Shown here one piece after another: positions 1 to 64,000 of a DNA stretch of 64,000 nucleotides. The stretch lies in NCBI GenBank assembly GCA_009838525.1, contig VXRJ01000016.1, positions 1 to 64,000 of the forward strand, in the 5' to 3' direction. How positions within the stretch are numbered: position 1 is the stretch's first letter; every line of letters starts with the position of its first letter. The position numbers were made by a program, and so were the translations under genes. The notes under the pieces are model-generated. The model was not told the origin of the DNA, did no database searches, and saw nothing but the letters and a program-made list of their open reading frames with translations. The stretch is from Acidobacteriota bacterium (GTDB taxonomy: Bacteria > Acidobacteriota > Vicinamibacteria > Vicinamibacterales > UBA8438).

Positions 1-52
1 CCCCCCCTCCCTTTTTTTTACACCACACGCCCACACCCGAGACCAACCCCTC

Positions 53-274
53 TCATATCCGCGGCAGCGCCCGTTGTGTATAAGCGCCCGGGCCTGGGGG
101 ATCCCCCACGGGGCGGGGGGCGAACCGTTGCGATGGAGGCCCTTCCGGAAGGATGGACGAGCGCTCGTCGAGCGCCGCGTCGGCCACTTCCCGCAGCGAC
201 GGACCGCACGCCGCCAGGAAGATCACCAGGACCCACGGCAAGGCGATGACGGCAACGGCGTCGGAACGAGCCAT
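53..274 (-). CDS. Small predicted lipoprotein, function unknown
   Basis: This is a 73-residue protein. It has a short N-terminus, a hydrophobic stretch and a lipobox ending LAAC, so it is probably a lipid-anchored envelope protein with a Pro-rich tail. I see no enzymatic motif and do not recognise a family. I chose the ATG at 274 over an upstream GTG at 304. It gives a compact signal sequence, lies downstream of a good minus-strand promoter, and has a CGAGG element about 10 bases upstream. The gene is divergent from the metallo-hydrolase at 400. It could be a spurious reading frame, but lipobox and promoter together make that less likely. Confidence 0.55.
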   Translation of the reverse strand: MARSDAVAVIALPWVLVIFLAACGPSLREVADAALDERSSILPEGPPSQRFAPRPVGDPPGPGAYTQRALPRI

Positions 275-293
275 GGGAGGGAAACCTCGCGGC

Positions 294-323
294 ACTGTAG
301 CCACCTCCGGCAGCTTGGGTCAA
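294..323 (-). promoter_or_regulatory. Sigma-70-like promoter of the small lipoprotein
   Basis: On the minus strand, TTGACC (323..318) is followed by an 18-base spacer and TACAGT (299..294), with the -10 preceded by GC. Initiation would fall around 287, leaving a short leader before the ATG at 274. Predicted from sequence only. Confidence 0.5.
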
Positions 324-399
324 ACCACGCGCTGGTCGTATGATGGTCCGGTCCGCGCACTTGCGGAGACACTTCGGGCCGCATGCGAGGAGGGACTCC

Positions 400-1350
400 A
401 TGAAGCGATGGATCGTGCCGACCGCATTGCCCGCCGCTCTCCTGCTGGCGCTCCTCGTTGACAGAGGGCAAGCGCAGGAGCAGGAAGAGCGGTTCGTCGA
501 GATCGACACCCTCAACGTCCGCGACACGCTGTACCACCTGGGGGAGGGCGGCGCGAACGGTCTGGCCCTGATCGACGAGATCAACGGCGGGGTCATCCTC
601 GTCGGAACCAAGCTGCCCGGCTGGGGGCAGCCGGTGATAGACGCCGTCTACCAGGTCACCGACCTGCCGGTGACGACGATCATCAACACCCACTCGGATC
701 GGGATCACACCGGCGCAAACAGCGAGTTTCCGGATGTGACCGAGATCATCGCCCACGAGAACACCGCGGCGAACATGGCCCGCATGGACCTGTTCGCGGG
801 GAGCGCGGCGGGCCTGCCGAACACCACCTTCACCGACCGCTTCGGCCTGCTCGAGGACCTCGACCGCGTCGAGCTGTACTACTTCGGGCCCGCCCATAGC
901 GACGGCGACATCGTGGTGGTCTTCCCTCAGAAACGGACCGCGTATCTCGGCGAGCTGTTCCCGGACAAGGCGGCGCCGGTCATCGACACCGCCAACGGCG
1001 GGAGCGGCATCGCGTTTCCGGAGACCCTGGCGAAGGTCGTGGAGGCAATCGACGGCGTGGACCGGGTCATCACCGCCCACGCCCCGATCCCGACGACCTA
1101 CGCGGGGCGCGGCCGGCGCGACCGCGGCGAGCGACGCGCGTGGACGGGATGGCTGACCTGGGACGACCTGCGGGAGTACGCCGACTTCAACCGGGACTTC
1201 CTCACCGCCGTGCGCGCGTCCCACGAGGCGGGACGGAGCGTAGACGAAGCGGCAGCGAATCTGGACTTGCCGGAGCGCTACGCGGACTACGGCATGGAGC
1301 AGGCGCGGGCAAACGTCGAGGCGATCTACGCGGAACTGGAAGGCCGCTGA
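400..1350 (+). CDS. Exported MBL-fold metallo-hydrolase
   Basis: This 316-residue protein starts at ATG 400, with AGGAGGG at 388-394 as ribosome site. An N-terminal hydrophobic segment (about residues 5-22) suggests export. The metallo-beta-lactamase fold shows in the THSDRDH loop (97-103), a downstream His in the YFGPAHSDGD strand (H166) and a late His (H227). The usual second His of HxHxDH is Asp here (D100), so the metal site is altered or one-metal. The substrate is unknown; relatives act on beta-lactams, lactones, thioesters or sulfate esters. It is followed after 19 bases by an exported propeller protein, probably co-transcribed. Confidence 0.85.
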   Translation: MKRWIVPTALPAALLLALLVDRGQAQEQEERFVEIDTLNVRDTLYHLGEGGANGLALIDEINGGVILVGTKLPGWGQPVIDAVYQVTDLPVTTIINTHSDRDHTGANSEFPDVTEIIAHENTAANMARMDLFAGSAAGLPNTTFTDRFGLLEDLDRVELYYFGPAHSDGDIVVVFPQKRTAYLGELFPDKAAPVIDTANGGSGIAFPETLAKVVEAIDGVDRVITAHAPIPTTYAGRGRRDRGERRAWTGWLTWDDLREYADFNRDFLTAVRASHEAGRSVDEAAANLDLPERYADYGMEQARANVEAIYAELEGR

Positions 1351-1369
1351 CCCGGGCGAGGAAGACATC

Positions 1370-2716
1370 ATGACAATGTGGCGTGCGGCGGCGGCGATCG
1401 GCGGCCTGTTGGCGCTTGCGGGCGGCGCGGCCGACATCCGCGCGGACGACTGGCCGGAGTTCCGGGGCGAGGGGCGCCTGGGCGAGTGGCGCGAGACCGG
1501 TCTGATCGAGTCGTTTCCCGCCGAGGGGCTCAAGGCCCGCTGGCGGGCGCCGATCAAGGCGGGTTTCGCCGGCCCGTCGGTAGCGGACGGCCGGGTGTTC
1601 GCGTCCGACTGGGAGCCGACCAACGGCATGCGCGGGACCGAACGCGCCCTGGCCTTCGACGAGGCGACGGGCGAGTTGCTTTGGGTCCAGGAGTGGGACG
1701 CAGACTACGCCGGCATCCAGTGGGAAACGGGCCCCGGCGCAACGCCGACGGTCGACGGCGACCGCGTATACGTCCTCGGCCGCACCGGAGTCCTCTCCGC
1801 CCTTCGCGTCGACACCGGCGAGTTGCTGTGGCGGAGAAACTACGGCGAGGACTACGCGGTGGATCGGATGCAGTGGGGTTTCGACTGGGGCTTCGCCAGC
1901 GCGCCTCTGGTCGACGGCGACCGGCTCATCTGCTTCGTCGGCGGCGAGCCCGACGCGCGCGTGGTGGCCTTCGACAAGATGACCGGCGAGGAAGTCTGGC
2001 GGGCCCTGCCGAGCGAGGAGGATCTCGGTGTCGCGCAGCCGATCATCGTCGAGGCGGGCGGTGCAAGGCAGCTTATCGTCTGGAACCCGGAGGAGGTGGC
2101 GTCACTCAATCCGGTCACCGGCGAGATCTACTGGCGGCAGCCGTACATCGTCGGCGGGGCAATGACCGTGGCGGTCCCCGTGCAGGTGGGAGCGCAACTG
2201 TTCTTCACGACCTTCTACGACGGCCCGATGATGCTGACCCTCAATCAGGACCGGCCCGAGGCCACCGTGGCATGGAAGGGAACCAGCAATAGCGAGATCC
2301 GGACGGACGGGCTGCACGCGGTCCTGGCCACCCCGATCATCGACGGCGGCTACATCTACGGCATCTGCAGCTACGGCCAGCTCCGCTGCCTGAACGCCAC
2401 GACCGGCGAACGCATCTGGGAGACCCAGGAGGCCACCGTCGAGCGGCGGCGCTGGGCGTCCGGCTACATGGTGAGAAACGGCGACCGCGTGCTCATCAAC
2501 AACGACCGCGGCGAGTTGATCATCGCGCGACTCAGCCCCGAGGGCTACGAGGAGGTGAGCCGCACCAAGCTCATCGCGCCCACCTCCCCGCCGGGCAACC
2601 GCCGCGAGCTCCGGTTCGTCAACTGGGTCCACCCCGCCTACGCCAACAAGCACATCTATACGCGCAACGACGAGGAGATCGTGGCCTTCTCGATGGACGC
2701 GGCCGACTACGAGTGA
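1370..2716 (+). CDS. PQQ-binding-like beta-propeller protein (BamB-like fold)
   Basis: This is a 448-residue exported protein whose signal peptide ends near ADIRA. Repeated blades carry motifs such as DxATGELLW, DTGELLWRR, DKMTGEEVWR, NPVTGEIYWR and NATTGERIWE, the tryptophan-docking pattern of the PQQ/BamB propeller family. I see no CxxCH haem motif and no clear catalytic Asp of quinoprotein dehydrogenases, so it is more likely a structural or binding propeller than an enzyme. It sits 19 bases downstream of the MBL-fold gene and overlaps the 3' end of the convergent PIN toxin by 10 bases. A GAGGAAG element precedes the ATG. Confidence 0.85.
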   Translation: MTMWRAAAAIGGLLALAGGAADIRADDWPEFRGEGRLGEWRETGLIESFPAEGLKARWRAPIKAGFAGPSVADGRVFASDWEPTNGMRGTERALAFDEATGELLWVQEWDADYAGIQWETGPGATPTVDGDRVYVLGRTGVLSALRVDTGELLWRRNYGEDYAVDRMQWGFDWGFASAPLVDGDRLICFVGGEPDARVVAFDKMTGEEVWRALPSEEDLGVAQPIIVEAGGARQLIVWNPEEVASLNPVTGEIYWRQPYIVGGAMTVAVPVQVGAQLFFTTFYDGPMMLTLNQDRPEATVAWKGTSNSEIRTDGLHAVLATPIIDGGYIYGICSYGQLRCLNATTGERIWETQEATVERRRWASGYMVRNGDRVLINNDRGELIIARLSPEGYEEVSRTKLIAPTSPPGNRRELRFVNWVHPAYANKHIYTRNDEEIVAFSMDAADYE

Positions 2717-3159
2717 GTCCGCGGCGCCGCGACGGCGTCAGGCGCCACCGGAAAACCGAGGGAGGCGGCGTTCCGGCGAATCCGATCGTCAAACGACAGC
2801 ACCTTCACATCCGGCGCCAGGTTCCTGACTGTCAGCACTGTCGCGAGGTGAATCGCGTCGAGGGCCCGGACCGGCTCACGTGGAAACGACCGCCGCGATC
2901 GATGGACGATCTCCGCGTCCATTGCGTAGAGCGTCCAATGCGCCGACGCCGTGTCAAGAATGGCCTGCAGCCGTACCGACTCGCTTGCAGTCAACCGTCC
3001 GGTCAAGGAGCCGCGGCGAAACGTCCTATCGCATTCGATCAGGGTCAGGTCGGATGTATGGACCGTATCCGCAGCTACGAGTTGAGACCAGGCTCGATCA
3101 CCGCGCTCTTCGTCCAGAAGCCAGGCCACGACCGCACTTGTTTCGGCATACAGATTCAC
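2707..3159 (-). CDS. vapC: PIN-domain toxin of a VapBC-type module
   Basis: This is a 150-residue PIN-fold RNase toxin. The acidic centre is visible as Glu in YAETS (the family usually has Asp), Glu in LIECDR, Asp in RALDAIHLAT and Asp in SFDDR, all expected to bind Mg/Mn for RNA cleavage. It overlaps its antitoxin by 4 bases (ATGA), the normal arrangement of translationally coupled toxin-antitoxin pairs. The first active-site residue being Glu rather than Asp is a mild oddity that may lower activity. It probably cleaves tRNA or rRNA, but the target cannot be read from sequence. Confidence 0.88.
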   Translation of the reverse strand: MNLYAETSAVVAWLLDEERGDRAWSQLVAADTVHTSDLTLIECDRTFRRGSLTGRLTASESVRLQAILDTASAHWTLYAMDAEIVHRSRRSFPREPVRALDAIHLATVLTVRNLAPDVKVLSFDDRIRRNAASLGFPVAPDAVAAPRTHS

Positions 3160-3446
3160 CGGTCACCCCGCGTATCGTCGAGCAAGTCCTGCACTATCCG
3201 GGTCGGCAGGCGGCGCGAAGGACGCGGGTAGACATCCGGGCGATTCGGGGCGCCGAGGCGAACGCTGCCCCCGCGCGCGCGGCGGCGTAGCTCCGCCTGC
3301 GCTTCGTTCTCGGTGGTGTGCGTGGGCGGTCCCAATTCGGCCACTATCCGGCCCCGGTGGGTGACGCCGACGCGCTCTCCCCGCTCCACCATGCGGAGGT
3401 AGGCGCTCAAGCGGTTCTTGACATCTCGAACACCGGAGGTCTTCAT
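3156..3446 (-). CDS. Phd/YefM-family antitoxin
   Basis: This 96-residue antitoxin has a typical Phd/YefM N-terminus: a VRDVKNRLSAYLRMVERGE-like helix followed by a strand ending GRIVAELGPP. That is the DNA-binding dimer domain, and a basic, Pro/Arg-rich C-terminus would wrap the toxin. I chose ATG 3446 rather than the upstream in-frame ATG 3464 because the latter overlaps the predicted -10 box. With that choice the transcript would be almost leaderless. Phd-type antitoxins normally repress their own promoter; the TTGACA/TACATT promoter is immediately upstream. Confidence 0.85.
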   Translation of the reverse strand: MKTSGVRDVKNRLSAYLRMVERGERVGVTHRGRIVAELGPPTHTTENEAQAELRRRARGGSVRLGAPNRPDVYPRPSRRLPTRIVQDLLDDTRGDR

Positions 3447-3453
3447 CGCACCC

Positions 3454-3482
3454 AATGTAGACACATGAAGCTACAATGTCAA
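3454..3482 (-). promoter_or_regulatory. Strong promoter of the phd-vapC module
   Basis: On the minus strand, TTGACA (3482..3477), a 17-base spacer and TACATT (3459..3454) form a near-consensus sigma-70 promoter. The ATG at 3446 lies seven bases after the -10 box, so initiation would coincide with the start codon and give a leaderless mRNA. No Shine-Dalgarno sequence is present. Confidence 0.7.
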
Positions 3483-3486
3483 CGCG

Positions 3487-4224
3487 CTACTTCGACGCGG
3501 CAAAGCCGACGATGGGCGGATGGGACAGGAAGTCGTCCCAGAACGGATTGCCGCGCTCTGAAGGCCGCAACGAGATATCCACCCATCGGAACTCGGCGAA
3601 TCCTGCTGCTCGAAACGCCTCCTCGTACGTCTCCGGCTTCAGATAGAAGTTCTGGACCTCGAACTGCCGGCTGTCCGCATTGAATACCGTGAAGTGAACG
3701 GTGTCTCCCTCGGACGGCGAGCTCGCGCACGTTCTCTCGAGTCCGTACTTCCTCCACGTGGCGTTCGCGGGAGGTGGATTCGGGACATTGTCATTGAGGC
3801 CCACGAACCGCCCGCCCGGGCGCAACGCGTCGTGACAGGCCTTGCAGAACCGCCGAAGTTGCTCACCCGTGCGAGCGTAGCCGAGCGAGTAGATAGCGAC
3901 GACCACGTCGACCGGCTCAGACGCCGTGTATGCGGCGATGTCCGAAACGCTGTACTCGCAGCCGAGCGGGTCGCGCCGCTCCTCGGCTTGCGCCCGCTGG
4001 ATCATGTGCGCCGAGACATCCACGCCGATCGCCTTCGATGCGCCAGCCCGCTTGAGCCAACGCGTGTAGAAGCCGTCGCCGCACGCCATGTCCAGCGTCG
4101 TGGCGCCGGAGATGTCTCCGACCAGCTCCCGCAGCGTGTGCTGTTCCACGACCTCCCGGAAGGGAAGCCGCATGGAATTCGCATACAGGTCGGCGATGGT
4201 TTCGTATTCCGTGATCTGATCCAC
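3487..4224 (-). CDS. Class I SAM-dependent methyltransferase
   Basis: This 245-residue protein begins at GTG 4224 with GGAGGAG just upstream. The Rossmann SAM-binding motif I is LDMACGDGFYTRW, followed by an acidic residue in VGVD-like IGVDVSAHMI (motif II), and later PVDVVVAIYSLGYAR and DALRPGGRFVGLN. This matches the Methyltransf_11/25 family of small-molecule methyltransferases. The substrate cannot be inferred. It follows the toxin-antitoxin module with no shared operon logic and probably has its own promoter. Confidence 0.85.
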   Translation of the reverse strand: MDQITEYETIADLYANSMRLPFREVVEQHTLRELVGDISGATTLDMACGDGFYTRWLKRAGASKAIGVDVSAHMIQRAQAEERRDPLGCEYSVSDIAAYTASEPVDVVVAIYSLGYARTGEQLRRFCKACHDALRPGGRFVGLNDNVPNPPPANATWRKYGLERTCASSPSEGDTVHFTVFNADSRQFEVQNFYLKPETYEEAFRAAGFAEFRWVDISLRPSERGNPFWDDFLSHPPIVGFAASK

Positions 4225-4316
4225 CGGGCTCCTCCGTGACTTGCGTATCCTCAGCTCCTGCCGGGTACTCTACCGTGCAACAGGGCCGTCCGGTCACCTA
4301 CGCGGGCGGATTGGCA

Positions 4317-5444
4317 TCACGTCGCACGCATGCTCCGGAACAGCCGGCGATGCCCCTCCACGATCCGCCTCTCGGCTTCCGCATCGACGTCCAGGCTGCC
4401 GTTTCCGCGCTCGAACGTACCGCCGAGAAGAATGCCGTCCGCCCGCGGAAACATGTACAGCCCCCTCTGAATCGCGATGTAGTCGACCTCGGGCTGCGGA
4501 AACAGGATCGTCAACTGGCCTTTGGCCGGCATGAGCTTGCTGTCGTCGAAGAGCGCGCCGGCCCCGAGGCCCGTGCAGTTGATTACGATCCGCTCCGGCA
4601 GGGCCGCCACGGCCTCCTGGCCGCGCAGCTCACCCACGACGACCTTGCCGCCGGCGATATGCACGTCGCGTAACTGGGCGCTCAGGAAGATGGCCGGCTC
4701 GATAAGCATCGTGCGGACGCGCTGCGCGTAGGCCGCCGCGAACGGATGCTGGCCCGGCCCTAACTGGGTCGCGCTCGCGAAGACGTCGGGCAGGAGGTCG
4801 AACAGCCGGCTCTCCCGCGGTTCGTCCGACAGGTAGTAGTTGTCGATCCAGCGGACGCCGTAGCCGGCGCCCACGAAGTCCTGGAAGTACCGGAAGGCAA
4901 TCCGGCTCGCCTCGACGAACTGCGTCATGAACGCGGGCGTCACCGCGTCGGGGTCGAAAACCGACGCCGGCGTCCATTGCCCGCCCGCCACGTTGGAGGT
5001 GGTGCGCGGCGGCAGATCCCGTGCGTAGATCGTCACCTCCCAGCCTCGGAGCTGCAGGAGGCGGGCGGTCGCCAGACCTACCACGCCGCAGCCGAGCACG
5101 GCCGCCCGGCGCTCACCCCCGGCGGTGGCCATCGCGGCCTCGCGCGCCGCGAGCTCGGCGGTTCCCCACGACAGCGTGATACCGCCGCCGCCATGCCCGT
5201 AGTTGTGGACGATCAGCTTGTCGCCCATCCGGACGGATTCCAGCCGGAAGCCGGCCGGCCGGTAGGGCCGAAGCCCGACGACCCGCCGGATGATGCGATC
5301 CCACGCGACGTCGACCGGCACGAGACCGGTCGCGCCCACACCCGGCCCTGTTACGGGCGGGCGGCGGATCCCGCAGGCGGAAGCGGCAACCGCGCCGAGC
5401 GCAGCCTGCCCGCCCAACCGCAGTGCCGCTCGACGGGTCACCAT
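4317..5444 (-). CDS. FAD-dependent D-amino-acid-oxidase-like protein, apparently circularly permuted, exported
   Basis: This is a 375-residue protein with a Tat-like start (TRRAALRLGG) and a Cys at 24 in ASACG that could be a lipobox, so it probably works outside the cytoplasm. The FAD Rossmann motif GCGVVG is at about 118-123, far from the N-terminus. The motifs VGLRPYR (56-62) and HNYGHGG (80-86), which close the fold at the C-terminus of classical D-amino-acid oxidases, lie before it. This is consistent with a permuted DAO domain. It is the last gene of a minus-strand run with a sodium symporter, a small membrane protein and a purine-type permease. The likely role is oxidative deamination of D-amino acids or related amines. 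Substrate and permutation are inference. Confidence 0.82.
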   Translation of the reverse strand: MVTRRAALRLGGQAALGAVAASACGIRRPPVTGPGVGATGLVPVDVAWDRIIRRVVGLRPYRPAGFRLESVRMGDKLIVHNYGHGGGGITLSWGTAELAAREAAMATAGGERRAAVLGCGVVGLATARLLQLRGWEVTIYARDLPPRTTSNVAGGQWTPASVFDPDAVTPAFMTQFVEASRIAFRYFQDFVGAGYGVRWIDNYYLSDEPRESRLFDLLPDVFASATQLGPGQHPFAAAYAQRVRTMLIEPAIFLSAQLRDVHIAGGKVVVGELRGQEAVAALPERIVINCTGLGAGALFDDSKLMPAKGQLTILFPQPEVDYIAIQRGLYMFPRADGILLGGTFERGNGSLDVDAEAERRIVEGHRRLFRSMRAT

Positions 5445-5453
5445 GGCGCGTCC

Positions 5454-6962
5454 TCAGGCCGACGGCCGGCGTGGCTGCTCGCTACCGTAGACGAACGCTT
5501 CCAGCTCGCCGTGGACGCGTTCGATGGTGCCTGCGGACGGCGCCGGCGTGAACGCCGACACGAGCAGCGCGGTCGCGCCGTTGACCAGCAGGGCCCAGAT
5601 GGCGCCGTGCATTCCCAGCGGATGCGGCACAACCACCAGCGTCACGTACAACGTGGCCAGGCCGGCCGCGATGCCCGCGACGACGCCTGCCCGGGTGAGG
5701 GTCCGGCGGGTCGGGAAACAGACGCCGACCACGCCCGGCAGCAACTGCAGGGCGCCGGAACCCGACAGCGTGATGAGCACGACCAGGAAATCGAACGTGC
5801 TGACGGTGAGAACGTAGCCGACCGCGAGGAGCAGGACGACGAACACCCGCCCCACCCGCAGGTAGTGCGCCTGACTTGCGCCCGGCCGGACGTAGCGCCG
5901 GTAGATGTCGTGCGTGAGGACGGCCATGTTCGAGTGCAGGATGGAATCGAGGGTCGACATCGCGGCAGCGGTGGCGCCGGCCAGGATCGCGCCCGTCAGC
6001 CACGGAGAGACGTGCGCGAAAAGCAGCTCGGGAAAGATCCGGTCCGGGACGTCGAGGTCGGGCATCGCCACGGCGCCGCCGAGGCCGACGAACGCAGCCG
6101 GAATGTAAAGCGTCATCAGGTAAATCGGCGTCGTCGCGCCGAGCGCCCTCAGGGTCTTCGCGTCTACCGCGGTGTAGTAGCGGATGAGCATGTGCGGCTG
6201 CAGGATGATGCCGAACGACAGGGTGACGATCATCCCGATCCACATGCCGGGCGTGAAAAACCCGTTGGGTCCGGGCAGGGTGAGCAGGTCCGGCCGCTGC
6301 GCGGCAACCTCCCTCCAGAGCTGGAGCGGTCCGCCGAACAACTCATAGGCGAGCACGAGTGCGCCTATCCAGACGGCGAAGTACATCCAGACGCCCTGCA
6401 GAACGTCGGTCCAGTAAACGGCCCGCAGCCCACCTGCGATCAGGTAAAACGCCGCCACTATGAGCAGCAGCAACGTCCCGACCTCGAACGAGACACGCCC
6501 GCCGGTGGCCACCGTGATGATGTAGCCAAGCCCCTGCGCCTGAACCTGGATGTACAGGATGGTGAAGACCACGGACACGACCGCGACAACGACCCGGACC
6601 GCTTCCGACTCGTAGAAGTCGGCCAGCAGATCGGCCGGCGTAATGTAGCCGAACGCCTTGCCCAGCGCCCAGATGCGCGTGCCGAGGAAATACGTGATGG
6701 CGCCCGCCAGCACGGTCCACGCGCCCGCCGCCCAGAAACCGATGCCGTGCGTATAGAAGAATCCGCCCGATCCGAGAAACGCGAAGGCCGAATGGAACGT
6801 CGCGACGATGGTCAGGTAGAGGACGATGAAACCGGCCTTCCGGCCGTAGAGCATGAAGTCCTCCACGTCGACGGTCAGGCGCCGGTTCGCGAGCACGCCG
6901 AGGAGGAGGGTGAAGCCCAGATAGGCGACGATCAGGGCGGTCGCGACTTCCCAGGCTTCCAT
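5454..6962 (-). CDS. Sodium:solute symporter (SSS family)
   Basis: This 502-residue polytopic membrane protein has about 13 hydrophobic segments and the SSS core. Visible family features are the early YGRKAGFIVLYLT segment, AGGLRAVYWTDVLQG in the middle (close to the SSS signature) and TAAAMSTLDSILHSN, in which conserved Ser residues bind sodium. It starts at ATG 6962 with GAAGGAA upstream. It lies 9 bases before the DAO-like gene and 24 bases after a DUF3311-like gene, so it probably imports the substrate of the oxidase or a related solute. Substrate (amino acid, carboxylate or sugar) is not determinable here. Confidence 0.9.
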   Translation of the reverse strand: MEAWEVATALIVAYLGFTLLLGVLANRRLTVDVEDFMLYGRKAGFIVLYLTIVATFHSAFAFLGSGGFFYTHGIGFWAAGAWTVLAGAITYFLGTRIWALGKAFGYITPADLLADFYESEAVRVVVAVVSVVFTILYIQVQAQGLGYIITVATGGRVSFEVGTLLLLIVAAFYLIAGGLRAVYWTDVLQGVWMYFAVWIGALVLAYELFGGPLQLWREVAAQRPDLLTLPGPNGFFTPGMWIGMIVTLSFGIILQPHMLIRYYTAVDAKTLRALGATTPIYLMTLYIPAAFVGLGGAVAMPDLDVPDRIFPELLFAHVSPWLTGAILAGATAAAMSTLDSILHSNMAVLTHDIYRRYVRPGASQAHYLRVGRVFVVLLLAVGYVLTVSTFDFLVVLITLSGSGALQLLPGVVGVCFPTRRTLTRAGVVAGIAAGLATLYVTLVVVPHPLGMHGAIWALLVNGATALLVSAFTPAPSAGTIERVHGELEAFVYGSEQPRRPSA

Positions 6963-6986
6963 CGGGTTCCTTCTCGCGCAATGCCG

Positions 6987-7220
6987 TCAGGCTAGCCGGC
7001 GCCAGGCCCAGATCAGGATGCCGATCAGTGCGACGTACACCGCCAGCAGCGCGGAATACAGGAAGGGCGCCCCGAGAATCCAGGGTTCGGTGCGATTGAG
7101 CACCGTATGCGTAACTGGCGGCAGAGCCAGTAGAAACACCGCCAGGAACGCGACAACGGCAATCCAACCATCGCGGGTTCGGGGAATCAGATGCGAGCGC
7201 CGGGGCGCACCAATCGGCAC
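6987..7220 (-). CDS. Small two-helix membrane protein (DUF3311-like) partnering a symporter
   Basis: This 77-residue protein has two hydrophobic segments (about 18-36 and 50-70). The conserved-looking PWILGAPFLYSALLAVY segment resembles small DUF3311-type proteins typically encoded immediately upstream of SSS transporters, where they may act as an accessory subunit. It is placed exactly so, 24 bases before the symporter and 6 bases after the permease. I assign it by position and topology; the family name is likely, not certain. Confidence 0.75.
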   Translation of the reverse strand: MPIGAPRRSHLIPRTRDGWIAVVAFLAVFLLALPPVTHTVLNRTEPWILGAPFLYSALLAVYVALIGILIWAWRRLA

Positions 7221-7226
7221 GGGCTG

Positions 7227-8960
7227 CTAATCGGGCGATTCCACGCGAACCGTCACAACGTCCGTCTCGTGATACTGCTGGTGGCGGACGGATGATGCGA
7301 GGTGGCGGAGGAGCCGCAGCGAGACTTCCTGCTCGGCCCGGGCGCCGGTTACACGGTCCCCGAGCACGGCGATGCGGTCCTCGATGTTGGACTTGTCGGT
7401 TGCGGCAATGAACTCCAGTTCGGCGGCGCGGCCGTCGTTGCGCGCGCTGATCCGCAGACGCCGTTCGGTGGCGGCCTCTCCTTCATCGCTGGGTCGAATC
7501 AGCGTGATCAGCGTCTCCTCGCCCACCGCGCGGAGCCGGTCCGTCATTGCCTCATCCCAGCCGCGGCTGGACGCGAACTGCGCCAGGAACTTGTCGATCT
7601 TCGGGTAAGCGGCAGTGTTCAGGTCCGTCTGAAGGCGGAGCGGCCGCGGCCTCGACCACTCCAGGAACAGCGTCATGAGGATCGCCGCGAGGCCGCCGGA
7701 CGTCATGCCGTTACTCAGCAGCCCGCTCCACGCCCCGAGCGCGTCGGCGAAGAGCAGCTCGTTCTGGAAGCCGAGTCCGATCCAGAAGCCAACGCCAGCC
7801 ACGATGCCCTTGCGGTAGTCGGTACCGTCCTCGACGACCACCCGCATGCCGAGCACGAAGAGCGTGCTCATCAGCACGATGGTGTAGGCCCCGACCACCG
7901 GCCCCGGAATAGCGAGGATCAGCGACATGAACTTCGGCAGGAACGCGAGGACGATGAAGACGGCGCCGATGGCGACACCGACGGCGCGCGCCGCGACACC
8001 GGTGATGTCGGTGACGGAGACGCTCGACGAGTACGTCGTGTTCGGCACCGTGGCGGCGAGCCCCGACAGGAGATTCCCGACGCCATCGGCGGCGACGGCG
8101 CCCTGCACGACGCGGAAGTCGGTCGCCCGCGGCTTGCGCCGGGAGACACGCTGAATCGCGACACTGTCGCCAATCGTCTCGATGGCGCCGATCAACGTCA
8201 CGAACACGAACGCGGGCAGCAATGACCAGAACGCGACACCGAAGTTGAGATCGAAACCCGGCCAGGCGCCCGCCGGCAGCCCGACCCATTCCGAATCGGC
8301 CACCAGCCGGGTGTCGTACAGACCGTAATAGGCCGCGGCCACACAGCCCGACGCAATCCCGATGACGGGCGCCCAGAGCCGCCAGTAGCCGGTGGCACGC
8401 AACGTGACCGCCACTGTCACCAGCAGCGTGACGATCACGCTCACCGGAGCCGCACCGGGCGATGAACCCTCCGGCACGTCGTCCAGCATGCCGAACATGA
8501 TCGGCATGAGGGTCACCGGGATCAGCATGATGACCGTGCCGCACACCGTCGGCGTCAGGACGCGGCGCAGCAGCGACAGCTTCGTCGAAAGGCCGAACTG
8601 GAAGAGGGCGGAGAGGGTGACCAGGGTCGCCAGCAGTCCCGGTCCGCCCTCGGCGAGCGCCGTGACGCAGACCGCGATGAACGCGGCCGAGGTCCCCATG
8701 AGCAGCACGTGACCGGAGCCGATCCGACCGACACGCACTGCCTGCAGGATGGTGGTGATCCCGCTGATCGCGAGCGCTGCGAACGCTGCCCAGGAGAGGA
8801 AGTCCTCACCCGCGCCGGCCGCCCGCACGACGATGGCCGGCGTCAGGACGATCCCGGCGACCGTGAGCATCGCGAACTGAGAGCCCAGTCCCAGCGCGAG
8901 TGCCGGCGGAGGCGTTTCCTCGGGTTCGTAGCGAAGCTCCCTGACACGCTCGGCGCTCAT
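7227..8960 (-). CDS. NCS2-type uracil/xanthine permease with C-terminal RsbW-like domain
   Basis: This is a 577-residue protein. The first ~430 residues form a nucleobase/ascorbate (NCS2) transporter with about 14 membrane segments. Visible are the early LGLGSQFAMLTVAGIV segment, a central TLIGAIETIGDSVAIQ helix containing the usual substrate-binding Glu, and an NTTYSSSVSV stretch. The last ~145 residues are soluble and read like a degenerate histidine-kinase-type ATPase of the RsbW kind, with an AVGEETLITLI helix and a terminal LRLLRHLASSVRH...TDVVTVRV element. I chose ATG 8960 because GGAGAGGAG precedes it; an in-frame upstream start would add about 58 low-quality residues. It heads the run leading to the DUF3311-like gene, symporter and oxidase. 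Confidence 0.88.
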   Translation of the reverse strand: MSAERVRELRYEPEETPPPALALGLGSQFAMLTVAGIVLTPAIVVRAAGAGEDFLSWAAFAALAISGITTILQAVRVGRIGSGHVLLMGTSAAFIAVCVTALAEGGPGLLATLVTLSALFQFGLSTKLSLLRRVLTPTVCGTVIMLIPVTLMPIMFGMLDDVPEGSSPGAAPVSVIVTLLVTVAVTLRATGYWRLWAPVIGIASGCVAAAYYGLYDTRLVADSEWVGLPAGAWPGFDLNFGVAFWSLLPAFVFVTLIGAIETIGDSVAIQRVSRRKPRATDFRVVQGAVAADGVGNLLSGLAATVPNTTYSSSVSVTDITGVAARAVGVAIGAVFIVLAFLPKFMSLILAIPGPVVGAYTIVLMSTLFVLGMRVVVEDGTDYRKGIVAGVGFWIGLGFQNELLFADALGAWSGLLSNGMTSGGLAAILMTLFLEWSRPRPLRLQTDLNTAAYPKIDKFLAQFASSRGWDEAMTDRLRAVGEETLITLIRPSDEGEAATERRLRISARNDGRAAELEFIAATDKSNIEDRIAVLGDRVTGARAEQEVSLRLLRHLASSVRHQQYHETDVVTVRVESPD

Positions 8961-9089
8961 CGCGCGGACTCCTCTCCGTAAACCAGCCGTGAAGGTTAGT
9001 TTGTACACCATTACACCAGGAAGCCGTGGTGAAGCCCGTGTCGCGCCGGCAGCGGTAGGCGTCCGGCGTCGGCGGTAGGCAAACCGCGC

Positions 9090-9095
9090 TACAAT
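9090..9095 (+). promoter_or_regulatory. Putative -10 box (TACAAT) upstream of the LOG-family gene
   Basis: TACAAT preceded by GC lies in the 167-base divergent spacer, 32 bases before ATG 9128. No good -35 is present. The GCTACAAT form recurs before several genes in this window. Confidence 0.4.
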
Positions 9096-9127
9096 GACGC
9101 CATCCCGCCGCACGGGCAGCAATCCAG

Positions 9128-9784
9128 ATGGCAAAGGTCAAGAGCCGGGTAAGTGGGGGGCAGCCGACGCCAGCCGGGCCACCTACGGGCAAGCACGTCT
9201 GCGTCTATCTTGGCGGACACCTAGGGCGGGACGAGCAATTCCGCGATGAGGCCGACGCCCTGGGTCGCATGATGGCCGCCGAGGGAATAGGCCTCGTATA
9301 CGGCGGTGCGAGCATCGGTCTGATGGGCGTGCTCGCCAACGCCGCCCTCGACGAAGGCGGTTATGTCACCGGCGTGATCCCCCGGCAATTGTCGTACCAG
9401 GAGCTTGCTCACGAAGGGCTGAGCCGCATCGTCGAAGTCAACACGATGCACGAACGGAAGCACCTGATGCAGAGTCTCGTCCAGGGATGCCTGGCCCTGC
9501 CCGGTGGGTACGGCACGACCGAGGAGATCTTCGAAGCGCTGACGTGGTCCCAGGTTCCGGTCGAAATGCACGAGAAGCCGTGCGTGTTTGCGAACATCAA
9601 CGGTTACTTCGATCACATGTTCAGTTTCCTCGACCACGCCGTCGAGCAAGGACTACTGCTGCCCCACAATCGCAACCTTGCCATGCAGGCGCCGACCGCC
9701 ACGGGAGCACTGCAGAAGATCCAGAACGCCTGGGCCGAGGAGGAACAGGCGATTCTCGACGTGATCAAGTCCTACGAGGCGTGA
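9128..9784 (+). CDS. LOG-family nucleoside 5'-monophosphate phosphoribohydrolase (TIGR00730-like)
   Basis: This 218-residue cytosolic enzyme carries the LOG motif PGGYGTTEE (125-133) and the preceding MHERKHLM (about 107-114), which together form the nucleotide and phosphoribosyl site. An early VYGGASIGLMG loop completes the fold. The family releases free base from (cytokinin-type) nucleoside monophosphates; in bacteria it often serves nucleotide salvage. The first ~20 residues (Pro/Gly-rich) are probably a disordered extension. It is divergent from the purine-type permease, a possible functional link through free nucleobases, and is followed by a DNA methyltransferase 16 bases later. Confidence 0.9.
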   Translation: MAKVKSRVSGGQPTPAGPPTGKHVCVYLGGHLGRDEQFRDEADALGRMMAAEGIGLVYGGASIGLMGVLANAALDEGGYVTGVIPRQLSYQELAHEGLSRIVEVNTMHERKHLMQSLVQGCLALPGGYGTTEEIFEALTWSQVPVEMHEKPCVFANINGYFDHMFSFLDHAVEQGLLLPHNRNLAMQAPTATGALQKIQNAWAEEEQAILDVIKSYEA

Positions 9785-9800
9785 CGCCGCCGTCGCCGGC

Positions 9801-11027
9801 ATGCAGTACGCGTTCGCTTCGGACGCCGACCAACGCCTGACGCTGACTGAATTCGTGCGCGAGCTGGAGGGCTGGCGCCGGTACGGCAAGGCAACGACCG
9901 TGTCGGAGTACGCCGGCGTGCCCGTCATCGCGAACGAGTTCTGGACGTCCAGGCAGCGGGCCGCGCACTCCCTGCACGAGATCTCCTACCGCGCATGCTT
10001 CAAGCCGCAACTGCCACGCTTCTTCATCACGCGCCTGACGAACCCGGATGACGTGGTCTTCGATCCGTTCATGGGACGGGGAACGACGCTGCTGGAAGCC
10101 GCGCTGCACGGGCGGCAGCCCCTGGGAAACGACGTCAACCCGCTGTCTCGCCTCCTGCTCGAACCGAGGCTGGACCCACCATCGATAGAGGCCGTCGTCG
10201 ATCGCCTGAGCGCGCTGTCGCTGGACGACCCGGCGGCGCCTCCCGACGGCTTCGATGTCTTCTTCCACGAGCGTACGCTGAACCAGATTTGCCGTTTGCG
10301 GGAGTACCTGCGCGAACGTCGTGCCGGCGGTTCGACCGATGCTGTCGATCGCTGGATCCAGATGGTCGCCATCAACCGGCTGACTGGACATTCCCCGGGG
10401 TTTTTCTCCGTCTACACGCTGCCGCCGAACCAGGCAACCACCATCGAACGGCAGCGCAAGACCAACGCGCGCCGCAATCAGCGGCCGGAGTACCGCGATG
10501 TCGCCGATCTGATTCGCCGCAAGACGCGTTCGCTCCTGCGCGACGTGCCGCGCCAGGCGCCGGCGGAGCGGAACGGCGGGTTCTTCGAACAACCGGTCGG
10601 AGAACCGTTCGCCTACGACGGACCTCCGGTAACGCTCGCCGTCACGTCGCCGCCGTTCCTCGATGTCGTCAACTACCGGTCGGACAACTGGATGCGGTGC
10701 TGGTTCGCGGGCGTCGATCCCGAGGAGGTCGAGATCACGCAGACCGGCAATCTGGAGGCATGGCGCTCGCTCGTGCGGGAGACGCTCGAGAACGTAGCCT
10801 CGATGGCGTCCCACGACAGCGTCTTCGCGTTCGAAGTGGGCGAGGTTCGTAGCGGGTCGCTGCTGCTGGATCGTGTGGTCGTGGACGTGGCGCGGGACAC
10901 GCCCTGGGAACCCGTCTGTGTCGTCGTGAACGAGCAGGCGTTCACCAAGACGTCCAACACCTGGGGCGTCCGCAACAACCGGGCCGGCACCAATTCCAAC
11001 CGAATCGTCGTCATGCGGCGTGGTTGA
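9801..11027 (+). CDS. Orphan site-specific DNA methyltransferase (N4C/N6A type)
   Basis: This 408-residue protein carries SAM motif I as DPFMGRGTT (88-96) and catalytic motif IV as TSPPF (282-286), the pattern of amino-methyltransferases acting on N4-cytosine or N6-adenine. The SAM motif precedes the catalytic motif by about 190 residues. That differs from the beta order common for TSPPY enzymes, and the intervening segment (about 120-270) probably contains target recognition. No restriction endonuclease or specificity subunit lies nearby, so it may be a solitary regulatory or remnant methyltransferase. The ATG follows the LOG gene by 16 bases. Confidence 0.85.
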   Translation: MQYAFASDADQRLTLTEFVRELEGWRRYGKATTVSEYAGVPVIANEFWTSRQRAAHSLHEISYRACFKPQLPRFFITRLTNPDDVVFDPFMGRGTTLLEAALHGRQPLGNDVNPLSRLLLEPRLDPPSIEAVVDRLSALSLDDPAAPPDGFDVFFHERTLNQICRLREYLRERRAGGSTDAVDRWIQMVAINRLTGHSPGFFSVYTLPPNQATTIERQRKTNARRNQRPEYRDVADLIRRKTRSLLRDVPRQAPAERNGGFFEQPVGEPFAYDGPPVTLAVTSPPFLDVVNYRSDNWMRCWFAGVDPEEVEITQTGNLEAWRSLVRETLENVASMASHDSVFAFEVGEVRSGSLLLDRVVVDVARDTPWEPVCVVVNEQAFTKTSNTWGVRNNRAGTNSNRIVVMRRG

Positions 11028-11093
11028 GCCGGCGGCTCGTGATGAAACCCCCGCTGCATTCGAGCGGCGATGCATCCCGCCCGACCGTTCGGC

Positions 11094-11099
11094 TACACT
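11094..11099 (+). promoter_or_regulatory. Putative -10 box (TACACT) for the FMN oxidase-YceI pair
   Basis: TACACT within GGCTACACTT lies about 75 bases before ATG 11173, in the 145-base spacer after the methyltransferase. The -35 is weak. Supported mainly by recurrence of the GCTAC-A-T form. Confidence 0.3.
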
Positions 11100-11172
11100 T
11101 GGCGAACCGATGGCCGGCCGCGATCGCCGGCCGCTTACCGGCCCCGTCACGGGCCCGCTAGGAGAGCAGAGG

Positions 11173-12603
11173 ATGGCCGAACGCAGACTGGACCGACGTC
11201 ACCCCGATCCCGGAACGAGCCGGCGGGAGTTCTTCAAGTTTCTGGCCGCCAGCCCCTTGCTGGGCCTGGCTGCGTCGGGTCTGCCGGCAAGCTGGCAGCG
11301 CGCCCTTGCCCATGAGGCCGAGCGCGGCGCGGCGCCCGGATCCGCGGCGCTGCAGTGCCGGGCTTGCGGGACGGAGATCATCCCTTCACTGGAACAGCCT
11401 CGTTTCGGGGCCGCCCAGGAACCGCAACTGCCTCCCCAGAACGCCATCGAGGATCAGTTGACGGGGCAGATGATCGAGTCGCCGGACGAAGCCATCAACG
11501 TCTGGGACTTCGAGCGCGTGGCGCATGCCAACAACCTGCCCCAGCACTGGGACTACCTGCACATGGGAGTCGACGACTACGAAACGAGGCGTGCCAACCG
11601 GGAAGGATTCCAGCGCCTGATGCTTCGTCCCCGGCGGCTCGGCGGCGAGGAGTTGCCGGAGCTCGACACCTCGGCCGAGTTCTATGGCCGGCGCTGGGCC
11701 TCTCCCCTCTTTCTCTGTCCGGTCGCGAGTCTCGAGGCCTATCACACGCAGGGCGAGAGCGGCGCCGCGCGGGCGGCCGGGGCGAGAGACATCCTGCAGA
11801 TGCAGTCGCATCAGAGCTCGCAGTCATACGTGGAGATCGCCGAGGCCCGCGGCGAGCCGCACTGGTTCCAGATCTACACGGTGCCCGACTGGAACGTGAA
11901 CAAGCGGGTCATCGACCGCGTCGCCAGCGCGGGCTGCCCCGCCCTGGTATGGACCATCGACCTGCTGGGCGGCAGCAACCGCGAGTTGCAGCGACGCACG
12001 CTGGCGGGCGAGGGTTACGAGTCGGTGCTCTGCCAGAACTGCCACCAGCACCATCCGGACTACCTGCGGCCGATGCGGGCCGGCCTGGAGGGCCCCGAAG
12101 GCGAGCGCTATCCCTACACTTGGGACTACATCAAGCGCCTCAAGGACGCGAGCGACATGAAGCTCATCCTGAAGGGCATCATGACCGCCGAGGGCGCCGA
12201 GCAGGCGATCGAGCACGGCGCGGACGGGATCTTCGTGTCGAATCACGGCGGCCGGGCGGTGAACAGCATGTGGTCGTCGATCGACTCGTTGCCCGAGGTC
12301 GTCGGCGCGGTCCGGGGCCGGGTGCCGGTCTTCATCGACAGCGGCGTCCGTCGGGGCACCGACCTGTTCAAGGCGGTCGCGCTCGGGGCCGACGGGGTGG
12401 GGATTGGCCGCCCCTACGTGTGGGGTCTCGGCGCCTTCGGAGAGGACGGCGTCACCAAGGTGATCGACCTGATCCACGCGGAGTTCCGGATTGCCATGCG
12501 GCAGACGCGGACGACGTCGGTCGAGCAGATCACGTCCCGCTTCGTCATGGAGGCCAAGAACCCCATCATGATGCGTGACAACAGCTTCGGCTTCGGGTTG
12601 TGA
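11173..12603 (+). CDS. Tat-exported FMN-dependent alpha-hydroxy-acid oxidase with two CxxC motifs
   Basis: This 476-residue enzyme starts at ATG 11173 behind AGGAGAGCAGAGG. The N-terminus has a twin-arginine signal (SRREFFKF near 16-23), unusual for the mostly cytosolic lactate/glycolate oxidase family. The FMN barrel is clear: SNHGGRAVN with the catalytic His (about H358), the downstream IDSGVRRGTD, and LGADGVGIGRPYVWG. Two Cys pairs stand out, C62/C65 just after the signal and C287/C290 followed by His (CQNCH). They could bind zinc, iron-sulfur or covalent haem c. It probably oxidises a 2-hydroxy acid in the periplasm. A YceI-family gene follows 47 bases later. Confidence 0.88.
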   Translation: MAERRLDRRHPDPGTSRREFFKFLAASPLLGLAASGLPASWQRALAHEAERGAAPGSAALQCRACGTEIIPSLEQPRFGAAQEPQLPPQNAIEDQLTGQMIESPDEAINVWDFERVAHANNLPQHWDYLHMGVDDYETRRANREGFQRLMLRPRRLGGEELPELDTSAEFYGRRWASPLFLCPVASLEAYHTQGESGAARAAGARDILQMQSHQSSQSYVEIAEARGEPHWFQIYTVPDWNVNKRVIDRVASAGCPALVWTIDLLGGSNRELQRRTLAGEGYESVLCQNCHQHHPDYLRPMRAGLEGPEGERYPYTWDYIKRLKDASDMKLILKGIMTAEGAEQAIEHGADGIFVSNHGGRAVNSMWSSIDSLPEVVGAVRGRVPVFIDSGVRRGTDLFKAVALGADGVGIGRPYVWGLGAFGEDGVTKVIDLIHAEFRIAMRQTRTTSVEQITSRFVMEAKNPIMMRDNSFGFGL

Positions 12604-12650
12604 TGGGACCGATCGGTCCGCGCCCTGCCGCGCAACGAGGAGGACACAGG

Positions 12651-13226
12651 ATGCTCGTCGCACGTCGAACCGGTTTCTTGCTCCGGTCCGTGACCGGCGC
12701 TGCGCTTGGTCTGGCACTGCTGGCCGGCTCCGAGGCGGCGGCGCAGTCCACGGTGGAGTTCACCGTCTCCGGCACATCGACGGTCCGGGGATGGACCTGT
12801 TCGGTCAGCGGAACGGCAGACGTTGCCTCCGGTTCGTCCGCGCCGGCCCCCGGCTTCGATTCCGGGGTCCAGTCGGCCACGCTGACGGTTCAGGTAGCCG
12901 ACTTCGAGTGCCCTGACGAAACGATGACCGAGCATCTCCAGGAAGCGATGAAGCCGGAGGAGTTCGCCGAGATCACCTTCGAGCTCGAGAGCTACGAGGC
13001 CTCCGGGGCCGGCGCCCAAGCCAGCGGCGCGCTCACCATCCATGACGTGACCACGCCGGTGACCTTCCCGATTTCGCTCACCCCGGCCGCATCGGGTGTC
13101 GAGATCGCCGGTGAGGTCACATTGGACATGACGACCTACGGCGTGGAACCGCCTGTCGTCATGCTCGGACTCCTGCGCGTTCGGCCGGAGATACGCATCG
13201 AGTTCAGCGGCCTCGTCGTTCCGTAG
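12651..13226 (+). CDS. YceI-family periplasmic lipid-binding-fold protein
   Basis: This 191-residue protein starts at ATG 12651 with GAGGAGGA upstream. A signal peptide ends around EAAAQ, and the mature part is a YceI-type lipocalin-like barrel: it begins with FTVSGTSTVRGWTC and has ELESYEASG, GALTIHDVTTPVTFPI and a final RPEIRIEFSGL. Family members bind isoprenoid chains, often ubiquinone-like. It contains a Cys pair (WTCSV and FECPDE) that may form a disulfide. The position just downstream of the exported FMN oxidase suggests a quinone or electron-acceptor link, which is inference. Confidence 0.85.
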   Translation: MLVARRTGFLLRSVTGAALGLALLAGSEAAAQSTVEFTVSGTSTVRGWTCSVSGTADVASGSSAPAPGFDSGVQSATLTVQVADFECPDETMTEHLQEAMKPEEFAEITFELESYEASGAGAQASGALTIHDVTTPVTFPISLTPAASGVEIAGEVTLDMTTYGVEPPVVMLGLLRVRPEIRIEFSGLVVP

Positions 13227-13273
13227 CGACACCCGACGGCTCAGGGCAGCGTGCCCCGCGTCGGCCTCTTCGA

Positions 13274-15954
<2,681 letters not shown>

Positions 15955-15958
15955 CGGA

Positions 15959-15987
15959 GGCTAATCCCTGATTCTGGACAAAGTCAA
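15959..15987 (-). promoter_or_regulatory. Putative promoter/operator of the fur-katG operon
   Basis: On the minus strand TTGACT (15987..15982) is followed 17 bases later by TTAGCC (15964..15959), or by TAGCCT with an 18-base spacer. The GTG start is only 4-5 bases after the -10, so the mRNA would be leaderless or nearly so. The 66-base spacer is A/T-rich relative to the region and probably holds the repressor site. I could not define a clean Fur-box palindrome. Confidence 0.45.
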
Positions 15988-16020
15988 GTATTTGCATGGA
16001 TCGAATATGATCGGCCTGCC

Positions 16021-18645
16021 ATGCAGGCGGCGGCGCGATTCCCGCGGTCCAACGATTCCCGGCACCGTGCCCGGCTGGCCGGCCTCGTCTTCCTGTCCGG
16101 GGCGGCCAGCCTCGTGTACGAGGTGCTATGGCTGAAGGAGCTGAGCCTGCTCTTCGGGAGCACGGCGTACGCCGCCTCCACGACGCTCGCCGTCTTCTTT
16201 CTCGGCCTGGCGGTGGGTGGCGCGTTATTCGGGCGCTGGTCGCCGCACCTGCGGTCGCCGCTACGCGCCTATGCCTGGATCGAGCTGGCGGTCGCGGCGG
16301 CGGCAGCGCTGTACTTCGTGCTGCTGGAGGTCTACTTCCAGCTCTACGGTCCTGTCTACGACGCCCTCATCGACCGGCCCGCCGCCTTCAACGCGTTCAG
16401 GCTAGCGCTGGCAACACTGGTGCTCCTGCCCCCGGCCGCCTTGATGGGCGGCACGTTGCCGGTCCTCGGCCAGCATCTGGTCCGACAGCCGCACGAACTC
16501 GGGCGGTACGGATCGTGGCTGTACGCGATCAACACGATTGGCGCGGCTACTGGCGCGTTTCTTGCCGGTTTCGTGCTGCCGCTCGCGCTCGGCTTCGACC
16601 GGGCGTATCTGCTGGCCATGGCGGTCAACGTGGCGGTCGCCGGCCTCGCCTGGCGGATGTCGCGCATCGACGAGCGCGAGGCGGCGCCGGATCCGGGGGT
16701 GCCGGCCGAACGACACCGGCAGCGGGACCGGCGCAAGAAGGGCGCGCGACGCTCGCCATCGACCGCGTCCGCCGCCGACGCGGCCAGCCCCGCGTGGCTC
16801 CTCGCCGCCGTTGCCGGCCTCTCCGGCGCGTTCGCACTCGGACTCGAGGTGCTCTGGACGCGCATGTTCGCTCAGGTTCTACAGAACTCGGTCTACACCT
16901 TCTCGACCATTCTCGTCGTGTTCCTGGCCGCGCTGGCGACCGGCTCGGCGATCGCGAACCGCCTTTGCCGCGTACGGGGAGCGGCCCCGGCGCAGGTCCT
17001 GTGGATGCTCCTCACGCTGTCCGGCCTCGGCGTCGCCGCCACACCCTTTGTCTTCCATGATCTAACGGCCGGCGTCAGCACGCTGACCACCGGCGACGCC
17101 TGGATTTCCTACGTCGTCTCGATCTTCGGCAACACGATGGTGTTGCTGTTCGTGCCGGCAGCCCTGCTCGGCAGCGTCTTCCCCTACCTGCTGCGAGCCG
17201 CGGAAGGGTCGCCGGCCGCGCCGGGCGCCATCATCGGCCGTCTCAGCGCACTCAACACGGCCGGCGCCGTCGTCGGCTCACTCGCCGCAGGGTTCGTGCT
17301 GCTCGGTGCGATCGGGCTCTGGAACAGCATCCGGCTCATCGCCGCCAGCTACCTGGTCCTTGCGCTGGTTTGCGCCTGGCGCGGCTGGCGGACGCCACGC
17401 GCGCGGCTGCTGCCGACAGTGGCCACATTCGGCGCGGTGGCGCTGCTCGGCACCGCGCTCGACGCCTCGCGCCTGACCCTCGTCAACGTCACCACAGAGC
17501 GCGGCGAGGAGCTGCTCGCCACCTGGGAGGGACCCGAGGGCATCGTCGCCGTCGTCGAACGTGCCGGGAATCGGCACATCAAGATGAACAACTTCTACAC
17601 CCTGGGGGGGACCGGCTCCATCGAGCAGGAGCAGAACCAGGCGCTGCTTCCCCTGATGACGCACCCTAGCCCGCGTGCGGTCTTTCTGCTCGGTCTCGGC
17701 ACCGGCATAACCGCGGGTTCCGCCCTGCGGCATCCGGTCGAGCGGCTCCTGGTCTGCGAGATCGCGTCCGACGTGATCGTGGCCGCCGCGACCTACTTCA
17801 ACGCACCGAGCGGCGGACTCTTCACCGACCCGCGGGCGTCCGTCCGTGCCTGCGACGCCCGCAACCACCTGCTGGGCACGGCGGAGCGCTACGACGTGAT
17901 CATCGCCGACCTGTTCGTCCCCTGGCGGGCTGGCGTTGGCAACCTCTACAGCCGCGAGCACTTCGAAGCAGCGCGCGACCGGCTGACCGCCGGTGGGGTT
18001 TTCGTCCAGTGGCTGCCGCTGTACCAGGTCTCCCGCCGCGAGTTCGACCTGGTGGCGCGCACCGTGCTGAACGTCTTCGAGCAGGTCACGCTGTGGCGCG
18101 GCAGCTTCAGCCCGGAAATCGCGTACGTGGCGTTGGTCGGCGCGACGGAACCGACCGCGCTCGACCCGGCCGTGATCGAGCGCAACGGGCAGCATCTGAG
18201 CGGCGGGGCGCCGCTGCCCGACGCCACCGCCCTCGCGGTGACGCTTCCGTTCTACGCGGGAAACCTGTCGGCGGCCGACGGACTGATTCCGCCCGGGCCC
18301 CTGAACACCGACGATCGGCCGCTCGTCGAGTACCTGGCCCCGGTGACCCATCGGGAAGAACGCGCCGGCGCGGCCGGATGGTTCAATTCCGCCGACCTGG
18401 CGGCCTTTCTCCGGCGCCTGACGGAGTTGGCGCCGCCGGCGCGCGACCCGCACCTGGCGCTGTTGAGCCCCGCGCAACGGGACTTCGTCAGGGCCGGTCT
18501 AAGCTACTACGAGGGAGCGGTGGCCCGGCAGCTCGGACGCGATGCCGAGGCCGACGCGCACTTCCTCGACTTCGCCCAGCGCATCCCCATTGAGTTCTAT
18601 CCACCCCTGGACGAGAGGGACGCGGACACCGATGTCGTCCCGTAG
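16021..18645 (+). CDS. Membrane-embedded spermidine-synthase-like protein
   Basis: This 874-residue protein has an N-terminal ~560 residues forming two sets of membrane helices separated by a basic linker (about 225-250, rich in Arg/Lys/Asp). After them comes a C-terminal SAM/aminopropyltransferase-like domain with LLGLGTGITAGSAL, ERLLVCEIASDV and YDVIIADLFVPWRAG, the last resembling the catalytic DLxxP region. The family is annotated as fused MFS/spermidine synthase. Whether it makes polyamines or methylates or transfers something at the membrane is unknown. I chose ATG 16021 because earlier in-frame starts lie inside the divergent regulator gene. Confidence 0.82.
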   Translation: MQAAARFPRSNDSRHRARLAGLVFLSGAASLVYEVLWLKELSLLFGSTAYAASTTLAVFFLGLAVGGALFGRWSPHLRSPLRAYAWIELAVAAAAALYFVLLEVYFQLYGPVYDALIDRPAAFNAFRLALATLVLLPPAALMGGTLPVLGQHLVRQPHELGRYGSWLYAINTIGAATGAFLAGFVLPLALGFDRAYLLAMAVNVAVAGLAWRMSRIDEREAAPDPGVPAERHRQRDRRKKGARRSPSTASAADAASPAWLLAAVAGLSGAFALGLEVLWTRMFAQVLQNSVYTFSTILVVFLAALATGSAIANRLCRVRGAAPAQVLWMLLTLSGLGVAATPFVFHDLTAGVSTLTTGDAWISYVVSIFGNTMVLLFVPAALLGSVFPYLLRAAEGSPAAPGAIIGRLSALNTAGAVVGSLAAGFVLLGAIGLWNSIRLIAASYLVLALVCAWRGWRTPRARLLPTVATFGAVALLGTALDASRLTLVNVTTERGEELLATWEGPEGIVAVVERAGNRHIKMNNFYTLGGTGSIEQEQNQALLPLMTHPSPRAVFLLGLGTGITAGSALRHPVERLLVCEIASDVIVAAATYFNAPSGGLFTDPRASVRACDARNHLLGTAERYDVIIADLFVPWRAGVGNLYSREHFEAARDRLTAGGVFVQWLPLYQVSRREFDLVARTVLNVFEQVTLWRGSFSPEIAYVALVGATEPTALDPAVIERNGQHLSGGAPLPDATALAVTLPFYAGNLSAADGLIPPGPLNTDDRPLVEYLAPVTHREERAGAAGWFNSADLAAFLRRLTELAPPARDPHLALLSPAQRDFVRAGLSYYEGAVARQLGRDAEADAHFLDFAQRIPIEFYPPLDERDADTDVVP

Positions 18646-18744
18646 ACCCCGCTGAATAGGATGCTCACTGGCAGGCTTGACCTGTCCGGGCGTCATGCCT
18701 TCCAATCGCCCCTGTTGGGACGTCCGAGTTCTGTGGAGGGATCA

Positions 18745-19506
18745 ATGAGCAAGCGTCTGGTGCAAGCGGCTCTGGCCGGTCTATTGCTGATTGTCGTTGC
18801 GCCGCCAGCGGCCGCGGAGGTCATCCGATGGCAGGTCGATGGCCGGACGCGCGAGGCCATCGTTTACGGGCCCGAGTCGCCGACAGCGGAAGGAGCACCA
18901 CTGGTCCTGGTGTTTCACGGGTTCGGCGACAACATGCGGAACTTCCAGCGCGCGAATCTTCACGTCGCCTGGCCGGAGGCTATCGTCGTGTACTTTCAGG
19001 GACTGCCGACGCGCCGCGGCCTTCCGGGTTGGCAGGGGGAGCCCGGCGCCGCCAACCGCGACCTCAAGCTCGTCGACGTGGCCCTCCGGTCGCTGCGGGA
19101 AACGCACAACATCGACGACGACCGCATCTACGCGACCGGCTACTCCAACGGCGGGATGTTCACCTACCTCCTCTGGGCGGAGCGCCCCGGCGTGTTCGCG
19201 GCCTACGCCCCCGTGGCGGCCCGCCTCCGCCCTTCGGTGCGCCCTTCGCAACCCAGCCCCGTCTTTCACGTTGCCGGCGCGCGCGATCTGGTGGTGGACT
19301 TTGCGGATCAGGAAGCCGCCATCGCGGTCGCCATCGAGGTGAACGGCGTTGACGCGGCGACAGAATGTGGAGCCGGCTGCACGGTGTACGGAGCCGGCAC
19401 GGCCGCGCCGGTCATGACCTGGATCCATGGGGGCGCTCACGTCTACCCGCGCGGGACCAGCGAGCGGATCGTCTCGTTCTTTCGCGAGCTGTCCCGTTCG
19501 CGCTGA
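18745..19506 (+). CDS. Exported PHB-depolymerase/feruloyl-esterase-like alpha/beta hydrolase
   Basis: This 253-residue protein starts at ATG 18745 behind GGAGGG. A signal peptide ends at PPAAAE. The esterase fold shows an oxyanion region VLVFHGFGD, nucleophile elbow GYSNGG (Ser134), Asp181 in AGARDLVV and His232 in GGAHVYP, giving a complete triad. This matches the LpqC/PHB-depolymerase esterase family (CE1-like), which cleaves polyester or feruloyl-sugar bonds. Length is normal. It is a single gene before tRNA-Lys. Confidence 0.88.
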   Translation: MSKRLVQAALAGLLLIVVAPPAAAEVIRWQVDGRTREAIVYGPESPTAEGAPLVLVFHGFGDNMRNFQRANLHVAWPEAIVVYFQGLPTRRGLPGWQGEPGAANRDLKLVDVALRSLRETHNIDDDRIYATGYSNGGMFTYLLWAERPGVFAAYAPVAARLRPSVRPSQPSPVFHVAGARDLVVDFADQEAAIAVAIEVNGVDAATECGAGCTVYGAGTAAPVMTWIHGGAHVYPRGTSERIVSFFRELSRSR

Positions 19507-19526
19507 GCGCAGCCAAGAGGGCGTGC

Positions 19527-19532
19527 TAGGAT
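19527..19532 (+). promoter_or_regulatory. Extended -10 (TGC-TAGGAT) of tRNA-Lys
   Basis: TGCTAGGAT, an extended -10 with TGn, lies 11 bases before the tRNA 5' end and is followed by a T run. No clear -35 is visible. Confidence 0.45.
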
Positions 19533-19542
19533 TTTTTGGTGT

Positions 19543-19618
19543 GGGCCGCTAGCTCAATTGGCAGAGCAGCAGACTCTTAATCTGCGGGTTCGGGGTTCGA
19601 TTCCCTGGCGGCTCACCA
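19543..19618 (+). tRNA. tRNA-Lys (anticodon CTT)
   Basis: A full cloverleaf can be folded by eye. A 7-bp acceptor (GGGCCGC with GCGGCTC) includes one G-T pair. The D arm is GCTC/GAGC. The anticodon stem GCAGA/TCTGC encloses loop CTCTTAA with CTT at 19576-19578. The T arm is CGGGG/CCCTG with loop TTCGATT. The discriminator is A and CCA is encoded (19616-19618). It reads AAG codons. No integrase or duplicated tRNA end lies nearby, so it does not appear to be an occupied attachment site. Confidence 0.96.
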
Positions 19619-19621
19619 CTA

Positions 19622-19744
19622 CCGCAGCGTCTCCGGCGGCGCCGGACACGTCGGCGCCTCATTGAGCACGTCTCTCAGCCACCGCCGAGCCTCCTCGTCG
19701 AACTCTCTTTCTCGACGGGATCGCTCGCCTGCGAGCGCCAGCAC
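19622..19744 (-). CDS. Possible 40-residue peptide or gene remnant
   Basis: One base after the stop of the DUF5916 gene a GTG opens a 40-codon frame ending TAG. It encodes a strongly charged, helix-like peptide (REREFDEEARRWLRD) and a Pro-rich end. I see no ribosome site and recognise no family. It could be a translated small protein, the tail of a lost gene, or chance. Confidence 0.22.
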
Positions 19745-19745
19745 G

Positions 19746-22146
19746 CTACTGCAGCAGGTCGAAGAGGTGCGTGTACTTGACGATCAGGCTCTTGCCGCTG
19801 CCGGTCGGGATGTAGTCGAGAAGGCCGTCGGTCTGGTTGTAGACGACGAACAGTCCGGTGTTGCCGTCCTGCAGCCAGCCGAAGCGGAGGTTTATCGACC
19901 AGAGGTCGGCGCTGTCGTTGTACTGCAGGAACGCCTGGGTGAACACGCGGGGCGAGAAGTTGTAGGCGATGCGGCTCGTCGCGAGGTTGGTGATGACATG
20001 CCCGGCCGGCAGATCGATGTCGTTGCGCGTCCAACGGAACTCCACGTTCAGTGCCTCGCCACGGCGGAGTTGCAGGGTCGGGCCGGCCGACCGCAGGGTG
20101 CCGCCGAAGAAGCCGCTCCCCAGGAAGCGAAACCCCCACGCGACCGGCGCCGAGCGGTTGGAGTTGTAGAAGAGGTTCGCTTCGTGCCAGGGGTACGAGC
20201 CGGGCGCCACGGTGACCCCGGATATCGGGAAGGCTCTGATCACCCCCTCTTCCCGGATGTTCCAGGCCGTGATCAGGGATGAGCTGTCCTCGAACTCGAT
20301 GACGCTGTCCATGTGGAGGAGCGAGGTCTGGACGAACCGGCTGCCCAGACTCCAGAACCGGTTGAACGTAACGTGAGGCTGCAGCTCCTGAATGCGAAAC
20401 CGGTTGGGACCGGGGCGCGTCGTGTTGAAGAGGCCGAAGTCCACCTTCCTGAACCCGGTGCGCCGGACGTAACCCACTTCCGGGTTGAAGTTCTCCCCCA
20501 TCTCCATGTAGCCGGCACGCACCCGCCAGCTCTCGGCGTTGTAGTCGAGGGCCGTGTCCCAGGCGTAATCGCGGCCCCTGAGCCCCGGCGTCTGCGTCCG
20601 CGAGGCGAACCCGGAAACCAGCCCGTTCTGTCCGAAGCCCCAGCGTCCGTCGACGGCGAACGTCCGGTTGAAGTTGTCCGCCCCCGCGAGCGCGCCGGTC
20701 GCCTGCCGGCTGACGAGAAGCCCCCCGACGCTCGACCGGTTGGGCAGATCGCGCCGCATCCGCGCCACCGTGAAGTTGTTCGCGGGGGCTGACTCCCCCG
20801 CCGCCTCGGTCTGCATGTTCAGGAAGCCTACGGTGACCGATTCGGTCACCTTCCCCGACAGCCGGGCGCCGGCTGTAATCGGAATCGCCTCGCCCGCGGC
20901 GCCGATGCCGATCCGCCGGCTGAAGAACAATTCGGTCTGACCCGGGTCGTTGAACGCCGCACCGCCGCTGTTGCTCACCGTGAACGCACCGGCGTTCTCC
21001 AGGAAGAACGGCCGTTTCTCCGGGAAGAAGAGGTTGAACCGGTCGAGGTTGATCTGCTGATCGTCCACCTCCACCTGCGCGAAGTCGGTGTTGTAGGTGA
21101 GGTCGAGAGCCAGCCCCGAGGTCACGCCGTACTTCAGGTCGCCGCCGAAGTCGCCGAGGTTGCTCGTGATGTCGCGTGCGACGGCGGTGTCAGGACGGCG
21201 CGCCGTCTCGCCGACGACGTACGGTGTCAATTGCAGAGTGCGCCACAACCCCTCGGGCGCCACGATGCCCGTCACCTGGCCCGCCTGGGAGACGCGGAAC
21301 AGATCGAACTGCCGCGGAATCGGCGCCCAGTACGCCGTCTCGTTGCGCCGTCGGATGTTGCGCTGGAAGTTCACTCCCCAGGTCTGGGCGGAACCCGCCG
21401 GAAAGCGGAGCGTCCGGAACGGGATCGCGAACTCCGCGCTCCAGCCGATCTCGGAGATCGCGGTGCGTACCTGCCAGACGCCATCCCAGTTCTGGTTGAA
21501 GCCGCCGCCGGCGCCGCGCGCCTGGCCGCCCTGTCCCGTCCGTCCCATGCCGCTGCCGCCCGCCCCCTCGTTGGCGAGTTGGCCGTCGTATTCCTGTCCA
21601 GACGGCGACGTCCCGAAGACGAACCCATTCTGCCGGTCGAAGAAGGTGTCGAAGATTAACTGGAAGCTGTCGCTGTCCATGAGCGACGAGTCGCGGCGGC
21701 TGTCGGTCACGATGATCGACGCCGGGTCCCGGTCGTAGCAGACGACGCCGACGTAGATCGTGTCGGCGGTGTAGATCATCCGGACTTCGGTCCGCTCCGA
21801 CGCGGGCTGCCCTTCATCGGGCTGGTTCTGCACGAAGCCGGTCGCCGGCTCCGCCTCCGCCCACGCGGGGTCGTCCAGCACGGCGCCGTCGAGCACCGGT
21901 GCGTTAGCGGCAGCAATGGCGGTCAGCGACCGAGTTCCGCCGATCGACGCGACCTGGATGCCGGCAGTCGCGGGAGCCGGCTCGGCGGGCGCCTGCTCAC
22001 GGCTGCGCCGCCGCGGGACCAGCTAACACACCGGCGGCGAGGCCGAGTGCAGCTACTCGCCTGGCGCCGGCGCGCCCGCAGGGCCGTGCGAGGACGCGGG
22101 CCGCCAGACTGCCGCCGGAGCGCCTTTGTGATGGCCAGCGGCTCAT
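19746..22146 (-). pseudogene. DUF5916 outer-membrane protein, frameshifted at the signal-peptide junction
   Basis: The body (stop-free from 22022 down to 19746) has a CBM9-like N-terminal domain and a long C-terminal beta-barrel region ending YTHLFDLLQ. It resembles its intact neighbour throughout, including APAEP and LDG-VL-DPAW near the N-terminus. The signal peptide lies in a different frame: ATG 22146 opens 49 codons ending GLAAGVLAGPAAAQP and stops at TGA 21997, and the mature frame resumes within a few bases. One base removed near 22000-22010 would join them. It is therefore a recent frameshift, a sequencing error, or translation by slippage. Without it the product would lack a signal and could not reach the outer membrane. 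Confidence 0.82.
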
Positions 22147-22170
22147 CGCTTCCGTGCTCCGGAGCGCCGG

Positions 22171-24603
22171 TCAGTCGTGGCCGTCGAGGACGTCGAAGAG
22201 GTAGCTGTACTTCAGGATGACGCTGCGCCCGGCGTACTCGGGAAGGTACTGACCGATTCCCTCCGTCTCGTTGTAGACGAGGAAGAGCCCGGTGTTCGCA
22301 TCCTGCAACCAGCCGAACCGGAAGTTCACGGACCAGAGTTCGGCGCTGTCGTTGTGTTGCACCAGCGTCTGCACGAAGACGCGCGGCGAGAAGTTGTAGC
22401 CCAGGCGGATGCTGGTCAGGTTGGTGATGGTGCTGCCGCTATCCAGGTTGATGTCGTTGCGGCTGTAACTGAGGGACAGGTTCAGGATCTCGCCGTAGCG
22501 GGCGCGGATCCGCGGCCGTAGCGTCACGATGTTCCCGCCGAAGAAGCCGCCCGCCTCCGCGCGTATACCGGCGCCAAACGGCGCGGACCGGTCGGAGTCG
22601 TACGAGTACGAGAATTCGCTCCAGTCGTAGCGGTCGGCCGGGATGCCCAGGCCGGAAACGCTGAACTCCTCGAAGACATGCTCGCTCCGGACGTCCCACG
22701 CAAAGCCGGTGGACGAACTGTCCTCGAACTCGCCGGTGAAATGCATATGGAGCAACGATGTCTCCATGATGCCGTCGAAGTTCCAGAAGCGGGAGAAAGT
22801 CACGTGCGGCGTCAGCTCCTGGAACTTCAGGAAGCGCTCGGGCCGCGACGTGTTGTTGACCGCCAGGTCGTACTTCCGGAACCCGCGCCGGCGCAAGAAG
22901 CCGACCTCCGGGTTGAAGTCCTCGCCATTCTCCTGATAGCCGCTGATGATGCGCCACATCTCCGAGTTGTAGGTGCCGGAGAGGCTCATCGCGTGGTCAC
23001 GGCCGGTGTACCCGGGCGTCTGCGTCCGGCCGAGGAACCCCTGCACCATGCCGCTCTCGCCGATTCCCCAGCGGCCGTCGAGCGCGTACGTGCGATTGTG
23101 GTTCTGCGACCCCGCGAACACGCCCGTGGCCTGGCGGTTGACGAACAACCCGCCGATGCTCGACCGGTTCGGCAGGTCGCGCCGGAGCCGCGCCACCGTG
23201 AAATTGTTGGCAGGGTTGACCGTGTCCATCCCCTCGGTTTGCATGTTGAGGAAACCGACGGTCATCGTGTCGGTCACCTTGCCGGACAGACGCGCGCCGG
23301 CGGTGATGGGGATCGGCGTGCCGGCCGCGCTGATCCCGATCTTCCGGCTGAAGAAGAGCTCGGTCTGGCCCTGGTTCCGTCCGCTCGCCGAGCTGTTGCT
23401 CACCGTGAACGCGCCCGCGTTCTCCAGGAAGAAGGGGCGTTTCTCCGGGAAAAAGAGATTGAAACGGTCCAGATTGATCTGCTGATCGTCAACCTCGACC
23501 TGCGCGAAATCGGTGTTGAAGGTACCGTCCAGCGTAAGCCCCGACGTGACGCTGTACTTCAGGTCGCCGCCGAAGTCGCCCACCCCGCTGGGCCCGCTGC
23601 CGGGATCGCTATCGCGCGTCGACAATTCCCCGACGACGTAAGGCGTCAACTGGAGGTGGCTCCCCCCCCCGACCGGGGCGAGCAGGCCGGCGAGCTGCCC
23701 CGCCATCGAGACGCGGTAGAGGTTGTACTGGCGTGGGAGCGGCGACCAGTACGCGGTCTCGTTGCGGCGACGAATGTTCCGCTGGAAGTTGATGCCCCAC
23801 GACTGTTCCTCGCGAGCCGGATAGCGGATCGTCGTGAACGGGATGGCGAACTCCGCGCTCCACCCGACATCGGAGATCCCCGTCTGCACCTGCCAGGCGC
23901 CGTCCCAGTTGATGTTGAAGCCGCCGGCGCTCCCCCGCGAGAACCCGCCGCCGCCGGAACGCCGGGAGCCGCCACGGGGGCCGCCCTCGTCGATCACCTG
24001 GCCGTCGTACTCCTGCCCAGCCGGCGTGGTCCCGAAGATAAAGCCGTTCTGGCGGTCAGAGAAGGTGTCGAAGACGATCTGGAAGCTGTCGGCGTCCGTC
24101 ATCGACGAGTCGCGACGGCTGTCGCTCATGATGATGGACGCCGGGTCGCTGTCGTAACAGACGACGCCGACGTAGATCACCTCGCCGGTATAGACGATCC
24201 GAACCTCGGTACGCTCGGACGCGGGCCGTCCCTCGTCGGGCGCGGTCTGGCGGAAGCCGCCTACCGGCGTCGCGTCCGCCCAGGCAGGGTCGCCCAAGAC
24301 GTCCCCGTCGAGCGCCGGGGGCTGTTCCACCTCGACCGCGCGAATGATCTTGGCGGTCCCCTGTGCGGCGATTTCGAAGCCCGCGACGGGGCCCGGTTCG
24401 GCCGGCGCGCTGCCCGATCCCTGGCTGCCGTTCGGATCCTGGCCGCCGTCGGGCGCCTGGCTACCGTCCGCCTGCCCACCCGTCAACGGACCCTGGGCGG
24501 CGACGGCGGGAACTACGGGCAGGCAGACCAGCGCGGCGAGCGAGAAACCAAACGCAATCCACCGGCTGAGTCCGAGTCCGTACCGACCGGCGACGATGTG
24601 CAT
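22171..24603 (-). CDS. DUF5916 outer-membrane protein with CBM9-like domain
   Basis: This 810-residue intact paralogue of the neighbouring gene has a signal peptide ending VPAVAAQG and a Gly/Ser/Asp/Pro-rich linker (about 36-72). A CBM9-like beta-sandwich follows, starting ALDGDVLGDPAWADA and containing YVGVVCYDSDPASI and an SAEFAIPF motif. The remainder is rich in alternating aromatic strands ending YNFSPRVFVQ...LKYSYLFDV, consistent with an outer-membrane barrel. The family is common in Acidobacteriota and Bacteroidota and is linked to carbohydrate or peptide uptake, with no proven function. The tandem copy downstream begins 24 bases after its stop. Confidence 0.85.
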   Translation of the reverse strand: MHIVAGRYGLGLSRWIAFGFSLAALVCLPVVPAVAAQGPLTGGQADGSQAPDGGQDPNGSQGSGSAPAEPGPVAGFEIAAQGTAKIIRAVEVEQPPALDGDVLGDPAWADATPVGGFRQTAPDEGRPASERTEVRIVYTGEVIYVGVVCYDSDPASIIMSDSRRDSSMTDADSFQIVFDTFSDRQNGFIFGTTPAGQEYDGQVIDEGGPRGGSRRSGGGGFSRGSAGGFNINWDGAWQVQTGISDVGWSAEFAIPFTTIRYPAREEQSWGINFQRNIRRRNETAYWSPLPRQYNLYRVSMAGQLAGLLAPVGGGSHLQLTPYVVGELSTRDSDPGSGPSGVGDFGGDLKYSVTSGLTLDGTFNTDFAQVEVDDQQINLDRFNLFFPEKRPFFLENAGAFTVSNSSASGRNQGQTELFFSRKIGISAAGTPIPITAGARLSGKVTDTMTVGFLNMQTEGMDTVNPANNFTVARLRRDLPNRSSIGGLFVNRQATGVFAGSQNHNRTYALDGRWGIGESGMVQGFLGRTQTPGYTGRDHAMSLSGTYNSEMWRIISGYQENGEDFNPEVGFLRRRGFRKYDLAVNNTSRPERFLKFQELTPHVTFSRFWNFDGIMETSLLHMHFTGEFEDSSSTGFAWDVRSEHVFEEFSVSGLGIPADRYDWSEFSYSYDSDRSAPFGAGIRAEAGGFFGGNIVTLRPRIRARYGEILNLSLSYSRNDINLDSGSTITNLTSIRLGYNFSPRVFVQTLVQHNDSAELWSVNFRFGWLQDANTGLFLVYNETEGIGQYLPEYAGRSVILKYSYLFDVLDGHD

Positions 24604-24846
24604 CAGAACGTCAGGTGGTCGACCAAGGTGTGGCGGCTGCTGTCAATACGAAAGGACGCTCCGCGCCGTGCCACGTTTACACACCTCGGACACGACGGTT
24701 GCGTAGATCCTAACAGGTATGGCGGAGGCGCGCTCCCAGAACCTCACCCCTTGCCGCCACCCGTGGTCCCGGTCAAGACTACGGTGCGGCGCCGGGTGGC
24801 GCCGCCCGATTCAGGAGATTCGATTCGACCTGGGAGAGCAGCGACG

Positions 24847-26463
24847 ATGACTCGATACGCCCCGATCCGAACCGCCCGTCCGCCCCACCGGAACCCGCCG
24901 CGCCGCGCCCTGACCGGACTCATCGCCTGTCTGGCGGTGGCGCTGAGCGCCGCCGCCTCGCCGGCCGACGCCGCGTCCTGCGACAGACTGACCGGCCTGT
25001 CCCTGGAACGGACCACCATCCGAAGCGCGACGCTGGTGCCGCAGGGGACGCAACTCGATCCGGAGATCGACGGACTCCCGACCGACCTGCCCACGCTGTG
25101 CCGCGTCCAGGCGGCGACCGAGCCGGCGATCAACTTCGAGGTGTGGTTGCCGGCGGCGGACTGGAACGGCAAGTTCCATGTGTCGGGCAACGGCGGCATG
25201 GCCGGCGTCATCAGCTATGCCGCGATGGCCAATGCGCTCCGCCGCGGCTATGCGGTCGCCAGCACCGACACCGGTCACGTCCGGCCCGGCTCCAGCGGGT
25301 TCGACGCCTCCTGGGCGATCGGCCGTCCCGATCTGGTCGAGGACTTCGGCCACCGCGCGGTGCATGTCACGGCGGAGCACGGGAAGGCGATAGTCACCGC
25401 TTTCTACGACCGTCCGCCCGCGTACAGCTACTTCGTCGGCTGCTCGAAGGGAGGCCAGCAGGCGCTCATGGAGGCCCAGCGCTACCCGGACGACTTCGAC
25501 GGGATAGTCGCCGGCAACCCGGCGAACGACTGGACGCGATTCTACGCCGGCGCGCACCTCTGGTACGCCCTCGCGACGCTGCGCGAACCGGAGAGCTATA
25601 TCCCACCGACGAAACTGCCGCTCCTGGCCCACGCCGTCAACGCGGCGTGCGACGCGCAGGACGGGATCGCCGACGGCGTTCTGGACGATCCGCGCCAGTG
25701 CGGGTTCGATCCGGCCGACCTCACGTGCGCCGGAGGCCGTGACGGGAACGACTGCCTGACGCCGGCGCAGGTCGAAGCGGTCAAGGCAATCTGGGCGGGA
25801 GGCCGCAACTCGGCCGGCGACGTGATATTCCCGGGCCTCGTGCCGGGCGGCGAGAACGGCCCGGGCGGCGGCTGGGGCACCTGGGTGACGGGGCGAGAAC
25901 CGTTCACCAGCCTCCACTGGCGGGCCGCGGACGGCTTCTTCAAGTACATGGTGTTCGAGGATCCGGACTGGAACTTCCGCGCGTTCGACTTCGACGCGGA
26001 CCTGGAGTTCGCCCTCGACAAGGTGGGGCATGCCCTCGACAGCGCCGATCCCGACCTGAGCCGCTTCCGCGACAACGGATCGAAGCTGATCGTCTACCAC
26101 GGCTGGAGCGATCCCGACATCTCGCCGATGGGATCGGTCAACTATTACGAGTCGGTTGTCGAGGCGGCCGACGGCGGGCGGGGGCCGGCGCTCGACGCGA
26201 CGCGGGACTACTTCCGCCTCTTCATGATCCCCGGCATGGGCCACTGCTCCGGCGGTCCCGGCTACAACCGGGTCGATCCGCTGCCCGCCCTTGAGCGCTG
26301 GGTCGAGGAGGGAGTCGCGCCCGACACCTTGATGGCGACGCGCGTCGAGGACGACGAGGTGACGCGCAGCCGGCCCATCTGCCCCTACCCCGACGCGTCC
26401 ACGTGGGACGGCACCGGCGATCCCGACGAGGCGAGCAGCTTCGCCTGCGCCGCCGCCCGGTAG
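24847..26463 (+). CDS. Tannase / feruloyl esterase family hydrolase
   Basis: This 538-residue secreted esterase has a signal peptide ending SPADAAS. The tannase CS-D-HC motif is complete: Cys199-Ser200 in GCSKGG, Asp422 in HGWSDPDIS, and His466-Cys467 in GMGHCSGG. The two Cys should form the disulfide that joins the catalytic Ser and His. The substrate would be an aromatic ester such as a galloyl or feruloyl ester of plant or algal material. It is divergent from the DUF5916 pair (243-base spacer with no gene) and followed by a symporter 42 bases later, suggesting uptake of a released product. Confidence 0.92.
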   Translation: MTRYAPIRTARPPHRNPPRRALTGLIACLAVALSAAASPADAASCDRLTGLSLERTTIRSATLVPQGTQLDPEIDGLPTDLPTLCRVQAATEPAINFEVWLPAADWNGKFHVSGNGGMAGVISYAAMANALRRGYAVASTDTGHVRPGSSGFDASWAIGRPDLVEDFGHRAVHVTAEHGKAIVTAFYDRPPAYSYFVGCSKGGQQALMEAQRYPDDFDGIVAGNPANDWTRFYAGAHLWYALATLREPESYIPPTKLPLLAHAVNAACDAQDGIADGVLDDPRQCGFDPADLTCAGGRDGNDCLTPAQVEAVKAIWAGGRNSAGDVIFPGLVPGGENGPGGGWGTWVTGREPFTSLHWRAADGFFKYMVFEDPDWNFRAFDFDADLEFALDKVGHALDSADPDLSRFRDNGSKLIVYHGWSDPDISPMGSVNYYESVVEAADGGRGPALDATRDYFRLFMIPGMGHCSGGPGYNRVDPLPALERWVEEGVAPDTLMATRVEDDEVTRSRPICPYPDASTWDGTGDPDEASSFACAAAR

Positions 26464-26505
26464 CCCGTCACGCGCCGACGCGCGGAGTGCCCGAAGGACG
26501 GCGCC

Positions 26506-27909
26506 GTGAACCTGCATCTCGCCATCCTGCTGATCTACGCCGCCGCCCTGATGGGCATCGGCCTCTGGATCGGCCGGCGCGTCCGGGGAGCATCCGACTT
26601 CTTCGTCGCGGGACGCCGGCTCGGTCCGCTGCTGCTCGGCTCGACGATGCTGGCCGCGAACATCGGCGCCGGATCTACGGTCGCGGCTGCGGGCCTGGGC
26701 TACGCCGATGGCCTGAGCGCGTGGTGGTGGGTCGGATCGGCCGGCATCGGATCGATCGTCCTCGCCCTCTGGATCGGCCCGCGCATGCGGCGCATCGCCG
26801 CCCGCCACGGCCATCGTACGCTGGGCGACTACCTGGAGTACCGCTTCGGCCGCGAGGTCCGCGCCACCATCGCGCTGCTCCTCTGGTTCGGCACGCTGGC
26901 CCTCCTCGCCGTGCAACTCATCGCGATTGGCTGGGTACTCAACGTCGTCGTCGGTCTCGACCGGTGGGTCGGCTGCCTGATCGGAGGCGTCGTGGTGACG
27001 GCCTACTTCGCCGCCGGCGGCCTGCTGACCGCGGCCTGGGTGAATGTCGTGCAGCTCGCCGTGCTGCTCGCCGGGTTCGCCGTCGCGTTGCCGCTGGCGC
27101 TTGGGGCGGCGGGTGGATGGGAAACGGTGTGGGCGGCAACCTCCGCCATCGACGGCTACTGGAGTCCCTGGCAGGGCGGCGCGTCCGGCTGGTTCTACCT
27201 GGTGATGCTGGGGCCGGCGTTCATTGTCTCGCCGGGGCTGGTCCAGAAAATCTACGGCGCGCGCGACGACCGGACGGTCCGGATCGGCGTCGGCGTCAAC
27301 GCCCTCGTGCTGCTCGCGTTCGCCAGCGTGCCGCCCCTGCTCGGCATGATTGCCCGCACTACCCATCCGGCGCTGCCGGAACAGGCCCTCGCGCTGCCGA
27401 CGCTGCTGATGGATACGCTGCCGCCGGTCGTCGGCGCGCTCGGACTCGCCGCCCTGTTCTCGGCCGAAGTGAGCTCGTCCGACGCGATTCTCTTCATGCT
27501 GGCAACCTCGCTCTCGCAGGATCTCTACCGCCGGTTCGTTCATCCGGAGGCTGACGAGCGGCGGATGCTCACGGTGGCGCGCCTGGCGGCGGTCGCGGGC
27601 GGCGCCCTCGGCACGGTGATCGCAATTGTCGCCGTCTCCATCGAAACAGTCCTCGCGGTTTTCTACACGCTACTCACCGTCAGCCTGTTCGTCCCGATTC
27701 TCGCCGGCCTGTACACGCGCCGCGTCGGATCGCCCGAGGCGCTGGGCGCCATCGCAGGCGGCGTCAGCTTGTTCATCGTCGCGCAGGTAGCGGGTGGCGG
27801 CGCCCGAATCGCGGGATGGACGCCCGCGATGATCGGGTTGGCCGGCGCCGCGGTTACGGCCCTGCTGGTGCTTGCGGTACGGCGCCCCCCGCGACCGGAG
27901 AGCGGTTGA
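26506..27909 (+). CDS. Second sodium:solute symporter (SSS family)
   Basis: This 467-residue membrane protein starts at GTG 26506 with GAAGGACG upstream and has about 13 hydrophobic segments. SSS features include DFFVAGRRLGPLLLG near the first helices, GGLLTAAWVNVVQL in the middle, and ALFSAEVSSSDAILFMLATS, whose Ser residues fit the sodium site. It is likely co-transcribed with the tannase and may import the hydroxy-aromatic acid or sugar released. Its 3' end overlaps the convergent YdcF gene by 56 bases. Confidence 0.88.
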   Translation: MNLHLAILLIYAAALMGIGLWIGRRVRGASDFFVAGRRLGPLLLGSTMLAANIGAGSTVAAAGLGYADGLSAWWWVGSAGIGSIVLALWIGPRMRRIAARHGHRTLGDYLEYRFGREVRATIALLLWFGTLALLAVQLIAIGWVLNVVVGLDRWVGCLIGGVVVTAYFAAGGLLTAAWVNVVQLAVLLAGFAVALPLALGAAGGWETVWAATSAIDGYWSPWQGGASGWFYLVMLGPAFIVSPGLVQKIYGARDDRTVRIGVGVNALVLLAFASVPPLLGMIARTTHPALPEQALALPTLLMDTLPPVVGALGLAALFSAEVSSSDAILFMLATSLSQDLYRRFVHPEADERRMLTVARLAAVAGGALGTVIAIVAVSIETVLAVFYTLLTVSLFVPILAGLYTRRVGSPEALGAIAGGVSLFIVAQVAGGGARIAGWTPAMIGLAGAAVTALLVLAVRRPPRPESG

Positions 27910-28501
27910 GCAAGGCGGCGGCGGCACGAACCTCGGCCGGGATCGCCTGCGGCGTGATATCCCCGGCCGCCCCGTAGCGGTCGAGACGGTCGAGTTCAGC
28001 CACCAGGCGCGCTGCGAAACGGCCAGGTTCTCGATCGATCGATGCATCCAGCGATGTCGTTGGGGGACAGCAGCGCACGTCGACATCGGGCGCCTGCCGG
28101 TCGAACGTGGCGGCGCAGCGACGCATGACGAACGGCTTCGCGACCAGCAGCGCACGGCGGACGGTGACGCCGGCACGGTCGAGGGCGGCAAGACCGAAAC
28201 GGACGTTCTCCAAGGTGTTCGTCGCCAAGGGCTCGGTCACGACCGCGCCCGCCGGAACGCCGTCACGCATCAGCCGGTCGCGAAACACCAGCGCCTCCGG
28301 CGCCTGAAAACGGTTGCGGGTCATCCGGCCGTAGTGCCCGGTCACCAGGACAACCGGAGCGTAGCCGGCCCGGAACAGCTCCGCCGCGCGCGCCGGAACG
28401 GCGAACGCCTGGCTGCCGAAGACAAAAATCACGTCGGCAGGCGCCGGCGGATCGGCTACCGCCAGGAACTCCCAGAGTGGATTCGCTCGCTGCGCAAGCA
28501 T
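27854..28501 (-). CDS. YdcF family protein (DUF218)
   Basis: This 215-residue protein has the DUF218 fold: ADVIFVFGSQAF at the N-terminus, VLVTGHYGRMTR, then TNTLENVRFGL and RRALLVAKPFVMRRC. The family may bind SAM or act on envelope precursors, with SanA/ElyC as relatives. No membrane anchor is visible, so it appears cytosolic here. Its last 56 bases overlap the 3' end of the symporter on the opposite strand, a long convergent overlap for this compact region. Confidence 0.8.
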   Translation of the reverse strand: MLAQRANPLWEFLAVADPPAPADVIFVFGSQAFAVPARAAELFRAGYAPVVLVTGHYGRMTRNRFQAPEALVFRDRLMRDGVPAGAVVTEPLATNTLENVRFGLAALDRAGVTVRRALLVAKPFVMRRCAATFDRQAPDVDVRCCPPTTSLDASIDREPGRFAARLVAELDRLDRYGAAGDITPQAIPAEVRAAAALLNRSPVAGGAVPQAPAGP

Positions 28502-28572
28502 CGCGTCAGCTTAGCAGTCCCCGGTGGAACTCCCGGCGCCGGCGGCAGCCACCCGCGCCCTCCGCCGGGTGC

Positions 28573-28578
28573 TATCAT
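28573..28578 (+). promoter_or_regulatory. Putative extended -10 (GC-TATCAT) of the amidase operon
   Basis: TATCAT preceded by GC and a G/T-rich stretch lies 33 bases before ATG 28611. The -35 is poor. It would drive the amidase-GerMN-rph-rdgB operon. Confidence 0.4.
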
Positions 28579-28610
28579 CGAGCGATACCTGCCGTGCGAC
28601 AGAACCTTCC

Positions 28611-30200
28611 ATGACACGTGCGCTTGTCACGGCTGGCCTGTTTCTCTTCGCCGCGTTGCTGCCGTCCCCCGCACTAGCCCAGGAGGCGGGCGGCGGACTC
28701 ACGATGATCGACGAGAACGGCCGGCAAGCGATCGAAACAGCCGTCCTGCGCGATCAGGAGATGATTGCGGTCGACCGTCTGGCCGAGTTGTTCCGCTTCG
28801 ACCTGAGCGAGGACGTCCGCACCCGGACGGTGACGCTGTCGGCGGGCGGCCGGTCCGTGATCCTGACGGCGGAACAGGCCCTCGCGTCGGTTGCCGGTCG
28901 CCTGGTCTCGCTCGCCGCCCCGGTCTACCGGCTCGGTGGCGACTGGTTTGTTCCGCTCGACTTCGTCAACCGGGCGCTCCCGTCCGTCGCCGGCCAGCCG
29001 GTCGAGTTGCGCCTCGCTTCAAGGCTGCTGCTCGTCGGCAACGTCCGCATCCCCCGCGTGGCCGTCCGCTACGGGCCTCGCGGCGAGGGTGGCCGGCTCA
29101 GCCTGGAGGTAACTCCCGAGACGCCGTACGAAGTAATCGAAGAGCCGGGCCGCCTGCTGATCCGTTTCGAGGCCGCCGCAATCGACCTGGCGGCTCCCCC
29201 CGCCCCGCGCGGCAACATGGTGCGGGCGATCACGCATGACGAGACGCTGCCCGGCCTTGCCCTCGACCTCGGCCCGGCGTACGGCTCCTACCGCGTCATC
29301 GGCGCGCTGCCGCGGTTCGCGGTCGAGCTGGAGCCCGCCGACGCGGCCGCCGCCGACGTGAGCGCGCGCCCGGTCCCAACCACGGTGCTGGGCGATCCGG
29401 CGAGCCGACCGGTCCTCCGCACCGTCGTCATCGATCCGGGCCACGGCGGTGATGACGAAGGCACCCGCGGCCCGAACGGCACCCTGGAGAAACACGTCAC
29501 GCTGGCGGTCGCCCAGCGGCTGCGCGCCGAGCTCGAAAGTCGGCTGGGCGCCCGCGTGATCCTGACGCGGACCGACGATCGCGGCGTCCCGCTGGATCAG
29601 CGCGCCGCCATCGCCAACAACAACCAGGCCGACGTCTTCATCAGCCTGCACGCCAACGCGTCGCTCAGCGAGATCCCGGCCGGCGCGGAGGTCTTCCACC
29701 TGAGCATCGACGAATACGGCGCCGAGGCGCGTGAGATCGCCGAGCGTGAAGGCGAGTTCCTTCTCGCCGCGGACGGCAGACAGCGGGAGATTGACATGGT
29801 TCCGTGGGAGCTGGCGCAGGCCCGCTACCTCTTCCGCTCGGAATTCCTGGCCGACCTGGTCGAGGAGGAACTGGCGGTCCGCGTCCCGATGAACGAGCGC
29901 CCGCGCACGGAAGCGCCGTTCCGCGTCCTCGCGGGCGCCAACATGCCGGCGGTTCTCATCGAGATGGGCTACGTCTCCAACCCGGAACAGGAGGCCCAAC
30001 TGGTCGATCCCGTCTTCCAGGGATCGATCGTCGAAGCGCTGGTCGCCGCCATCGTCCGCTTTCGGAACCGCCTGGAACAGGGCGACTTCCTGCCGCCGGA
30101 GGTTGAGCCGCCGGACATCGAAGCGACCGGCGCAGGTGATCGCCGGCAGGAAGTAGAGGTGACGGAAGACGGCGCCACGCGCGACCGGAGGCGGGAGTAG
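28611..30200 (+). CDS. N-acetylmuramoyl-L-alanine amidase (Amidase_3) with AMIN-like domain
   Basis: This 529-residue exported cell-wall hydrolase has a signal ending SPALAQ. Residues ~30-135 look like a copper-amine-oxidase-N-type segment, and ~145-230 like an AMIN peptidoglycan-targeting domain. The catalytic Amidase_3 domain carries the zinc ligands His278 (DPGHGG), Glu293 (LEKHVT) and His347 (SLHANA), and the catalytic Glu451 (IEMGYVSN). It cleaves the amide between MurNAc and stem peptide in septal peptidoglycan. The C-terminal ~40 residues are acidic/basic low complexity. First gene of a four-gene run ending in rdgB. Confidence 0.93.
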   Translation: MTRALVTAGLFLFAALLPSPALAQEAGGGLTMIDENGRQAIETAVLRDQEMIAVDRLAELFRFDLSEDVRTRTVTLSAGGRSVILTAEQALASVAGRLVSLAAPVYRLGGDWFVPLDFVNRALPSVAGQPVELRLASRLLLVGNVRIPRVAVRYGPRGEGGRLSLEVTPETPYEVIEEPGRLLIRFEAAAIDLAAPPAPRGNMVRAITHDETLPGLALDLGPAYGSYRVIGALPRFAVELEPADAAAADVSARPVPTTVLGDPASRPVLRTVVIDPGHGGDDEGTRGPNGTLEKHVTLAVAQRLRAELESRLGARVILTRTDDRGVPLDQRAAIANNNQADVFISLHANASLSEIPAGAEVFHLSIDEYGAEAREIAEREGEFLLAADGRQREIDMVPWELAQARYLFRSEFLADLVEEELAVRVPMNERPRTEAPFRVLAGANMPAVLIEMGYVSNPEQEAQLVDPVFQGSIVEALVAAIVRFRNRLEQGDFLPPEVEPPDIEATGAGDRRQEVEVTEDGATRDRRRE

Positions 30201-30202
30201 CG

Positions 30203-30916
30203 ATGCCCTTCCGCCCGTTGCGGCGCCGATGGGCCAAGCGCCCCTGGGTCGCCGCCGCCGCCTTGCTGGGACTGCTCGCCATCACGTTGGGTGTCGCCGT
30301 GGCGCTGGTCGTCCAGCGGTGGGAGGCGGCGGCCGGAGCCACGTCCGCGGGTGACGCCGGCGCCGCCGGTTCGAACAGCGGAGCCTTGCTGACGGCGACC
30401 CTCTACTACGTGACAGAAGATGGCCGCGCCCTGACCCGGCAGGAGACGTTCGTGCCGCTCGAGGCGGACCCACTGGCGCGGGCTCGCGCCGTCGTCGAGC
30501 AGCAACTCACTCCGCCTCCCTCACCGCTCCTCTCCCCGTTTCCGACCGGCACCAGCCTGCGCGCCATCTACCTGGCTGACGACGGGAACGCCTTCGTCGA
30601 CCTGAGCGAGGACGTGACCACGGGACACCCGGGCGGTTCGGTCGACGAACTGTTCACGGTCTACGCCCTGGTGAACGCGCTCACGGTCAGCGTTCCGGAG
30701 ATCGTCGCGGTGCAGATCATGGTGGAGGGGCGCGAAGTGGACACGCTGGCGGGGCATGTCGACCTGCGCCAGCCGCTCGAACCGAGCCTCGTGTGGGTGC
30801 TGGATGACGAAGTTCTCGAAAGCCCCGACGGTCCGGATGCGGATGATCCGGCCGGCGAACCGCTCGGCGACGAAGCGGGTGGCGACCTTGGCCCGGAGGG
30901 GGACGACCGTACATGA
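30203..30916 (+). CDS. GerMN-domain envelope protein
   Basis: This 237-residue protein has one membrane segment (about 16-37) and an Ala/Gly-rich linker. The GerMN fold follows: [35 protein letters not shown] and [17 protein letters not shown]. In sporulators this domain occurs in germination proteins; in non-sporulators it is found with amidases and probably binds peptidoglycan or a periplasmic partner. It begins 2 bases after the amidase stop and overlaps rph by 4 bases (ATGA). The acidic tail is low complexity. Confidence 0.88.
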
Positions 30917-31659
30917 CCGACGCGCAACGATCCGACGACCGCACTGACTCCGAGCTGCGCGAGACACGGATCACGCCCGACTACCTGTTGCACGCGGAGG
31001 GCTCCGCCCTGATAGAGGCGGGACGCACCCGTGTCGTCTGCGCCGCGAGCGTCGAAGATCGCGTGCCGCCGTTCCTGCGGGGGCAAGGCCGCGGCTGGGT
31101 CACCGCGGAATACGGCATGCTGCCGCGCGCCACCACCACGCGGTCCATTCGCGAAGCGGCAAAAGGACGCGTGGGCGGTCGAACGCAGGAGATTCAGCGG
31201 CTGATCGGCCGCTCGCTCCGTGCCGTGACCCGCCTGAACGATCTCGGCGAGCGAACGATCCATGTCGACTGCGACGTGATTCAGGCGGACGGAGGAACGC
31301 GGACGGCGTCGATAACCGGCGGGTTCGTCGCCCTCACCCTTGCCCTCGACAAGCTGCGCGCCGACGGCGTGATCGCGCGTCTGCCGATCAACGACTACGT
31401 CGCCGCAACGAGTGTCGGCATCGTCGGCGGCCGGGCTGTCGCCGACCTCGCCTACGACGAGGACTCGCGGGCGGATGTGGACATGAACGTCGTCAAGACC
31501 GGCGACGGCCGCTTCATCGAGGTGCAGGGAACCGCCGAGGGCGAACCCTTCGACCGCGCCGCCCTGGACAGCCTGCTGTTGCTGGCGAGCGATGCGATTG
31601 ACCGGCTCATCGAGCTCCAGGAATCGGTCGTCGGCAACCTCGTTCCCCGACGCCGGTGA
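30913..31659 (+). CDS. rph: Ribonuclease PH
   Basis: This is a 248-residue phosphorolytic 3'-5' exoribonuclease that trims tRNA 3' ends. Family features are [35 protein letters not shown] (phosphate-binding Arg region), [18 protein letters not shown] and [15 protein letters not shown]. Length is normal. It overlaps GerMN and rdgB by 4 bases each, so the tail of the operon is translationally coupled. The rph-rdgB pairing is widespread in bacteria. Confidence 0.96.
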
Positions 31660-32255
31660 TGACGGTCGTCATCGCCACCGGCAACCGCCACAAACTGCGG
31701 GAAATTGGCCATCTGCTCGGTGGCCTTTCCTGCACGATCGATCCGATCCACGCGCACGCCGCGGCGCCGGCACCGGACGAGACGGGAACGACGTTTGCCG
31801 AGAACGCGCGCCTGAAGGCGCTCTACTATTCCCGCTTTGTCCCCCACCTGACCATCGCGGAAGATTCCGGCCTCGAAATCGACGCCCTGGACGGGGCACC
31901 GGGCATCCACTCGGCACGCTTCAACGGCGACACCTATGCCGAGAAGTTCGAAGCCCTCTACGCCCGGTTGCGCGAACGAAACGCGACGGCCAGCCCGGCG
32001 CGGTTCGTCTGCGCGCTAGCGGCGGTCGACGACGGCCGGGTCGTGTTCGAAGCGACCGGCAGGATCGAGGGGAGGATTGCCGAGACGCCGGCCGGCGCCG
32101 GCGGTTTCGGCTACGACCCAATCTTCCTCTACCCTCCGTTCGGCTGCACGCTGGCGGAAGTGAGCGCGGACCGTAAGGCGTCGATCAGCCACCGCGGCGC
32201 CGCGTTCCGGCAGGTCCGGGCGTTTCTCGAGTCCCGCCTCAAAAGCCGGGCTTGA
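31656..32255 (+). CDS. rdgB: XTP/dITP diphosphatase (RdgB/HAM1)
   Basis: This 199-residue house-cleaning enzyme hydrolyses XTP, ITP and dITP to monophosphates. Motifs include [13 protein letters not shown] at the N-terminus, [20 protein letters not shown] around the active centre, and GFGYDPIF followed by SHRGAAFR near the C-terminus. Two adjacent ATGs (31656, 31659) open the frame; either fits the ATGA overlap with rph. Ends 10 bases from the convergent phoR. Confidence 0.95.
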
Positions 32256-32264
32256 GCGTCCCTT

Positions 32265-34103
32265 CTACACGCCGGCGGACTGTGCGGCTGCATCATCCGA
32301 CCGCGCGTCAGAGGCGTCGGCGCCGGGCAACTCGTCGTCCACCTCCGCCGGCCTTTGGGGCAAGACTATCGTAAAGACCGACCCGCCGCCTGGGCGGTTC
32401 GCGGCCTCCACGGTGCCACCATGCAACCCGACGAGGTGCTTGACGATGGCGAGGCCCAGCCCGGTGCCGCCCGGGTTTCGCGCCCGTGAATCCTCAACGC
32501 GATAGAAGCGCTCGAACACCCGATCGAGATCGGTATCCGGAATGCCGGGGCCCCGGTCGGCGATGCGGATCCTGACTGCCTTTCCGCCTCCGTTCGCCGA
32601 AGCCGCGACGTCGATGCTGCTACCGTCGGGCGCGTAGTGTGCCGCGTTCTCGACCAGGTTCTTCAGGACATCGTGCATCTTCGCCGGATCGACCACGAGT
32701 CGGTTCGCACTCGGGTCGATGTCGGGCTCGACTCGCTGCCGCTTCGCGCCGAGCACCGGCGCGAGTTCCGACGCGATCCCGGAAACGAGCGTCTCGGTCG
32801 CGGACCGCCGCAGGTGCAACTGCTCCTTCCCGGAGTCGAGGCCGGCCAACCGGAGCAGATCCGCCACGAGCCGCTCCATCCGTTGGGTATGCCGTTTGAT
32901 GATGTCGAGGAACCGTCGCTCCGACTCCGGGTCCGACTCCTCTTCCAGGGTGTCGACGGCGCCGCGGATGGCCGTCAGCGGCGTGCGGAGCTCGTGGGAG
33001 ACGTTGGCGACGAAATCCTGCCGGATCTGCGCGGCGCGACGGAAGTCACTGATGTCGTGCAGCACGATGACCACGCCCGGCTCGTCCTGCGCGGTGTACG
33101 GCGCGGCGCTCGCGAGGCAGATCTTGACCGGCTCGGTGCTGAGCGTGATCTCCACGCGGCTCGATCCGCCCGCTTCCAGCGCCCGGCCAATCTGCTTGGC
33201 GACATCGGGGTGCCGGATCAACTCGACGTAGTGGTGATCGACCGGCGTCTCCGGAATCTGCAGCATCTCGCACACGGCGTCGTTCGCCATCTGCACCCTC
33301 CCGCGGGCGTTCACGACCAGCACGCCCTCCGACATGCTGCCGAGAATGGCGTCGGTCAGGCGGCGGTTGCGCGACAGTTCCGCGAGACGGCGGCCCAGCT
33401 CCTGCACGGAAACGTCGAGCGCGCGCGCGACGGTACCGATCTCGTCGTTACCGTAGTTCCCGACGGGCGGCGTCAGGTCGCCCTGGCGATAGCGCTGCGC
33501 CGCCTCCGCGATTGTCCGCACGCGCCGGCTCATGGCGGTCGACGTAATCCAGGCCAACACGAGCGCGCCGCCGAGCGCGAGCAGCAACCCGACCGCGGTG
33601 GCGCCCTGCACCGAGGTGATCTGGTCGTCCACGGCGGTCAGTGGGAGGGCGAGCCGGACGAAGGCTATGTCCGGATGGTCCACCCTCACCGCCGCGTACA
33701 GCAGGTCGCGGTCGACCGTCGTGCTGTAGCGCCGCATCACCCCGACCCCGGCATCCCGCGCGATCGTGATTTCGGGCCGCGCGCCGTGGTTGTCCAACGC
33801 GGCGAGCGACGCGCCGTCTTCCGCCGAGTCGCCCAGCACCCGCCCTTCGGCGTCGACGATCGTGACGCGCGCATTGAGCCGCTCACCGAGCGAGTCGGCT
33901 TCGCGGTCGACGTCGGCCATCGAGCGGCCGCCGCCGCTCCGCTCCATCAATTCGGCGACGAGCTGAGCTTCGTCGACCAGCTCATTCGTGATCCGGTCGA
34001 GAAGCTGCCCTTCGAGGGACCAGGCGACCAGCGCGGCGGCCAGCAGCAGGCTCACGCCCGCGATACCGAACGCAGCAAGGAAGAGCCTGGTGCGTAGCTT
34101 CAT
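32265..34103 (-). CDS. phoR: Phosphate-type sensor histidine kinase PhoR
   Basis: This 612-residue membrane kinase has two membrane helices flanking an extracytoplasmic sensor (about 30-165), then HAMP (about 185-240) and a PAS domain (about 250-355). HisKA follows with the phospho-acceptor in NVSHELRTPLTAIRG, and HATPase_c shows DVLKNLVENAAHY, DRGPGIPDTDLDRVFERFYR and GTGLGLAIVKHL. It overlaps phoB by 4 bases. A large periplasmic sensor, absent from E. coli PhoR, resembles the Bacillus-type PhoR. Pst transporter genes are not in this window. Confidence 0.92.
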   Translation of the reverse strand: MKLRTRLFLAAFGIAGVSLLLAAALVAWSLEGQLLDRITNELVDEAQLVAELMERSGGGRSMADVDREADSLGERLNARVTIVDAEGRVLGDSAEDGASLAALDNHGARPEITIARDAGVGVMRRYSTTVDRDLLYAAVRVDHPDIAFVRLALPLTAVDDQITSVQGATAVGLLLALGGALVLAWITSTAMSRRVRTIAEAAQRYRQGDLTPPVGNYGNDEIGTVARALDVSVQELGRRLAELSRNRRLTDAILGSMSEGVLVVNARGRVQMANDAVCEMLQIPETPVDHHYVELIRHPDVAKQIGRALEAGGSSRVEITLSTEPVKICLASAAPYTAQDEPGVVIVLHDISDFRRAAQIRQDFVANVSHELRTPLTAIRGAVDTLEEESDPESERRFLDIIKRHTQRMERLVADLLRLAGLDSGKEQLHLRRSATETLVSGIASELAPVLGAKRQRVEPDIDPSANRLVVDPAKMHDVLKNLVENAAHYAPDGSSIDVAASANGGGKAVRIRIADRGPGIPDTDLDRVFERFYRVEDSRARNPGGTGLGLAIVKHLVGLHGGTVEAANRPGGGSVFTIVLPQRPAEVDDELPGADASDARSDDAAAQSAGV

Positions 34104-34813
34104 GCGGGGGCCGGCTCGCGATCGACCAGCTTGTAGCCGAACTGCTTGACAGTGACGATTGCCGATTCGAGTACCGGCAGCTTCTCACGCAGCCGACGAA
34201 TGTGAACGTCTACGGTGCGGGTGCCGCCCGTATAGGTGTAGCCCCAGACATCCGACAGCAGCACGTCCCGGGACAGAACCCGCCCGCGATGCTCGATCAG
34301 GTACTTCAGAAGGAGGAACTCCTTCGCCGTCAACCGCACTTCCGTGTCGTCACAGGTGACGACGTGACGGTCCGTATCGACCGTCAGCGGACCGACGGTC
34401 AGGAGGCTGCCGGCGGGCCGATCGCGGCGCGCGCGCCGCAGCACGGCTCCGACCCGAGCGACCAGTTCCTTCGGGGAGAACGGCTTTGTCACGTAGTCGT
34501 CCCCACCCAGCTCGAGGCCGACGATCCGGTCGGTCTCCTCGGTCTTCGCGGTCAGCATGATGATCGGGACACTCGAGATCATCGGATCGGACCGGATCGC
34601 CCGGCAAACGTCCAGGCCGTTCTCGCCGGGCAGCATGAGGTCGAGGACCACCAACGCCGGGGGTTGGGCGCGCACGCTCGAGACCACACCCATTCCGGAA
34701 GGAAAGACCTCGGACGCGTACCCCGCCTTCTGGAGATGGTGCGCCACCAGTTCGGCGATGTCGCGGTCGTCCTCGACGACCAGTATCCGTGCGGCGCCAT
34801 TCTCAGTAGCCAG
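34100..34813 (-). CDS. phoB: Phosphate response regulator PhoB, probable CTG start
   Basis: This is an OmpR/PhoB-type regulator of about 237 residues. The receiver domain has ILVVEDD (acidic pocket), VVLDLMLPG (phospho-Asp), MLTAKTEE and a YVTKPFSPKEL Lys; the C-terminal winged helix has RVLSRDVLLSDVWGY and RTVDVHIRRLREKL. The first in-frame ATG or GTG (34747) would remove ILVVEDD and kill the fold. The only plausible start is CTG 34813, six bases after a perfect AGGAGG, overlapping phoU by 11 bases. No in-frame ATG, GTG or TTG exists between that ribosome site and ILVVEDD. Confidence 0.9.
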   Translation of the reverse strand: MATENGAARILVVEDDRDIAELVAHHLQKAGYASEVFPSGMGVVSSVRAQPPALVVLDLMLPGENGLDVCRAIRSDPMISSVPIIMLTAKTEETDRIVGLELGGDDYVTKPFSPKELVARVGAVLRRARRDRPAGSLLTVGPLTVDTDRHVVTCDDTEVRLTAKEFLLLKYLIEHRGRVLSRDVLLSDVWGYTYTGGTRTVDVHIRRLREKLPVLESAIVTVKQFGYKLVDREPAPA

Positions 34814-35507
34814 CTTTTCCCTCCTGTGCGTGGTGTCGCACGTCGCGGCCCGACACCATGAAGATCACCTCTTCCGCCACGTTGGTCGCATGGTCACCGA
34901 TACGCTCCAGGTGGCGCGAAATCAGGATCAGCTCGAGCGCCGGCTCCGTCGTGGCCGGATTCTGCAGCACGTAGCTGAGCAGTTCGCGGAACACCTGTTC
35001 CTTCAATCCGTCGAGCTCGTCGTCGCGGTCGAGCACTTCGCGCGCAAGACTGGTCCCGTGTCGGACGTAGGCGTTGAGCGAATCCCGCAGCATTCCCTGA
35101 GCGAGATCCGCCATGCGCGGAATGTCGATGAGCGGTTTGACGGGCGGATGCTGCAGGTAGCGGAAAGTCGCCTCCGCGATGTTGATCGCGAAGTCGCCGA
35201 TCCGCTCGAGATCGCTGTTGATCTTGAGGCCGGAGACGACGACCCGCACATCCTCGGCATCCGGATGGTAGTTGACCAGCAGTTCGTAGCAGCGCTTGTC
35301 GATCTCGATCTCGAAGTCGTTGATCGACTTGTCCCCGCCGAGCACCTGCTCCGCCAGATCGAGATCGCGACTGACGAGGGCCTGAACGGACGCCCGAACC
35401 TGTTCCTCCACTTGCCCGCCCATGGCGAGGAGGCGTTCCTTCAGCGTGCTCAGCGCTTCGTCGAAGCTCACGACCGCCGATTTATCGTCACCTCCAACAG
35501 GCGTCAC
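34803..35507 (-). CDS. phoU: Phosphate-signalling regulator PhoU
   Basis: This 234-residue all-helical protein starts at GTG 35507. Two PhoU repeats are visible: one with EIDKRCYELLVNYHPDAEDVRVVVSGLKINSDLERIGDFAINIAE, the other with ELILISRHLERIGDHATNVAEEVIFM. Each carries the metal-binding E/DxxRxxD pattern. It restrains PhoR signalling when phosphate is plentiful, normally by contacting PhoR and PstB. Here it is first of phoU-phoB-phoR. Confidence 0.95.
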   Translation of the reverse strand: MTPVGGDDKSAVVSFDEALSTLKERLLAMGGQVEEQVRASVQALVSRDLDLAEQVLGGDKSINDFEIEIDKRCYELLVNYHPDAEDVRVVVSGLKINSDLERIGDFAINIAEATFRYLQHPPVKPLIDIPRMADLAQGMLRDSLNAYVRHGTSLAREVLDRDDELDGLKEQVFRELLSYVLQNPATTEPALELILISRHLERIGDHATNVAEEVIFMVSGRDVRHHAQEGKAGY

Positions 35508-35617
35508 GGCTACTGCATCCCGGGTGTCTCGTCAGACTACTCCCAGGGGCGCGGACGCGGCAACCGTTGCGGCTCCGCCGCCGCGCGCGAGCGTTTCGCA
35601 CCCGTGACGGCACGGTA

Positions 35618-35632
35618 AATTCTGAGTGAATT
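35618..35632. promoter_or_regulatory. AT-rich inverted repeat upstream of phoU
   Basis: AATTC-TGAGT-GAATT, with perfect 5-base arms, sits in an A/T-rich island in the 140-base spacer between phoU and otsB. It may be an operator or promoter element; it does not match the enterobacterial Pho box. Otherwise the spacer is GC-rich with nothing recognised. Confidence 0.3.
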
Positions 35633-35647
35633 GACCCCCACGGACTG

Positions 35648-36469
35648 CTACCGTGCACGAGGCAGCGCGCCGATCAGGAGGTCCAGGACCCGTATCACCT
35701 CCCCCGGGTCCCGCACACGGTAGCAGGCGGCGGTCGGCCGATCCGCCGGCGCGACGACAATCGAGACGCCACGGCCGCCGAGGCGCCGGAAGACATCCTC
35801 GTCGGTTTCGTCGTCGCCGATGTAGACCACCGACGACGGGTCGATCTCCAGGGCCTCGATCAGCCATTCCACCGCGCGGCCCTTGTCCCAGTCGATGTCG
35901 GGACGCAACTCGAACACCTTCTTGCCGCCCTCCCGTCGCAACGCGGAATGGGCCCGCGCCACGCTGCACACCGCGGCGTCGACCCGCGCAACGTCGCTAG
36001 CCGCGGCGAGCCGGTAGTGGGTGGACACGCTGTAGCGCTTTCGTTCCACCAGGACGCCGTCGATGCCATCGAGCGCGCCGCGCAGGGCCCGCTCGGCCGA
36101 ATCCACCTCGGGCAGAAGGGCCGCCGCCGCCTCGTAACGCAGTCCGCTTCCCGTCGGCCCGTCGATGTCCATGCCGTGGCAGCCTGCGTAGCCGAGCTGT
36201 TCGAGCTGCACGAACCCGCGCATGACCGCAACGTCGCGTCCCGTGACGATCGTGACCGGGCAGCGCTCGGCGAGGCGGGTCAGCCGATCCCGCGTGCCGG
36301 CGGCCAGCGTCGCCTGCTCGGGACGGTCGACGATCGGGGTCAGGGTGCCGTCGTAATCGAGGAACACGCCGGCGCGCCCGCGAGTCAGCCGCGCGAGCCA
36401 ACGCTCGATCTGCTGTGGATCGAGGGCCAGGGGCAGCGCGAGCGCCGAAGCTGTGGACGCCGCGATCAC
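35648..36469 (-). CDS. otsB: Trehalose-6-phosphate phosphatase
   Basis: This is a 273-residue HAD-superfamily enzyme. Motif I is FLDYDGTLTPI with the nucleophile Asp, motif II VTIVTGRD, a cap region with GCHGMDIDG, and motif IV VYIGDDETDED. That matches OtsB, which removes phosphate from trehalose-6-phosphate. I chose GTG 36469, which overlaps the dipeptidase stop as GTGA; longer in-frame starts would lie inside the dipeptidase gene. No trehalose-phosphate synthase is in the window. Confidence 0.93.
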   Translation of the reverse strand: MIAASTASALALPLALDPQQIERWLARLTRGRAGVFLDYDGTLTPIVDRPEQATLAAGTRDRLTRLAERCPVTIVTGRDVAVMRGFVQLEQLGYAGCHGMDIDGPTGSGLRYEAAAALLPEVDSAERALRGALDGIDGVLVERKRYSVSTHYRLAAASDVARVDAAVCSVARAHSALRREGGKKVFELRPDIDWDKGRAVEWLIEALEIDPSSVVYIGDDETDEDVFRRLGGRGVSIVVAPADRPTAACYRVRDPGEVIRVLDLLIGALPRAR

Positions 36470-37740
36470 CGTCCCGCCGCCTGCTCCGCCTCCCGCAGCA
36501 CTCGCAGGAGGTTGCCGCCCCACAGCTTCGCAATCTCCTCTTCGCTGTAGCCGCGGCGGACCAACTCGACGGTGACATTCAGCGTCTCGCTGGCGTCGCT
36601 CCATCCCACCACGCCGCCACCGCCATCGAAGTCGGAACTAATCCCCACGTGGTCGATGCCGATCAACTCCACCGCGTAGTCGATGTGGTCGACGAAGTCG
36701 GCTACCGTCGCATCGGGCCAACGCCGATTGAGCGACTCCACGCGCCCCAGGTAGTCCTCGTGCGGTTCGGCGCCCAGCTCCTCCGACGGCTGCCCCGGGA
36801 TCATGCCGAACGAGTCGCGGATGTTCTGGTACTCGATGCCGTGGCGGAGCCCGGACTCCGTCAGGAACGCTCCGAGCGCCACCACCTGGACGACGCCGCC
36901 GTTCTCGGCGAGCGCGCGGAGCTGCTCGTCGTCCAGGTTGCGCGGCATTTCCATCAAGGCGCGCATGCTCGAATGCGAGGCGATAACCGGCACGGTGGAG
37001 AGCCGGACGGCGTCGAGCATTGCCGCCTTCGAGATGTGAGACACGTCGACCAGCATGCCGACCCGGTTCATCTCCGCGATGACCTCTTCGCCGAACGGGC
37101 TGACGCCGTCGTGCTCGGGGACGACCTCCGCGTCCGGGTCGCGCATGCTGGTGGTGGCCGAATCCGCGATGTCGTTGTGGCCGCTGTGGGCCAGCGTCAT
37201 GTAGCGCGCCCCCAGGCCGTGGTAGGTCTCCACGAGCGCGAGGTCGCGTCCAATCGCCCAGCCGTTCTCGATGCCGATCAGCGCGACCAGTTTGCCTTCG
37301 GCCGCTATCCGCTCCACGTCGTCCGCCGAGTACGCAATGGAAATCTCGTCCGGGTACATCTGCTCGGCCATGCGATGGATGGCGTCGAACTTGGTCCGGG
37401 CGTCCGCCTTGGCCTGGGCCTCGTTTTCCGGGGTCCGCTCCGTCTGGCCGACGTAGACGATCCAGAAGCCGGCATCGAGCCCGCCCGCCCGCATCTTCGG
37501 CAGGTCCACCTGGAAGTCGCCGTCGACGCCCGGATCGACCTCGCGCGTCGCAAAGATAAGGGGGATGTCGATGTGGCTGTCGAGCGTGATGACCCGCTCA
37601 TGGATCTCCGTGGCCGTGGCCAGGAGAGCCCGTTCGGCGCGTTCCTCCGGGGTTCCCAAGTTGCAACCGGGCAGGAATACGGCCGCCAGCGCCAGCGCCA
37701 GCGTCGCGGTCGCAGGGATCGTCCTCACCGTCTGCCTCAT
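36466..37740 (-). CDS. Lipoprotein membrane dipeptidase (peptidase M19)
   Basis: This 424-residue protein has a lipobox LPGCN, so the enzyme is anchored outside the cytoplasm. The renal-dipeptidase fold shows DSHIDIP (first zinc ligands), the IENGWAIG region with bridging Glu, LAHSGHND, DVSHISKAAM and VIASHSSMRAL with further His ligands, and GIDHVGISSDFDGG near the end. It hydrolyses L-D or D-amino dipeptides; physiologically perhaps peptidoglycan turnover or dipeptide scavenging. The downstream otsB is coupled by a 4-base overlap. Confidence 0.92.
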   Translation of the reverse strand: MRQTVRTIPATATLALALAAVFLPGCNLGTPEERAERALLATATEIHERVITLDSHIDIPLIFATREVDPGVDGDFQVDLPKMRAGGLDAGFWIVYVGQTERTPENEAQAKADARTKFDAIHRMAEQMYPDEISIAYSADDVERIAAEGKLVALIGIENGWAIGRDLALVETYHGLGARYMTLAHSGHNDIADSATTSMRDPDAEVVPEHDGVSPFGEEVIAEMNRVGMLVDVSHISKAAMLDAVRLSTVPVIASHSSMRALMEMPRNLDDEQLRALAENGGVVQVVALGAFLTESGLRHGIEYQNIRDSFGMIPGQPSEELGAEPHEDYLGRVESLNRRWPDATVADFVDHIDYAVELIGIDHVGISSDFDGGGGVVGWSDASETLNVTVELVRRGYSEEEIAKLWGGNLLRVLREAEQAAGR

Positions 37741-37906
37741 CCAGAAGCGAGGAGCTTGCGCCCCCTTGCCGGCGCGTTGGAAGTCTCGTTGGCGCGAAAC
37801 TTCTACGGCGCGAACTCCTTACGCCGCATCAGCATACTACGCGGAATGCCGGCGGCGACGGCAACGGCCGGCGCCTGGCAGCCCGTGTTGAAGCCCTGCG
37901 TAGCCA

Positions 37907-39820
37907 CTAAGGCAGGGACAGGTCGATTCGAACCGCGTCGCCGAGGTTCGCGACCGTATGCACGGCCAGGTAGAGGCGGCCATTCCGAAGGGCGTGCATC
38001 TCGGGGCTGCTCAGCCGCAGCCGCCCCGCCGTGCGGGCGCCGCCGCGACGGGCGAGCTGGCGCACCACCGGGCCGTTGACGGCGTCCTCAGCCGGACCGC
38101 GCCGGTGCAGGGCGACCGACAGCACGTCGTCATCGAACAGGCCGAACGTCGACACGCGGTAGTCGAGCGTGCGCGTCGCCGATTCCAGCACGAAGCGCGA
38201 CTGGACCGACAGCTCTCCGTCGGCCTGCACCATCACGTCGAGGGCGATCGGCGCGGGGGGCTCCACCAGGCTCGGCGTGAAGTCGGGCGGCCGTCGGTGT
38301 GGGCCGCTCTGCTCGTAGGCATAGGCGAGCTCGATCAGACGCGACTCCGACCAGGGGCGCCCGAGCAGCTCCAGGCCGACCGGCATGCCATCCGCCGCCG
38401 CGCCCGCCGGCACCGTGATCGCCGGCAATCCCGACGTCGCGCTCAGCGAGCAGTTGCTTCCCTGCTGCGGCTGTCCGATCGGCCGGGCGGTCCGGCGAAT
38501 CGTGGGATACACCAGGGCGTCCAGATCCTGTTCGTCCAGGAGGGCCATTACGGTGTCGCGCACCGTGTCCCGTTTCGCGATCGCCTCGCGGTACTCGTCG
38601 GTCTCGCGCGTCTCGACCTCGAGCGTGTTCTGGAGGCCCACTTCGAGGATGTCGTGGTACAGCCCGGTCTCGACGAAGTCCGCGACGGTGCGGACGTAGG
38701 CGCCGGGCGTCGCCTGGAGGTACGCGTTCAGATCGAACCGGAACTCCTGGCCAATCACCGAGGCGCCCTGCGTCAGCTCGGACAGGTCGGGTTCCGTGAT
38801 CTCGACCGACGTGGCGCCCTGCGCTTCCATCTCTCCCACCGCCCGCTCGATCACGTCGCGGACCGGCCGTTCGGCGTTCCCCTCGCCGAGCAGCGCGTCC
38901 ACGACGCCGATCCGCGCGCCGGCCAGCGCGTTCGCGTTCAGGGCAGCAGTGTAAGTGTCGGGAATTTGTCCCTCGCCGAGGCTCGTCGTCGGATCGGCCG
39001 GATCCGGGCCGACTGTCGCGTCGAGGGCCAGGGCCAGGTCTTCCACCGAACGGGCAAGCGGACCGCCGATGTCCTGCGTCGTGGAGAGAGGGATGATGCC
39101 GTCTCCGCTCGCCAGGCCGCGCGTTCCGCGGAGCCCCACCAGATGGTGGTGGGCCGAAGGGATTCGAATCGAGCCGCAGGTGTCGCTCCCCATGCCGAAA
39201 GCGCCGAAGCTGGCCGCTACCGCCGAGCCGGTGCCGCCGCTCGAACCGCCCGGGTTGCGCTCCGGATCGTAGGGATTGCGGGTCTGGCCACCGTACGACG
39301 CGACGGTCGTGATGCCGCGGGCCAGCTCGTGCATGTTGGTCTTGCCCAGGATGATCGCGCCCGCCTCGCGCAACCGCCGCACTTGTGTCGAATCGTCAGG
39401 CGGGACCGACGTGGCGAGACCCAGCGTGCCCGCGGTGGTCGGCATGTCGGCGGTGTCGTAGTTGTCTTTCACCACGACCGGAATCCCGTGAAGCGGGCCG
39501 CGCACCGTGCCATCCGCCCGTTCCGCGTCGAGGGCGGCGGCTTCCTCGCGCGCGTTCGGGTTGAGCGCGATCATGGCGTTGAGAGTCGGACCCTGCTGAT
39601 CGAACGCCGTAATGCGGGCAAGGTAGCCCTCGACCAGGTCGACGGACGTCACTTCCCCCGACTCCAGCGCGGCGCCGAGTTCCCGGACGGACTTCTCCAT
39701 GACGTCGAAGCCGGGCTCCGTGTCGGCGACATCGCCGCCGCAGCCGGACGCCACCAGAATCAACAGCGGCAGCAGAAGTGTCGGGCCCGCGAGCCGTCGC
39801 CTCAACCTGTCCCTTGACAT
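37907..39820 (-). CDS. Lipoprotein amidase (amidase signature) with C-terminal CHRD-like domain
   Basis: This 637-residue protein has a lipobox VASGCG. The amidase-signature triad is visible: Lys in VVVKDNYD, Ser in NPGGSSGGTGSAV and the acyl-acceptor Ser in GSDTCGSIRIPS. The family hydrolyses amides, from peptide amides to acylated amines. The last ~115 residues are extra: strand-rich sequence with LHRRGPAEDAVNGPVV, LSSPEMHALRNGRLYLAVHT, which reads as a CHRD-like beta-sandwich normally found in secreted bacterial proteins. Transcribed alone, 165 bases upstream of the dipeptidase gene with no gene between. Confidence 0.9.
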   Translation of the reverse strand: MSRDRLRRRLAGPTLLLPLLILVASGCGGDVADTEPGFDVMEKSVRELGAALESGEVTSVDLVEGYLARITAFDQQGPTLNAMIALNPNAREEAAALDAERADGTVRGPLHGIPVVVKDNYDTADMPTTAGTLGLATSVPPDDSTQVRRLREAGAIILGKTNMHELARGITTVASYGGQTRNPYDPERNPGGSSGGTGSAVAASFGAFGMGSDTCGSIRIPSAHHHLVGLRGTRGLASGDGIIPLSTTQDIGGPLARSVEDLALALDATVGPDPADPTTSLGEGQIPDTYTAALNANALAGARIGVVDALLGEGNAERPVRDVIERAVGEMEAQGATSVEITEPDLSELTQGASVIGQEFRFDLNAYLQATPGAYVRTVADFVETGLYHDILEVGLQNTLEVETRETDEYREAIAKRDTVRDTVMALLDEQDLDALVYPTIRRTARPIGQPQQGSNCSLSATSGLPAITVPAGAAADGMPVGLELLGRPWSESRLIELAYAYEQSGPHRRPPDFTPSLVEPPAPIALDVMVQADGELSVQSRFVLESATRTLDYRVSTFGLFDDDVLSVALHRRGPAEDAVNGPVVRQLARRGGARTAGRLRLSSPEMHALRNGRLYLAVHTVANLGDAVRIDLSLP

Positions 39821-39868
39821 CTCGTCCTCCCTCGTACTGTCTGCGCCTTCGAACCCACAGCGACCGCC

Positions 39869-40444
39869 TCAGACGAAGCGGCACGCCGCGCGCATCGCCC
39901 GATCGAGCCGCTCGAGGTACTCGTTCCGCGGGATTCCCACCGCGCCGAAGCGTGCCAGGTGCGGCGTGACCCACTGCACGTCGAGCAGCCGGTAATCGCG
40001 CGCGCGCAGCCGTTCGACGAGCGCCGCGAGGGCAACCTTGGATGCGTCGGTTTCCGTGTGAAACATCGACTCGCCGAAGAAGGCGCCGTGGAGCGCCACG
40101 CCGTACAGCCCGCCTACGAGGGCGCCGTCGCGCCAGGTCTCCACCGAGTGGGCGTAGCCTTCGCGGTTCAGGGCGCCGTAACTGTCGACGATGACCGGGT
40201 CAATCCAGGTACCGTCCGCCTCGGGACGCGAGGCGCAGCCGGCCACCACGCGATCGAACGCCTGGTTGATGGTCACGTCGAATCGTCCCTGCCGCAGCAC
40301 GCGCTTGAGCCGCCGAGGTCGATGGAACCCCTCAAGTGGCACGATACCCCGCTCCGGCGGTGAAAACCACCGAATCTCGCCATCGACCGACATCGGGAAG
40401 AACCCGGCTCGGTACGCCCGGAGGAGCATGCTGGAGGAAATCAT
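39869..40444 (-). CDS. aat: Leucyl/phenylalanyl-tRNA--protein transferase
   Basis: This 191-residue enzyme adds Leu or Phe to N-terminal Arg or Lys of proteins, marking them for ClpS/ClpAP degradation. Signatures: AYRAGFFPM at the N-terminus, IRWFSPPERGIVPL, WIDPVIVDSYGALNREGYAHSVETW, GGLYGVALHGAFFGESMFH, and DVQWVTPHLARFGAVGIPR. Slightly short at the N-terminus compared with E. coli Aat but complete in motifs. Divergent from apaG with only 23 bases between starts. Confidence 0.96.
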   Translation of the reverse strand: MISSSMLLRAYRAGFFPMSVDGEIRWFSPPERGIVPLEGFHRPRRLKRVLRQGRFDVTINQAFDRVVAGCASRPEADGTWIDPVIVDSYGALNREGYAHSVETWRDGALVGGLYGVALHGAFFGESMFHTETDASKVALAALVERLRARDYRLLDVQWVTPHLARFGAVGIPRNEYLERLDRAMRAACRFV

Positions 40445-40467
40445 CCGGAATGTCGTATATATGATGC
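40445..40467. promoter_or_regulatory. Shared 23-base divergent promoter region of aat and apaG
   Basis: The tiny spacer contains TATATATGAT. TATATA at 40456-40461 is six bases before the apaG ATG, suggesting leaderless apaG initiation, and read on the minus strand the same A/T core could serve aat. Promoter parts must extend into both coding regions. The -35 elements are weak. Confidence 0.35.
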
Positions 40468-40884
40468 ATGGTCACCGAGTCCCACCCTCAGACCGAGTTC
40501 ACCTCCGAGGCAATCACCCGTAGTATCCGCGTCCGAGTCCGGGCTCGCTATACGGAGGAACATTCCGAACCCCTGCAGCAACGCTGGCTGTTCCTCTACA
40601 CCATCACCATCTCCAACGAAGGGGACGAGACGGTGCAGTTGATCAGCCGCCACTGGCGAATCACTGACGGGGCCGAGCAGGTTCAGGAGGTGAAGGGGCT
40701 CGGCGTCGTCGGACGCCAGCCGACGCTCGCGCCGGGCGAGTCGTTCGAGTACACGTCCGGATGCCCGCTCGGCACACCGTTCGGATCGATGCAGGGGACC
40801 TATCAGATGGTGACCAACGACGGCGAACGCTTCGAAGCCGAGATCGCGCCGTTCGTGCTGTCGGGACCCTACACGCTTCACTAG
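40468..40884 (+). CDS. apaG: ApaG domain protein
   Basis: This 138-residue protein has the ApaG immunoglobulin-like fold: TRSIRVRVRARYTEEHSEP, YTITISNEGDETVQLISRHWRITDG, GLGVVGRQPTLAPGESFEYTSG and the C-terminal GTYQMVT. Genetically linked to ion efflux in Salmonella, but its molecular role is not settled; a pyrophosphate or nucleotide-binding function is proposed. The stop overlaps the convergent pxpA stop by 4 bases (CTAG). Confidence 0.94.
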   Translation: MVTESHPQTEFTSEAITRSIRVRVRARYTEEHSEPLQQRWLFLYTITISNEGDETVQLISRHWRITDGAEQVQEVKGLGVVGRQPTLAPGESFEYTSGCPLGTPFGSMQGTYQMVTNDGERFEAEIAPFVLSGPYTLH

Positions 40885-41639
40885 AGCCGCGCCACTACGA
40901 CGCCCGCCGCTTCCAACCCGTCTCGCAACTGCCGCGCGATGGCGTCAGCGCCCGGCGTGTCGCCGTGCACGCAGATCGTCCCGGCGGTCAGCGCCACGCG
41001 CGTCCCGTCGATGGCGGTGACCGCGCCGTCGCGGACCATGCCGACCGCGCGGGCCACGGCCGCCGCGGGATCGTGGATCACGGCTTCCGGCTCCGTGCGC
41101 GGCACGAGCGCGCCGTTCGCCTGATACGCCCGATCGGCGAACACTTCGGGCACGACGGCGAGCCCCGCGTCGCGTCCCGCGTCGACAAGCGGGGACCCGG
41201 GAAGTCCCAGGAATGCCAGGCCGGGATCACACGCCGCGACCGCGCGCGCCACCGCATCCGCCAGGGTCCGGTCGCGCGCCGCCATGTTGTAGAGCGCGCC
41301 GTGCGCCTTGACGTGACGGACAGCCACCCCTTCGGCCGCGGCGATGTCCTGCAGCGCCTCCACCTGTCCGCGGATCAGGGCGTCGATCTCCGCCAACGGC
41401 AGGTCGATCTCGCGCCGGCCGAATCCCTCCCGGTCCGCGAAGCCGGGATGCGCGCCGACGCCAACTCCGGCCGCGCGTGCGGCGCGAACCGTCGCGCGCA
41501 TCGTCTCCGCATCGCCCGCGTGCGCTCCGCACGCAACGTTGATGGAAGTGACTACCTCCATCATGCGCCGGTCGAGCGCACGCGCCGCGTCGCCCGGCAG
41601 CTCACCGAGATCGCAATTCAAGTCGACCCGCTTCGTCAT
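40881..41639 (-). CDS. pxpA: 5-oxoprolinase subunit A (LamB/YcsF family)
   Basis: This 252-residue protein begins at ATG 41639, overlapping the upstream TRAP-type gene by 4 bases. Signatures: VDLNCDLGE at the N-terminus, INVACGAHAGD, GAHPGFADREGFGRR, VKHVKAHGALYN-like VRHVKAHGALYN, and EVFADRAY. PxpA works with PxpB and PxpC in ATP-dependent opening of 5-oxoproline to glutamate. Neither partner is nearby, so they are elsewhere or this copy has another role. Longer in-frame starts would lie inside the TRAP gene. Confidence 0.95.
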   Translation of the reverse strand: MTKRVDLNCDLGELPGDAARALDRRMMEVVTSINVACGAHAGDAETMRATVRAARAAGVGVGAHPGFADREGFGRREIDLPLAEIDALIRGQVEALQDIAAAEGVAVRHVKAHGALYNMAARDRTLADAVARAVAACDPGLAFLGLPGSPLVDAGRDAGLAVVPEVFADRAYQANGALVPRTEPEAVIHDPAAAVARAVGMVRDGAVTAIDGTRVALTAGTICVHGDTPGADAIARQLRDGLEAAGVVVARL

Positions 41640-42640
41640 GGCCGCGCCTCCTCGCTTCCGCCGGTGAGCGCGATCTGGCGTTCCGCCGCGGCGATCGCGC
41701 CTTCGAACCAGACCATCCATTCGTGCCCGTGCTGCTCCATGTATCCCGTCGATACGCGGCCCGCCGCCATGACGAACGCACTCCGTTCCGCCGGCGAGAG
41801 GACATGCACCACGCCGCCCGCCGCCTCGAACGCCGCGACCGCGGCGGCCGTGCGGCGGCGCTCCTCCGCCCGCACCAGGCGCGCCAGTTCTCCGACGGCG
41901 GCGTTCATCGCCTGCCGCAAGTCGACCGGCAGCGCCTGGTACGCCTCCTCGCGCATCAGCCACAGGCCGGCCGGATACCCGTGATCGTCGCGCGTCAGGT
42001 ATCGGAACGCGCCGTCGCCCGCGCCGCCCGACGTCAGGTCGATGACGCTGCCCGCCCGGGCGTCTACGCGCCCCTCCGCGGCGAGGACGGCGCGATCGCT
42101 CCATGACCGCGGCGCCGGCGTCGCTCCGGCAGCGCGCGCCCACGACGCCAGGACCGGCGAGTCGGCGGTCTCGAGCGTCACGCCGCCCAGGTCGTCCGGC
42201 ATGCGTACCGGCCCCGCGCGCGTTGCGATGCCGCGCCAGCCGCCGCCCCCGGACAGGCCGAGCAGCCGCAGGCCCGGCTCGCCAAGCAACGCGTCGCGCA
42301 TCCGCTCGAAGAAGACGCCGGTGAACACCAGTTCCACCACCGCGTCGGACTCCAGCAGATACGGCACGTCGAGGACGTGAAACTCCGGCACCAAGCGGGC
42401 CGCTTCGGGCGTCGACGCCAGGTAGATGTCGATCTCGCCCGCCACGAGCGCGTCGAGACAGGCGTCCGGGGCACCGCAGGATTGGCCTTCGGTGTCCACG
42501 TCGACCGTGAGGCGACCGCCCGAGAGCGCTTCGATCAGATCGCCGGCCGATGCGATGGTGTCCGGCGCGCCGCTGCCGGCCGCGCCGGGCATTGTCAGGG
42601 CAGCGAGAACAAGACGGATAGTCGCGCCGGTCACGATCAC
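41636..42640 (-). CDS. TRAP-type solute-binding protein (DctP family)
   Basis: This protein is about 334 residues from GTG 42640 (GTGA overlap with the PIN gene); GTG 42634 is an alternative. An N-terminal hydrophobic segment ends near AGSG. Typical DctP features follow: DIYLASTPEAARLVPEFHVLDVPYLLE, MPDDLGGVTLETADSPV and WSDRAVLAAEGRVDA. It binds an organic acid in the periplasm. No DctQ/DctM membrane subunits are adjacent, so it is an orphan or shares a transporter encoded elsewhere. The position before pxpA hints at a 5-oxoproline-like ligand. Confidence 0.85.
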   Translation of the reverse strand: MIVTGATIRLVLAALTMPGAAGSGAPDTIASAGDLIEALSGGRLTVDVDTEGQSCGAPDACLDALVAGEIDIYLASTPEAARLVPEFHVLDVPYLLESDAVVELVFTGVFFERMRDALLGEPGLRLLGLSGGGGWRGIATRAGPVRMPDDLGGVTLETADSPVLASWARAAGATPAPRSWSDRAVLAAEGRVDARAGSVIDLTSGGAGDGAFRYLTRDDHGYPAGLWLMREEAYQALPVDLRQAMNAAVGELARLVRAEERRRTAAAVAAFEAAGGVVHVLSPAERSAFVMAAGRVSTGYMEQHGHEWMVWFEGAIAAAERQIALTGGSEEARP

Positions 42641-43035
42641 GATTCCCAGACGGTCTTCACGTGCGGATAGTCGAGGATCTTCGTGTCGGCGGTCACCACC
42701 GGCGCCGATCGGCGGCGGGCCTCCGCGACGATGATCCGATCCGCCGGATCGCGGTGGAACGGTTCTGGCAAGGCAAACGCTTCCTCGACCGACTCGAGTT
42801 CGACCGGGAGGACCGTCCAACCGTTCAACTCGACGTAGTGCCGGAACCAAAGTCGCCAGTGCCGGTCTATGGCGATCCGGCCACGCTCGGCGGCACCGGC
42901 GATCTCTGCGCAACTGATGGCGGACACGCACACCTCGGTATCATCCGCTTCGAGCAGGGACCGGGCGCGCGCCGTTAGCTGGCCGGGATCGCTGACGGCC
43001 CAGACAATCGCGCACGTGTCGAGCACCACCGTCAC
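42637..43035 (-). CDS. PIN-domain toxin without antitoxin, inside a metabolic operon
   Basis: This 132-residue PIN protein (GTG 43035) has acidic residues in VVLDTCAIVW, SAISCAEIAG, DPADRIIVAEA and TADTKILDYP, a complete PIN metal site of the VapC type. No antitoxin-sized gene lies upstream: the 60 bases before it are the spacer after ubiD. An alternative start, TTG 43095, directly follows the ubiD stop. The stop overlaps the TRAP gene start by 4 bases, so it is embedded between metabolic genes on the same transcript. Either the antitoxin is elsewhere or the PIN protein has been co-opted. Confidence 0.82.
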   Translation of the reverse strand: MTVVLDTCAIVWAVSDPGQLTARARSLLEADDTEVCVSAISCAEIAGAAERGRIAIDRHWRLWFRHYVELNGWTVLPVELESVEEAFALPEPFHRDPADRIIVAEARRRSAPVVTADTKILDYPHVKTVWES

Positions 43036-43095
43036 GACTGTTATTAGAGCAGGTCCTGTGTCTGTCTTCCGCACGCCGGACGGGCGGAGCGTCAA

Positions 43096-44922
43096 TCAGA
43101 TCGCCGGATCGAGTGACGCCCGCTCGGAATCCCCCATCTCGACGCCGCCGTCCGGGAAATAGTCGGTCCACCGGTCGCTGACGCGCTGCGCGATGTCCGG
43201 CCGGCAGCTCAGTTCCGTCGGGAACGACGGCTTGAGGCGCGCGTCGATGACGATGGGTGGCGTGTAGGCCAGATGGTGGCGCACGGCGCGGGTGGCCGCG
43301 GCGTGGATGTCGGCGGCCGGCTCGAAGCGGGTGAATGTCGTCCAGAGGAAGTTCATCGGGGAGGCGGCGGCGCGGTCGGGCTCGTCGGTCAGGACGACGA
43401 GGGGCCAGTCGCGGAACGCCGGCGCCGCCGCGAAGCGTGCCGCCGCGTCGGGCTCCGACGCATAGCCGGGTGCGCCCACGACCAGGCAGCCGGGACAAAA
43501 GACGTGCACGGCCGTGACACCCTGAGGAAGCTCGGCCGTCGAGAACTGCTGCGGCAACGTCCGGACCGGCGGCCCGAGTCCGAGCCAGACCCCCTTGGAT
43601 CCCCGGTTCACTTCCGGCCCGGTGTAGTCCAGGGTGTCCATCGACAGGTTCGAGAACACGTAGAGGTCCGTTTCCGGATTGGTCCGCTCCAGCAGATGGA
43701 CCAGCGTCCGCCGGAAATCGCGCAGGTCGACCGGCTCATCCGTGACGAGCAGGAACTTGGTGAGCGAGAGCTGGCCCTCCCCCAGGATCCGAAACGCGCT
43801 CGCCATCGCCTCGCGCGCGTAGCGCTGGCGCACCACCGCGGCGCCAAGCGAGTGGTAGCCCGTCTCGCCGTACGACCACAGGTCGACCACGCCCGGCATC
43901 ACCAGCGGGAACAGTGGTGACAGCAGCTCCTGGAGAAGATCGCCGATGAAGAAATCCTCCTGCCGCGGCTTGCCGACGACGGTCGCGGGATAGATGGCAT
44001 CGCGCCGGTGCGCGACCCGATCGACGGTCAGGACCGGGTAGTCGTGGGCAAGCGAGTAGTAGCCGTAGTGATCGCCGAACGGCCCCTCCGGCCGCCGCAC
44101 GTGCGGGGCGACGGAACCGATCAGGGCGAACTCGGCGCTCCCGATCAACCGATGCGGCCCGAGGCCGCCGACCATTGGCAGCCGCTCACCGGCGAGCAGC
44201 GAGGCGAGCATCAGTTCCGGCACGTTCTCCGGCAGCGGGGCGATCGCGGCCAGCATCAGGGCGGGCGGGCCACCGAGAAAGACAGTCGCCGGCAGCGCCT
44301 CGCCGCGCGCCTCCGCCGCCGCGTAGTGGAAGCCGCCCCCCTTGCCGATCTGCCAGTGCATGCCGGTCGATCGCGCGTCGTGGACGTGCAGGCGGTACAT
44401 CCCCAGGTTGTGGCCCGGGCGCTCGGGATGCTCGGTGTAGACGAGGGGCAGGGTGATGAACGGCCCGCCGTCCTCCGGCCAGCAGGTGATGGCGGGCAGC
44501 CGGTCGAGCCGCACGTCGCCCGTCACCACCTCCGTGACCGGCGCGCGGCGCCGCGGCCGCGTCCCGATCCGGAGGAGCGAACCGGCGACGTCGCGCGCCC
44601 CCCACAGCTTGGCCGGGGTCGGCGGCATGATCGTCTCGGCCAGCTCCACCACCCGCCGGATGAACTGCAGCGGCCGCGTCCCGAAGGCGAGCTCGGCGCG
44701 CCGCGCCGTGCCGAACAGGTTGGTGACGAGGGGGAACGCGGCGCCCTGGACGTTGGTGAACAGCAGCGCCGGCCCGCCCGCCGCGATCACGCGCCGGTGG
44801 ATCTCGGCCGCCTCCAGGACCGGATCGACCGGCGTGTCGATTACCGCCAGGTCGCGGTCGCGCCGGAGTTGCTCGATGAACGTGCGCAGGTCGGAGAACC
44901 CGCCGGATGCGTCCGCCATCAT
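43096..44922 (-). CDS. UbiD-family prenylated-FMN decarboxylase
   Basis: This 608-residue protein starts at ATG 44922 (ATGA overlap with the PQQ dehydrogenase). UbiD features: LRTFIEQLRRDRDLAVID at the N-terminus, ALLFTNVQG, the HNLGMYRLHVHDARSTGMHWQIGKGG region (prFMN and metal binding, with Arg and Glu downstream in EFALIGS), GPFGDHYGYY and PGVVDLWSYG. Non-oxidative (de)carboxylation of an aromatic or alpha,beta-unsaturated acid is expected. It needs prFMN made by a UbiX-type enzyme not seen here. The true gene is much shorter than the open frame, which extends into the dehydrogenase. Confidence 0.92.
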   Translation of the reverse strand: MMADASGGFSDLRTFIEQLRRDRDLAVIDTPVDPVLEAAEIHRRVIAAGGPALLFTNVQGAAFPLVTNLFGTARRAELAFGTRPLQFIRRVVELAETIMPPTPAKLWGARDVAGSLLRIGTRPRRRAPVTEVVTGDVRLDRLPAITCWPEDGGPFITLPLVYTEHPERPGHNLGMYRLHVHDARSTGMHWQIGKGGGFHYAAAEARGEALPATVFLGGPPALMLAAIAPLPENVPELMLASLLAGERLPMVGGLGPHRLIGSAEFALIGSVAPHVRRPEGPFGDHYGYYSLAHDYPVLTVDRVAHRRDAIYPATVVGKPRQEDFFIGDLLQELLSPLFPLVMPGVVDLWSYGETGYHSLGAAVVRQRYAREAMASAFRILGEGQLSLTKFLLVTDEPVDLRDFRRTLVHLLERTNPETDLYVFSNLSMDTLDYTGPEVNRGSKGVWLGLGPPVRTLPQQFSTAELPQGVTAVHVFCPGCLVVGAPGYASEPDAAARFAAAPAFRDWPLVVLTDEPDRAAASPMNFLWTTFTRFEPAADIHAAATRAVRHHLAYTPPIVIDARLKPSFPTELSCRPDIAQRVSDRWTDYFPDGGVEMGDSERASLDPAI

Positions 44923-46925
44923 TCGGGGAGGGCAAACGCCCAGAATCCGAGGCCCGACGCGATCGCGACGTACTGCCGGCCGCCCACCTCGTAGGTCATC
45001 GGCGAGGCCTTCCAGTCCTGGTTGATCGGGATGTGCCAGAGCGGCTCGCCGCTTGCCGCTTCGAGGGCCGCGAACGCGCCGCTGTCCTCGCCGAAGAAGA
45101 CGAGGTCGCCGTCGGTCGACAGGACCCCGGAATAGGTCTGCGCCTGCCCCGTCTGCGGGTAGCTCCAGACCGTCCGGCCGGTCTGAATGTCGATGGCCCG
45201 GATGAACTTCTGGTTCGGCGACCCGTCGGCAAGCCGGACGGTGCCGCCGAGCCAGCTCCGGCCCCTCTGCCACTCCTGATCGTTCTTCGTATAGGTCATG
45301 CACGACTCGTGGGCGAGCAGGTAGAACAGGCCCGTGCCGGGGTGGTAGCTGGTCGCCCACCAGTTGGTGGCGCCGCGGATCGCCGGACAGACGTCGACGC
45401 CCTCTTCGGTCGGATCCGTGCCGGGCCGCACGATCGGCCGCCCCGAATCGTCGAGCCCGTCGGCCCAGGTCTGGTTGACGAAGGGCTCGCCCAGCAGGAA
45501 TTGGCCGTTGGTCCGGTCCAGCACGTAGAAGAAGCCGTTGCGGTTGCCCTGGACGAGCAGCTTGCGAGACTCGCCGAGGAACTCCTCGTCGATCAGCAGG
45601 AGCGGCTCCTGCGCGTCCCAGTCGTGGGTGTCGTGCGGCGTGAACTGGAAGTACCAGACCATCTCGCCGGTCTCCGGTCGCAGCGCCACCACCGAGTTCG
45701 TGTAGAGATTGTCGCCGGGGCGGCGGTCGCCATTGAGGTCGGGACACGGATTGCCGGTCGCCCAGTAGAGCAGGTCGAGCTCCGCGTCGTAACTGCCGGT
45801 CAGCCACGTCGCCCCGCAACCGCGACGCAGCACTTCCGGGTCGCCCCAGGTCTCGGAGCCCGGCTCCCCCGGGGCCGGAATCGTCCAGAACCGCCAGGCC
45901 CGCTCCCCGGTGCCGGCATGGAAGGCATCCAGGAATCCGCGCAGGCCGGTGTCGCCCGCGCTGATGCCGGCGATGACCAGATCGCCCACCACCAGCGGCG
46001 CCGCCACCGCGCCGTAGTGCTCCCGGTAGTCGTCCATCTCGGTGTCCCAGATCAGCTCGCCGGTGAACCGATCGAGAGCGATGACGTGGGCGTGGTCGGT
46101 CACCGTGAAGACGCGATCGCCGCGCACCGCGACGCCGCGGTTCAAGCCGATCGCCGGGTCGCCGACCAGCCCCTCGGTGCGCGGCTGGGCGTACCGCCAG
46201 ATCTCGCGGCCGGTCGCCGCATCCAGGGCGTACACCTGGTTGACGGCGGTGACGTACATCACGCCGGCGATCACCACCGGGGTCCCCTCGATCATCGGCA
46301 TGTCGGGAATCGGGTAGAACCACTCCAGCGCCAGGCGCTCCACGTTGTCCCTGTCGATCTGATCGAGCGGACTGTGCCGGTTACCGCTGTCGCTGCCGTG
46401 GTAGGACGGCCAGTCGGTGAAGGGCTCGACCCCGGCCTCCCGCCATGCATCTCCCTCGCGGCGCAGTAGGCGGATGCGCCCGTCATCCGTCCGGAGCTGG
46501 GCGTCGAAGGTGCTCTCGTTCAGGATGGTGCCGGCCACCGTGCCCCCGCCCGCGAGCGGCAGTTCGCCGGGACGCGTCCGGGGAGCGCGCGGGTCGCGCG
46601 CGGCCGGCGCCGCCGCGGCGGCCAGGTCCTTCAGATACGCGATGAGCGGGTCGAGCTCGTCGGGCGCAAGGTCGAACGCGGGCATGCCGCGGGCGGGATC
46701 CCCCTCGGTGATGATCCGGGCCAGATCGTCGGGACCGCGGGCATGCAGGACCGGCAGGATGGAGCGCGCCCGGTCCGATCCGGCGCCGTCTCCGCCGTGG
46801 CAGAGCACGCACTGCGACTGGTACGACTCCTCTCCCTGCGCCGCTCCCTGCGCCGCAGCGAGACTCGGGAAGGCGCAGGCAAGTACGATGCCGGCCGACC
46901 AGCGCTTCGTCAGCAGTCCCTGCAC
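44919..46925 (-). CDS. Quinohaem PQQ-dependent dehydrogenase with N-terminal cytochrome c domain
   Basis: This 668-residue exported protein starts at GTG 46925. A signal ends near SLAAAQ; the cytochrome c domain has CVLCH (39-43) and axial Met81 in ARGMPAF. An eight-blade PQQ propeller follows, with WYFQFTPHDTHDWDAQEP. The catalytic Asp is D435, and a second Asp two residues on (D437) matches the lanthanide-type (XoxF-like) pattern rather than Ala in calcium MxaF. RNGFFYVLDR with the conserved Arg and ATGNPCPD with metal-binding Asn are present. It oxidises an alcohol or aldehyde and passes electrons to its own haem. The downstream UbiD gene overlaps by 4 bases. Confidence 0.92.
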   Translation of the reverse strand: MQGLLTKRWSAGIVLACAFPSLAAAQGAAQGEESYQSQCVLCHGGDGAGSDRARSILPVLHARGPDDLARIITEGDPARGMPAFDLAPDELDPLIAYLKDLAAAAAPAARDPRAPRTRPGELPLAGGGTVAGTILNESTFDAQLRTDDGRIRLLRREGDAWREAGVEPFTDWPSYHGSDSGNRHSPLDQIDRDNVERLALEWFYPIPDMPMIEGTPVVIAGVMYVTAVNQVYALDAATGREIWRYAQPRTEGLVGDPAIGLNRGVAVRGDRVFTVTDHAHVIALDRFTGELIWDTEMDDYREHYGAVAAPLVVGDLVIAGISAGDTGLRGFLDAFHAGTGERAWRFWTIPAPGEPGSETWGDPEVLRRGCGATWLTGSYDAELDLLYWATGNPCPDLNGDRRPGDNLYTNSVVALRPETGEMVWYFQFTPHDTHDWDAQEPLLLIDEEFLGESRKLLVQGNRNGFFYVLDRTNGQFLLGEPFVNQTWADGLDDSGRPIVRPGTDPTEEGVDVCPAIRGATNWWATSYHPGTGLFYLLAHESCMTYTKNDQEWQRGRSWLGGTVRLADGSPNQKFIRAIDIQTGRTVWSYPQTGQAQTYSGVLSTDGDLVFFGEDSGAFAALEAASGEPLWHIPINQDWKASPMTYEVGGRQYVAIASGLGFWAFALPE

Positions 46926-46976
46926 GCGGCCATGATATGACGCCCGCGGGCCGGCGCGGGGCCAGGGCCGGCTGAC

Positions 46977-46982
46977 TACAAT
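46977..46982 (+). promoter_or_regulatory. Putative -10 (TACAAT) of the CehA-type gene, leaderless
   Basis: TACAAT ends six bases before ATG 46989, so initiation would fall at the start codon. No Shine-Dalgarno sequence and no clear -35 are present. Confidence 0.4.
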
Positions 46983-46988
46983 GCCGGT

Positions 46989-49580
46989 ATGGACAGACGA
47001 TTCCTCCGCGCCGCCGCCGCGCTGTTGGCCTTTGCGCTGTTCGCGGCCCTCGTGGGGCCTCCCCTCGCCGCCCAGGCGGACCGCTACCCGGCCTCCGGGC
47101 ACGGCGGTAACTACATGTTCAACTTCTATTTCCCGCCGGCCCCCAGCTCCACCCCGTGGGCTCCCGCCTGGGCGCCGGACGGTGCGTCCATCGCGGTGGC
47201 GATGGCGGGTTCCATCTGGCGCGTCGACCCGGAAACCGGCGTCGCCGACGAGCTGACCTACGGCGACAGCTATCACTCGTCGCCCGACTGGTCGCCCGAC
47301 GGCGACTGGATCGTCTACACCGCCGACCACGACGGCGCGCGCATTCAGCTCGAGATGCTGAACGTCGCAACCGGCGAAACGCACGCGCTCACCGACGACG
47401 ACCAGATCTACGCGGACCCGGTCTTCTCACCCGACGGCACGCGCATCGCCTACGTCGCCACGACGCCGAGCGGCTACTTCAACGTCTACATCCGCCCGGT
47501 CGCCGACGGCCAGTGGAGCGGCGACGCGATTGCGGTAACCCGCGACAACGACTTCGGGCGGAACCGCCTCTACTTCGGCCCCTGGGACATGCACCTGACG
47601 CCGGCCTGGCTGCCGGACGGCGACGAGTTGCTGCTGGTCTCTAACCGCGGCATCGCACTCGGCTCCGGTAACGTCCTGCGCGTGCCGGCGCGGGAAGGGG
47701 GCATCGACGAGGCGGCCACCGTCCTCCGGGAACAGACGCTCTACCGGACGCGCCCCGACGTGGCGAGCGATGGCCGGCGTTTCGTCTATTCGTCGACCCG
47801 CGGCGCGGCGGACCAGTTCAACAACCTGTACGTGCAGCCGACCGCCGGCGGCGAGCCCTACAAGATCACGTTCTTCCAGCACGACGCCTTCCATCCCCGG
47901 TGGTCGCCGGACGACGAGTGGATCGCCTTCATCACCAACGAGGGTGGACTGCCGCAGCTCGCCCTGCTCGAGACGCACGGCGGCGCCCTCCGGATCGTCA
48001 CTATCGCGCACCGGCGGTGGAAGCGGCCGATGGGCGTGCTGTCGGTCACGACGCGCGACGCCGCGACCGGCGCCGCGGCCGCGTCACGTATCCACCTGAC
48101 CGCGCCCGACGGCAAGTTCTACGCGCCGCACGACGCCTACGCGCGCATCGGGGTGGCTGGCGACCACGCCTTCCACCAGGCGGGGCGGTTCACGGTCGAG
48201 CTGCCGGCGGGCCGGGCCAACCTGACCGTGGTCAAGGGTTTCGAGTACTGGCCGGAGGAAGTGACGGCCGACATCGCGGCCAATGCGGTGACCGAAGTGA
48301 CCGTCGACCTCCGCCGGATGACGGACATGGCGGCCCGCGGCTGGTACAGCGGCTCCACGCACGTTCACATGAACTACGGCGGCAACCTGCACAACACCCT
48401 CGAGAACCTGATGATGATGTCGGACGCCGAGGATCAGGACGTGGTCGCCGAGCAGGTGGCGAACAAGGACAACCGGATCCTCGACTATCAGTTCTTCGTG
48501 CCGGGCGGCGGCGCGCATCCGGTCTCCACGCCGGAGCGCCTGCTCGTGGTGGGACAGGAGTACCGTCCGCCCTTCTACGGCCACGTCTTCATGTTCGGCA
48601 TGCGGGACCACCTGCTCTCCCCCTTCACGATGGGTTACGAGGGAACCGCCATCGAGAGCCTCTACCCCAGCAACACCGACATGTTCCGGAAGGCGAGGGC
48701 GCAGGGCGCGACGGTCGGCTACGTCCATGCGTGGACCGGGGAGAACGATCCGCTGGACGGCAACCTGGGCGGCGGCAAGGGGTTCATCGTGGATGCCGCC
48801 CTCGGCACCACCGACGCGGTCGAATGGTCTGACGCCGCGCGCGCCGGCTTCTACCCGGTCTACGCCGTCTGGAACAACGGCCTGCGGGTCTCCGCGACGG
48901 GCGGCGAGGATTCCATAAGCAACCTGCACCGGATGAAGCTCGTCGGCTCGGTGCGCACCTACGTGCACACCGGCGGCCACGGTCTCGACCTCGATGCCTG
49001 GCTGCGTGGCCTGCGCGAAGGGCGCGCGTTCGTGTCGAACGGGCCCCTCGTCGAGTTGACCGCGAGTGGCGGGTCAACTGCCACGGGCGGGCGGCCAGCG
49101 CCCGCGAACGGCCGTATGCCGGGCGACACGGTGGCGCTCCCGGCGGGCGGCGGCGCCGTCGCGCTGACCGGCCGCGTCCTGTCCATCGAGCCGCTCGAAC
49201 GGGTCTTCGTGGTCTGCGGCGGCGAGGAGCAGGCGGACATCCCGCTCGCCGCCGACCGGTTGAGCGCCACGTTCACCCTCGAGATCGCCATCGACCGTAG
49301 CACGTGGTGCCACCTGCGGGCCGAGGGCAGCCCCGCCGAGCGCGGCGTCCTGGACGTCGGCTACGCCCAGGCGTTCACCAATCCCATCTGGTTCACGGTG
49401 GACGATCGGCCCGTCCGCGACCGGACCGCGGCCGCCTACAGCATCCGCTGGATCGACAAGCTCCGCGAGATGGCGGACGCCTGGCCCGGGTGGCGGTCCG
49501 AGCGCGAGCGGGCCCACGTCTTCGCGCAATTCGACGAGGCGCGGGCGATCTACGAGGGGTTCGCGGCCGAGGCTCCGTAG
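46989..49580 (+). CDS. CehA/McbA-type metallohydrolase with TolB-like propeller
   Basis: This 863-residue exported protein has a signal ending PPLAAQ. The first ~330 residues hold TolB/WD40-like PD40 repeats (APDGASIAVA, SPDGDWIVYTA, SPDGTRIAYVA, SPDDEWIAFITN). A carboxypeptidase-like sandwich follows, then the CehA/McbA metal-dependent domain with GSTHVHMNYGG, VGQEYRPPFYGHVF and YVHAWTG. Named relatives hydrolyse the carbamate ester carbaryl, but the physiological substrate of propeller-fused members is unknown. The gene is divergent from the PQQ dehydrogenase (63-base spacer). Confidence 0.88.
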   Translation: MDRRFLRAAAALLAFALFAALVGPPLAAQADRYPASGHGGNYMFNFYFPPAPSSTPWAPAWAPDGASIAVAMAGSIWRVDPETGVADELTYGDSYHSSPDWSPDGDWIVYTADHDGARIQLEMLNVATGETHALTDDDQIYADPVFSPDGTRIAYVATTPSGYFNVYIRPVADGQWSGDAIAVTRDNDFGRNRLYFGPWDMHLTPAWLPDGDELLLVSNRGIALGSGNVLRVPAREGGIDEAATVLREQTLYRTRPDVASDGRRFVYSSTRGAADQFNNLYVQPTAGGEPYKITFFQHDAFHPRWSPDDEWIAFITNEGGLPQLALLETHGGALRIVTIAHRRWKRPMGVLSVTTRDAATGAAAASRIHLTAPDGKFYAPHDAYARIGVAGDHAFHQAGRFTVELPAGRANLTVVKGFEYWPEEVTADIAANAVTEVTVDLRRMTDMAARGWYSGSTHVHMNYGGNLHNTLENLMMMSDAEDQDVVAEQVANKDNRILDYQFFVPGGGAHPVSTPERLLVVGQEYRPPFYGHVFMFGMRDHLLSPFTMGYEGTAIESLYPSNTDMFRKARAQGATVGYVHAWTGENDPLDGNLGGGKGFIVDAALGTTDAVEWSDAARAGFYPVYAVWNNGLRVSATGGEDSISNLHRMKLVGSVRTYVHTGGHGLDLDAWLRGLREGRAFVSNGPLVELTASGGSTATGGRPAPANGRMPGDTVALPAGGGAVALTGRVLSIEPLERVFVVCGGEEQADIPLAADRLSATFTLEIAIDRSTWCHLRAEGSPAERGVLDVGYAQAFTNPIWFTVDDRPVRDRTAAAYSIRWIDKLREMADAWPGWRSERERAHVFAQFDEARAIYEGFAAEAP

Positions 49581-49621
49581 AGCAGCGTTGCTCGCGAAGG
49601 CCAGTCGACCAACTTGACACG

Positions 49622-49750
49622 ATGCTGACGAGCACCCGGTACTGGCGGCTGCGGGTCGGTGACTACCGGGTCATCTTTCGTATCGAGATGACGCGCGTGG
49701 CCGTGATGATGGTGATGACCGTCCGGCATCGGAGCAAGGCCTATGGCTGA
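49622..49750 (+). pseudogene. Truncated RelE/ParE-type toxin remnant
   Basis: This 42-codon frame matches only the C-terminal half of a RelE/ParE toxin: YWRLRVGDYRVIFRIE and a VRHRSKAYG end. The first ~40 residues of the fold are missing and no upstream frame restores them. It is followed by an antitoxin start overlapping by 8 bases, the normal gene order relE-antitoxin. Probably decayed and inactive. Confidence 0.7.
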
Positions 49751-49850
49751 CACAGTAGTGCTGACACGAGCGGAGTACGAAGAACTGGTCGCCGGCCGGG
49801 CGGATCTTGAAGACCGTCTGGCCGCAATGGAGGGGGACGACGGCACTCGG
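49743..49850 (+). pseudogene. Antitoxin N-terminal remnant
   Basis: ATG 49743 starts MADTVVLTRAEYEELVAG, typical of the antitoxin paired with RelE-type toxins. The frame keeps family-like sequence only to about DDGTR and then runs into unrelated sequence and on into the malate synthase gene in the wrong frame. The gene is therefore truncated. The rest of the spacer to 49978 holds no gene; a TAGAAT at 49918-49923 may be the -10 of glcB. Confidence 0.6.
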
Positions 49851-49978
49851 GGCGACCATCGATACCCTTGTGAGCCTTGGGCGCGACGAGTAGCGGACCG
49901 ATTCCACTTCCCCAGAGTAGAATCTCCTGCCGGCGCGGACGCGATGTCCGCCCATGAGTCACGAAGCAGGGGGCAGGA

Positions 49979-52147
49979 ATGGCGGACCGGATTGCGGCGG
50001 GCGGACTTCAGGTCGACCAGGAACTGTACGACTTCATCAACGACGAGGCGCTGCCGGGGACCGGCATCTCCTCGGAGGAGTTCTGGGCCGGCTTCGATCA
50101 GCTCGTTCACGACCTCGCGCCGCGCAACCGTCAGCTGCTCGAGAAGCGCGAAGAACTGCAGCGGCGGATCGACGCCTGGTACAGCGAGAACCGCGACGAG
50201 CCGATCGACCTGGAGGAATACAAGAACGTCCTGCGCGAAATCGGCTACCTGGTGCCGGAGGGAGACGACTTCTCGGCCCGGACGGCGAACGTGGACCCGG
50301 AGATCTCGACGGTGGCCGGCCCGCAGCTCGTCGTCCCCGTCACCAACGCGCGCTACGCCCTCAACGCCGCGAACGCGCGCTGGGGCAGCCTGTATGACGC
50401 GCTCTACGGCACCGACACGATCCCCGAGGACGACGGCTGCGAACGCACCGCCGAGTACAACCCGGTCCGGGGCGACCGCGTCATCGCGTGGGCGCGCGAC
50501 TTCCTCGACCGCGTGGCGCCCCTCACGGCGGGCAGCCATGCGGACGCGACGACGTACTGGGTGTCGGGCGGCGCCCTCGCCGTCACCCTGAAGGACGGCT
50601 CCACCCAGTGCCTCGCCGACGCATCGCAGTTCGCCGGCCACCGTGGCGAGCCGACCAGCCCCTCCGCCGTCCTCCTTCTCAACCACGGCCTGCACATCGA
50701 GATTCGGATCGACCGCAATCACCCGGTCGGCAAGGCGGACGACGCCGGCGTGCGCGACATCATCCTGGAAGCGGCGACGACAACCATCATGGATCTGGAG
50801 GATTCGGTCGCGTGCGTCGACGCCGAGGACAAGGTGCACGCCTACCGGAACTGGCTCGGGCTGATGAAGGGAACGCTGACGGCGAGTTTCGACAAGGGCG
50901 GCCAGACCGTCGACCGGACGATGAACGCGCCGCGCGGCTACACGGCGCCCGACGGTTCCGCCGTCACCCTGCCCGGCATCAGCCTGATGCTGATCCGGAA
51001 CGTCGGCCACCTGATGACCAATCCGGCCATCCTCGACAAGGACGGCAACGAGGCGCCGGAGGGCGTGCTCGACGCGGTGATCTCGTCGCTGATCGCCGCC
51101 CACGACGTCAAGAGCGGCAAGAACAGCCGCGCCGGCTCCATCTACATCGTGAAGCCCAAGATGCACGGCCCGGAGGAAGTCGCCTTCTGCGATCGGACGC
51201 TCGCCCAGGTGGAGGACATCCTCGGGCTGGACCGCCACACGATCAAGATCGGGATCATGGACGAGGAGCGGCGGACCACGGTCAATCTGAAGGAGTGCGT
51301 CCGCGCCGCCGCCGACCGGGTTTTCTTTATCAATACCGGATTCCTCGACCGGACCGGCGACGAGATGCACACGGCGATGGAATCGGGGCCGATGATCCGC
51401 AAAAAGGAGATGAAAACCGCCGACTGGATGGTCACCTACGAGGACTGGAACGTCGACATCGGACTGGAAACCGGACTGCCCGGCCACGCGCAGATCGGCA
51501 AGGGAATGTGGGCGATGCCGGACCTGATGGCCGAGATGGTGAAGCAGAAGATCGGCCATCCCCGGCAGGGCGCGAACACCGCGTGGGTTCCCTCCCCCAC
51601 CGCCGCGACGTTGCACGCGACGCACTACCACGAAGTGGACGTCACGGCGCGCCAGGAGGAGCTCCGGTCGCGCCCGCGCGCCGACCTCGACAAGATCCTC
51701 ACGATCCCGCGCGAAGAGAATCCCGACTGGTCGCCGGAAGAGATTCAGCAGGAGCTCGACAACAACGCGCAGGGCATCCTCGGCTATGTCGTCCGGTGGG
51801 TCGAACAGGGGATCGGCTGCTCGAAGGTGCCCGACATCAACAACATCGGCTTGATGGAAGACCGCGCGACGCTGCGGATCTCGAGCCAGCACATCTGCAA
51901 CTGGCTTCACCACGGCATCTGCACCGAGGAGCAGGTGCGCGAGACGCTGGGGCGGATGGCCGCGGTGGTCGACGGCCAGAACGCCGGCGACCCGAATTAC
52001 CGGCCGATGGCGCCCAACGTGGAAGACAGCGTCGCCTTCCAGGCCGCCTGCGACCTGATCTTCAAGGGCCGCGAGCAGCCGAGCGGCTATACGGAACCCA
52101 TCCTGCACGCGCGGCGCCAGGAGGCAAAGGCGAAGTACGGCCGGTAG
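49979..52147 (+). CDS. glcB: Malate synthase G
   Basis: This 722-residue cytosolic enzyme condenses glyoxylate and acetyl-CoA to malate. Features include [18 protein letters not shown] (metal-binding acidic residues), RGYTAPDGS with the catalytic Arg region, the [19 protein letters not shown] segment and a C-terminal [10 protein letters not shown] region. Full length. Start at ATG 49979 behind GGGGGCAGGA. No isocitrate lyase is in the window. The downstream GNAT and acs genes suggest an acetate/C2 assimilation cluster. Confidence 0.97.
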
Positions 52148-52168
52148 GACCGGCAGAGGTCGAAGCAG

Positions 52169-52735
52169 ATGGAACCAGCCGCACCCGGCGCCGACGCAAT
52201 CCCGGCCCGTTACCCCCGCCCGGTCACGCTGGCCGACGGAGGCGAGGTGACCGTCCGACTGATGAGCCCGGACGATGTCGACGCGGTCGTCGCCTTCGCG
52301 CGCAGCCTCGCCCCCGAGGAGCTGATGTACCTCCGGGTGAACATCACCGAGCCGGAAGCCGTGCAGCGCTGGGCGCACTACGTCGAGACGGGCCGCACCT
52401 TCACGGTGCTGGCCCTCGACGGCGAACGGGTGGTTGGCGAGGTGAGCCTGCTCCACAGCCGGACGAGCTGGACGCGCCACATCGGCGAAGTGCGGCTGCA
52501 GGTGGCGCCCGTGGCGCGGCGGCGGGGACTGGCGCGCCTGCTGGCCGAGGAGATCGAGTGGATCGCGCGCCAGATGCGCCTTACGATGCTGACCGCCCGG
52601 ATGACGCTCGATCAGGAGGCGGCGCAGGCCTTTTTCCGGCAGCTTGGCTTCCGGCGCGAAGCGGTGCTGTGGGACTACGTGATGACGGCAGACGGGACGT
52701 TGCACAATCTGCTGATCGCCACCAAACGACTGTAG
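52169..52735 (+). CDS. GNAT-family N-acetyltransferase
   Basis: This 188-residue GNAT protein has the acetyl-CoA pyrophosphate loop VAPVARRRGLARLL (motif A) and a C-terminal AQAFFRQLGFRRE motif B. It lies 21 bases after malate synthase and 83 bases before acs. In Bacillus (AcuA) and Salmonella (Pat) GNAT enzymes acetylate and silence acetyl-CoA synthetase; here the position suggests the same target, the acs Lys614, but family membership alone does not prove it. Confidence 0.85.
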   Translation: MEPAAPGADAIPARYPRPVTLADGGEVTVRLMSPDDVDAVVAFARSLAPEELMYLRVNITEPEAVQRWAHYVETGRTFTVLALDGERVVGEVSLLHSRTSWTRHIGEVRLQVAPVARRRGLARLLAEEIEWIARQMRLTMLTARMTLDQEAAQAFFRQLGFRREAVLWDYVMTADGTLHNLLIATKRL

Positions 52736-52818
52736 GGCCGTGGCGACCAGCGAGGGCGGCGGCCCGGGATTGGACCGAACCGCTTTGAACGGCACACCAG
52801 ACGGACGAGGAGGAGACT

Positions 52819-54780
<1,962 letters not shown>

Positions 54781-54788
54781 AGCGCCGG

Positions 54789-54884
54789 GTGCGCCGGCCG
54801 GTACCCCGGTCGGTGCGCCAGCCGGCACGGCGTCCGGGGCGCCAGCCGGCACGGCGTCCGGTGCGCCGGCCTCCAGGCCGGCAC
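54789..54884. repeat. Four imperfect 24-base tandem repeats after acs
   Basis: Four consecutive 24-base units start at 54789, 54813, 54837 and 54861, with core GTGCGCCAGCCGGCACGGC. Units 2 and 3 are nearly identical; units 1 and 4 diverge. In one frame they would encode the octapeptide GAPAGTAS-like repeat, but no gene covers them. Confidence 0.8.
54865..54882. terminator. GC-rich hairpin after acs (terminator-like or REP-like)
   Basis: GCCGGCCT-CC-AGGCCGGC forms a perfect 8-bp stem within the last repeat unit. No T tract follows, so it is either a weak terminator or a REP-like element. The remaining spacer to 55102 has an A/T-rich part (55030-55085, including TATATA and a CCCTA...TAGGG pair) and no gene. 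Confidence 0.45.
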
Positions 54885-55102
54885 CCTACGCCCCCTCCAA
54901 CAACCGCCGCATTTCCGCGGCCCGGCCCCGGATCCGCCCCTGCCCCCGCTTGTGAAAAGCGGACGCGGACGCCCCACACCATCGCGGTCCCGCAGGCCAC
55001 GGCTCCCGGCGCGCGGCCCAGCCAGAAAAGTTCATTAAAAAGACCCTAAATGTACATCGAACAGTCATGAGCAGCGTGTATATAGGGCATGGACAAACTG
55101 AG

Positions 55103-57772
55103 ATGTCGAAGTCGACTGCCAATGCGTCCGGGCTGCTCAAGGCAAAGGTGCTGCCGCCGGAGTTGCCATCCAGATACGTTAGCCGCCCAGCACTGCTGCA
55201 GCGCCTGGAGCACACCATGGAACGCAGGGTGACCGTGCTGCAGGCGCCCGCCGGATTCGGCAAGACAACCGTCATGGCGGACGTCGTTCGTGCGCGGAAG
55301 CGAGACGGAATGGTCGTCGCCTGGATCTCCCTGGACGTCGAGGATACGCCGAATCTCTTCGGCAGCTATCTGGCCCTTGCGCTGGAGCGGGCGGGACTGG
55401 ATCTCGGTCTGTCCGGGTCGCCCGTTACGCGGTCCGCGTGGCCAGCGTTACAGCAACTGGGCACGCTGGCCGGCGCCATTGAACAGCATGCCGCGCCGTG
55501 CCTGCTGGTGCTCGACGAAGTCGACCGCCTGCCACGGCGTACGGTCCGGCTGGTCGACCTGCTGCTGGAACACGCGCCGAGCAATCTGCACGTCGTCATG
55601 GCGTTTCGATCCAACCCGGGAGTCAACGTCGGAACACACCTCCTGAGCGGTGGAGCGATCGTGCTGGGCACGGAATCGTTCCGCGTTCAAAGGGCCGACA
55701 TAGACCGGTTCCTGGGCCGGGAACTGTCGCGGAAAGAACGGGCCGAGATCGAAGAACGCACGGCCGGCTGGCCCTTTGCGCTGATGGTCTATCGCAGCGT
55801 GGGGGGCGCCGATGCGGAACAAGCTGGTAGAGAAGCGGCGGAGCTCACCAGGAACTACATCGGCCTCCACGTGCTGCGCGACTTATCGGACAAGGAACAG
55901 GCCTGCCTTTTCGATCTCGCGGTCTTCGACTGCATCGACGGGAGCCTCGTGGATGCCGTGCTGGGATCGAACGATGCCCGCATGCTGTTGACCGCACTGC
56001 CGGCGCTCGACGGCCTGCTGCTGCCGGGTAAGGGAGACGATGCAGCGAAGCGTCTGCATCCCCTGCTCAGGGAGTACTGTCTCGATGCACTCTCCGTCGC
56101 GAATCCGGCACGCAAGCGTTCCCTCCACACGAAGATCGCACGGGAACTCGTTCGCCGAGGAGGACAACTGACGGCGTTGTGGCGGCACGCCGGCGCGGCG
56201 GCCGACAACGATCTTCTGGGCGAGCTCATCGAGCGGTCCGGGCCGTTCCAGTTGTGGCTACACGAGGGAACGGCGCGATTGGCCTCCGCGGGGCGGTTCC
56301 TGACCCGGGAAACTACCGCCCGGTATCCGCGGCTCGATCTCCTCCGCTGCATTGTTCTCTGCCTGTCGCTGAAGTGGGATGAGGCAGAGACGCTGTTCCA
56401 GACGATCTCGCAACGGACCGACGGGTTCACGCGAGACCGGGATGGCGGCAACGCGGAAGCGCTGGCCGTCGACGCGATGTTCACGCGAGCCGTCCTGAGG
56501 GGTGGCGCCGATCGGCTCCTGCCTCACGAACTCGAATCACGGTTTCCGGCAGGAGATCCGCTGCCCGGTGATGAAGAGGGTCGGGCCCTCGCCTGCGCCC
56601 GGCACACCATGCTCTGCATTGCGTGCTACGAACATGCGAGCTTCGAGGAGAGCGCGCGGCACGGCCTGCGGGCGCAGGCGCACTTCCGGAAGGATGGGTG
56701 TTTCTTCCGGATCGTTCTGGACGCCTGCCTCGGGATGGCAGCAATGGCGCAGGGGCGCGTGCAGGAGGCCGTTGAAAAATACCGGGACATCCGGCGGGCC
56801 ACCAGGAAGTTCTTCCCGGCCGATCCCTGGATCAGCGCCATCAGCAACGCACTGACTATTGAACTCGATCTCGAACGGAACCGCGTGAGGGCGGTCCGGC
56901 GCAAGACTCTGGAGCGCCTCACGCAGTCGCAGGGCGTTTGGGCCGATGGCTATTCGACGAGCGTAGCGGTGAGCGCCGAGTTGCTGTTCGAGCAGTGCGG
57001 TGAGGCAGAGGCCATCCAGCTCCTGACAAGGTCGGTTGACCGCGTTCGGGCGACGCGCAACCGGAGCCTGTTGAACACTATCTCGGCACTGCTGGCGGAC
57101 TACCTGACGCAGGCGGGCCAGTCGGAGCAGGCCGGAGCGGTATGGCGCGACCACGCGTTGCCGTGCGACGCCGCCGAACTGCTCGACCTGGAGCGGCAGT
57201 CATGGCGAACGATGGAAGCCCTGTCGTGCGCACGAATCCGGCTGTTGGAGGCGCAGGGCGAGTTCGACGCCGCCAGCGAGCTCGCGCACAACCTGGGCCG
57301 TGTTGCGGGGGATCGCGGCCTGGTCCGCACGCTGCTCCGGGGCATTGCGTTGTCGATGTCGGTCGCCCACCGCGCAGGTCAACCCGATCGCGCGCTGGAA
57401 CGTCTGGTCGGGTTTATCCGCGCCACGCGTGGCGTCGACTACACGAGGCCGCTGGTGCGCCAGCGTGAGGTGAGCCGGCTCGTCCTGCAACGGCTTCTCG
57501 ACACGGACTGCGACGACGACCTGCGGCCGGCGGCCGAGTCGTTACTGGCCCAGGTAGTCGGGCCGGAGACGGGCAGCCCGTGCTTCTCGCCGCGTGAGCG
57601 GGAGATCCTGACGCACGTGGCTCGCGGCTTGCGCAACAAGGAGATAGCGGAGCTTCTCGAAATCACCGAAGAGGGCGTCCGCTACCACTTGAAGAACATC
57701 TACCGGAAGACAGGCATCAACAAACGGGCCGAAGCGGTCAGCCGCGCCCAGGCGATCGGCTCGCTCTCCTGA
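55103..57772 (+). CDS. MalT-like STAND ATPase / LuxR transcriptional regulator (copy 1)
   Basis: This 889-residue regulator starts at ATG 55103, matching the start of its paralogue; 12 more codons upstream are open. Order: NTPase with Walker A APAGFGKTT (Lys54) and Walker B LLVLDEVD (Asp138), winged-helix region, a long helical tetratricopeptide-like middle (about 340-800), and a LuxR/GerE helix-turn-helix (about 830-889; FSPREREILTHVARGLRNKEIAELL). This is the MalT architecture, in which ATP and an inducer drive oligomerisation and activation. The inducer is unknown. A paralogue lies 1.6 kb downstream. Confidence 0.92.
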   Translation: MSKSTANASGLLKAKVLPPELPSRYVSRPALLQRLEHTMERRVTVLQAPAGFGKTTVMADVVRARKRDGMVVAWISLDVEDTPNLFGSYLALALERAGLDLGLSGSPVTRSAWPALQQLGTLAGAIEQHAAPCLLVLDEVDRLPRRTVRLVDLLLEHAPSNLHVVMAFRSNPGVNVGTHLLSGGAIVLGTESFRVQRADIDRFLGRELSRKERAEIEERTAGWPFALMVYRSVGGADAEQAGREAAELTRNYIGLHVLRDLSDKEQACLFDLAVFDCIDGSLVDAVLGSNDARMLLTALPALDGLLLPGKGDDAAKRLHPLLREYCLDALSVANPARKRSLHTKIARELVRRGGQLTALWRHAGAAADNDLLGELIERSGPFQLWLHEGTARLASAGRFLTRETTARYPRLDLLRCIVLCLSLKWDEAETLFQTISQRTDGFTRDRDGGNAEALAVDAMFTRAVLRGGADRLLPHELESRFPAGDPLPGDEEGRALACARHTMLCIACYEHASFEESARHGLRAQAHFRKDGCFFRIVLDACLGMAAMAQGRVQEAVEKYRDIRRATRKFFPADPWISAISNALTIELDLERNRVRAVRRKTLERLTQSQGVWADGYSTSVAVSAELLFEQCGEAEAIQLLTRSVDRVRATRNRSLLNTISALLADYLTQAGQSEQAGAVWRDHALPCDAAELLDLERQSWRTMEALSCARIRLLEAQGEFDAASELAHNLGRVAGDRGLVRTLLRGIALSMSVAHRAGQPDRALERLVGFIRATRGVDYTRPLVRQREVSRLVLQRLLDTDCDDDLRPAAESLLAQVVGPETGSPCFSPREREILTHVARGLRNKEIAELLEITEEGVRYHLKNIYRKTGINKRAEAVSRAQAIGSLS

Positions 57773-57829
57773 GGGAAACGCCGAGACGCCGCCGCGATGC
57801 CGCGTGCCACCGCTGCGAGACTCAGCGAT

Positions 57830-57999
57830 CGGTTAGCAGCTCCACGCCCCCAGTGAGCGCCCGGCGCCACGACGGGTGGTCGGAGCGCATTGAATACTAC
57901 CTCCAATAACTTCCAACCTACCGGTGCCCCTGTCACTAACCGTCGGTTAATAAAGGGGTAGTCTGTTTCCGGTTAAGGGGAGGCGCCTTGACTAACCGG
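57830..57999. promoter_or_regulatory. Cluster of TAACCG/CGGTTA sites before the PAS-LuxR gene
   Basis: In the 279-base spacer: CGGTTA at 57830, the palindrome TAACCG-T-CGGTTA at 57937-57949, CCGGTTAA at 57969-57976, and TAACCGG at 57993-57999 just after a TTGACT -35-like element (57988-57993). This looks like multiple operator sites of one factor. GGGGTAG near 57956 and CTACC near 57917 resemble the array before the second STAND gene. Confidence 0.55.
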
Positions 58000-58051
58000 C
58001 TCGGCGGCCAGTGCAGTTGTCGCGAGGATCCAGACAACCTCGGGACTTGAC

Positions 58052-59188
58052 ATGGCCGACCAGAACGCGTTCGAGCGCTTCGTGTTGTCGTTGCATGATT
58101 CCATGCTCGACGATACGAACTGGCCTGTCACATCGGCCCTGATTGACGAGGCCTGCGGCCTGACGGGCAATACGATGATGGTCGGCGAAGGCCCGAGGGA
58201 CGACCGGCGTGTGCAGTTCGTCGGACTCTACCAGCGAGGAGAACGCCGCCACGACCTCGAGCGCGAATACCTCACTACCTACCATCCCATCGATGAACGC
58301 GTGCCGCGAATACGGCAACTGCCTGACAGCAGGCTGGTGCACGTCAACGACCAGTACACGCCCGAGGAGCTGAAAACTTCGCCTGTCTACAACGATGCCT
58401 TACTGCGGGCGGGGCACCAGAATAGCCTGGCGGTACGTATGGACGGGCCGGATGGGTCCGACATCGCGATGAACCTTGGCGATCCCGTTGCCGGAAGTGA
58501 CTGGGGATCTCCGCAGCTCAAGATGATCGCGAGAATTCTGCCGCAGATTCGGCAATTCGTCCGCGTGCGGCAAGCGCTGGTCCGGACGGAAGCGCGGAAC
58601 GCGACGGCGACCAGCCTCCTTGAGAACACTCGGGTAGGCATCGTCCACCTGGATCGGCACGGGAAGATCCTGGAGGTGAATGACCGTGCCCGCGGCATCC
58701 TGCGGAGGGCCGACGGTTTGTCGGACCGGGATGGAGCGCTGCGTGCCAGTACGCCGGCGGATCAGATCCGCCTCGAAAGGCTATTGGCCCAGGCGTTGCC
58801 GACCTCGGCAACCATCCCGCTCAGCGGGTCGATGCTGCTCCGCCGCTCGTCGGCGTCACACCCCTTCGCCGTGCACGCCAAGCCCGTGCGCGCCCCGCAA
58901 CCGGACTATGGGGCGCGGCACGTTGTCGCGCTTGTACTGGTCGTCGAGCCGGGGCGCCGGCAACGTGTCGCACCCGACCTGGTAGCCACGACTCTTGGCC
59001 TGACGCCAAGGGAGAGTCAGGTGGCGGTGTGGCTGGCGGAGGGCAAGAGCGTGCGCGAGATCGCCGAGGTCGCAGGGCTCACGACCAACGCCGTTCATTG
59101 GCATCTGAAGCAGATCTACCAGAAGAAGTCCATCTCCGGGCAAGTGGATTTGGTACGGCTGGTGTTGTCGGTCGCCGAGGTCGCGTAA
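58052..59188 (+). CDS. PAS-domain LuxR-family transcriptional regulator
   Basis: This 378-residue regulator has no signal. The N-terminal ~180 residues look like a sensory domain (with HPIDERVPRIRQLPD and a small-ligand-like core). A PAS-like stretch follows at 190-300 (RVGIVHLDRHGKILEVNDRARGIL). The C-terminal ~64 residues are a LuxR helix-turn-helix (LTPRESQVAVWLAEGKSVREIAEVAGL). It lies between the two STAND-LuxR paralogues on the same strand but in its own transcription unit. Probably a cytosolic sensor, with ligand unknown. Confidence 0.9.
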   Translation: MADQNAFERFVLSLHDSMLDDTNWPVTSALIDEACGLTGNTMMVGEGPRDDRRVQFVGLYQRGERRHDLEREYLTTYHPIDERVPRIRQLPDSRLVHVNDQYTPEELKTSPVYNDALLRAGHQNSLAVRMDGPDGSDIAMNLGDPVAGSDWGSPQLKMIARILPQIRQFVRVRQALVRTEARNATATSLLENTRVGIVHLDRHGKILEVNDRARGILRRADGLSDRDGALRASTPADQIRLERLLAQALPTSATIPLSGSMLLRRSSASHPFAVHAKPVRAPQPDYGARHVVALVLVVEPGRRQRVAPDLVATTLGLTPRESQVAVWLAEGKSVREIAEVAGLTTNAVHWHLKQIYQKKSISGQVDLVRLVLSVAEVA

Positions 59189-59213
59189 CCGCGGCCCGGT
59201 CGTCGTTCGGGGT

Positions 59214-59308
59214 CAGTCCGGGTAGCGCGCTTCCGCCTCTCCCTACCAACTTGGGTAGGGACAGATCCCCCTCCAGTTGGATAGTACTGATCCCCCCAGT
59301 CTGGGTAG
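59214..59308 (+). promoter_or_regulatory. Array of four GGGTAG-type direct repeats before the second STAND-LuxR gene
   Basis: Four copies: CAGTCCGGGTAG (59214-59225), CCAACTTGGGTAG (59246-59258), CCAGTTGGATAG (59273-59284) and CCAGTCTGGGTAG (59296-59308). Copies 2-4 are separated by GATCCCCC-containing linkers. Copy 2 is embedded in an imperfect dyad CTACCAACTTGGGTAG. Repeat ends are 33, 26 and 24 bases apart. MalT-type activators bind short direct repeats of comparable form. Confidence 0.65.
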
Positions 59309-59383
59309 CACCCGGTGTTCAGGTCTGACCACAGCGGCTGATTCACCGCCCAGCCGGAGCGCTGGACTCCGGCGACTGCTGAG

Positions 59384-62044
59384 ATGTCGAAGTCGAGTAT
59401 CAATGCGTCCGGGCTGCTCAAGGCAAAGGTGCTGCCGCCGGAATTGCCGTCCGGCTACGTGAGCCGTCCCGCACTATTGCAGCGCCTCGAGGACATGCTG
59501 GAACGGCGGGTTACGGTGCTGCAGGCGCCCGCCGGATTCGGCAAGACGACCGTCATGGCGGACATCGCTCGTGCGCGGAAGCAGGAGGGAGCAGTCGTCG
59601 CCTGGATCTCATTGGACGACGAAGATACGCCGAGTCTCTTCGGCGGCTATCTGGCCCTTGCGTTGGAGCAGGCGGGACTGGATCTGTCCGTGTCGCACGA
59701 TGCGTGGTCCGCGGCGCCAGCAGTAGAACAGATAGGCACGCTGGCCGGCGCCATTGAACGGCATGCCGCCCCGTGCCTGCTTGTGCTCGACGAAGTCGAC
59801 CGCTTGCCGAAGTGCACGGTCCGGCTGGTTGACCTGCTGTTGCAGCGCGCGCCACCCAATCTGCACCTCGTCATGGCGTTTCGGTCCAATCCGGGATTCA
59901 ACGTCGGAACGCACCTCCTGAGCGGTGGGGCGACCATACTCGGCCCGGAATCGTTCCGGGTCCAAAAGGCCGACATAGCCCGGTTCCTGGGCCGGACACT
60001 ATCCAGAAAGGAACTGGCCCAGATCGAGGAACGCACGGCCGGTTGGCCGTTTGCGCTGATGGTCCATCGCAACATGGGCGGTGCCGTCGCAGGACAAACT
60101 GGCGGAGAAACGACGCAGCTCACGAAGAACTACATCGGTTTCCACATGCTGCGCGACTTATCTGACAAGGAACGGTCCTGCCTGTTCGATCTCGCGGTCT
60201 TCGACTGGATCGACGCGAGCCTCGTGGATGCCGTCCTGGGATCGGACGATGCCCGCGCGGTGGTTTCCGCACTGCCGGCGCTCGACGGCCTGCTGCTGCC
60301 GAGCAAGGGCGACCATGCAGAAAAGCGCCTGCATCCCCTGCTCAGGGAGTACTGCCTCGATGAGCTCTCCGGCGTAAACCCGGCACGCAAGCGTTCCCTC
60401 CACAGGAAGATCGCACTGGAACTCGTTCGCCGGGACCAATTGACGGAGTCGTCGCGTCACGCCCGAGCGGCGGGCGACAACGATCTGCTCGCCGAGATCG
60501 TCGAGCGGTTCGGACCATTCCAATTGTGGCTACGCGGGGGAACCGCGCGGTCGTTCTCCGCGGGTCGGTTCCTGACCCCGGAAGTTACGGCTCGGTATCC
60601 GCGGCTCGATCTCCTCCGCTGCATCGTTCTCCGTCTGTCGCAGAAGTCGGATGAGGCGGAGACGCTGTTCCAGACGGTCTCGCAACGGACCGACGGCTTT
60701 GCGCGGGACCGGGATGGCGGAAACGCCGATGCGCTGGCCATCGACGCGGGGTTCACTCAGGCCTTTCTGAGGGGTGGCATCGATGGGCTCTTGCCTCAGC
60801 GGCTCGAATCGCGGCTCCCGGCGGGAGAACCGGCGGCCGGTGATGAACAGGGCCGGATCCTTGCCGTCGCCAGACACACGATGCTCTGCATTGCCTGCTG
60901 CGAACGCGCGAGCTTCGAGGATGGCGCGCGGCACGGCCTGCACGCGCAAGCACGCGTCGGGAAGGATGAACGTTTCGCCGGGATCATCCTGGATGCCTGC
61001 CTGGGGACGGCGGCAATGGCGCAAGGGCGCGTGCAGGAGGCGGCCGAGAAATACCAGAACGTCCGGCGGGCCGCCAGAAAGTTTTTCCCTGCCGATGCCT
61101 GGCTCGCCGCCGGCACCAACGCGCTGACTCTCGAACTCGATCTCGAGCGCAACCATGTAAGGGGGATCCGACGCAAGACTCTGGAGCGTCTGACGCAGGC
61201 GCAGGGCGTCTGGGCCGATAGCTACTCGACGAACGTCGCGGTGAGCGCCGAGTTGATGTTCGAGCACTACGGCGGGACGGCGGTCATCCAGCTCCTGACG
61301 CGGTCGGTCGACAATGTGAGGCCGACGGGCAACAAGAGCCTGTTGAACACCGTCTCGGCGCTGCTGGCAGACTACCTGACGCAGGCGGGGCAGTCGGAGC
61401 AGGCCGGAGCGATCTGGCGCGACCACGAGTTGCCGTGCGAGGCCGCCGAACTGTGCGACCTGAAGCAGCAGTCGTGGCGAACGATGGAAGCCCTGTCGTG
61501 CGCACGGATCCGCCTTCTGGAGGCGCAGGGCGAGTTCGACGCCGCCGACGGCCTCGCGGCTAGTCTGTGCCGTGTTGCCGGGAACCGCGGTCTCATCCGG
61601 ACGCTCCTGCGGGGTCTGGCGCTATCGATGTCTGTCGCCCACAGCGCGGGCCGGCGCGATCGCGCGCTCGAACACCTGGTCAGGTTCATCCATGCAGCCC
61701 ACGGCGTCGACTACACGAGACCGCTCGTGCGCGCGCGTGAGGTCAGCGCCGTCGTCCTGCAAGGCCTACTCGACACGGACGGCAACGACCATCTCCGGCC
61801 GGCAGCCGAGTCGCTGCTGGTCCAGGTAGCCCGGCGGGATACGGACATCCCTTTGTTTTCGTCGCGTGAGCTGGAGGTGCTGGCGCTCGCGGCTCGCGGT
61901 CTGCGCAACAAGGAGATAGCGGGTCGGCTCGAAATCACCCACGAGGGCGTCCGCTACCATCTGAAGAGCATCTATCGCAAATCAGGCACCAGCAGACGGG
62001 CCAATGCGGTACGGCACGCCCAGTCGATCGGCGCGCTCTCCTGA
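59384..62044 (+). CDS. MalT-like STAND ATPase / LuxR transcriptional regulator (copy 2)
   Basis: This 886-residue paralogue of the gene at 55103 is closely similar from the first codons (LLKAKVLPPELPS, APAGFGKTTVMAD) to the end. It has the same Walker A, Walker B LLVLDEVDRL, helical middle and LuxR helix-turn-helix (FSSRELEVLALAARGLRNKEIAGRL). Differences concentrate around residues 95-110, in the middle region and in the HTH, suggesting divergent inducer and DNA specificity. Its spacer contains a four-copy GGGTAG repeat array. Copies and the PAS-LuxR gene are all on the plus strand. Confidence 0.92.
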   Translation: MSKSSINASGLLKAKVLPPELPSGYVSRPALLQRLEDMLERRVTVLQAPAGFGKTTVMADIARARKQEGAVVAWISLDDEDTPSLFGGYLALALEQAGLDLSVSHDAWSAAPAVEQIGTLAGAIERHAAPCLLVLDEVDRLPKCTVRLVDLLLQRAPPNLHLVMAFRSNPGFNVGTHLLSGGATILGPESFRVQKADIARFLGRTLSRKELAQIEERTAGWPFALMVHRNMGGAVAGQTGGETTQLTKNYIGFHMLRDLSDKERSCLFDLAVFDWIDASLVDAVLGSDDARAVVSALPALDGLLLPSKGDHAEKRLHPLLREYCLDELSGVNPARKRSLHRKIALELVRRDQLTESSRHARAAGDNDLLAEIVERFGPFQLWLRGGTARSFSAGRFLTPEVTARYPRLDLLRCIVLRLSQKSDEAETLFQTVSQRTDGFARDRDGGNADALAIDAGFTQAFLRGGIDGLLPQRLESRLPAGEPAAGDEQGRILAVARHTMLCIACCERASFEDGARHGLHAQARVGKDERFAGIILDACLGTAAMAQGRVQEAAEKYQNVRRAARKFFPADAWLAAGTNALTLELDLERNHVRGIRRKTLERLTQAQGVWADSYSTNVAVSAELMFEHYGGTAVIQLLTRSVDNVRPTGNKSLLNTVSALLADYLTQAGQSEQAGAIWRDHELPCEAAELCDLKQQSWRTMEALSCARIRLLEAQGEFDAADGLAASLCRVAGNRGLIRTLLRGLALSMSVAHSAGRRDRALEHLVRFIHAAHGVDYTRPLVRAREVSAVVLQGLLDTDGNDHLRPAAESLLVQVARRDTDIPLFSSRELEVLALAARGLRNKEIAGRLEITHEGVRYHLKSIYRKSGTSRRANAVRHAQSIGALS

Positions 62045-62066
62045 GGGACGAGTAACATCCTCCGCC

Positions 62067-62840
62067 GTGCGCGTCGTTAGCTGGAACGTCAACGGCCTCC
62101 GCGCCTGCGCCAGGAAGGGTTTCCTCCGATTCCTCGCCACCGCCGATGCCGACATCGTCGGCCTCCAGGAGGTCCGCGCTTTCGAGCATCAACTGGATCC
62201 GGAAGTGCGCGCACCGATCGGTTGGCACGCGGTGTTCTCGCCGGCGGAGCGCCCAGGCTACAGCGGCGTCGCCATCTACTCGCGCGAGCCGGCGGACCGC
62301 GTCGAGACCGTCTTGGGCGAGCCACGCTTCGATGCAGAGGGGCGCCTGGTCATAGCCCGCTTCGGGCGCCTCGCGGTGGCATCCGTCTACTTTCCCAAGG
62401 GAAGCGGGCGGGACCGGGACAACAGCCGCGTGCCCTACAAGCTCGACTTCTACACGGAGCTCTTCGCCCGGCTGCAGACCCTGCGCCGGCGCGGACCGGT
62501 GCTCGTGATCGGCGACTACAACACGGCCCGGGAGCCGGTCGACCTCGCCCGGCCCAAGGCCAACACGAAGACCAGCGGCTTCCTGCCGGAGGAGCGTGCG
62601 GAGCTTACGCGCTGGATCGACGCGGGCTGGGAGGACACGTTCCGCGCGCGGCATCCCGGCGAGACGGGCCACTACACGTGGTGGCGGCAGTGGGGCGGCG
62701 CCCGTGACCGAAACATCGGGTGGCGCATCGACTACGTGCTTGCCTCCCCTGCCGCGGCCCGGCGGGTGACCGGAGCGTTCATCTGGCCGCACGTGACCGG
62801 ATCGGATCACTGCCCCGTCGGCGTCGACCTCTCCGGCTGA
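62067..62840 (+). CDS. xth: Exodeoxyribonuclease III / AP endonuclease
   Basis: This 257-residue protein begins at GTG 62067 (VRVVSWNVNG). The EEP-family catalytic residues appear as SWNVNGLRAC, GLQEVRA (Glu), the GDYNTARE centre (Asp/Asn), and GWRIDYVLAS with the C-terminal GSDHCPV (Asp-His). It repairs abasic sites and trims 3' ends. Starts 22 bases after the STAND gene; the ribosome site is weak, so it may be coupled or have its own start. It appears unrelated to the regulators. Confidence 0.93.
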   Translation: MRVVSWNVNGLRACARKGFLRFLATADADIVGLQEVRAFEHQLDPEVRAPIGWHAVFSPAERPGYSGVAIYSREPADRVETVLGEPRFDAEGRLVIARFGRLAVASVYFPKGSGRDRDNSRVPYKLDFYTELFARLQTLRRRGPVLVIGDYNTAREPVDLARPKANTKTSGFLPEERAELTRWIDAGWEDTFRARHPGETGHYTWWRQWGGARDRNIGWRIDYVLASPAAARRVTGAFIWPHVTGSDHCPVGVDLSG

Positions 62841-62975
62841 GGCCGGGAGGCAGCGCCCTCGCAAGTCTCCACGAACACAGTTACCTGCACGGCATCTGCC
62901 TTCGCAGCCCCGTTGCTTGTCCGCACCTGCGGGCTTCTGCTACCGTCAAGGGCTTTGATGGCCGCAGGGGGATTC

Positions 62976-63263
62976 ATGCACAGAGGGCTTGCACGCCGCG
63001 GCCCTGACTGGCGCGTTCTGGTCGCCGCCCTGGCGATCGCGCTGCTCGGTGCCACTTCCGGCGCGCCCATCTGGCACGAGGAGCACGCCGGCGATCCGGA
63101 TTGCGCGGTCTGCCAGCTCCGGCACCAGCCGGCCGCCGACCTGGCCGTATCAATCCAGATCGTCCCGGTGGACACTCCGGAACTGCTCGTCCACGCTCCA
63201 CCCACCGGATGGGTCGCCTCCGGCCACATCTCTCGCCTTCCCGCCCGCGCGCCGCCCGCGTAG
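62976..63263 (+). CDS. Small exported His/Cys protein (DUF2946-like) before a TonB receptor
   Basis: This 95-residue protein starts at ATG 62976 with CAGGGGGA upstream. One hydrophobic segment (about 12-30) acts as signal or anchor. Just after it comes WHEEHAGDPDCAVCQLRHQ, with His and Cys pairs that look like a metal-binding site. Small proteins of this kind (DUF2946-like) often precede TonB-dependent receptors for copper or zinc; the next gene fits that. Family assignment is tentative. Confidence 0.6.
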   Translation: MHRGLARRGPDWRVLVAALAIALLGATSGAPIWHEEHAGDPDCAVCQLRHQPAADLAVSIQIVPVDTPELLVHAPPTGWVASGHISRLPARAPPA

Positions 63264-63451
63264 GCGCCTTGCACACCTCGGCTGGCCTGGATCGGCGACC
63301 TCGCCACTAACCGATTTCGATACGGCGAGTGCGCCCGTTCCTATTCAGTGGCGATGCCGGATCGCTGACTTCGGGCGTCCGGCAGCACACCGCCAGCCAT
63401 CGCAGACAGGGAAGGAATGCGAGCCGTCGCTCGCGTGTAGGGAGCTAGAGC

Positions 63452-64000
63452 ATGGAGTGCATGAAGACCAGATCGAAAACGGTTGTGGCGGTTGCGGCCG
63501 CCGTTCTGATGACGGCCGGTATGGCCGCACCCGCCGGCGCACAGGAGAACGGCACGGTAAGCGGCACGGTGACGTTGTCGGGTACGGGCGATCCGGTCCA
63601 CGGTGCCGTGATCCTGGTGGTGGGGTCCGGCGCGTTCGCACTGACCGACGAAGACGGGGGGTTTACGGTCGAAAACGTGACCCCGGGCGACTACGAGGTG
63701 CTCGCGCAGCGCGAACACCTGACGGCAGGGCGCCAGATGGTGAGCGTTCCGGCCGGGGGCGAGGCGACGGTTAACTTCGCGCTGGAGTTGTCACCCGTCC
63801 ACGAGGACGTAACCGTCACCGCATCGGTTGCGGGCGCCGAGACGACGTTCGAGGCCTTCAACGCGGTCACGACACTCGACTCGTTCGACATCGTCGGCCT
63901 CGGGGAGGGCAGCCTGGGCGACGCCCTGCGCAAGGAGCCGGGCATCGCCAGCCGAAGCTTCGGCCCCGGATCCAGCCGTCCCATCATCCGCGGCTTCGAC
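63452..64000 (+). CDS. TonB-dependent outer-membrane receptor (5' part, truncated by the window)
   Basis: The open frame runs from ATG 63452 (or 63461) to the window end with no stop. After a signal peptide ending APAGAQ comes a carboxypeptidase-regulatory-like domain (GTVSGTVTLSGTGDPVHGAVI...VTPGDYEVLAQ). The plug begins with EDVTVTASVAG and LGDALRKEPGIASRSFGPGSSRPIIRGFD, typical of TonB receptors for metals or siderophores. GGGAGCTAGAGC precedes the ATG. The 188-base spacer before it holds a CTCGCC/GGCGAG hairpin but no recognised riboswitch. The barrel is off the end. Confidence 0.9.
   Translation, partial: MECMKTRSKTVVAVAAAVLMTAGMAAPAGAQENGTVSGTVTLSGTGDPVHGAVILVVGSGAFALTDEDGGFTVENVTPGDYEVLAQREHLTAGRQMVSVPAGGEATVNFALELSPVHEDVTVTASVAGAETTFEAFNAVTTLDSFDIVGLGEGSLGDALRKEPGIASRSFGPGSSRPIIRGFD

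Follow-up and report, generated by a model that had tools for sequence, protein, structure and literature searches.

FMN-dependent enzymes acting on 2-hydroxyacids belong to a family that is currently read as oxidases, dehydrogenases or flavocytochrome b2. The part of a review of cytochrome-bearing flavoenzymes drawn on here places flavocytochrome b2 among the b-type proteins and describes c-type cytochromes as separate subunits or multihaem proteins (PMC6472588). According to the same part of that review, the haem b of flavocytochrome b2 is held in a separate, hinged N-terminal cytochrome b5 domain (PMC6472588). The excerpted sections of a survey of misannotation in EC 1.1.3.15 deal with b5-type haem domains and with long loops 4, and do not mention CxxCH (PMC8491902). 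A full-text literature search, with most subscription journals outside its reach, gave no haem c-bearing FMN 2-hydroxyacid dehydrogenase among the matches listed.

We analysed a window of 64,000 nucleotides, the whole stretch of DNA from contig VXRJ01000016.1 of an Acidobacteriota bacterium. Judged from its sequence and those of its relatives, one protein encoded in it (the window protein) is probably an FMN-haem c 2-hydroxyacid dehydrogenase exported by the twin-arginine pathway, with its haem on C287 and C290 and with H291 and H125 as haem ligands. The features concerned are as follows.

11173..12603, + strand: gene of an FMN-dependent 2-hydroxyacid dehydrogenase/oxidase, a predicted haem c protein (476 aa; PF01070)
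11173..11316, + strand: twin-arginine signal region, residues 1-48, with SRREFFKFLAASPLL at residues 16-30
11356..11367, + strand: C62-R-A-C65, the start of a CxxCG knuckle on the N-terminal extension (from conservation in the clade)
11545..11547, + strand: His125, proposed distal haem ligand (His in 116/116 covering class members)
11554..11556, + strand: Tyr128, equivalent of glycolate oxidase Tyr24 (from profile alignment to 1gox)
11959..12123, + strand: loop 4 region (D263-W317) carrying the CxxCH (from the class alignment)
12031..12045, + strand: C287-Q-N-C290-H291, proposed haem c attachment site and proximal ligand (Cys, Cys and His in 35/35 and 84/84 rows)
12651..13226, + strand: YceI-family lipocalin-like protein with an apparent Sec signal, 191 aa (PF04264, 71.5 bits against a cut-off of 23.7)

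A reading made from the sequence alone (the sequence-only reading) had described an alpha-hydroxy-acid oxidase-family gene with a twin-arginine signal at 11173-12603 (+). This was borne out by the open reading frame, by PF01070 and by the motif, and in the translated frame C62xxC65 and C287xxC290-H291 were found at the positions claimed. In the Pfam search FMN_dh (PF01070) matched residues 121-458 with 332 bits against a cut-off of 24.9. Equivalog cut-offs of NCBIfam were missed, with 208 bits of the 645.5 required for L-lactate oxidase, 182.1 of 550 for LldD and 161.7 of 470.85 for MftD. A first AlphaFold model was poor (pLDDT 61.2). The second (pLDDT 74.3, pTM 0.73) had a good barrel and a weak loop 4 and N-terminus, and both were of low confidence in the CxxCH loop (pLDDT about 50-60, with stretches below 50). 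The top fold matches of the second model were the glycolate oxidases 5zbm (Z 43.8) and 1gox (Z 43.7), over about 340 residues at 34% identity, and the fold searches confirmed the glycolate-oxidase fold for residues ~100-463. As read from profile match and model, the window protein is an FMN enzyme with this fold. Tyr128, Tyr235, Asp263, Lys334, His358 and Arg361, which we take to be the equivalents of the glycolate oxidase catalytic set, are all present. A second FMN_dh locus in the host genome (contig C34) has copies without CxxC in the parts read.

Relatives were sought in 193 genomes of the same taxonomic class (1e-70), 199 of the phylum (1e-40) and a sample of 249 Gemmatimonadota genomes (1e-70), and were found in 75, 24 and 53 of them, respectively. 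The best matches of these searches and 60 more stretches were read, which gave 150 distinct FMN_dh ORFs, or 140 after filtering on the catalytic motif HG[GA][RT]. The ten left out were three fragments from the window's clade (L026, L030, L031), four ORFs that have the CxxCH with an altered site (L061, L157, L158, L174) and three second copies without CxxCH (L002, L048, L059). A CxxCH at the C287 site was present in 119/140 ORFs, which we refer to as the class; 35 of these rows have both CxxCG and CxxCH and make up the window's clade, and 84 were grouped as CxxCH only. The remaining 21/140 were grouped as having neither motif, one of them (L026_+4873) being a frame-shifted piece of a clade member. 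All these counts are of sequences, several of them near-identical, and not of independent events.

The two Cys and the His of the CxxCH never vary in the 119 rows, and the residue pair between the cysteines occurs in 47 different combinations; as middle pairs vary in this way in cytochromes c, we counted this for haem c. Counted from D263, the first Cys comes after a spacing of 24 in the window's clade and, for the most part, of 21 in the remaining class rows. The stretch that follows the His is 20 to 44 residues long, and the motif therefore lies in a loop that is otherwise free to change. The catalytic residues Y235, D263, K334, H358 and R361 were found in 35/35 clade rows and 84/84 other class rows, and Y128 in 32/35 and 75/81. 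A first set of 26 close relatives came from public genomes carrying the labels Acidobacteria/Vicinamibacteria or Gemmatimonadota. In this set C62/C65 were kept in 25/25 covering sequences, as were C287/C290/H291; in these loci C62, C65, C182, C255, C287, C290, H291 and H293 are invariant where covered. Thus the conservation check proposed in the sequence-only reading came out positive for both Cys pairs within the window's clade. Its statement that the family lacks such pairs held in the 20 genuine rows without CxxCH and failed for the wider class, a large set of exported relatives, ~40-58% identical to the window protein, that share the CxxCH but not the CxxC.

The combination of His125, Arg155, CxxCH and twin-arginine motif was present in two IMG/VR contigs (L179, L180) and on a plasmid of Methylobacterium bullatum (L200), at ~41-43% identity to the window protein. 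The two contigs had been found with patterns that do not cover the diagnostic residues, and L200 by plasmid search. Apart from L179 and L180, the viral-contig loci (19 of 21) are without CxxCH. In L148, L149, L151 and L154 the CxxCH is followed by a long cytochrome-like loop (CGTCHTLNPDD...PDGKP), and more of a grafted cytochrome fragment may have been preserved there.

A scan of alignment columns 100-476 for residues present in at least 95% of the class and in less than 50% of the others yielded A107, H125, T138, R155, A199, G227, P229, N269, C287, C290, H291, R322 and F422, with H125, C287, C290 and H291 as the sole class-specific Cys or His. At position 125 His was found in 35/35 clade rows and 81/81 other covering class rows, and in 0/20 covering rows without CxxCH, which have Val, Ala or others. 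In eight viral-contig relatives without CxxCH (alignment A4), position 125 is occupied by Phe or Leu and position 155 by Val or Ile. H125 aligns three residues before the tyrosine of 1gox that is equivalent to Tyr128, where 1gox has Val; in the usual 1gox numbering these are presumably Tyr24 and Val21. In L061, L157, L158 and L174 R361 is replaced by His and Tyr128/Tyr235 are altered, yet H125, R155 and the CxxCH are kept, which argues that H125 goes with the CxxCH rather than with the hydroxy-acid site. This side branch is perhaps a haem-FMN protein with another reaction. As the alignments have it, H125, C287, C290 and H291 are the ligand set that a bis-His haem c needs. In flavocytochrome b2 Tyr143, the same tyrosine as Tyr128, touches a haem propionate, and the proposed haem would therefore lie where the haem of b2 docks. 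We would guess that the class-specific Arg155 holds a haem propionate. Met301 was considered as distal ligand and is less likely than His125, being present in 35/35 clade rows but in 68/82 covering rows elsewhere. C182 and C255 were rejected as parts of a metal site, as both vary across the class.

An RR followed by an uncharged hydrophobic stretch was found in 35/35 clade rows and in 81/81 other class rows with enough upstream sequence (116/116), from which we infer export via the twin-arginine pathway; a cleavage site near ALA-HE would be our guess. The same crude test was passed by 9/18 homologues without CxxCH, so export alone is no class marker. One of the FMN_dh proteins without CxxCH (L041) has the same ARRQFFRFLAASPLL twin-arginine signal, and Ala at 125. 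In the host genome a CcmE gene adjoins a CcmF-type gene (contig C35), and further PF01578 (CcmF/CcmC-type) proteins and TatC are encoded. PF01578 was found in 249/249 genomes of the Gemmatimonadota sample, and the presence of the Ccm system therefore cannot discriminate between readings, as this sample contained no genome that might have spoken against the haem. The usual substrates of cytochrome c maturation are unfolded chains and those of the twin-arginine pathway folded ones, so haem attachment to a pre-folded protein would be unusual.

Cytochrome c profiles were also compared with the class. No curated cytochrome c profile scored above its cut-off in 41 class members, and no match was listed for the window protein. 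Below threshold, PF13442 matched 5/41 and PF00034 2/41 class members (best E 0.016 and 0.14), and there were no cytochrome c profile matches in 27 relatives without CxxCH. Of ten class members scanned singly nine gave no match to the cytochrome c model; in the tenth, L139, the match (residues 219-243, E 0.077) overlies its CxxCH at 221-225. These matches weakly support a haem. In the mechanism that we propose, the protein would receive its haem in the periplasm, where the cytochrome c maturation system would link it to the loop 4 cysteines C287 and C290. H291 would be the proximal ligand; the distal one would be H125, which precedes the substrate-binding Tyr128 by one helix turn. A 2-hydroxyacid would reduce FMN, which would pass single electrons to the haem beside the active site, and the haem would hand them on to an acceptor in the periplasm. 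For the window's clade, the probable partner would be the YceI protein, perhaps as a quinone carrier.

The sequence-only reading had offered a zinc ribbon or haem c for the Cys pairs. We consider it unlikely that C62xxC65 and C287xxC290 share a zinc, or a rubredoxin-like iron, through which the N-terminal extension would be pinned onto loop 4. Such a site would fit the invariance of both pairs in the 35 clade rows, the further clade-specific His residues H130 (38/38) and H293 (39/39), and the second model, in which residues 61 and 68 form a short beta bridge around the CxxCG and residues 285-291 are helical, as would suit a knuckle with a helix. However, CxxCH and H125 are invariant also in class members without the N-terminal pair (84/84 as grouped; among the rows covering the N-terminus, read as untrimmed ORFs, 78/81 are without any CxxC). 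Of the three exceptions, only L080 carries a genuine CxxCG; the CxxC of L145 and L146 is of a different type and may precede the start. Two clade members, L084 and L090 (the latter placed in the clade by identity and not by the tree), are without the CxxCG stretch, possibly through assembly error, and keep CxxCH, H130 and H293. A four-Cys site needs no His right after the second Cys, yet H291 never varies. The ribbon joining the two pairs was rejected because the CxxCH persists where the N-terminal pair is absent, and the haem c half of the proposal is favoured by the class-specific H125 and CxxCH. C62xxC65 is absent from two clade members and from almost the entire remaining class; on the alignment it is therefore a separate and dispensable addition of the window's clade and not the partner of C287xxC290. 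It may possibly form a disulphide or a small metal site. The median distance from the RR to residue 110 is 93 residues in the window's clade and 50 in the rest. H130, H230 and H293 were found in 38/38, 38/39 and 39/39 clade sequences and in 0/78, 0/79 and 1/79 elsewhere in the class. A clade-specific Cys2His2 zinc site of C62, C65, H130 and H293 was weakened as a candidate, as L084 and L090 keep both His without C62/C65.

Two further readings dispense with the haem and leave C62xxC65 aside. Four invariant, class-specific ligands would suit a structural zinc in a lid loop, and C287, C290, H291 and H125 could then form a mononuclear Cys2His2-type metal site. We find this improbable, since the middle pairs are cytochrome c-like, sub-threshold cytochrome c matches occur in the class and in 0/27 controls, and export to the compartment in which haem c is attached fits haem better. 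An adjacent Cys and His, moreover, rarely bind the same small ion. A redox-active or structural disulphide C287-C290, in a thioredoxin-like CxxC in the periplasm, appears very improbable: exported CxxC pairs are often oxidised, and one placed in the lid loop might control access to the active site, but the invariant His291 and the invariant His125 would be left unexplained.

Turning to the acceptor of an FMN-haem c enzyme, the sequence-only reading had noted a YceI protein after the FMN gene, in agreement with the PF04264 match at 12651-13226 (+). The YceI gene starts 47 bp after the stop codon of the FMN gene on the same strand, and YceI is the next same-strand gene in 31/35 clade loci; the clade loci without a called YceI gene are L159, L160, L161 and L018, where gene calling failed and the first 900 bp showed no open frame. 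YceI was also found downstream in L028, L080 and L084 and in four sister-group loci (L120, L121, L123, L124), and this arrangement suggests a functional tie between YceI and the FMN enzyme in the window's clade. In 68 other class loci, each with over 1 kb of sequence available downstream, no YceI gene turned up, so YceI is not a partner that the whole class shares. The parts of a study of YceI proteins used here report that relatives bind isoprenoids or ubiquinone-8, and that BcnA is linked to the cytochrome b561 LcoA, which is proposed to reduce BcnA-bound quinone (PMC9113575). By analogy, the pair in the window may move electrons from hydroxyacid to FMN, haem and YceI-bound quinone, the last step being one that we infer from gene order. 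The extracytoplasmic redox chain suggested by the sequence-only reading fits these results, the twin-arginine signal being class-wide and YceI being linked in the window's clade. The same FMN-haem c enzyme could also, with a chance that we put not far below even, donate to a soluble cytochrome c or an outer electron-transfer chain, with YceI unrelated or an accessory lipid carrier. The class evidently works without YceI in the 68 loci just mentioned, and flavocytochrome b2 uses cytochrome c, as stated in the sections of the EC 1.1.3.15 survey considered (PMC8491902). Against this stands the same-strand position of YceI in the clade and sister-group loci.

Among 51 close same-strand neighbours (best 25 of 58 families) no common neighbour besides YceI was seen, the most frequent family in that set, FG-GAP/UnbV_ASPIC, occurring in 4/51. 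In the window a catalase-peroxidase-like ORF of 740 aa (13274-15496, -) lies tail to tail with the YceI gene, beside a Fur-like ORF (15493-15954, -), both named by reading their translations. Two KatG peptides were without a match among the genes called in the remaining class loci, and the window's own copy is cut in L001. Upstream of the FMN gene, at 146 bp, is a DNA methylase with an N6_N4_Mtase domain (9801-11027, +; PF01555, E 6e-13), and a LOG/'lysine decarboxylase' family protein (PF03641) is encoded at 9128-9784 (+).

In a quick tree of 136 rows with the CxxCH masked, which has SH-aLRT support only and long branches, the 19 genuine non-CxxCH rows grouped together in a single clade (support 96), and another clade (support 99) united the window's clade with a small sister group. 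The grouping of the non-CxxCH rows fits a single gain, or a single loss, of the haem motif. L041 is the first branch among these rows and a natural comparison for the haem question. More tentatively, and at well under an even chance, we propose that one-domain FMN-haem c enzymes form a class of their own, spread over Acidobacteriota, Gemmatimonadota and, with Methylobacterium bullatum, at least one Alphaproteobacterium. Its members would have acquired a short cytochrome-like CxxCH within loop 4 of the glycolate-oxidase barrel and recruited a His of helix 1 to serve as the second ligand. The protein would be exported folded by the twin-arginine pathway, the exposed loop would receive its haem later, and in the window's clade electrons would pass to a YceI-held quinone.

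If the haem is confirmed, this would be a one-domain flavin-haem c enzyme without a description in the searchable literature. With its covalent haem in the flavin domain, it would represent a second, independent wiring of FMN chemistry to one-electron carriers, and hundreds of exported proteins annotated only as FMN_dh could be reinterpreted as electron donors to the periplasmic chain. It also raises the question of whether the cytochrome c maturation machinery can act on a loop of a protein pre-folded for twin-arginine export. For electrodes that work by direct electron transfer, a compact hydroxyacid dehydrogenase that combines flavin and haem in one domain would be a candidate.

Among known systems, glycolate oxidase and hydroxyacid oxidase (1gox, HAO1) have the closest solved fold and share the active-site Tyr, Asp, Lys, His and Arg, but are cytosolic or peroxisomal without an export signal, and 1gox has no CxxCH. 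(S)-mandelate dehydrogenase and lactate monooxygenase belong to the same family and have a long loop 4, according to the sections of the survey considered (PMC8491902); their loop inserts have no CxxCH in the aligned rows shown. (S)-mandelate dehydrogenase passes its electrons to quinone in the membrane. The pre-mycofactocin synthase MftD (TIGR03966, 'actino_HemFlav') has the FMN_dh fold and matches 41/41 members of alignment A2 as a relative, but the window protein, at the score given above, is no member. For a CxxCH fragment within an unrelated fold there is a precedent in the haem c Cache domains (DUF3365/Tll0287), as described in part of a paper on them (PMC12889525); these are sensor domains and not FMN enzymes, and no sequence relation is claimed. 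The BcnA/LcoA pair is similar in that a YceI protein is genetically linked to a haem redox protein, in the parts of that study used here (PMC9113575), with the difference that the partner of BcnA is a membrane cytochrome b561 and that of the window's YceI would be an exported FMN enzyme. The likeness to yeast flavocytochrome b2 (EC 1.1.2.3) extends to the FMN domain, as 1fcb and its relatives are matched by the class profile and appear in the Foldseek list, to the catalytic residues, to a non-cytosolic location and to the proposed path from 2-hydroxyacid through FMN and a bis-His haem to an outside acceptor. In place of the hinged cytochrome b5 domain, the window protein is predicted to carry its haem, a covalent haem c, within the flavin domain itself, in loop 4. 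No cytochrome b5 family was among its Pfam matches, so it would work like b2 while falling outside b2. The best reading of the window protein is a periplasmic one-domain counterpart of flavocytochrome b2.

Follow-up and report, generated by a model that had tools for sequence, protein, structure and literature searches.

The locus lies within a 64-kb stretch of Acidobacteriota DNA (the window) and comprises two genes for MalT-type STAND-LuxR regulators, STAND-A and STAND-B, flanking a gene for a PAS-LuxR regulator, all three on the plus strand (Table 1). The first-pass annotation had read the cluster as a duplicated STAND gene accompanied by a PAS-LuxR gene, which proved right, and its coordinates, strand and lengths were confirmed. 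The 889-residue length of STAND-A holds only with the ATG at 55103, as the mechanically called ORF starts at 55067 and encodes 901 residues. The cluster is made up of known kinds of proteins, with a new wiring and a testable candidate operator.

Table 1 Features of the STAND/PAS-LuxR locus (positions in the window)
Feature	Position	Strand	Description
STAND-A	55103..57772	+	MalT-type STAND-LuxR regulator, 889 aa from ATG 55103
Intergenic region 5' of PAS-LuxR gene	57773..58051	.	Five CGGTTA half-sites
PAS-LuxR gene	58052..59188	+	378 aa; N-terminal domain of ~180 aa, PAS about 188-300, GerE HTH 317-370
Palindromic box CTACCAACTTGGGTAG	59243..59258	.	Inside CCCTACCAACTTGGGTAGGG (59241-59260); candidate PAS-LuxR operator, STAND-B promoter
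Second, weaker box-like site	59266..59287	-	10.2 bits
STAND-B	59384..62044	+	MalT-type STAND-LuxR regulator, 886 aa; target slot 3' of box

The cluster had been described as having no adjacent metabolic gene. This is incorrect: acsA, coding for acetate-CoA ligase, ends 322 bp 5' of STAND-A, and genes for malate synthase G, slightly beyond acsA, and for a GNAT protein are also found on that side. On the other side, STAND-B is followed by xthA and a TonB-dependent receptor gene. A short GC-rich tandem repeat with a 12/24-bp spacing is located directly 3' of the acsA stop codon (54782-54877). A scan for sigma-70 promoters found none.

Both STAND proteins share with MalT and the MalT-like LuxR/LAL activators an N-terminal NOD with a P-loop (APAGFGKTT), a C-terminal GerE HTH and possibly a TPR-like region. 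Their NOD matches MalT in a profile comparison (PDB 8bob; residues 8-373, E = 2.3e-39), the P-loop residues G51, G53, K54, T55 and T56 are invariant across 13 members, and the GerE HTH is recognized with E values of 6e-15 and 6e-13. The TPR_MalT match is weak, at 28 to 31 bits for a cut-off of 45. In contrast with MalT itself, the two proteins score only 168 and 173 bits against the equivalog NF003420, for which the cut-off is 537 bits, they are duplicated and adjoin a PAS-LuxR gene, and no maltose genes are present among their scanned neighbors. Membership in a defense system was considered and rejected, as PADLOC returned only HTH-level CARF matches. A third STAND copy in the same genome, 54% identical, has an inverted repeat, GTAGTGTC...GACACTAC, in its promoter region (L039, upstream of 6494).

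The PAS-LuxR protein resembles the Streptomyces regulators PimM and PteF in combining a probable PAS domain with a LuxR-type HTH, and differs from them by its additional N-terminal domain. The C-terminal HTH is clear (GerE, E = 1e-10). The PAS domain is faint in this protein alone (E = 0.006, no single-sequence Pfam match) and emerges from the family, with PAS_8 detected in 14 of 20 members and PAS_4 in five. A single-sequence AlphaFold2 model of the N-terminal region was unusable (pLDDT of 39).

STAND-A and STAND-B have the same residue at 679 of 889 aligned positions (76%, end to end), and the similarity claimed to run from CTGAGATGTCGAAGTCGA to the stop was borne out. Identity calculated in blocks of 50 residues ranges from 0.64 to 0.88, being highest in the N-terminal P-loop block (0.88) and lowest at the LuxR HTH end (0.64-0.69). 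Both genes are intact and under purifying selection (NG86: dN of 0.136, dS of 0.362), so that neither is the pseudogenized copy that would have told against the first-pass reading. At the DNA level, homology detected by blastn extends from 55098 to 57776 and from 59379 to 62048 and stops there at both ends, and the flanks of the two genes show no likeness beyond that of shuffled controls. The promoters of STAND-A and STAND-B are therefore unrelated. With a dN of 0.14, a dS of 0.36 to 0.44 and homology confined to the coding sequences, the proposal of a recent tandem duplication is doubtful; by these sequence measures the duplication appears old or moderately old rather than fresh.

The genus of this bacterium is sampled by one genome. 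Matches to STAND-B are present in 12 of 28 family genomes, its own included, several of them at the HTH end only. At a threshold of 1e-60 the STAND subfamily occurs in eight of the 162 genomes examined from the order, each of which belongs to the same family, with none outside it; one distant relative is found in a Pseudomonadota MAG. The PAS-LuxR query has matches in seven of ten genera, some restricted to the HTH, and this family has expanded: a single genome can contain up to 14 matches when fragments are counted, and some genomes have about ten copies. In one family genome (G027), two duplicated segments that are 98% identical (L041, 6430-10827; L042, 8775-13156) each carry a split, inverted STAND gene, with residues 2-470 encoded on the minus strand, residues 402-878 on the plus strand and a 191-bp inverted repeat. 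An intact copy, about 95 to 99% identical, is present in L043. The split form may reflect decay of a copy, an artifact of assembly or an arrangement able to invert.

One alternative to a joint function is that independent orphan LuxR-type regulators have gathered in a variable region and are functionally unlinked. Consistent with this idea, both families are multicopy and fast moving with many remnants, most STAND copies (those of G003, G004, G025 and G027 and the copy C18 of the window's own genome) have no adjoining PAS-LuxR gene, and the three-gene order, whose conservation had been put forward as a check, is absent from all 27 relatives in the family. However, linkage of the two gene types recurs in three genera (g1, g4 and g10). 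In two genomes of g4 (G006 and G008), a STAND gene whose product is 58% identical to STAND-B has a PAS-LuxR gene on either side, and in g10 (G024) a PAS-LuxR gene adjoins a broken STAND gene that is closest to that of G006. The intact STAND proteins linked to PAS-LuxR genes form a single clade (support 99/97), in which STAND-A and STAND-B are sisters and the g4 protein is sister to the pair. The maintenance of this linkage in two further genera argues for a joint function. Since the g4 STAND gene already adjoins PAS-LuxR genes, the association probably predates the duplication of STAND-A and STAND-B, and the proposal that a sensor gene was inserted between two copies looks wrong. Together with the position of the operator motif described below, these observations make a chance gathering of unlinked neighbors unlikely, albeit one to be taken seriously.

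A 16-bp palindrome of the CTACCAATTYGGGTAG type is common to the promoters of PAS-LuxR relatives, 5' of the PAS-LuxR gene itself, and is often repeated 35 to 90 bp 3' of its stop codon, ahead of the next gene. A strict, family-wide search with the exact pattern was too restrictive to reveal any enrichment relative to the control, and a motif model was needed. The model was trained on the promoters of 21 relatives, excluding the window and all downstream regions, and reached a log-likelihood of 82.7 versus 57.5 to 66.1 for six shuffled sets. Its best match on both strands of the window is at 59239-59260, exactly within the 195-bp gap between the PAS-LuxR gene and STAND-B, where the reverse orientation scores 13.1 bits. 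The second, weaker site is followed by a third element resembling a half-site, GGGTAG, near 59304. A 19-mer around the palindrome occurs once in the genome, even when up to three mismatches are allowed, as expected of a dedicated local operator. Across the family, a box of at least 11 bits lies within 120 bp 3' of 9 of 31 PAS-LuxR genes versus 7 of 264 other genes (Fisher, 3e-6), and the boxes of several of the best control genes themselves adjoin a PAS-LuxR gene. Many family members have one box only and some have none. The motif scan found no box in the promoter of the window's own PAS-LuxR gene, and autoregulation thus appears to be lost or altered there.

Known PAS-LuxR regulators bind a 16-bp CT...AWWT...AG palindrome with the consensus CTVGGGAWWTCCCBAG (PMC9774167). 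The candidate operator shares its length, CT...AG ends and AT-rich center with the sites of PimM and PteF (PMC9774167), and differs in its half-site, CTACC instead of CTVGG. Upstream and downstream boxes are more alike within a module than across modules (14.1 versus 11.3 of 22 positions, permutation p = 6e-4), and box similarity tracks that of the PAS-LuxR HTH (Mantel r = 0.34, p = 0.0016), a correlation that may stem in part from shared ancestry. Such coupling points to the PAS-LuxR protein as the reader of the box. Alternatively, the box could be bound by another regulator or by the STAND proteins at both PAS-LuxR and STAND promoters, which would make the PAS-LuxR gene a target. Boxes do precede PAS-LuxR genes, as would fit an upstream factor, and in Streptomyces the STAND-type PimR activates pimM (PMC5930380). 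We nevertheless find this improbable, as boxes are also present in three genomes with PAS-LuxR genes but no close STAND relative (G002, G007 and G009) and their variants follow the PAS-LuxR HTH and agree between the two boxes of a module. Furthermore, MalT binds asymmetric direct repeats rather than palindromes. That the downstream palindromes, inverted repeats placed shortly after stop codons, are merely transcription terminators of the PAS-LuxR genes is very hard to credit, since in the window no T-run follows the palindrome and a terminator scan gives none there, and since these palindromes share their sequence with the upstream box, which is unexpected of a terminator.

We thus favor, with moderate confidence, a local regulatory relay in which the PAS-LuxR protein would directly control STAND-B through the palindrome at 59243-59258. 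The joint circuit suggested in the first-pass annotation thereby gains a concrete candidate link, with binding by the PAS-LuxR protein presumed. The latter would act as a one-component sensor and recognize a 16-bp palindrome particular to its own paralog; in the family, the copy 5' of the PAS-LuxR gene would serve autoregulation and the downstream copy would front the target gene. The box would place STAND-B under PAS-LuxR control, probably by activation rather than repression. Both STAND proteins are predicted to be inducer- and ATP-gated activators of the MalT type, and each of the three proteins presumably senses a ligand. Having the same architecture and unrelated promoters, one STAND copy would depend on the PAS-LuxR protein and the other would not: STAND-B would be a second-tier, inducer-gated activator, and STAND-A independent of PAS-LuxR.

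The region upstream of the PAS-LuxR gene has a feature of its own. CGGTTA occurs at 57830, 57937, 57944, 57970 and 57993, i.e., five times in 169 bp of this 279-bp region, out of 18 occurrences in the 64 kb, and the palindrome TAACCGTCGGTTA at 57937-57949 is the sole TAACCGN0-3CGGTTA in the genome. As a conserved operator CGGTTA was rejected, as it is absent from all the relatives' PAS-LuxR promoters, and it is a local oddity. The half-sites nevertheless suggest a second input to the PAS-LuxR gene. Binding of a STAND protein to them is a possible conjecture, by analogy with PimR acting on the PAS-LuxR gene pimM in Streptomyces (PMC5930380). The two systems are alike in that genes for a large STAND-type and a PAS-LuxR regulator adjoin and that the regulators act in a hierarchy (PMC5930380), which in the window is suggested by the box at 59243. 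They differ in that the box would place the PAS-LuxR protein above STAND-B, with the STAND regulator downstream, that PimR binds DNA by its SARP domain whereas the STAND proteins of the window have a LuxR HTH, and that no biosynthetic cluster is recognized at this locus.

A broader reading, which we put forward tentatively, joins a two-step relay to a family-wide, proliferating module. In the relay, STAND-A or another factor would act on the CGGTTA cluster to switch the PAS-LuxR gene, whose product would act on the palindrome to switch STAND-B, and STAND-B would act on distant targets. In the module, arranged as box, PAS-LuxR gene, box and cargo, each PAS-LuxR copy would evolve its own operator and capture a different cargo, such as caspase-like proteases, LRR proteins or STAND switches. 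For a great many orphan LuxR-type and STAND regulators no target is known; in this case, a specific candidate operator is paired with its likely reader and a candidate target gene. If correct, box-flanked modules would be natural pairs of regulator and operator diverging in parallel within single genomes, and would also offer a way into the question of how certain bacterial caspase-like proteases are turned on.

The slot beside the box is held by STAND-B in this genome; in relatives, the genes located near boxes include those for caspase-like Peptidase_C14/Sel1 proteins, LRR proteins, a DUF4384 protein, a type III polyketide synthase and a 375-residue protein without annotation. PimM and PteF target polyene genes; in this family, the candidate targets include single neighbors (STAND, caspase, LRR). 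Peptidase_C14/Sel1 genes lie near boxes in G024 (C168) and G008 (C197 and C77), and remnants of such genes in G006 (C478 and C115) and G008 (C145); no Peptidase_C14 was found in the window's own genome. These genes, several of them broken, recurrently adjoin a PAS-LuxR gene and box (L076, 2-3831; L077, 741-3552; L046, 5077-15693). Also near PAS-LuxR genes of relatives, a GPP34 (Golgi phosphoprotein 3) domain is fused to a cytochrome P450 (L087, 526-2517; L046, 12179-14158).
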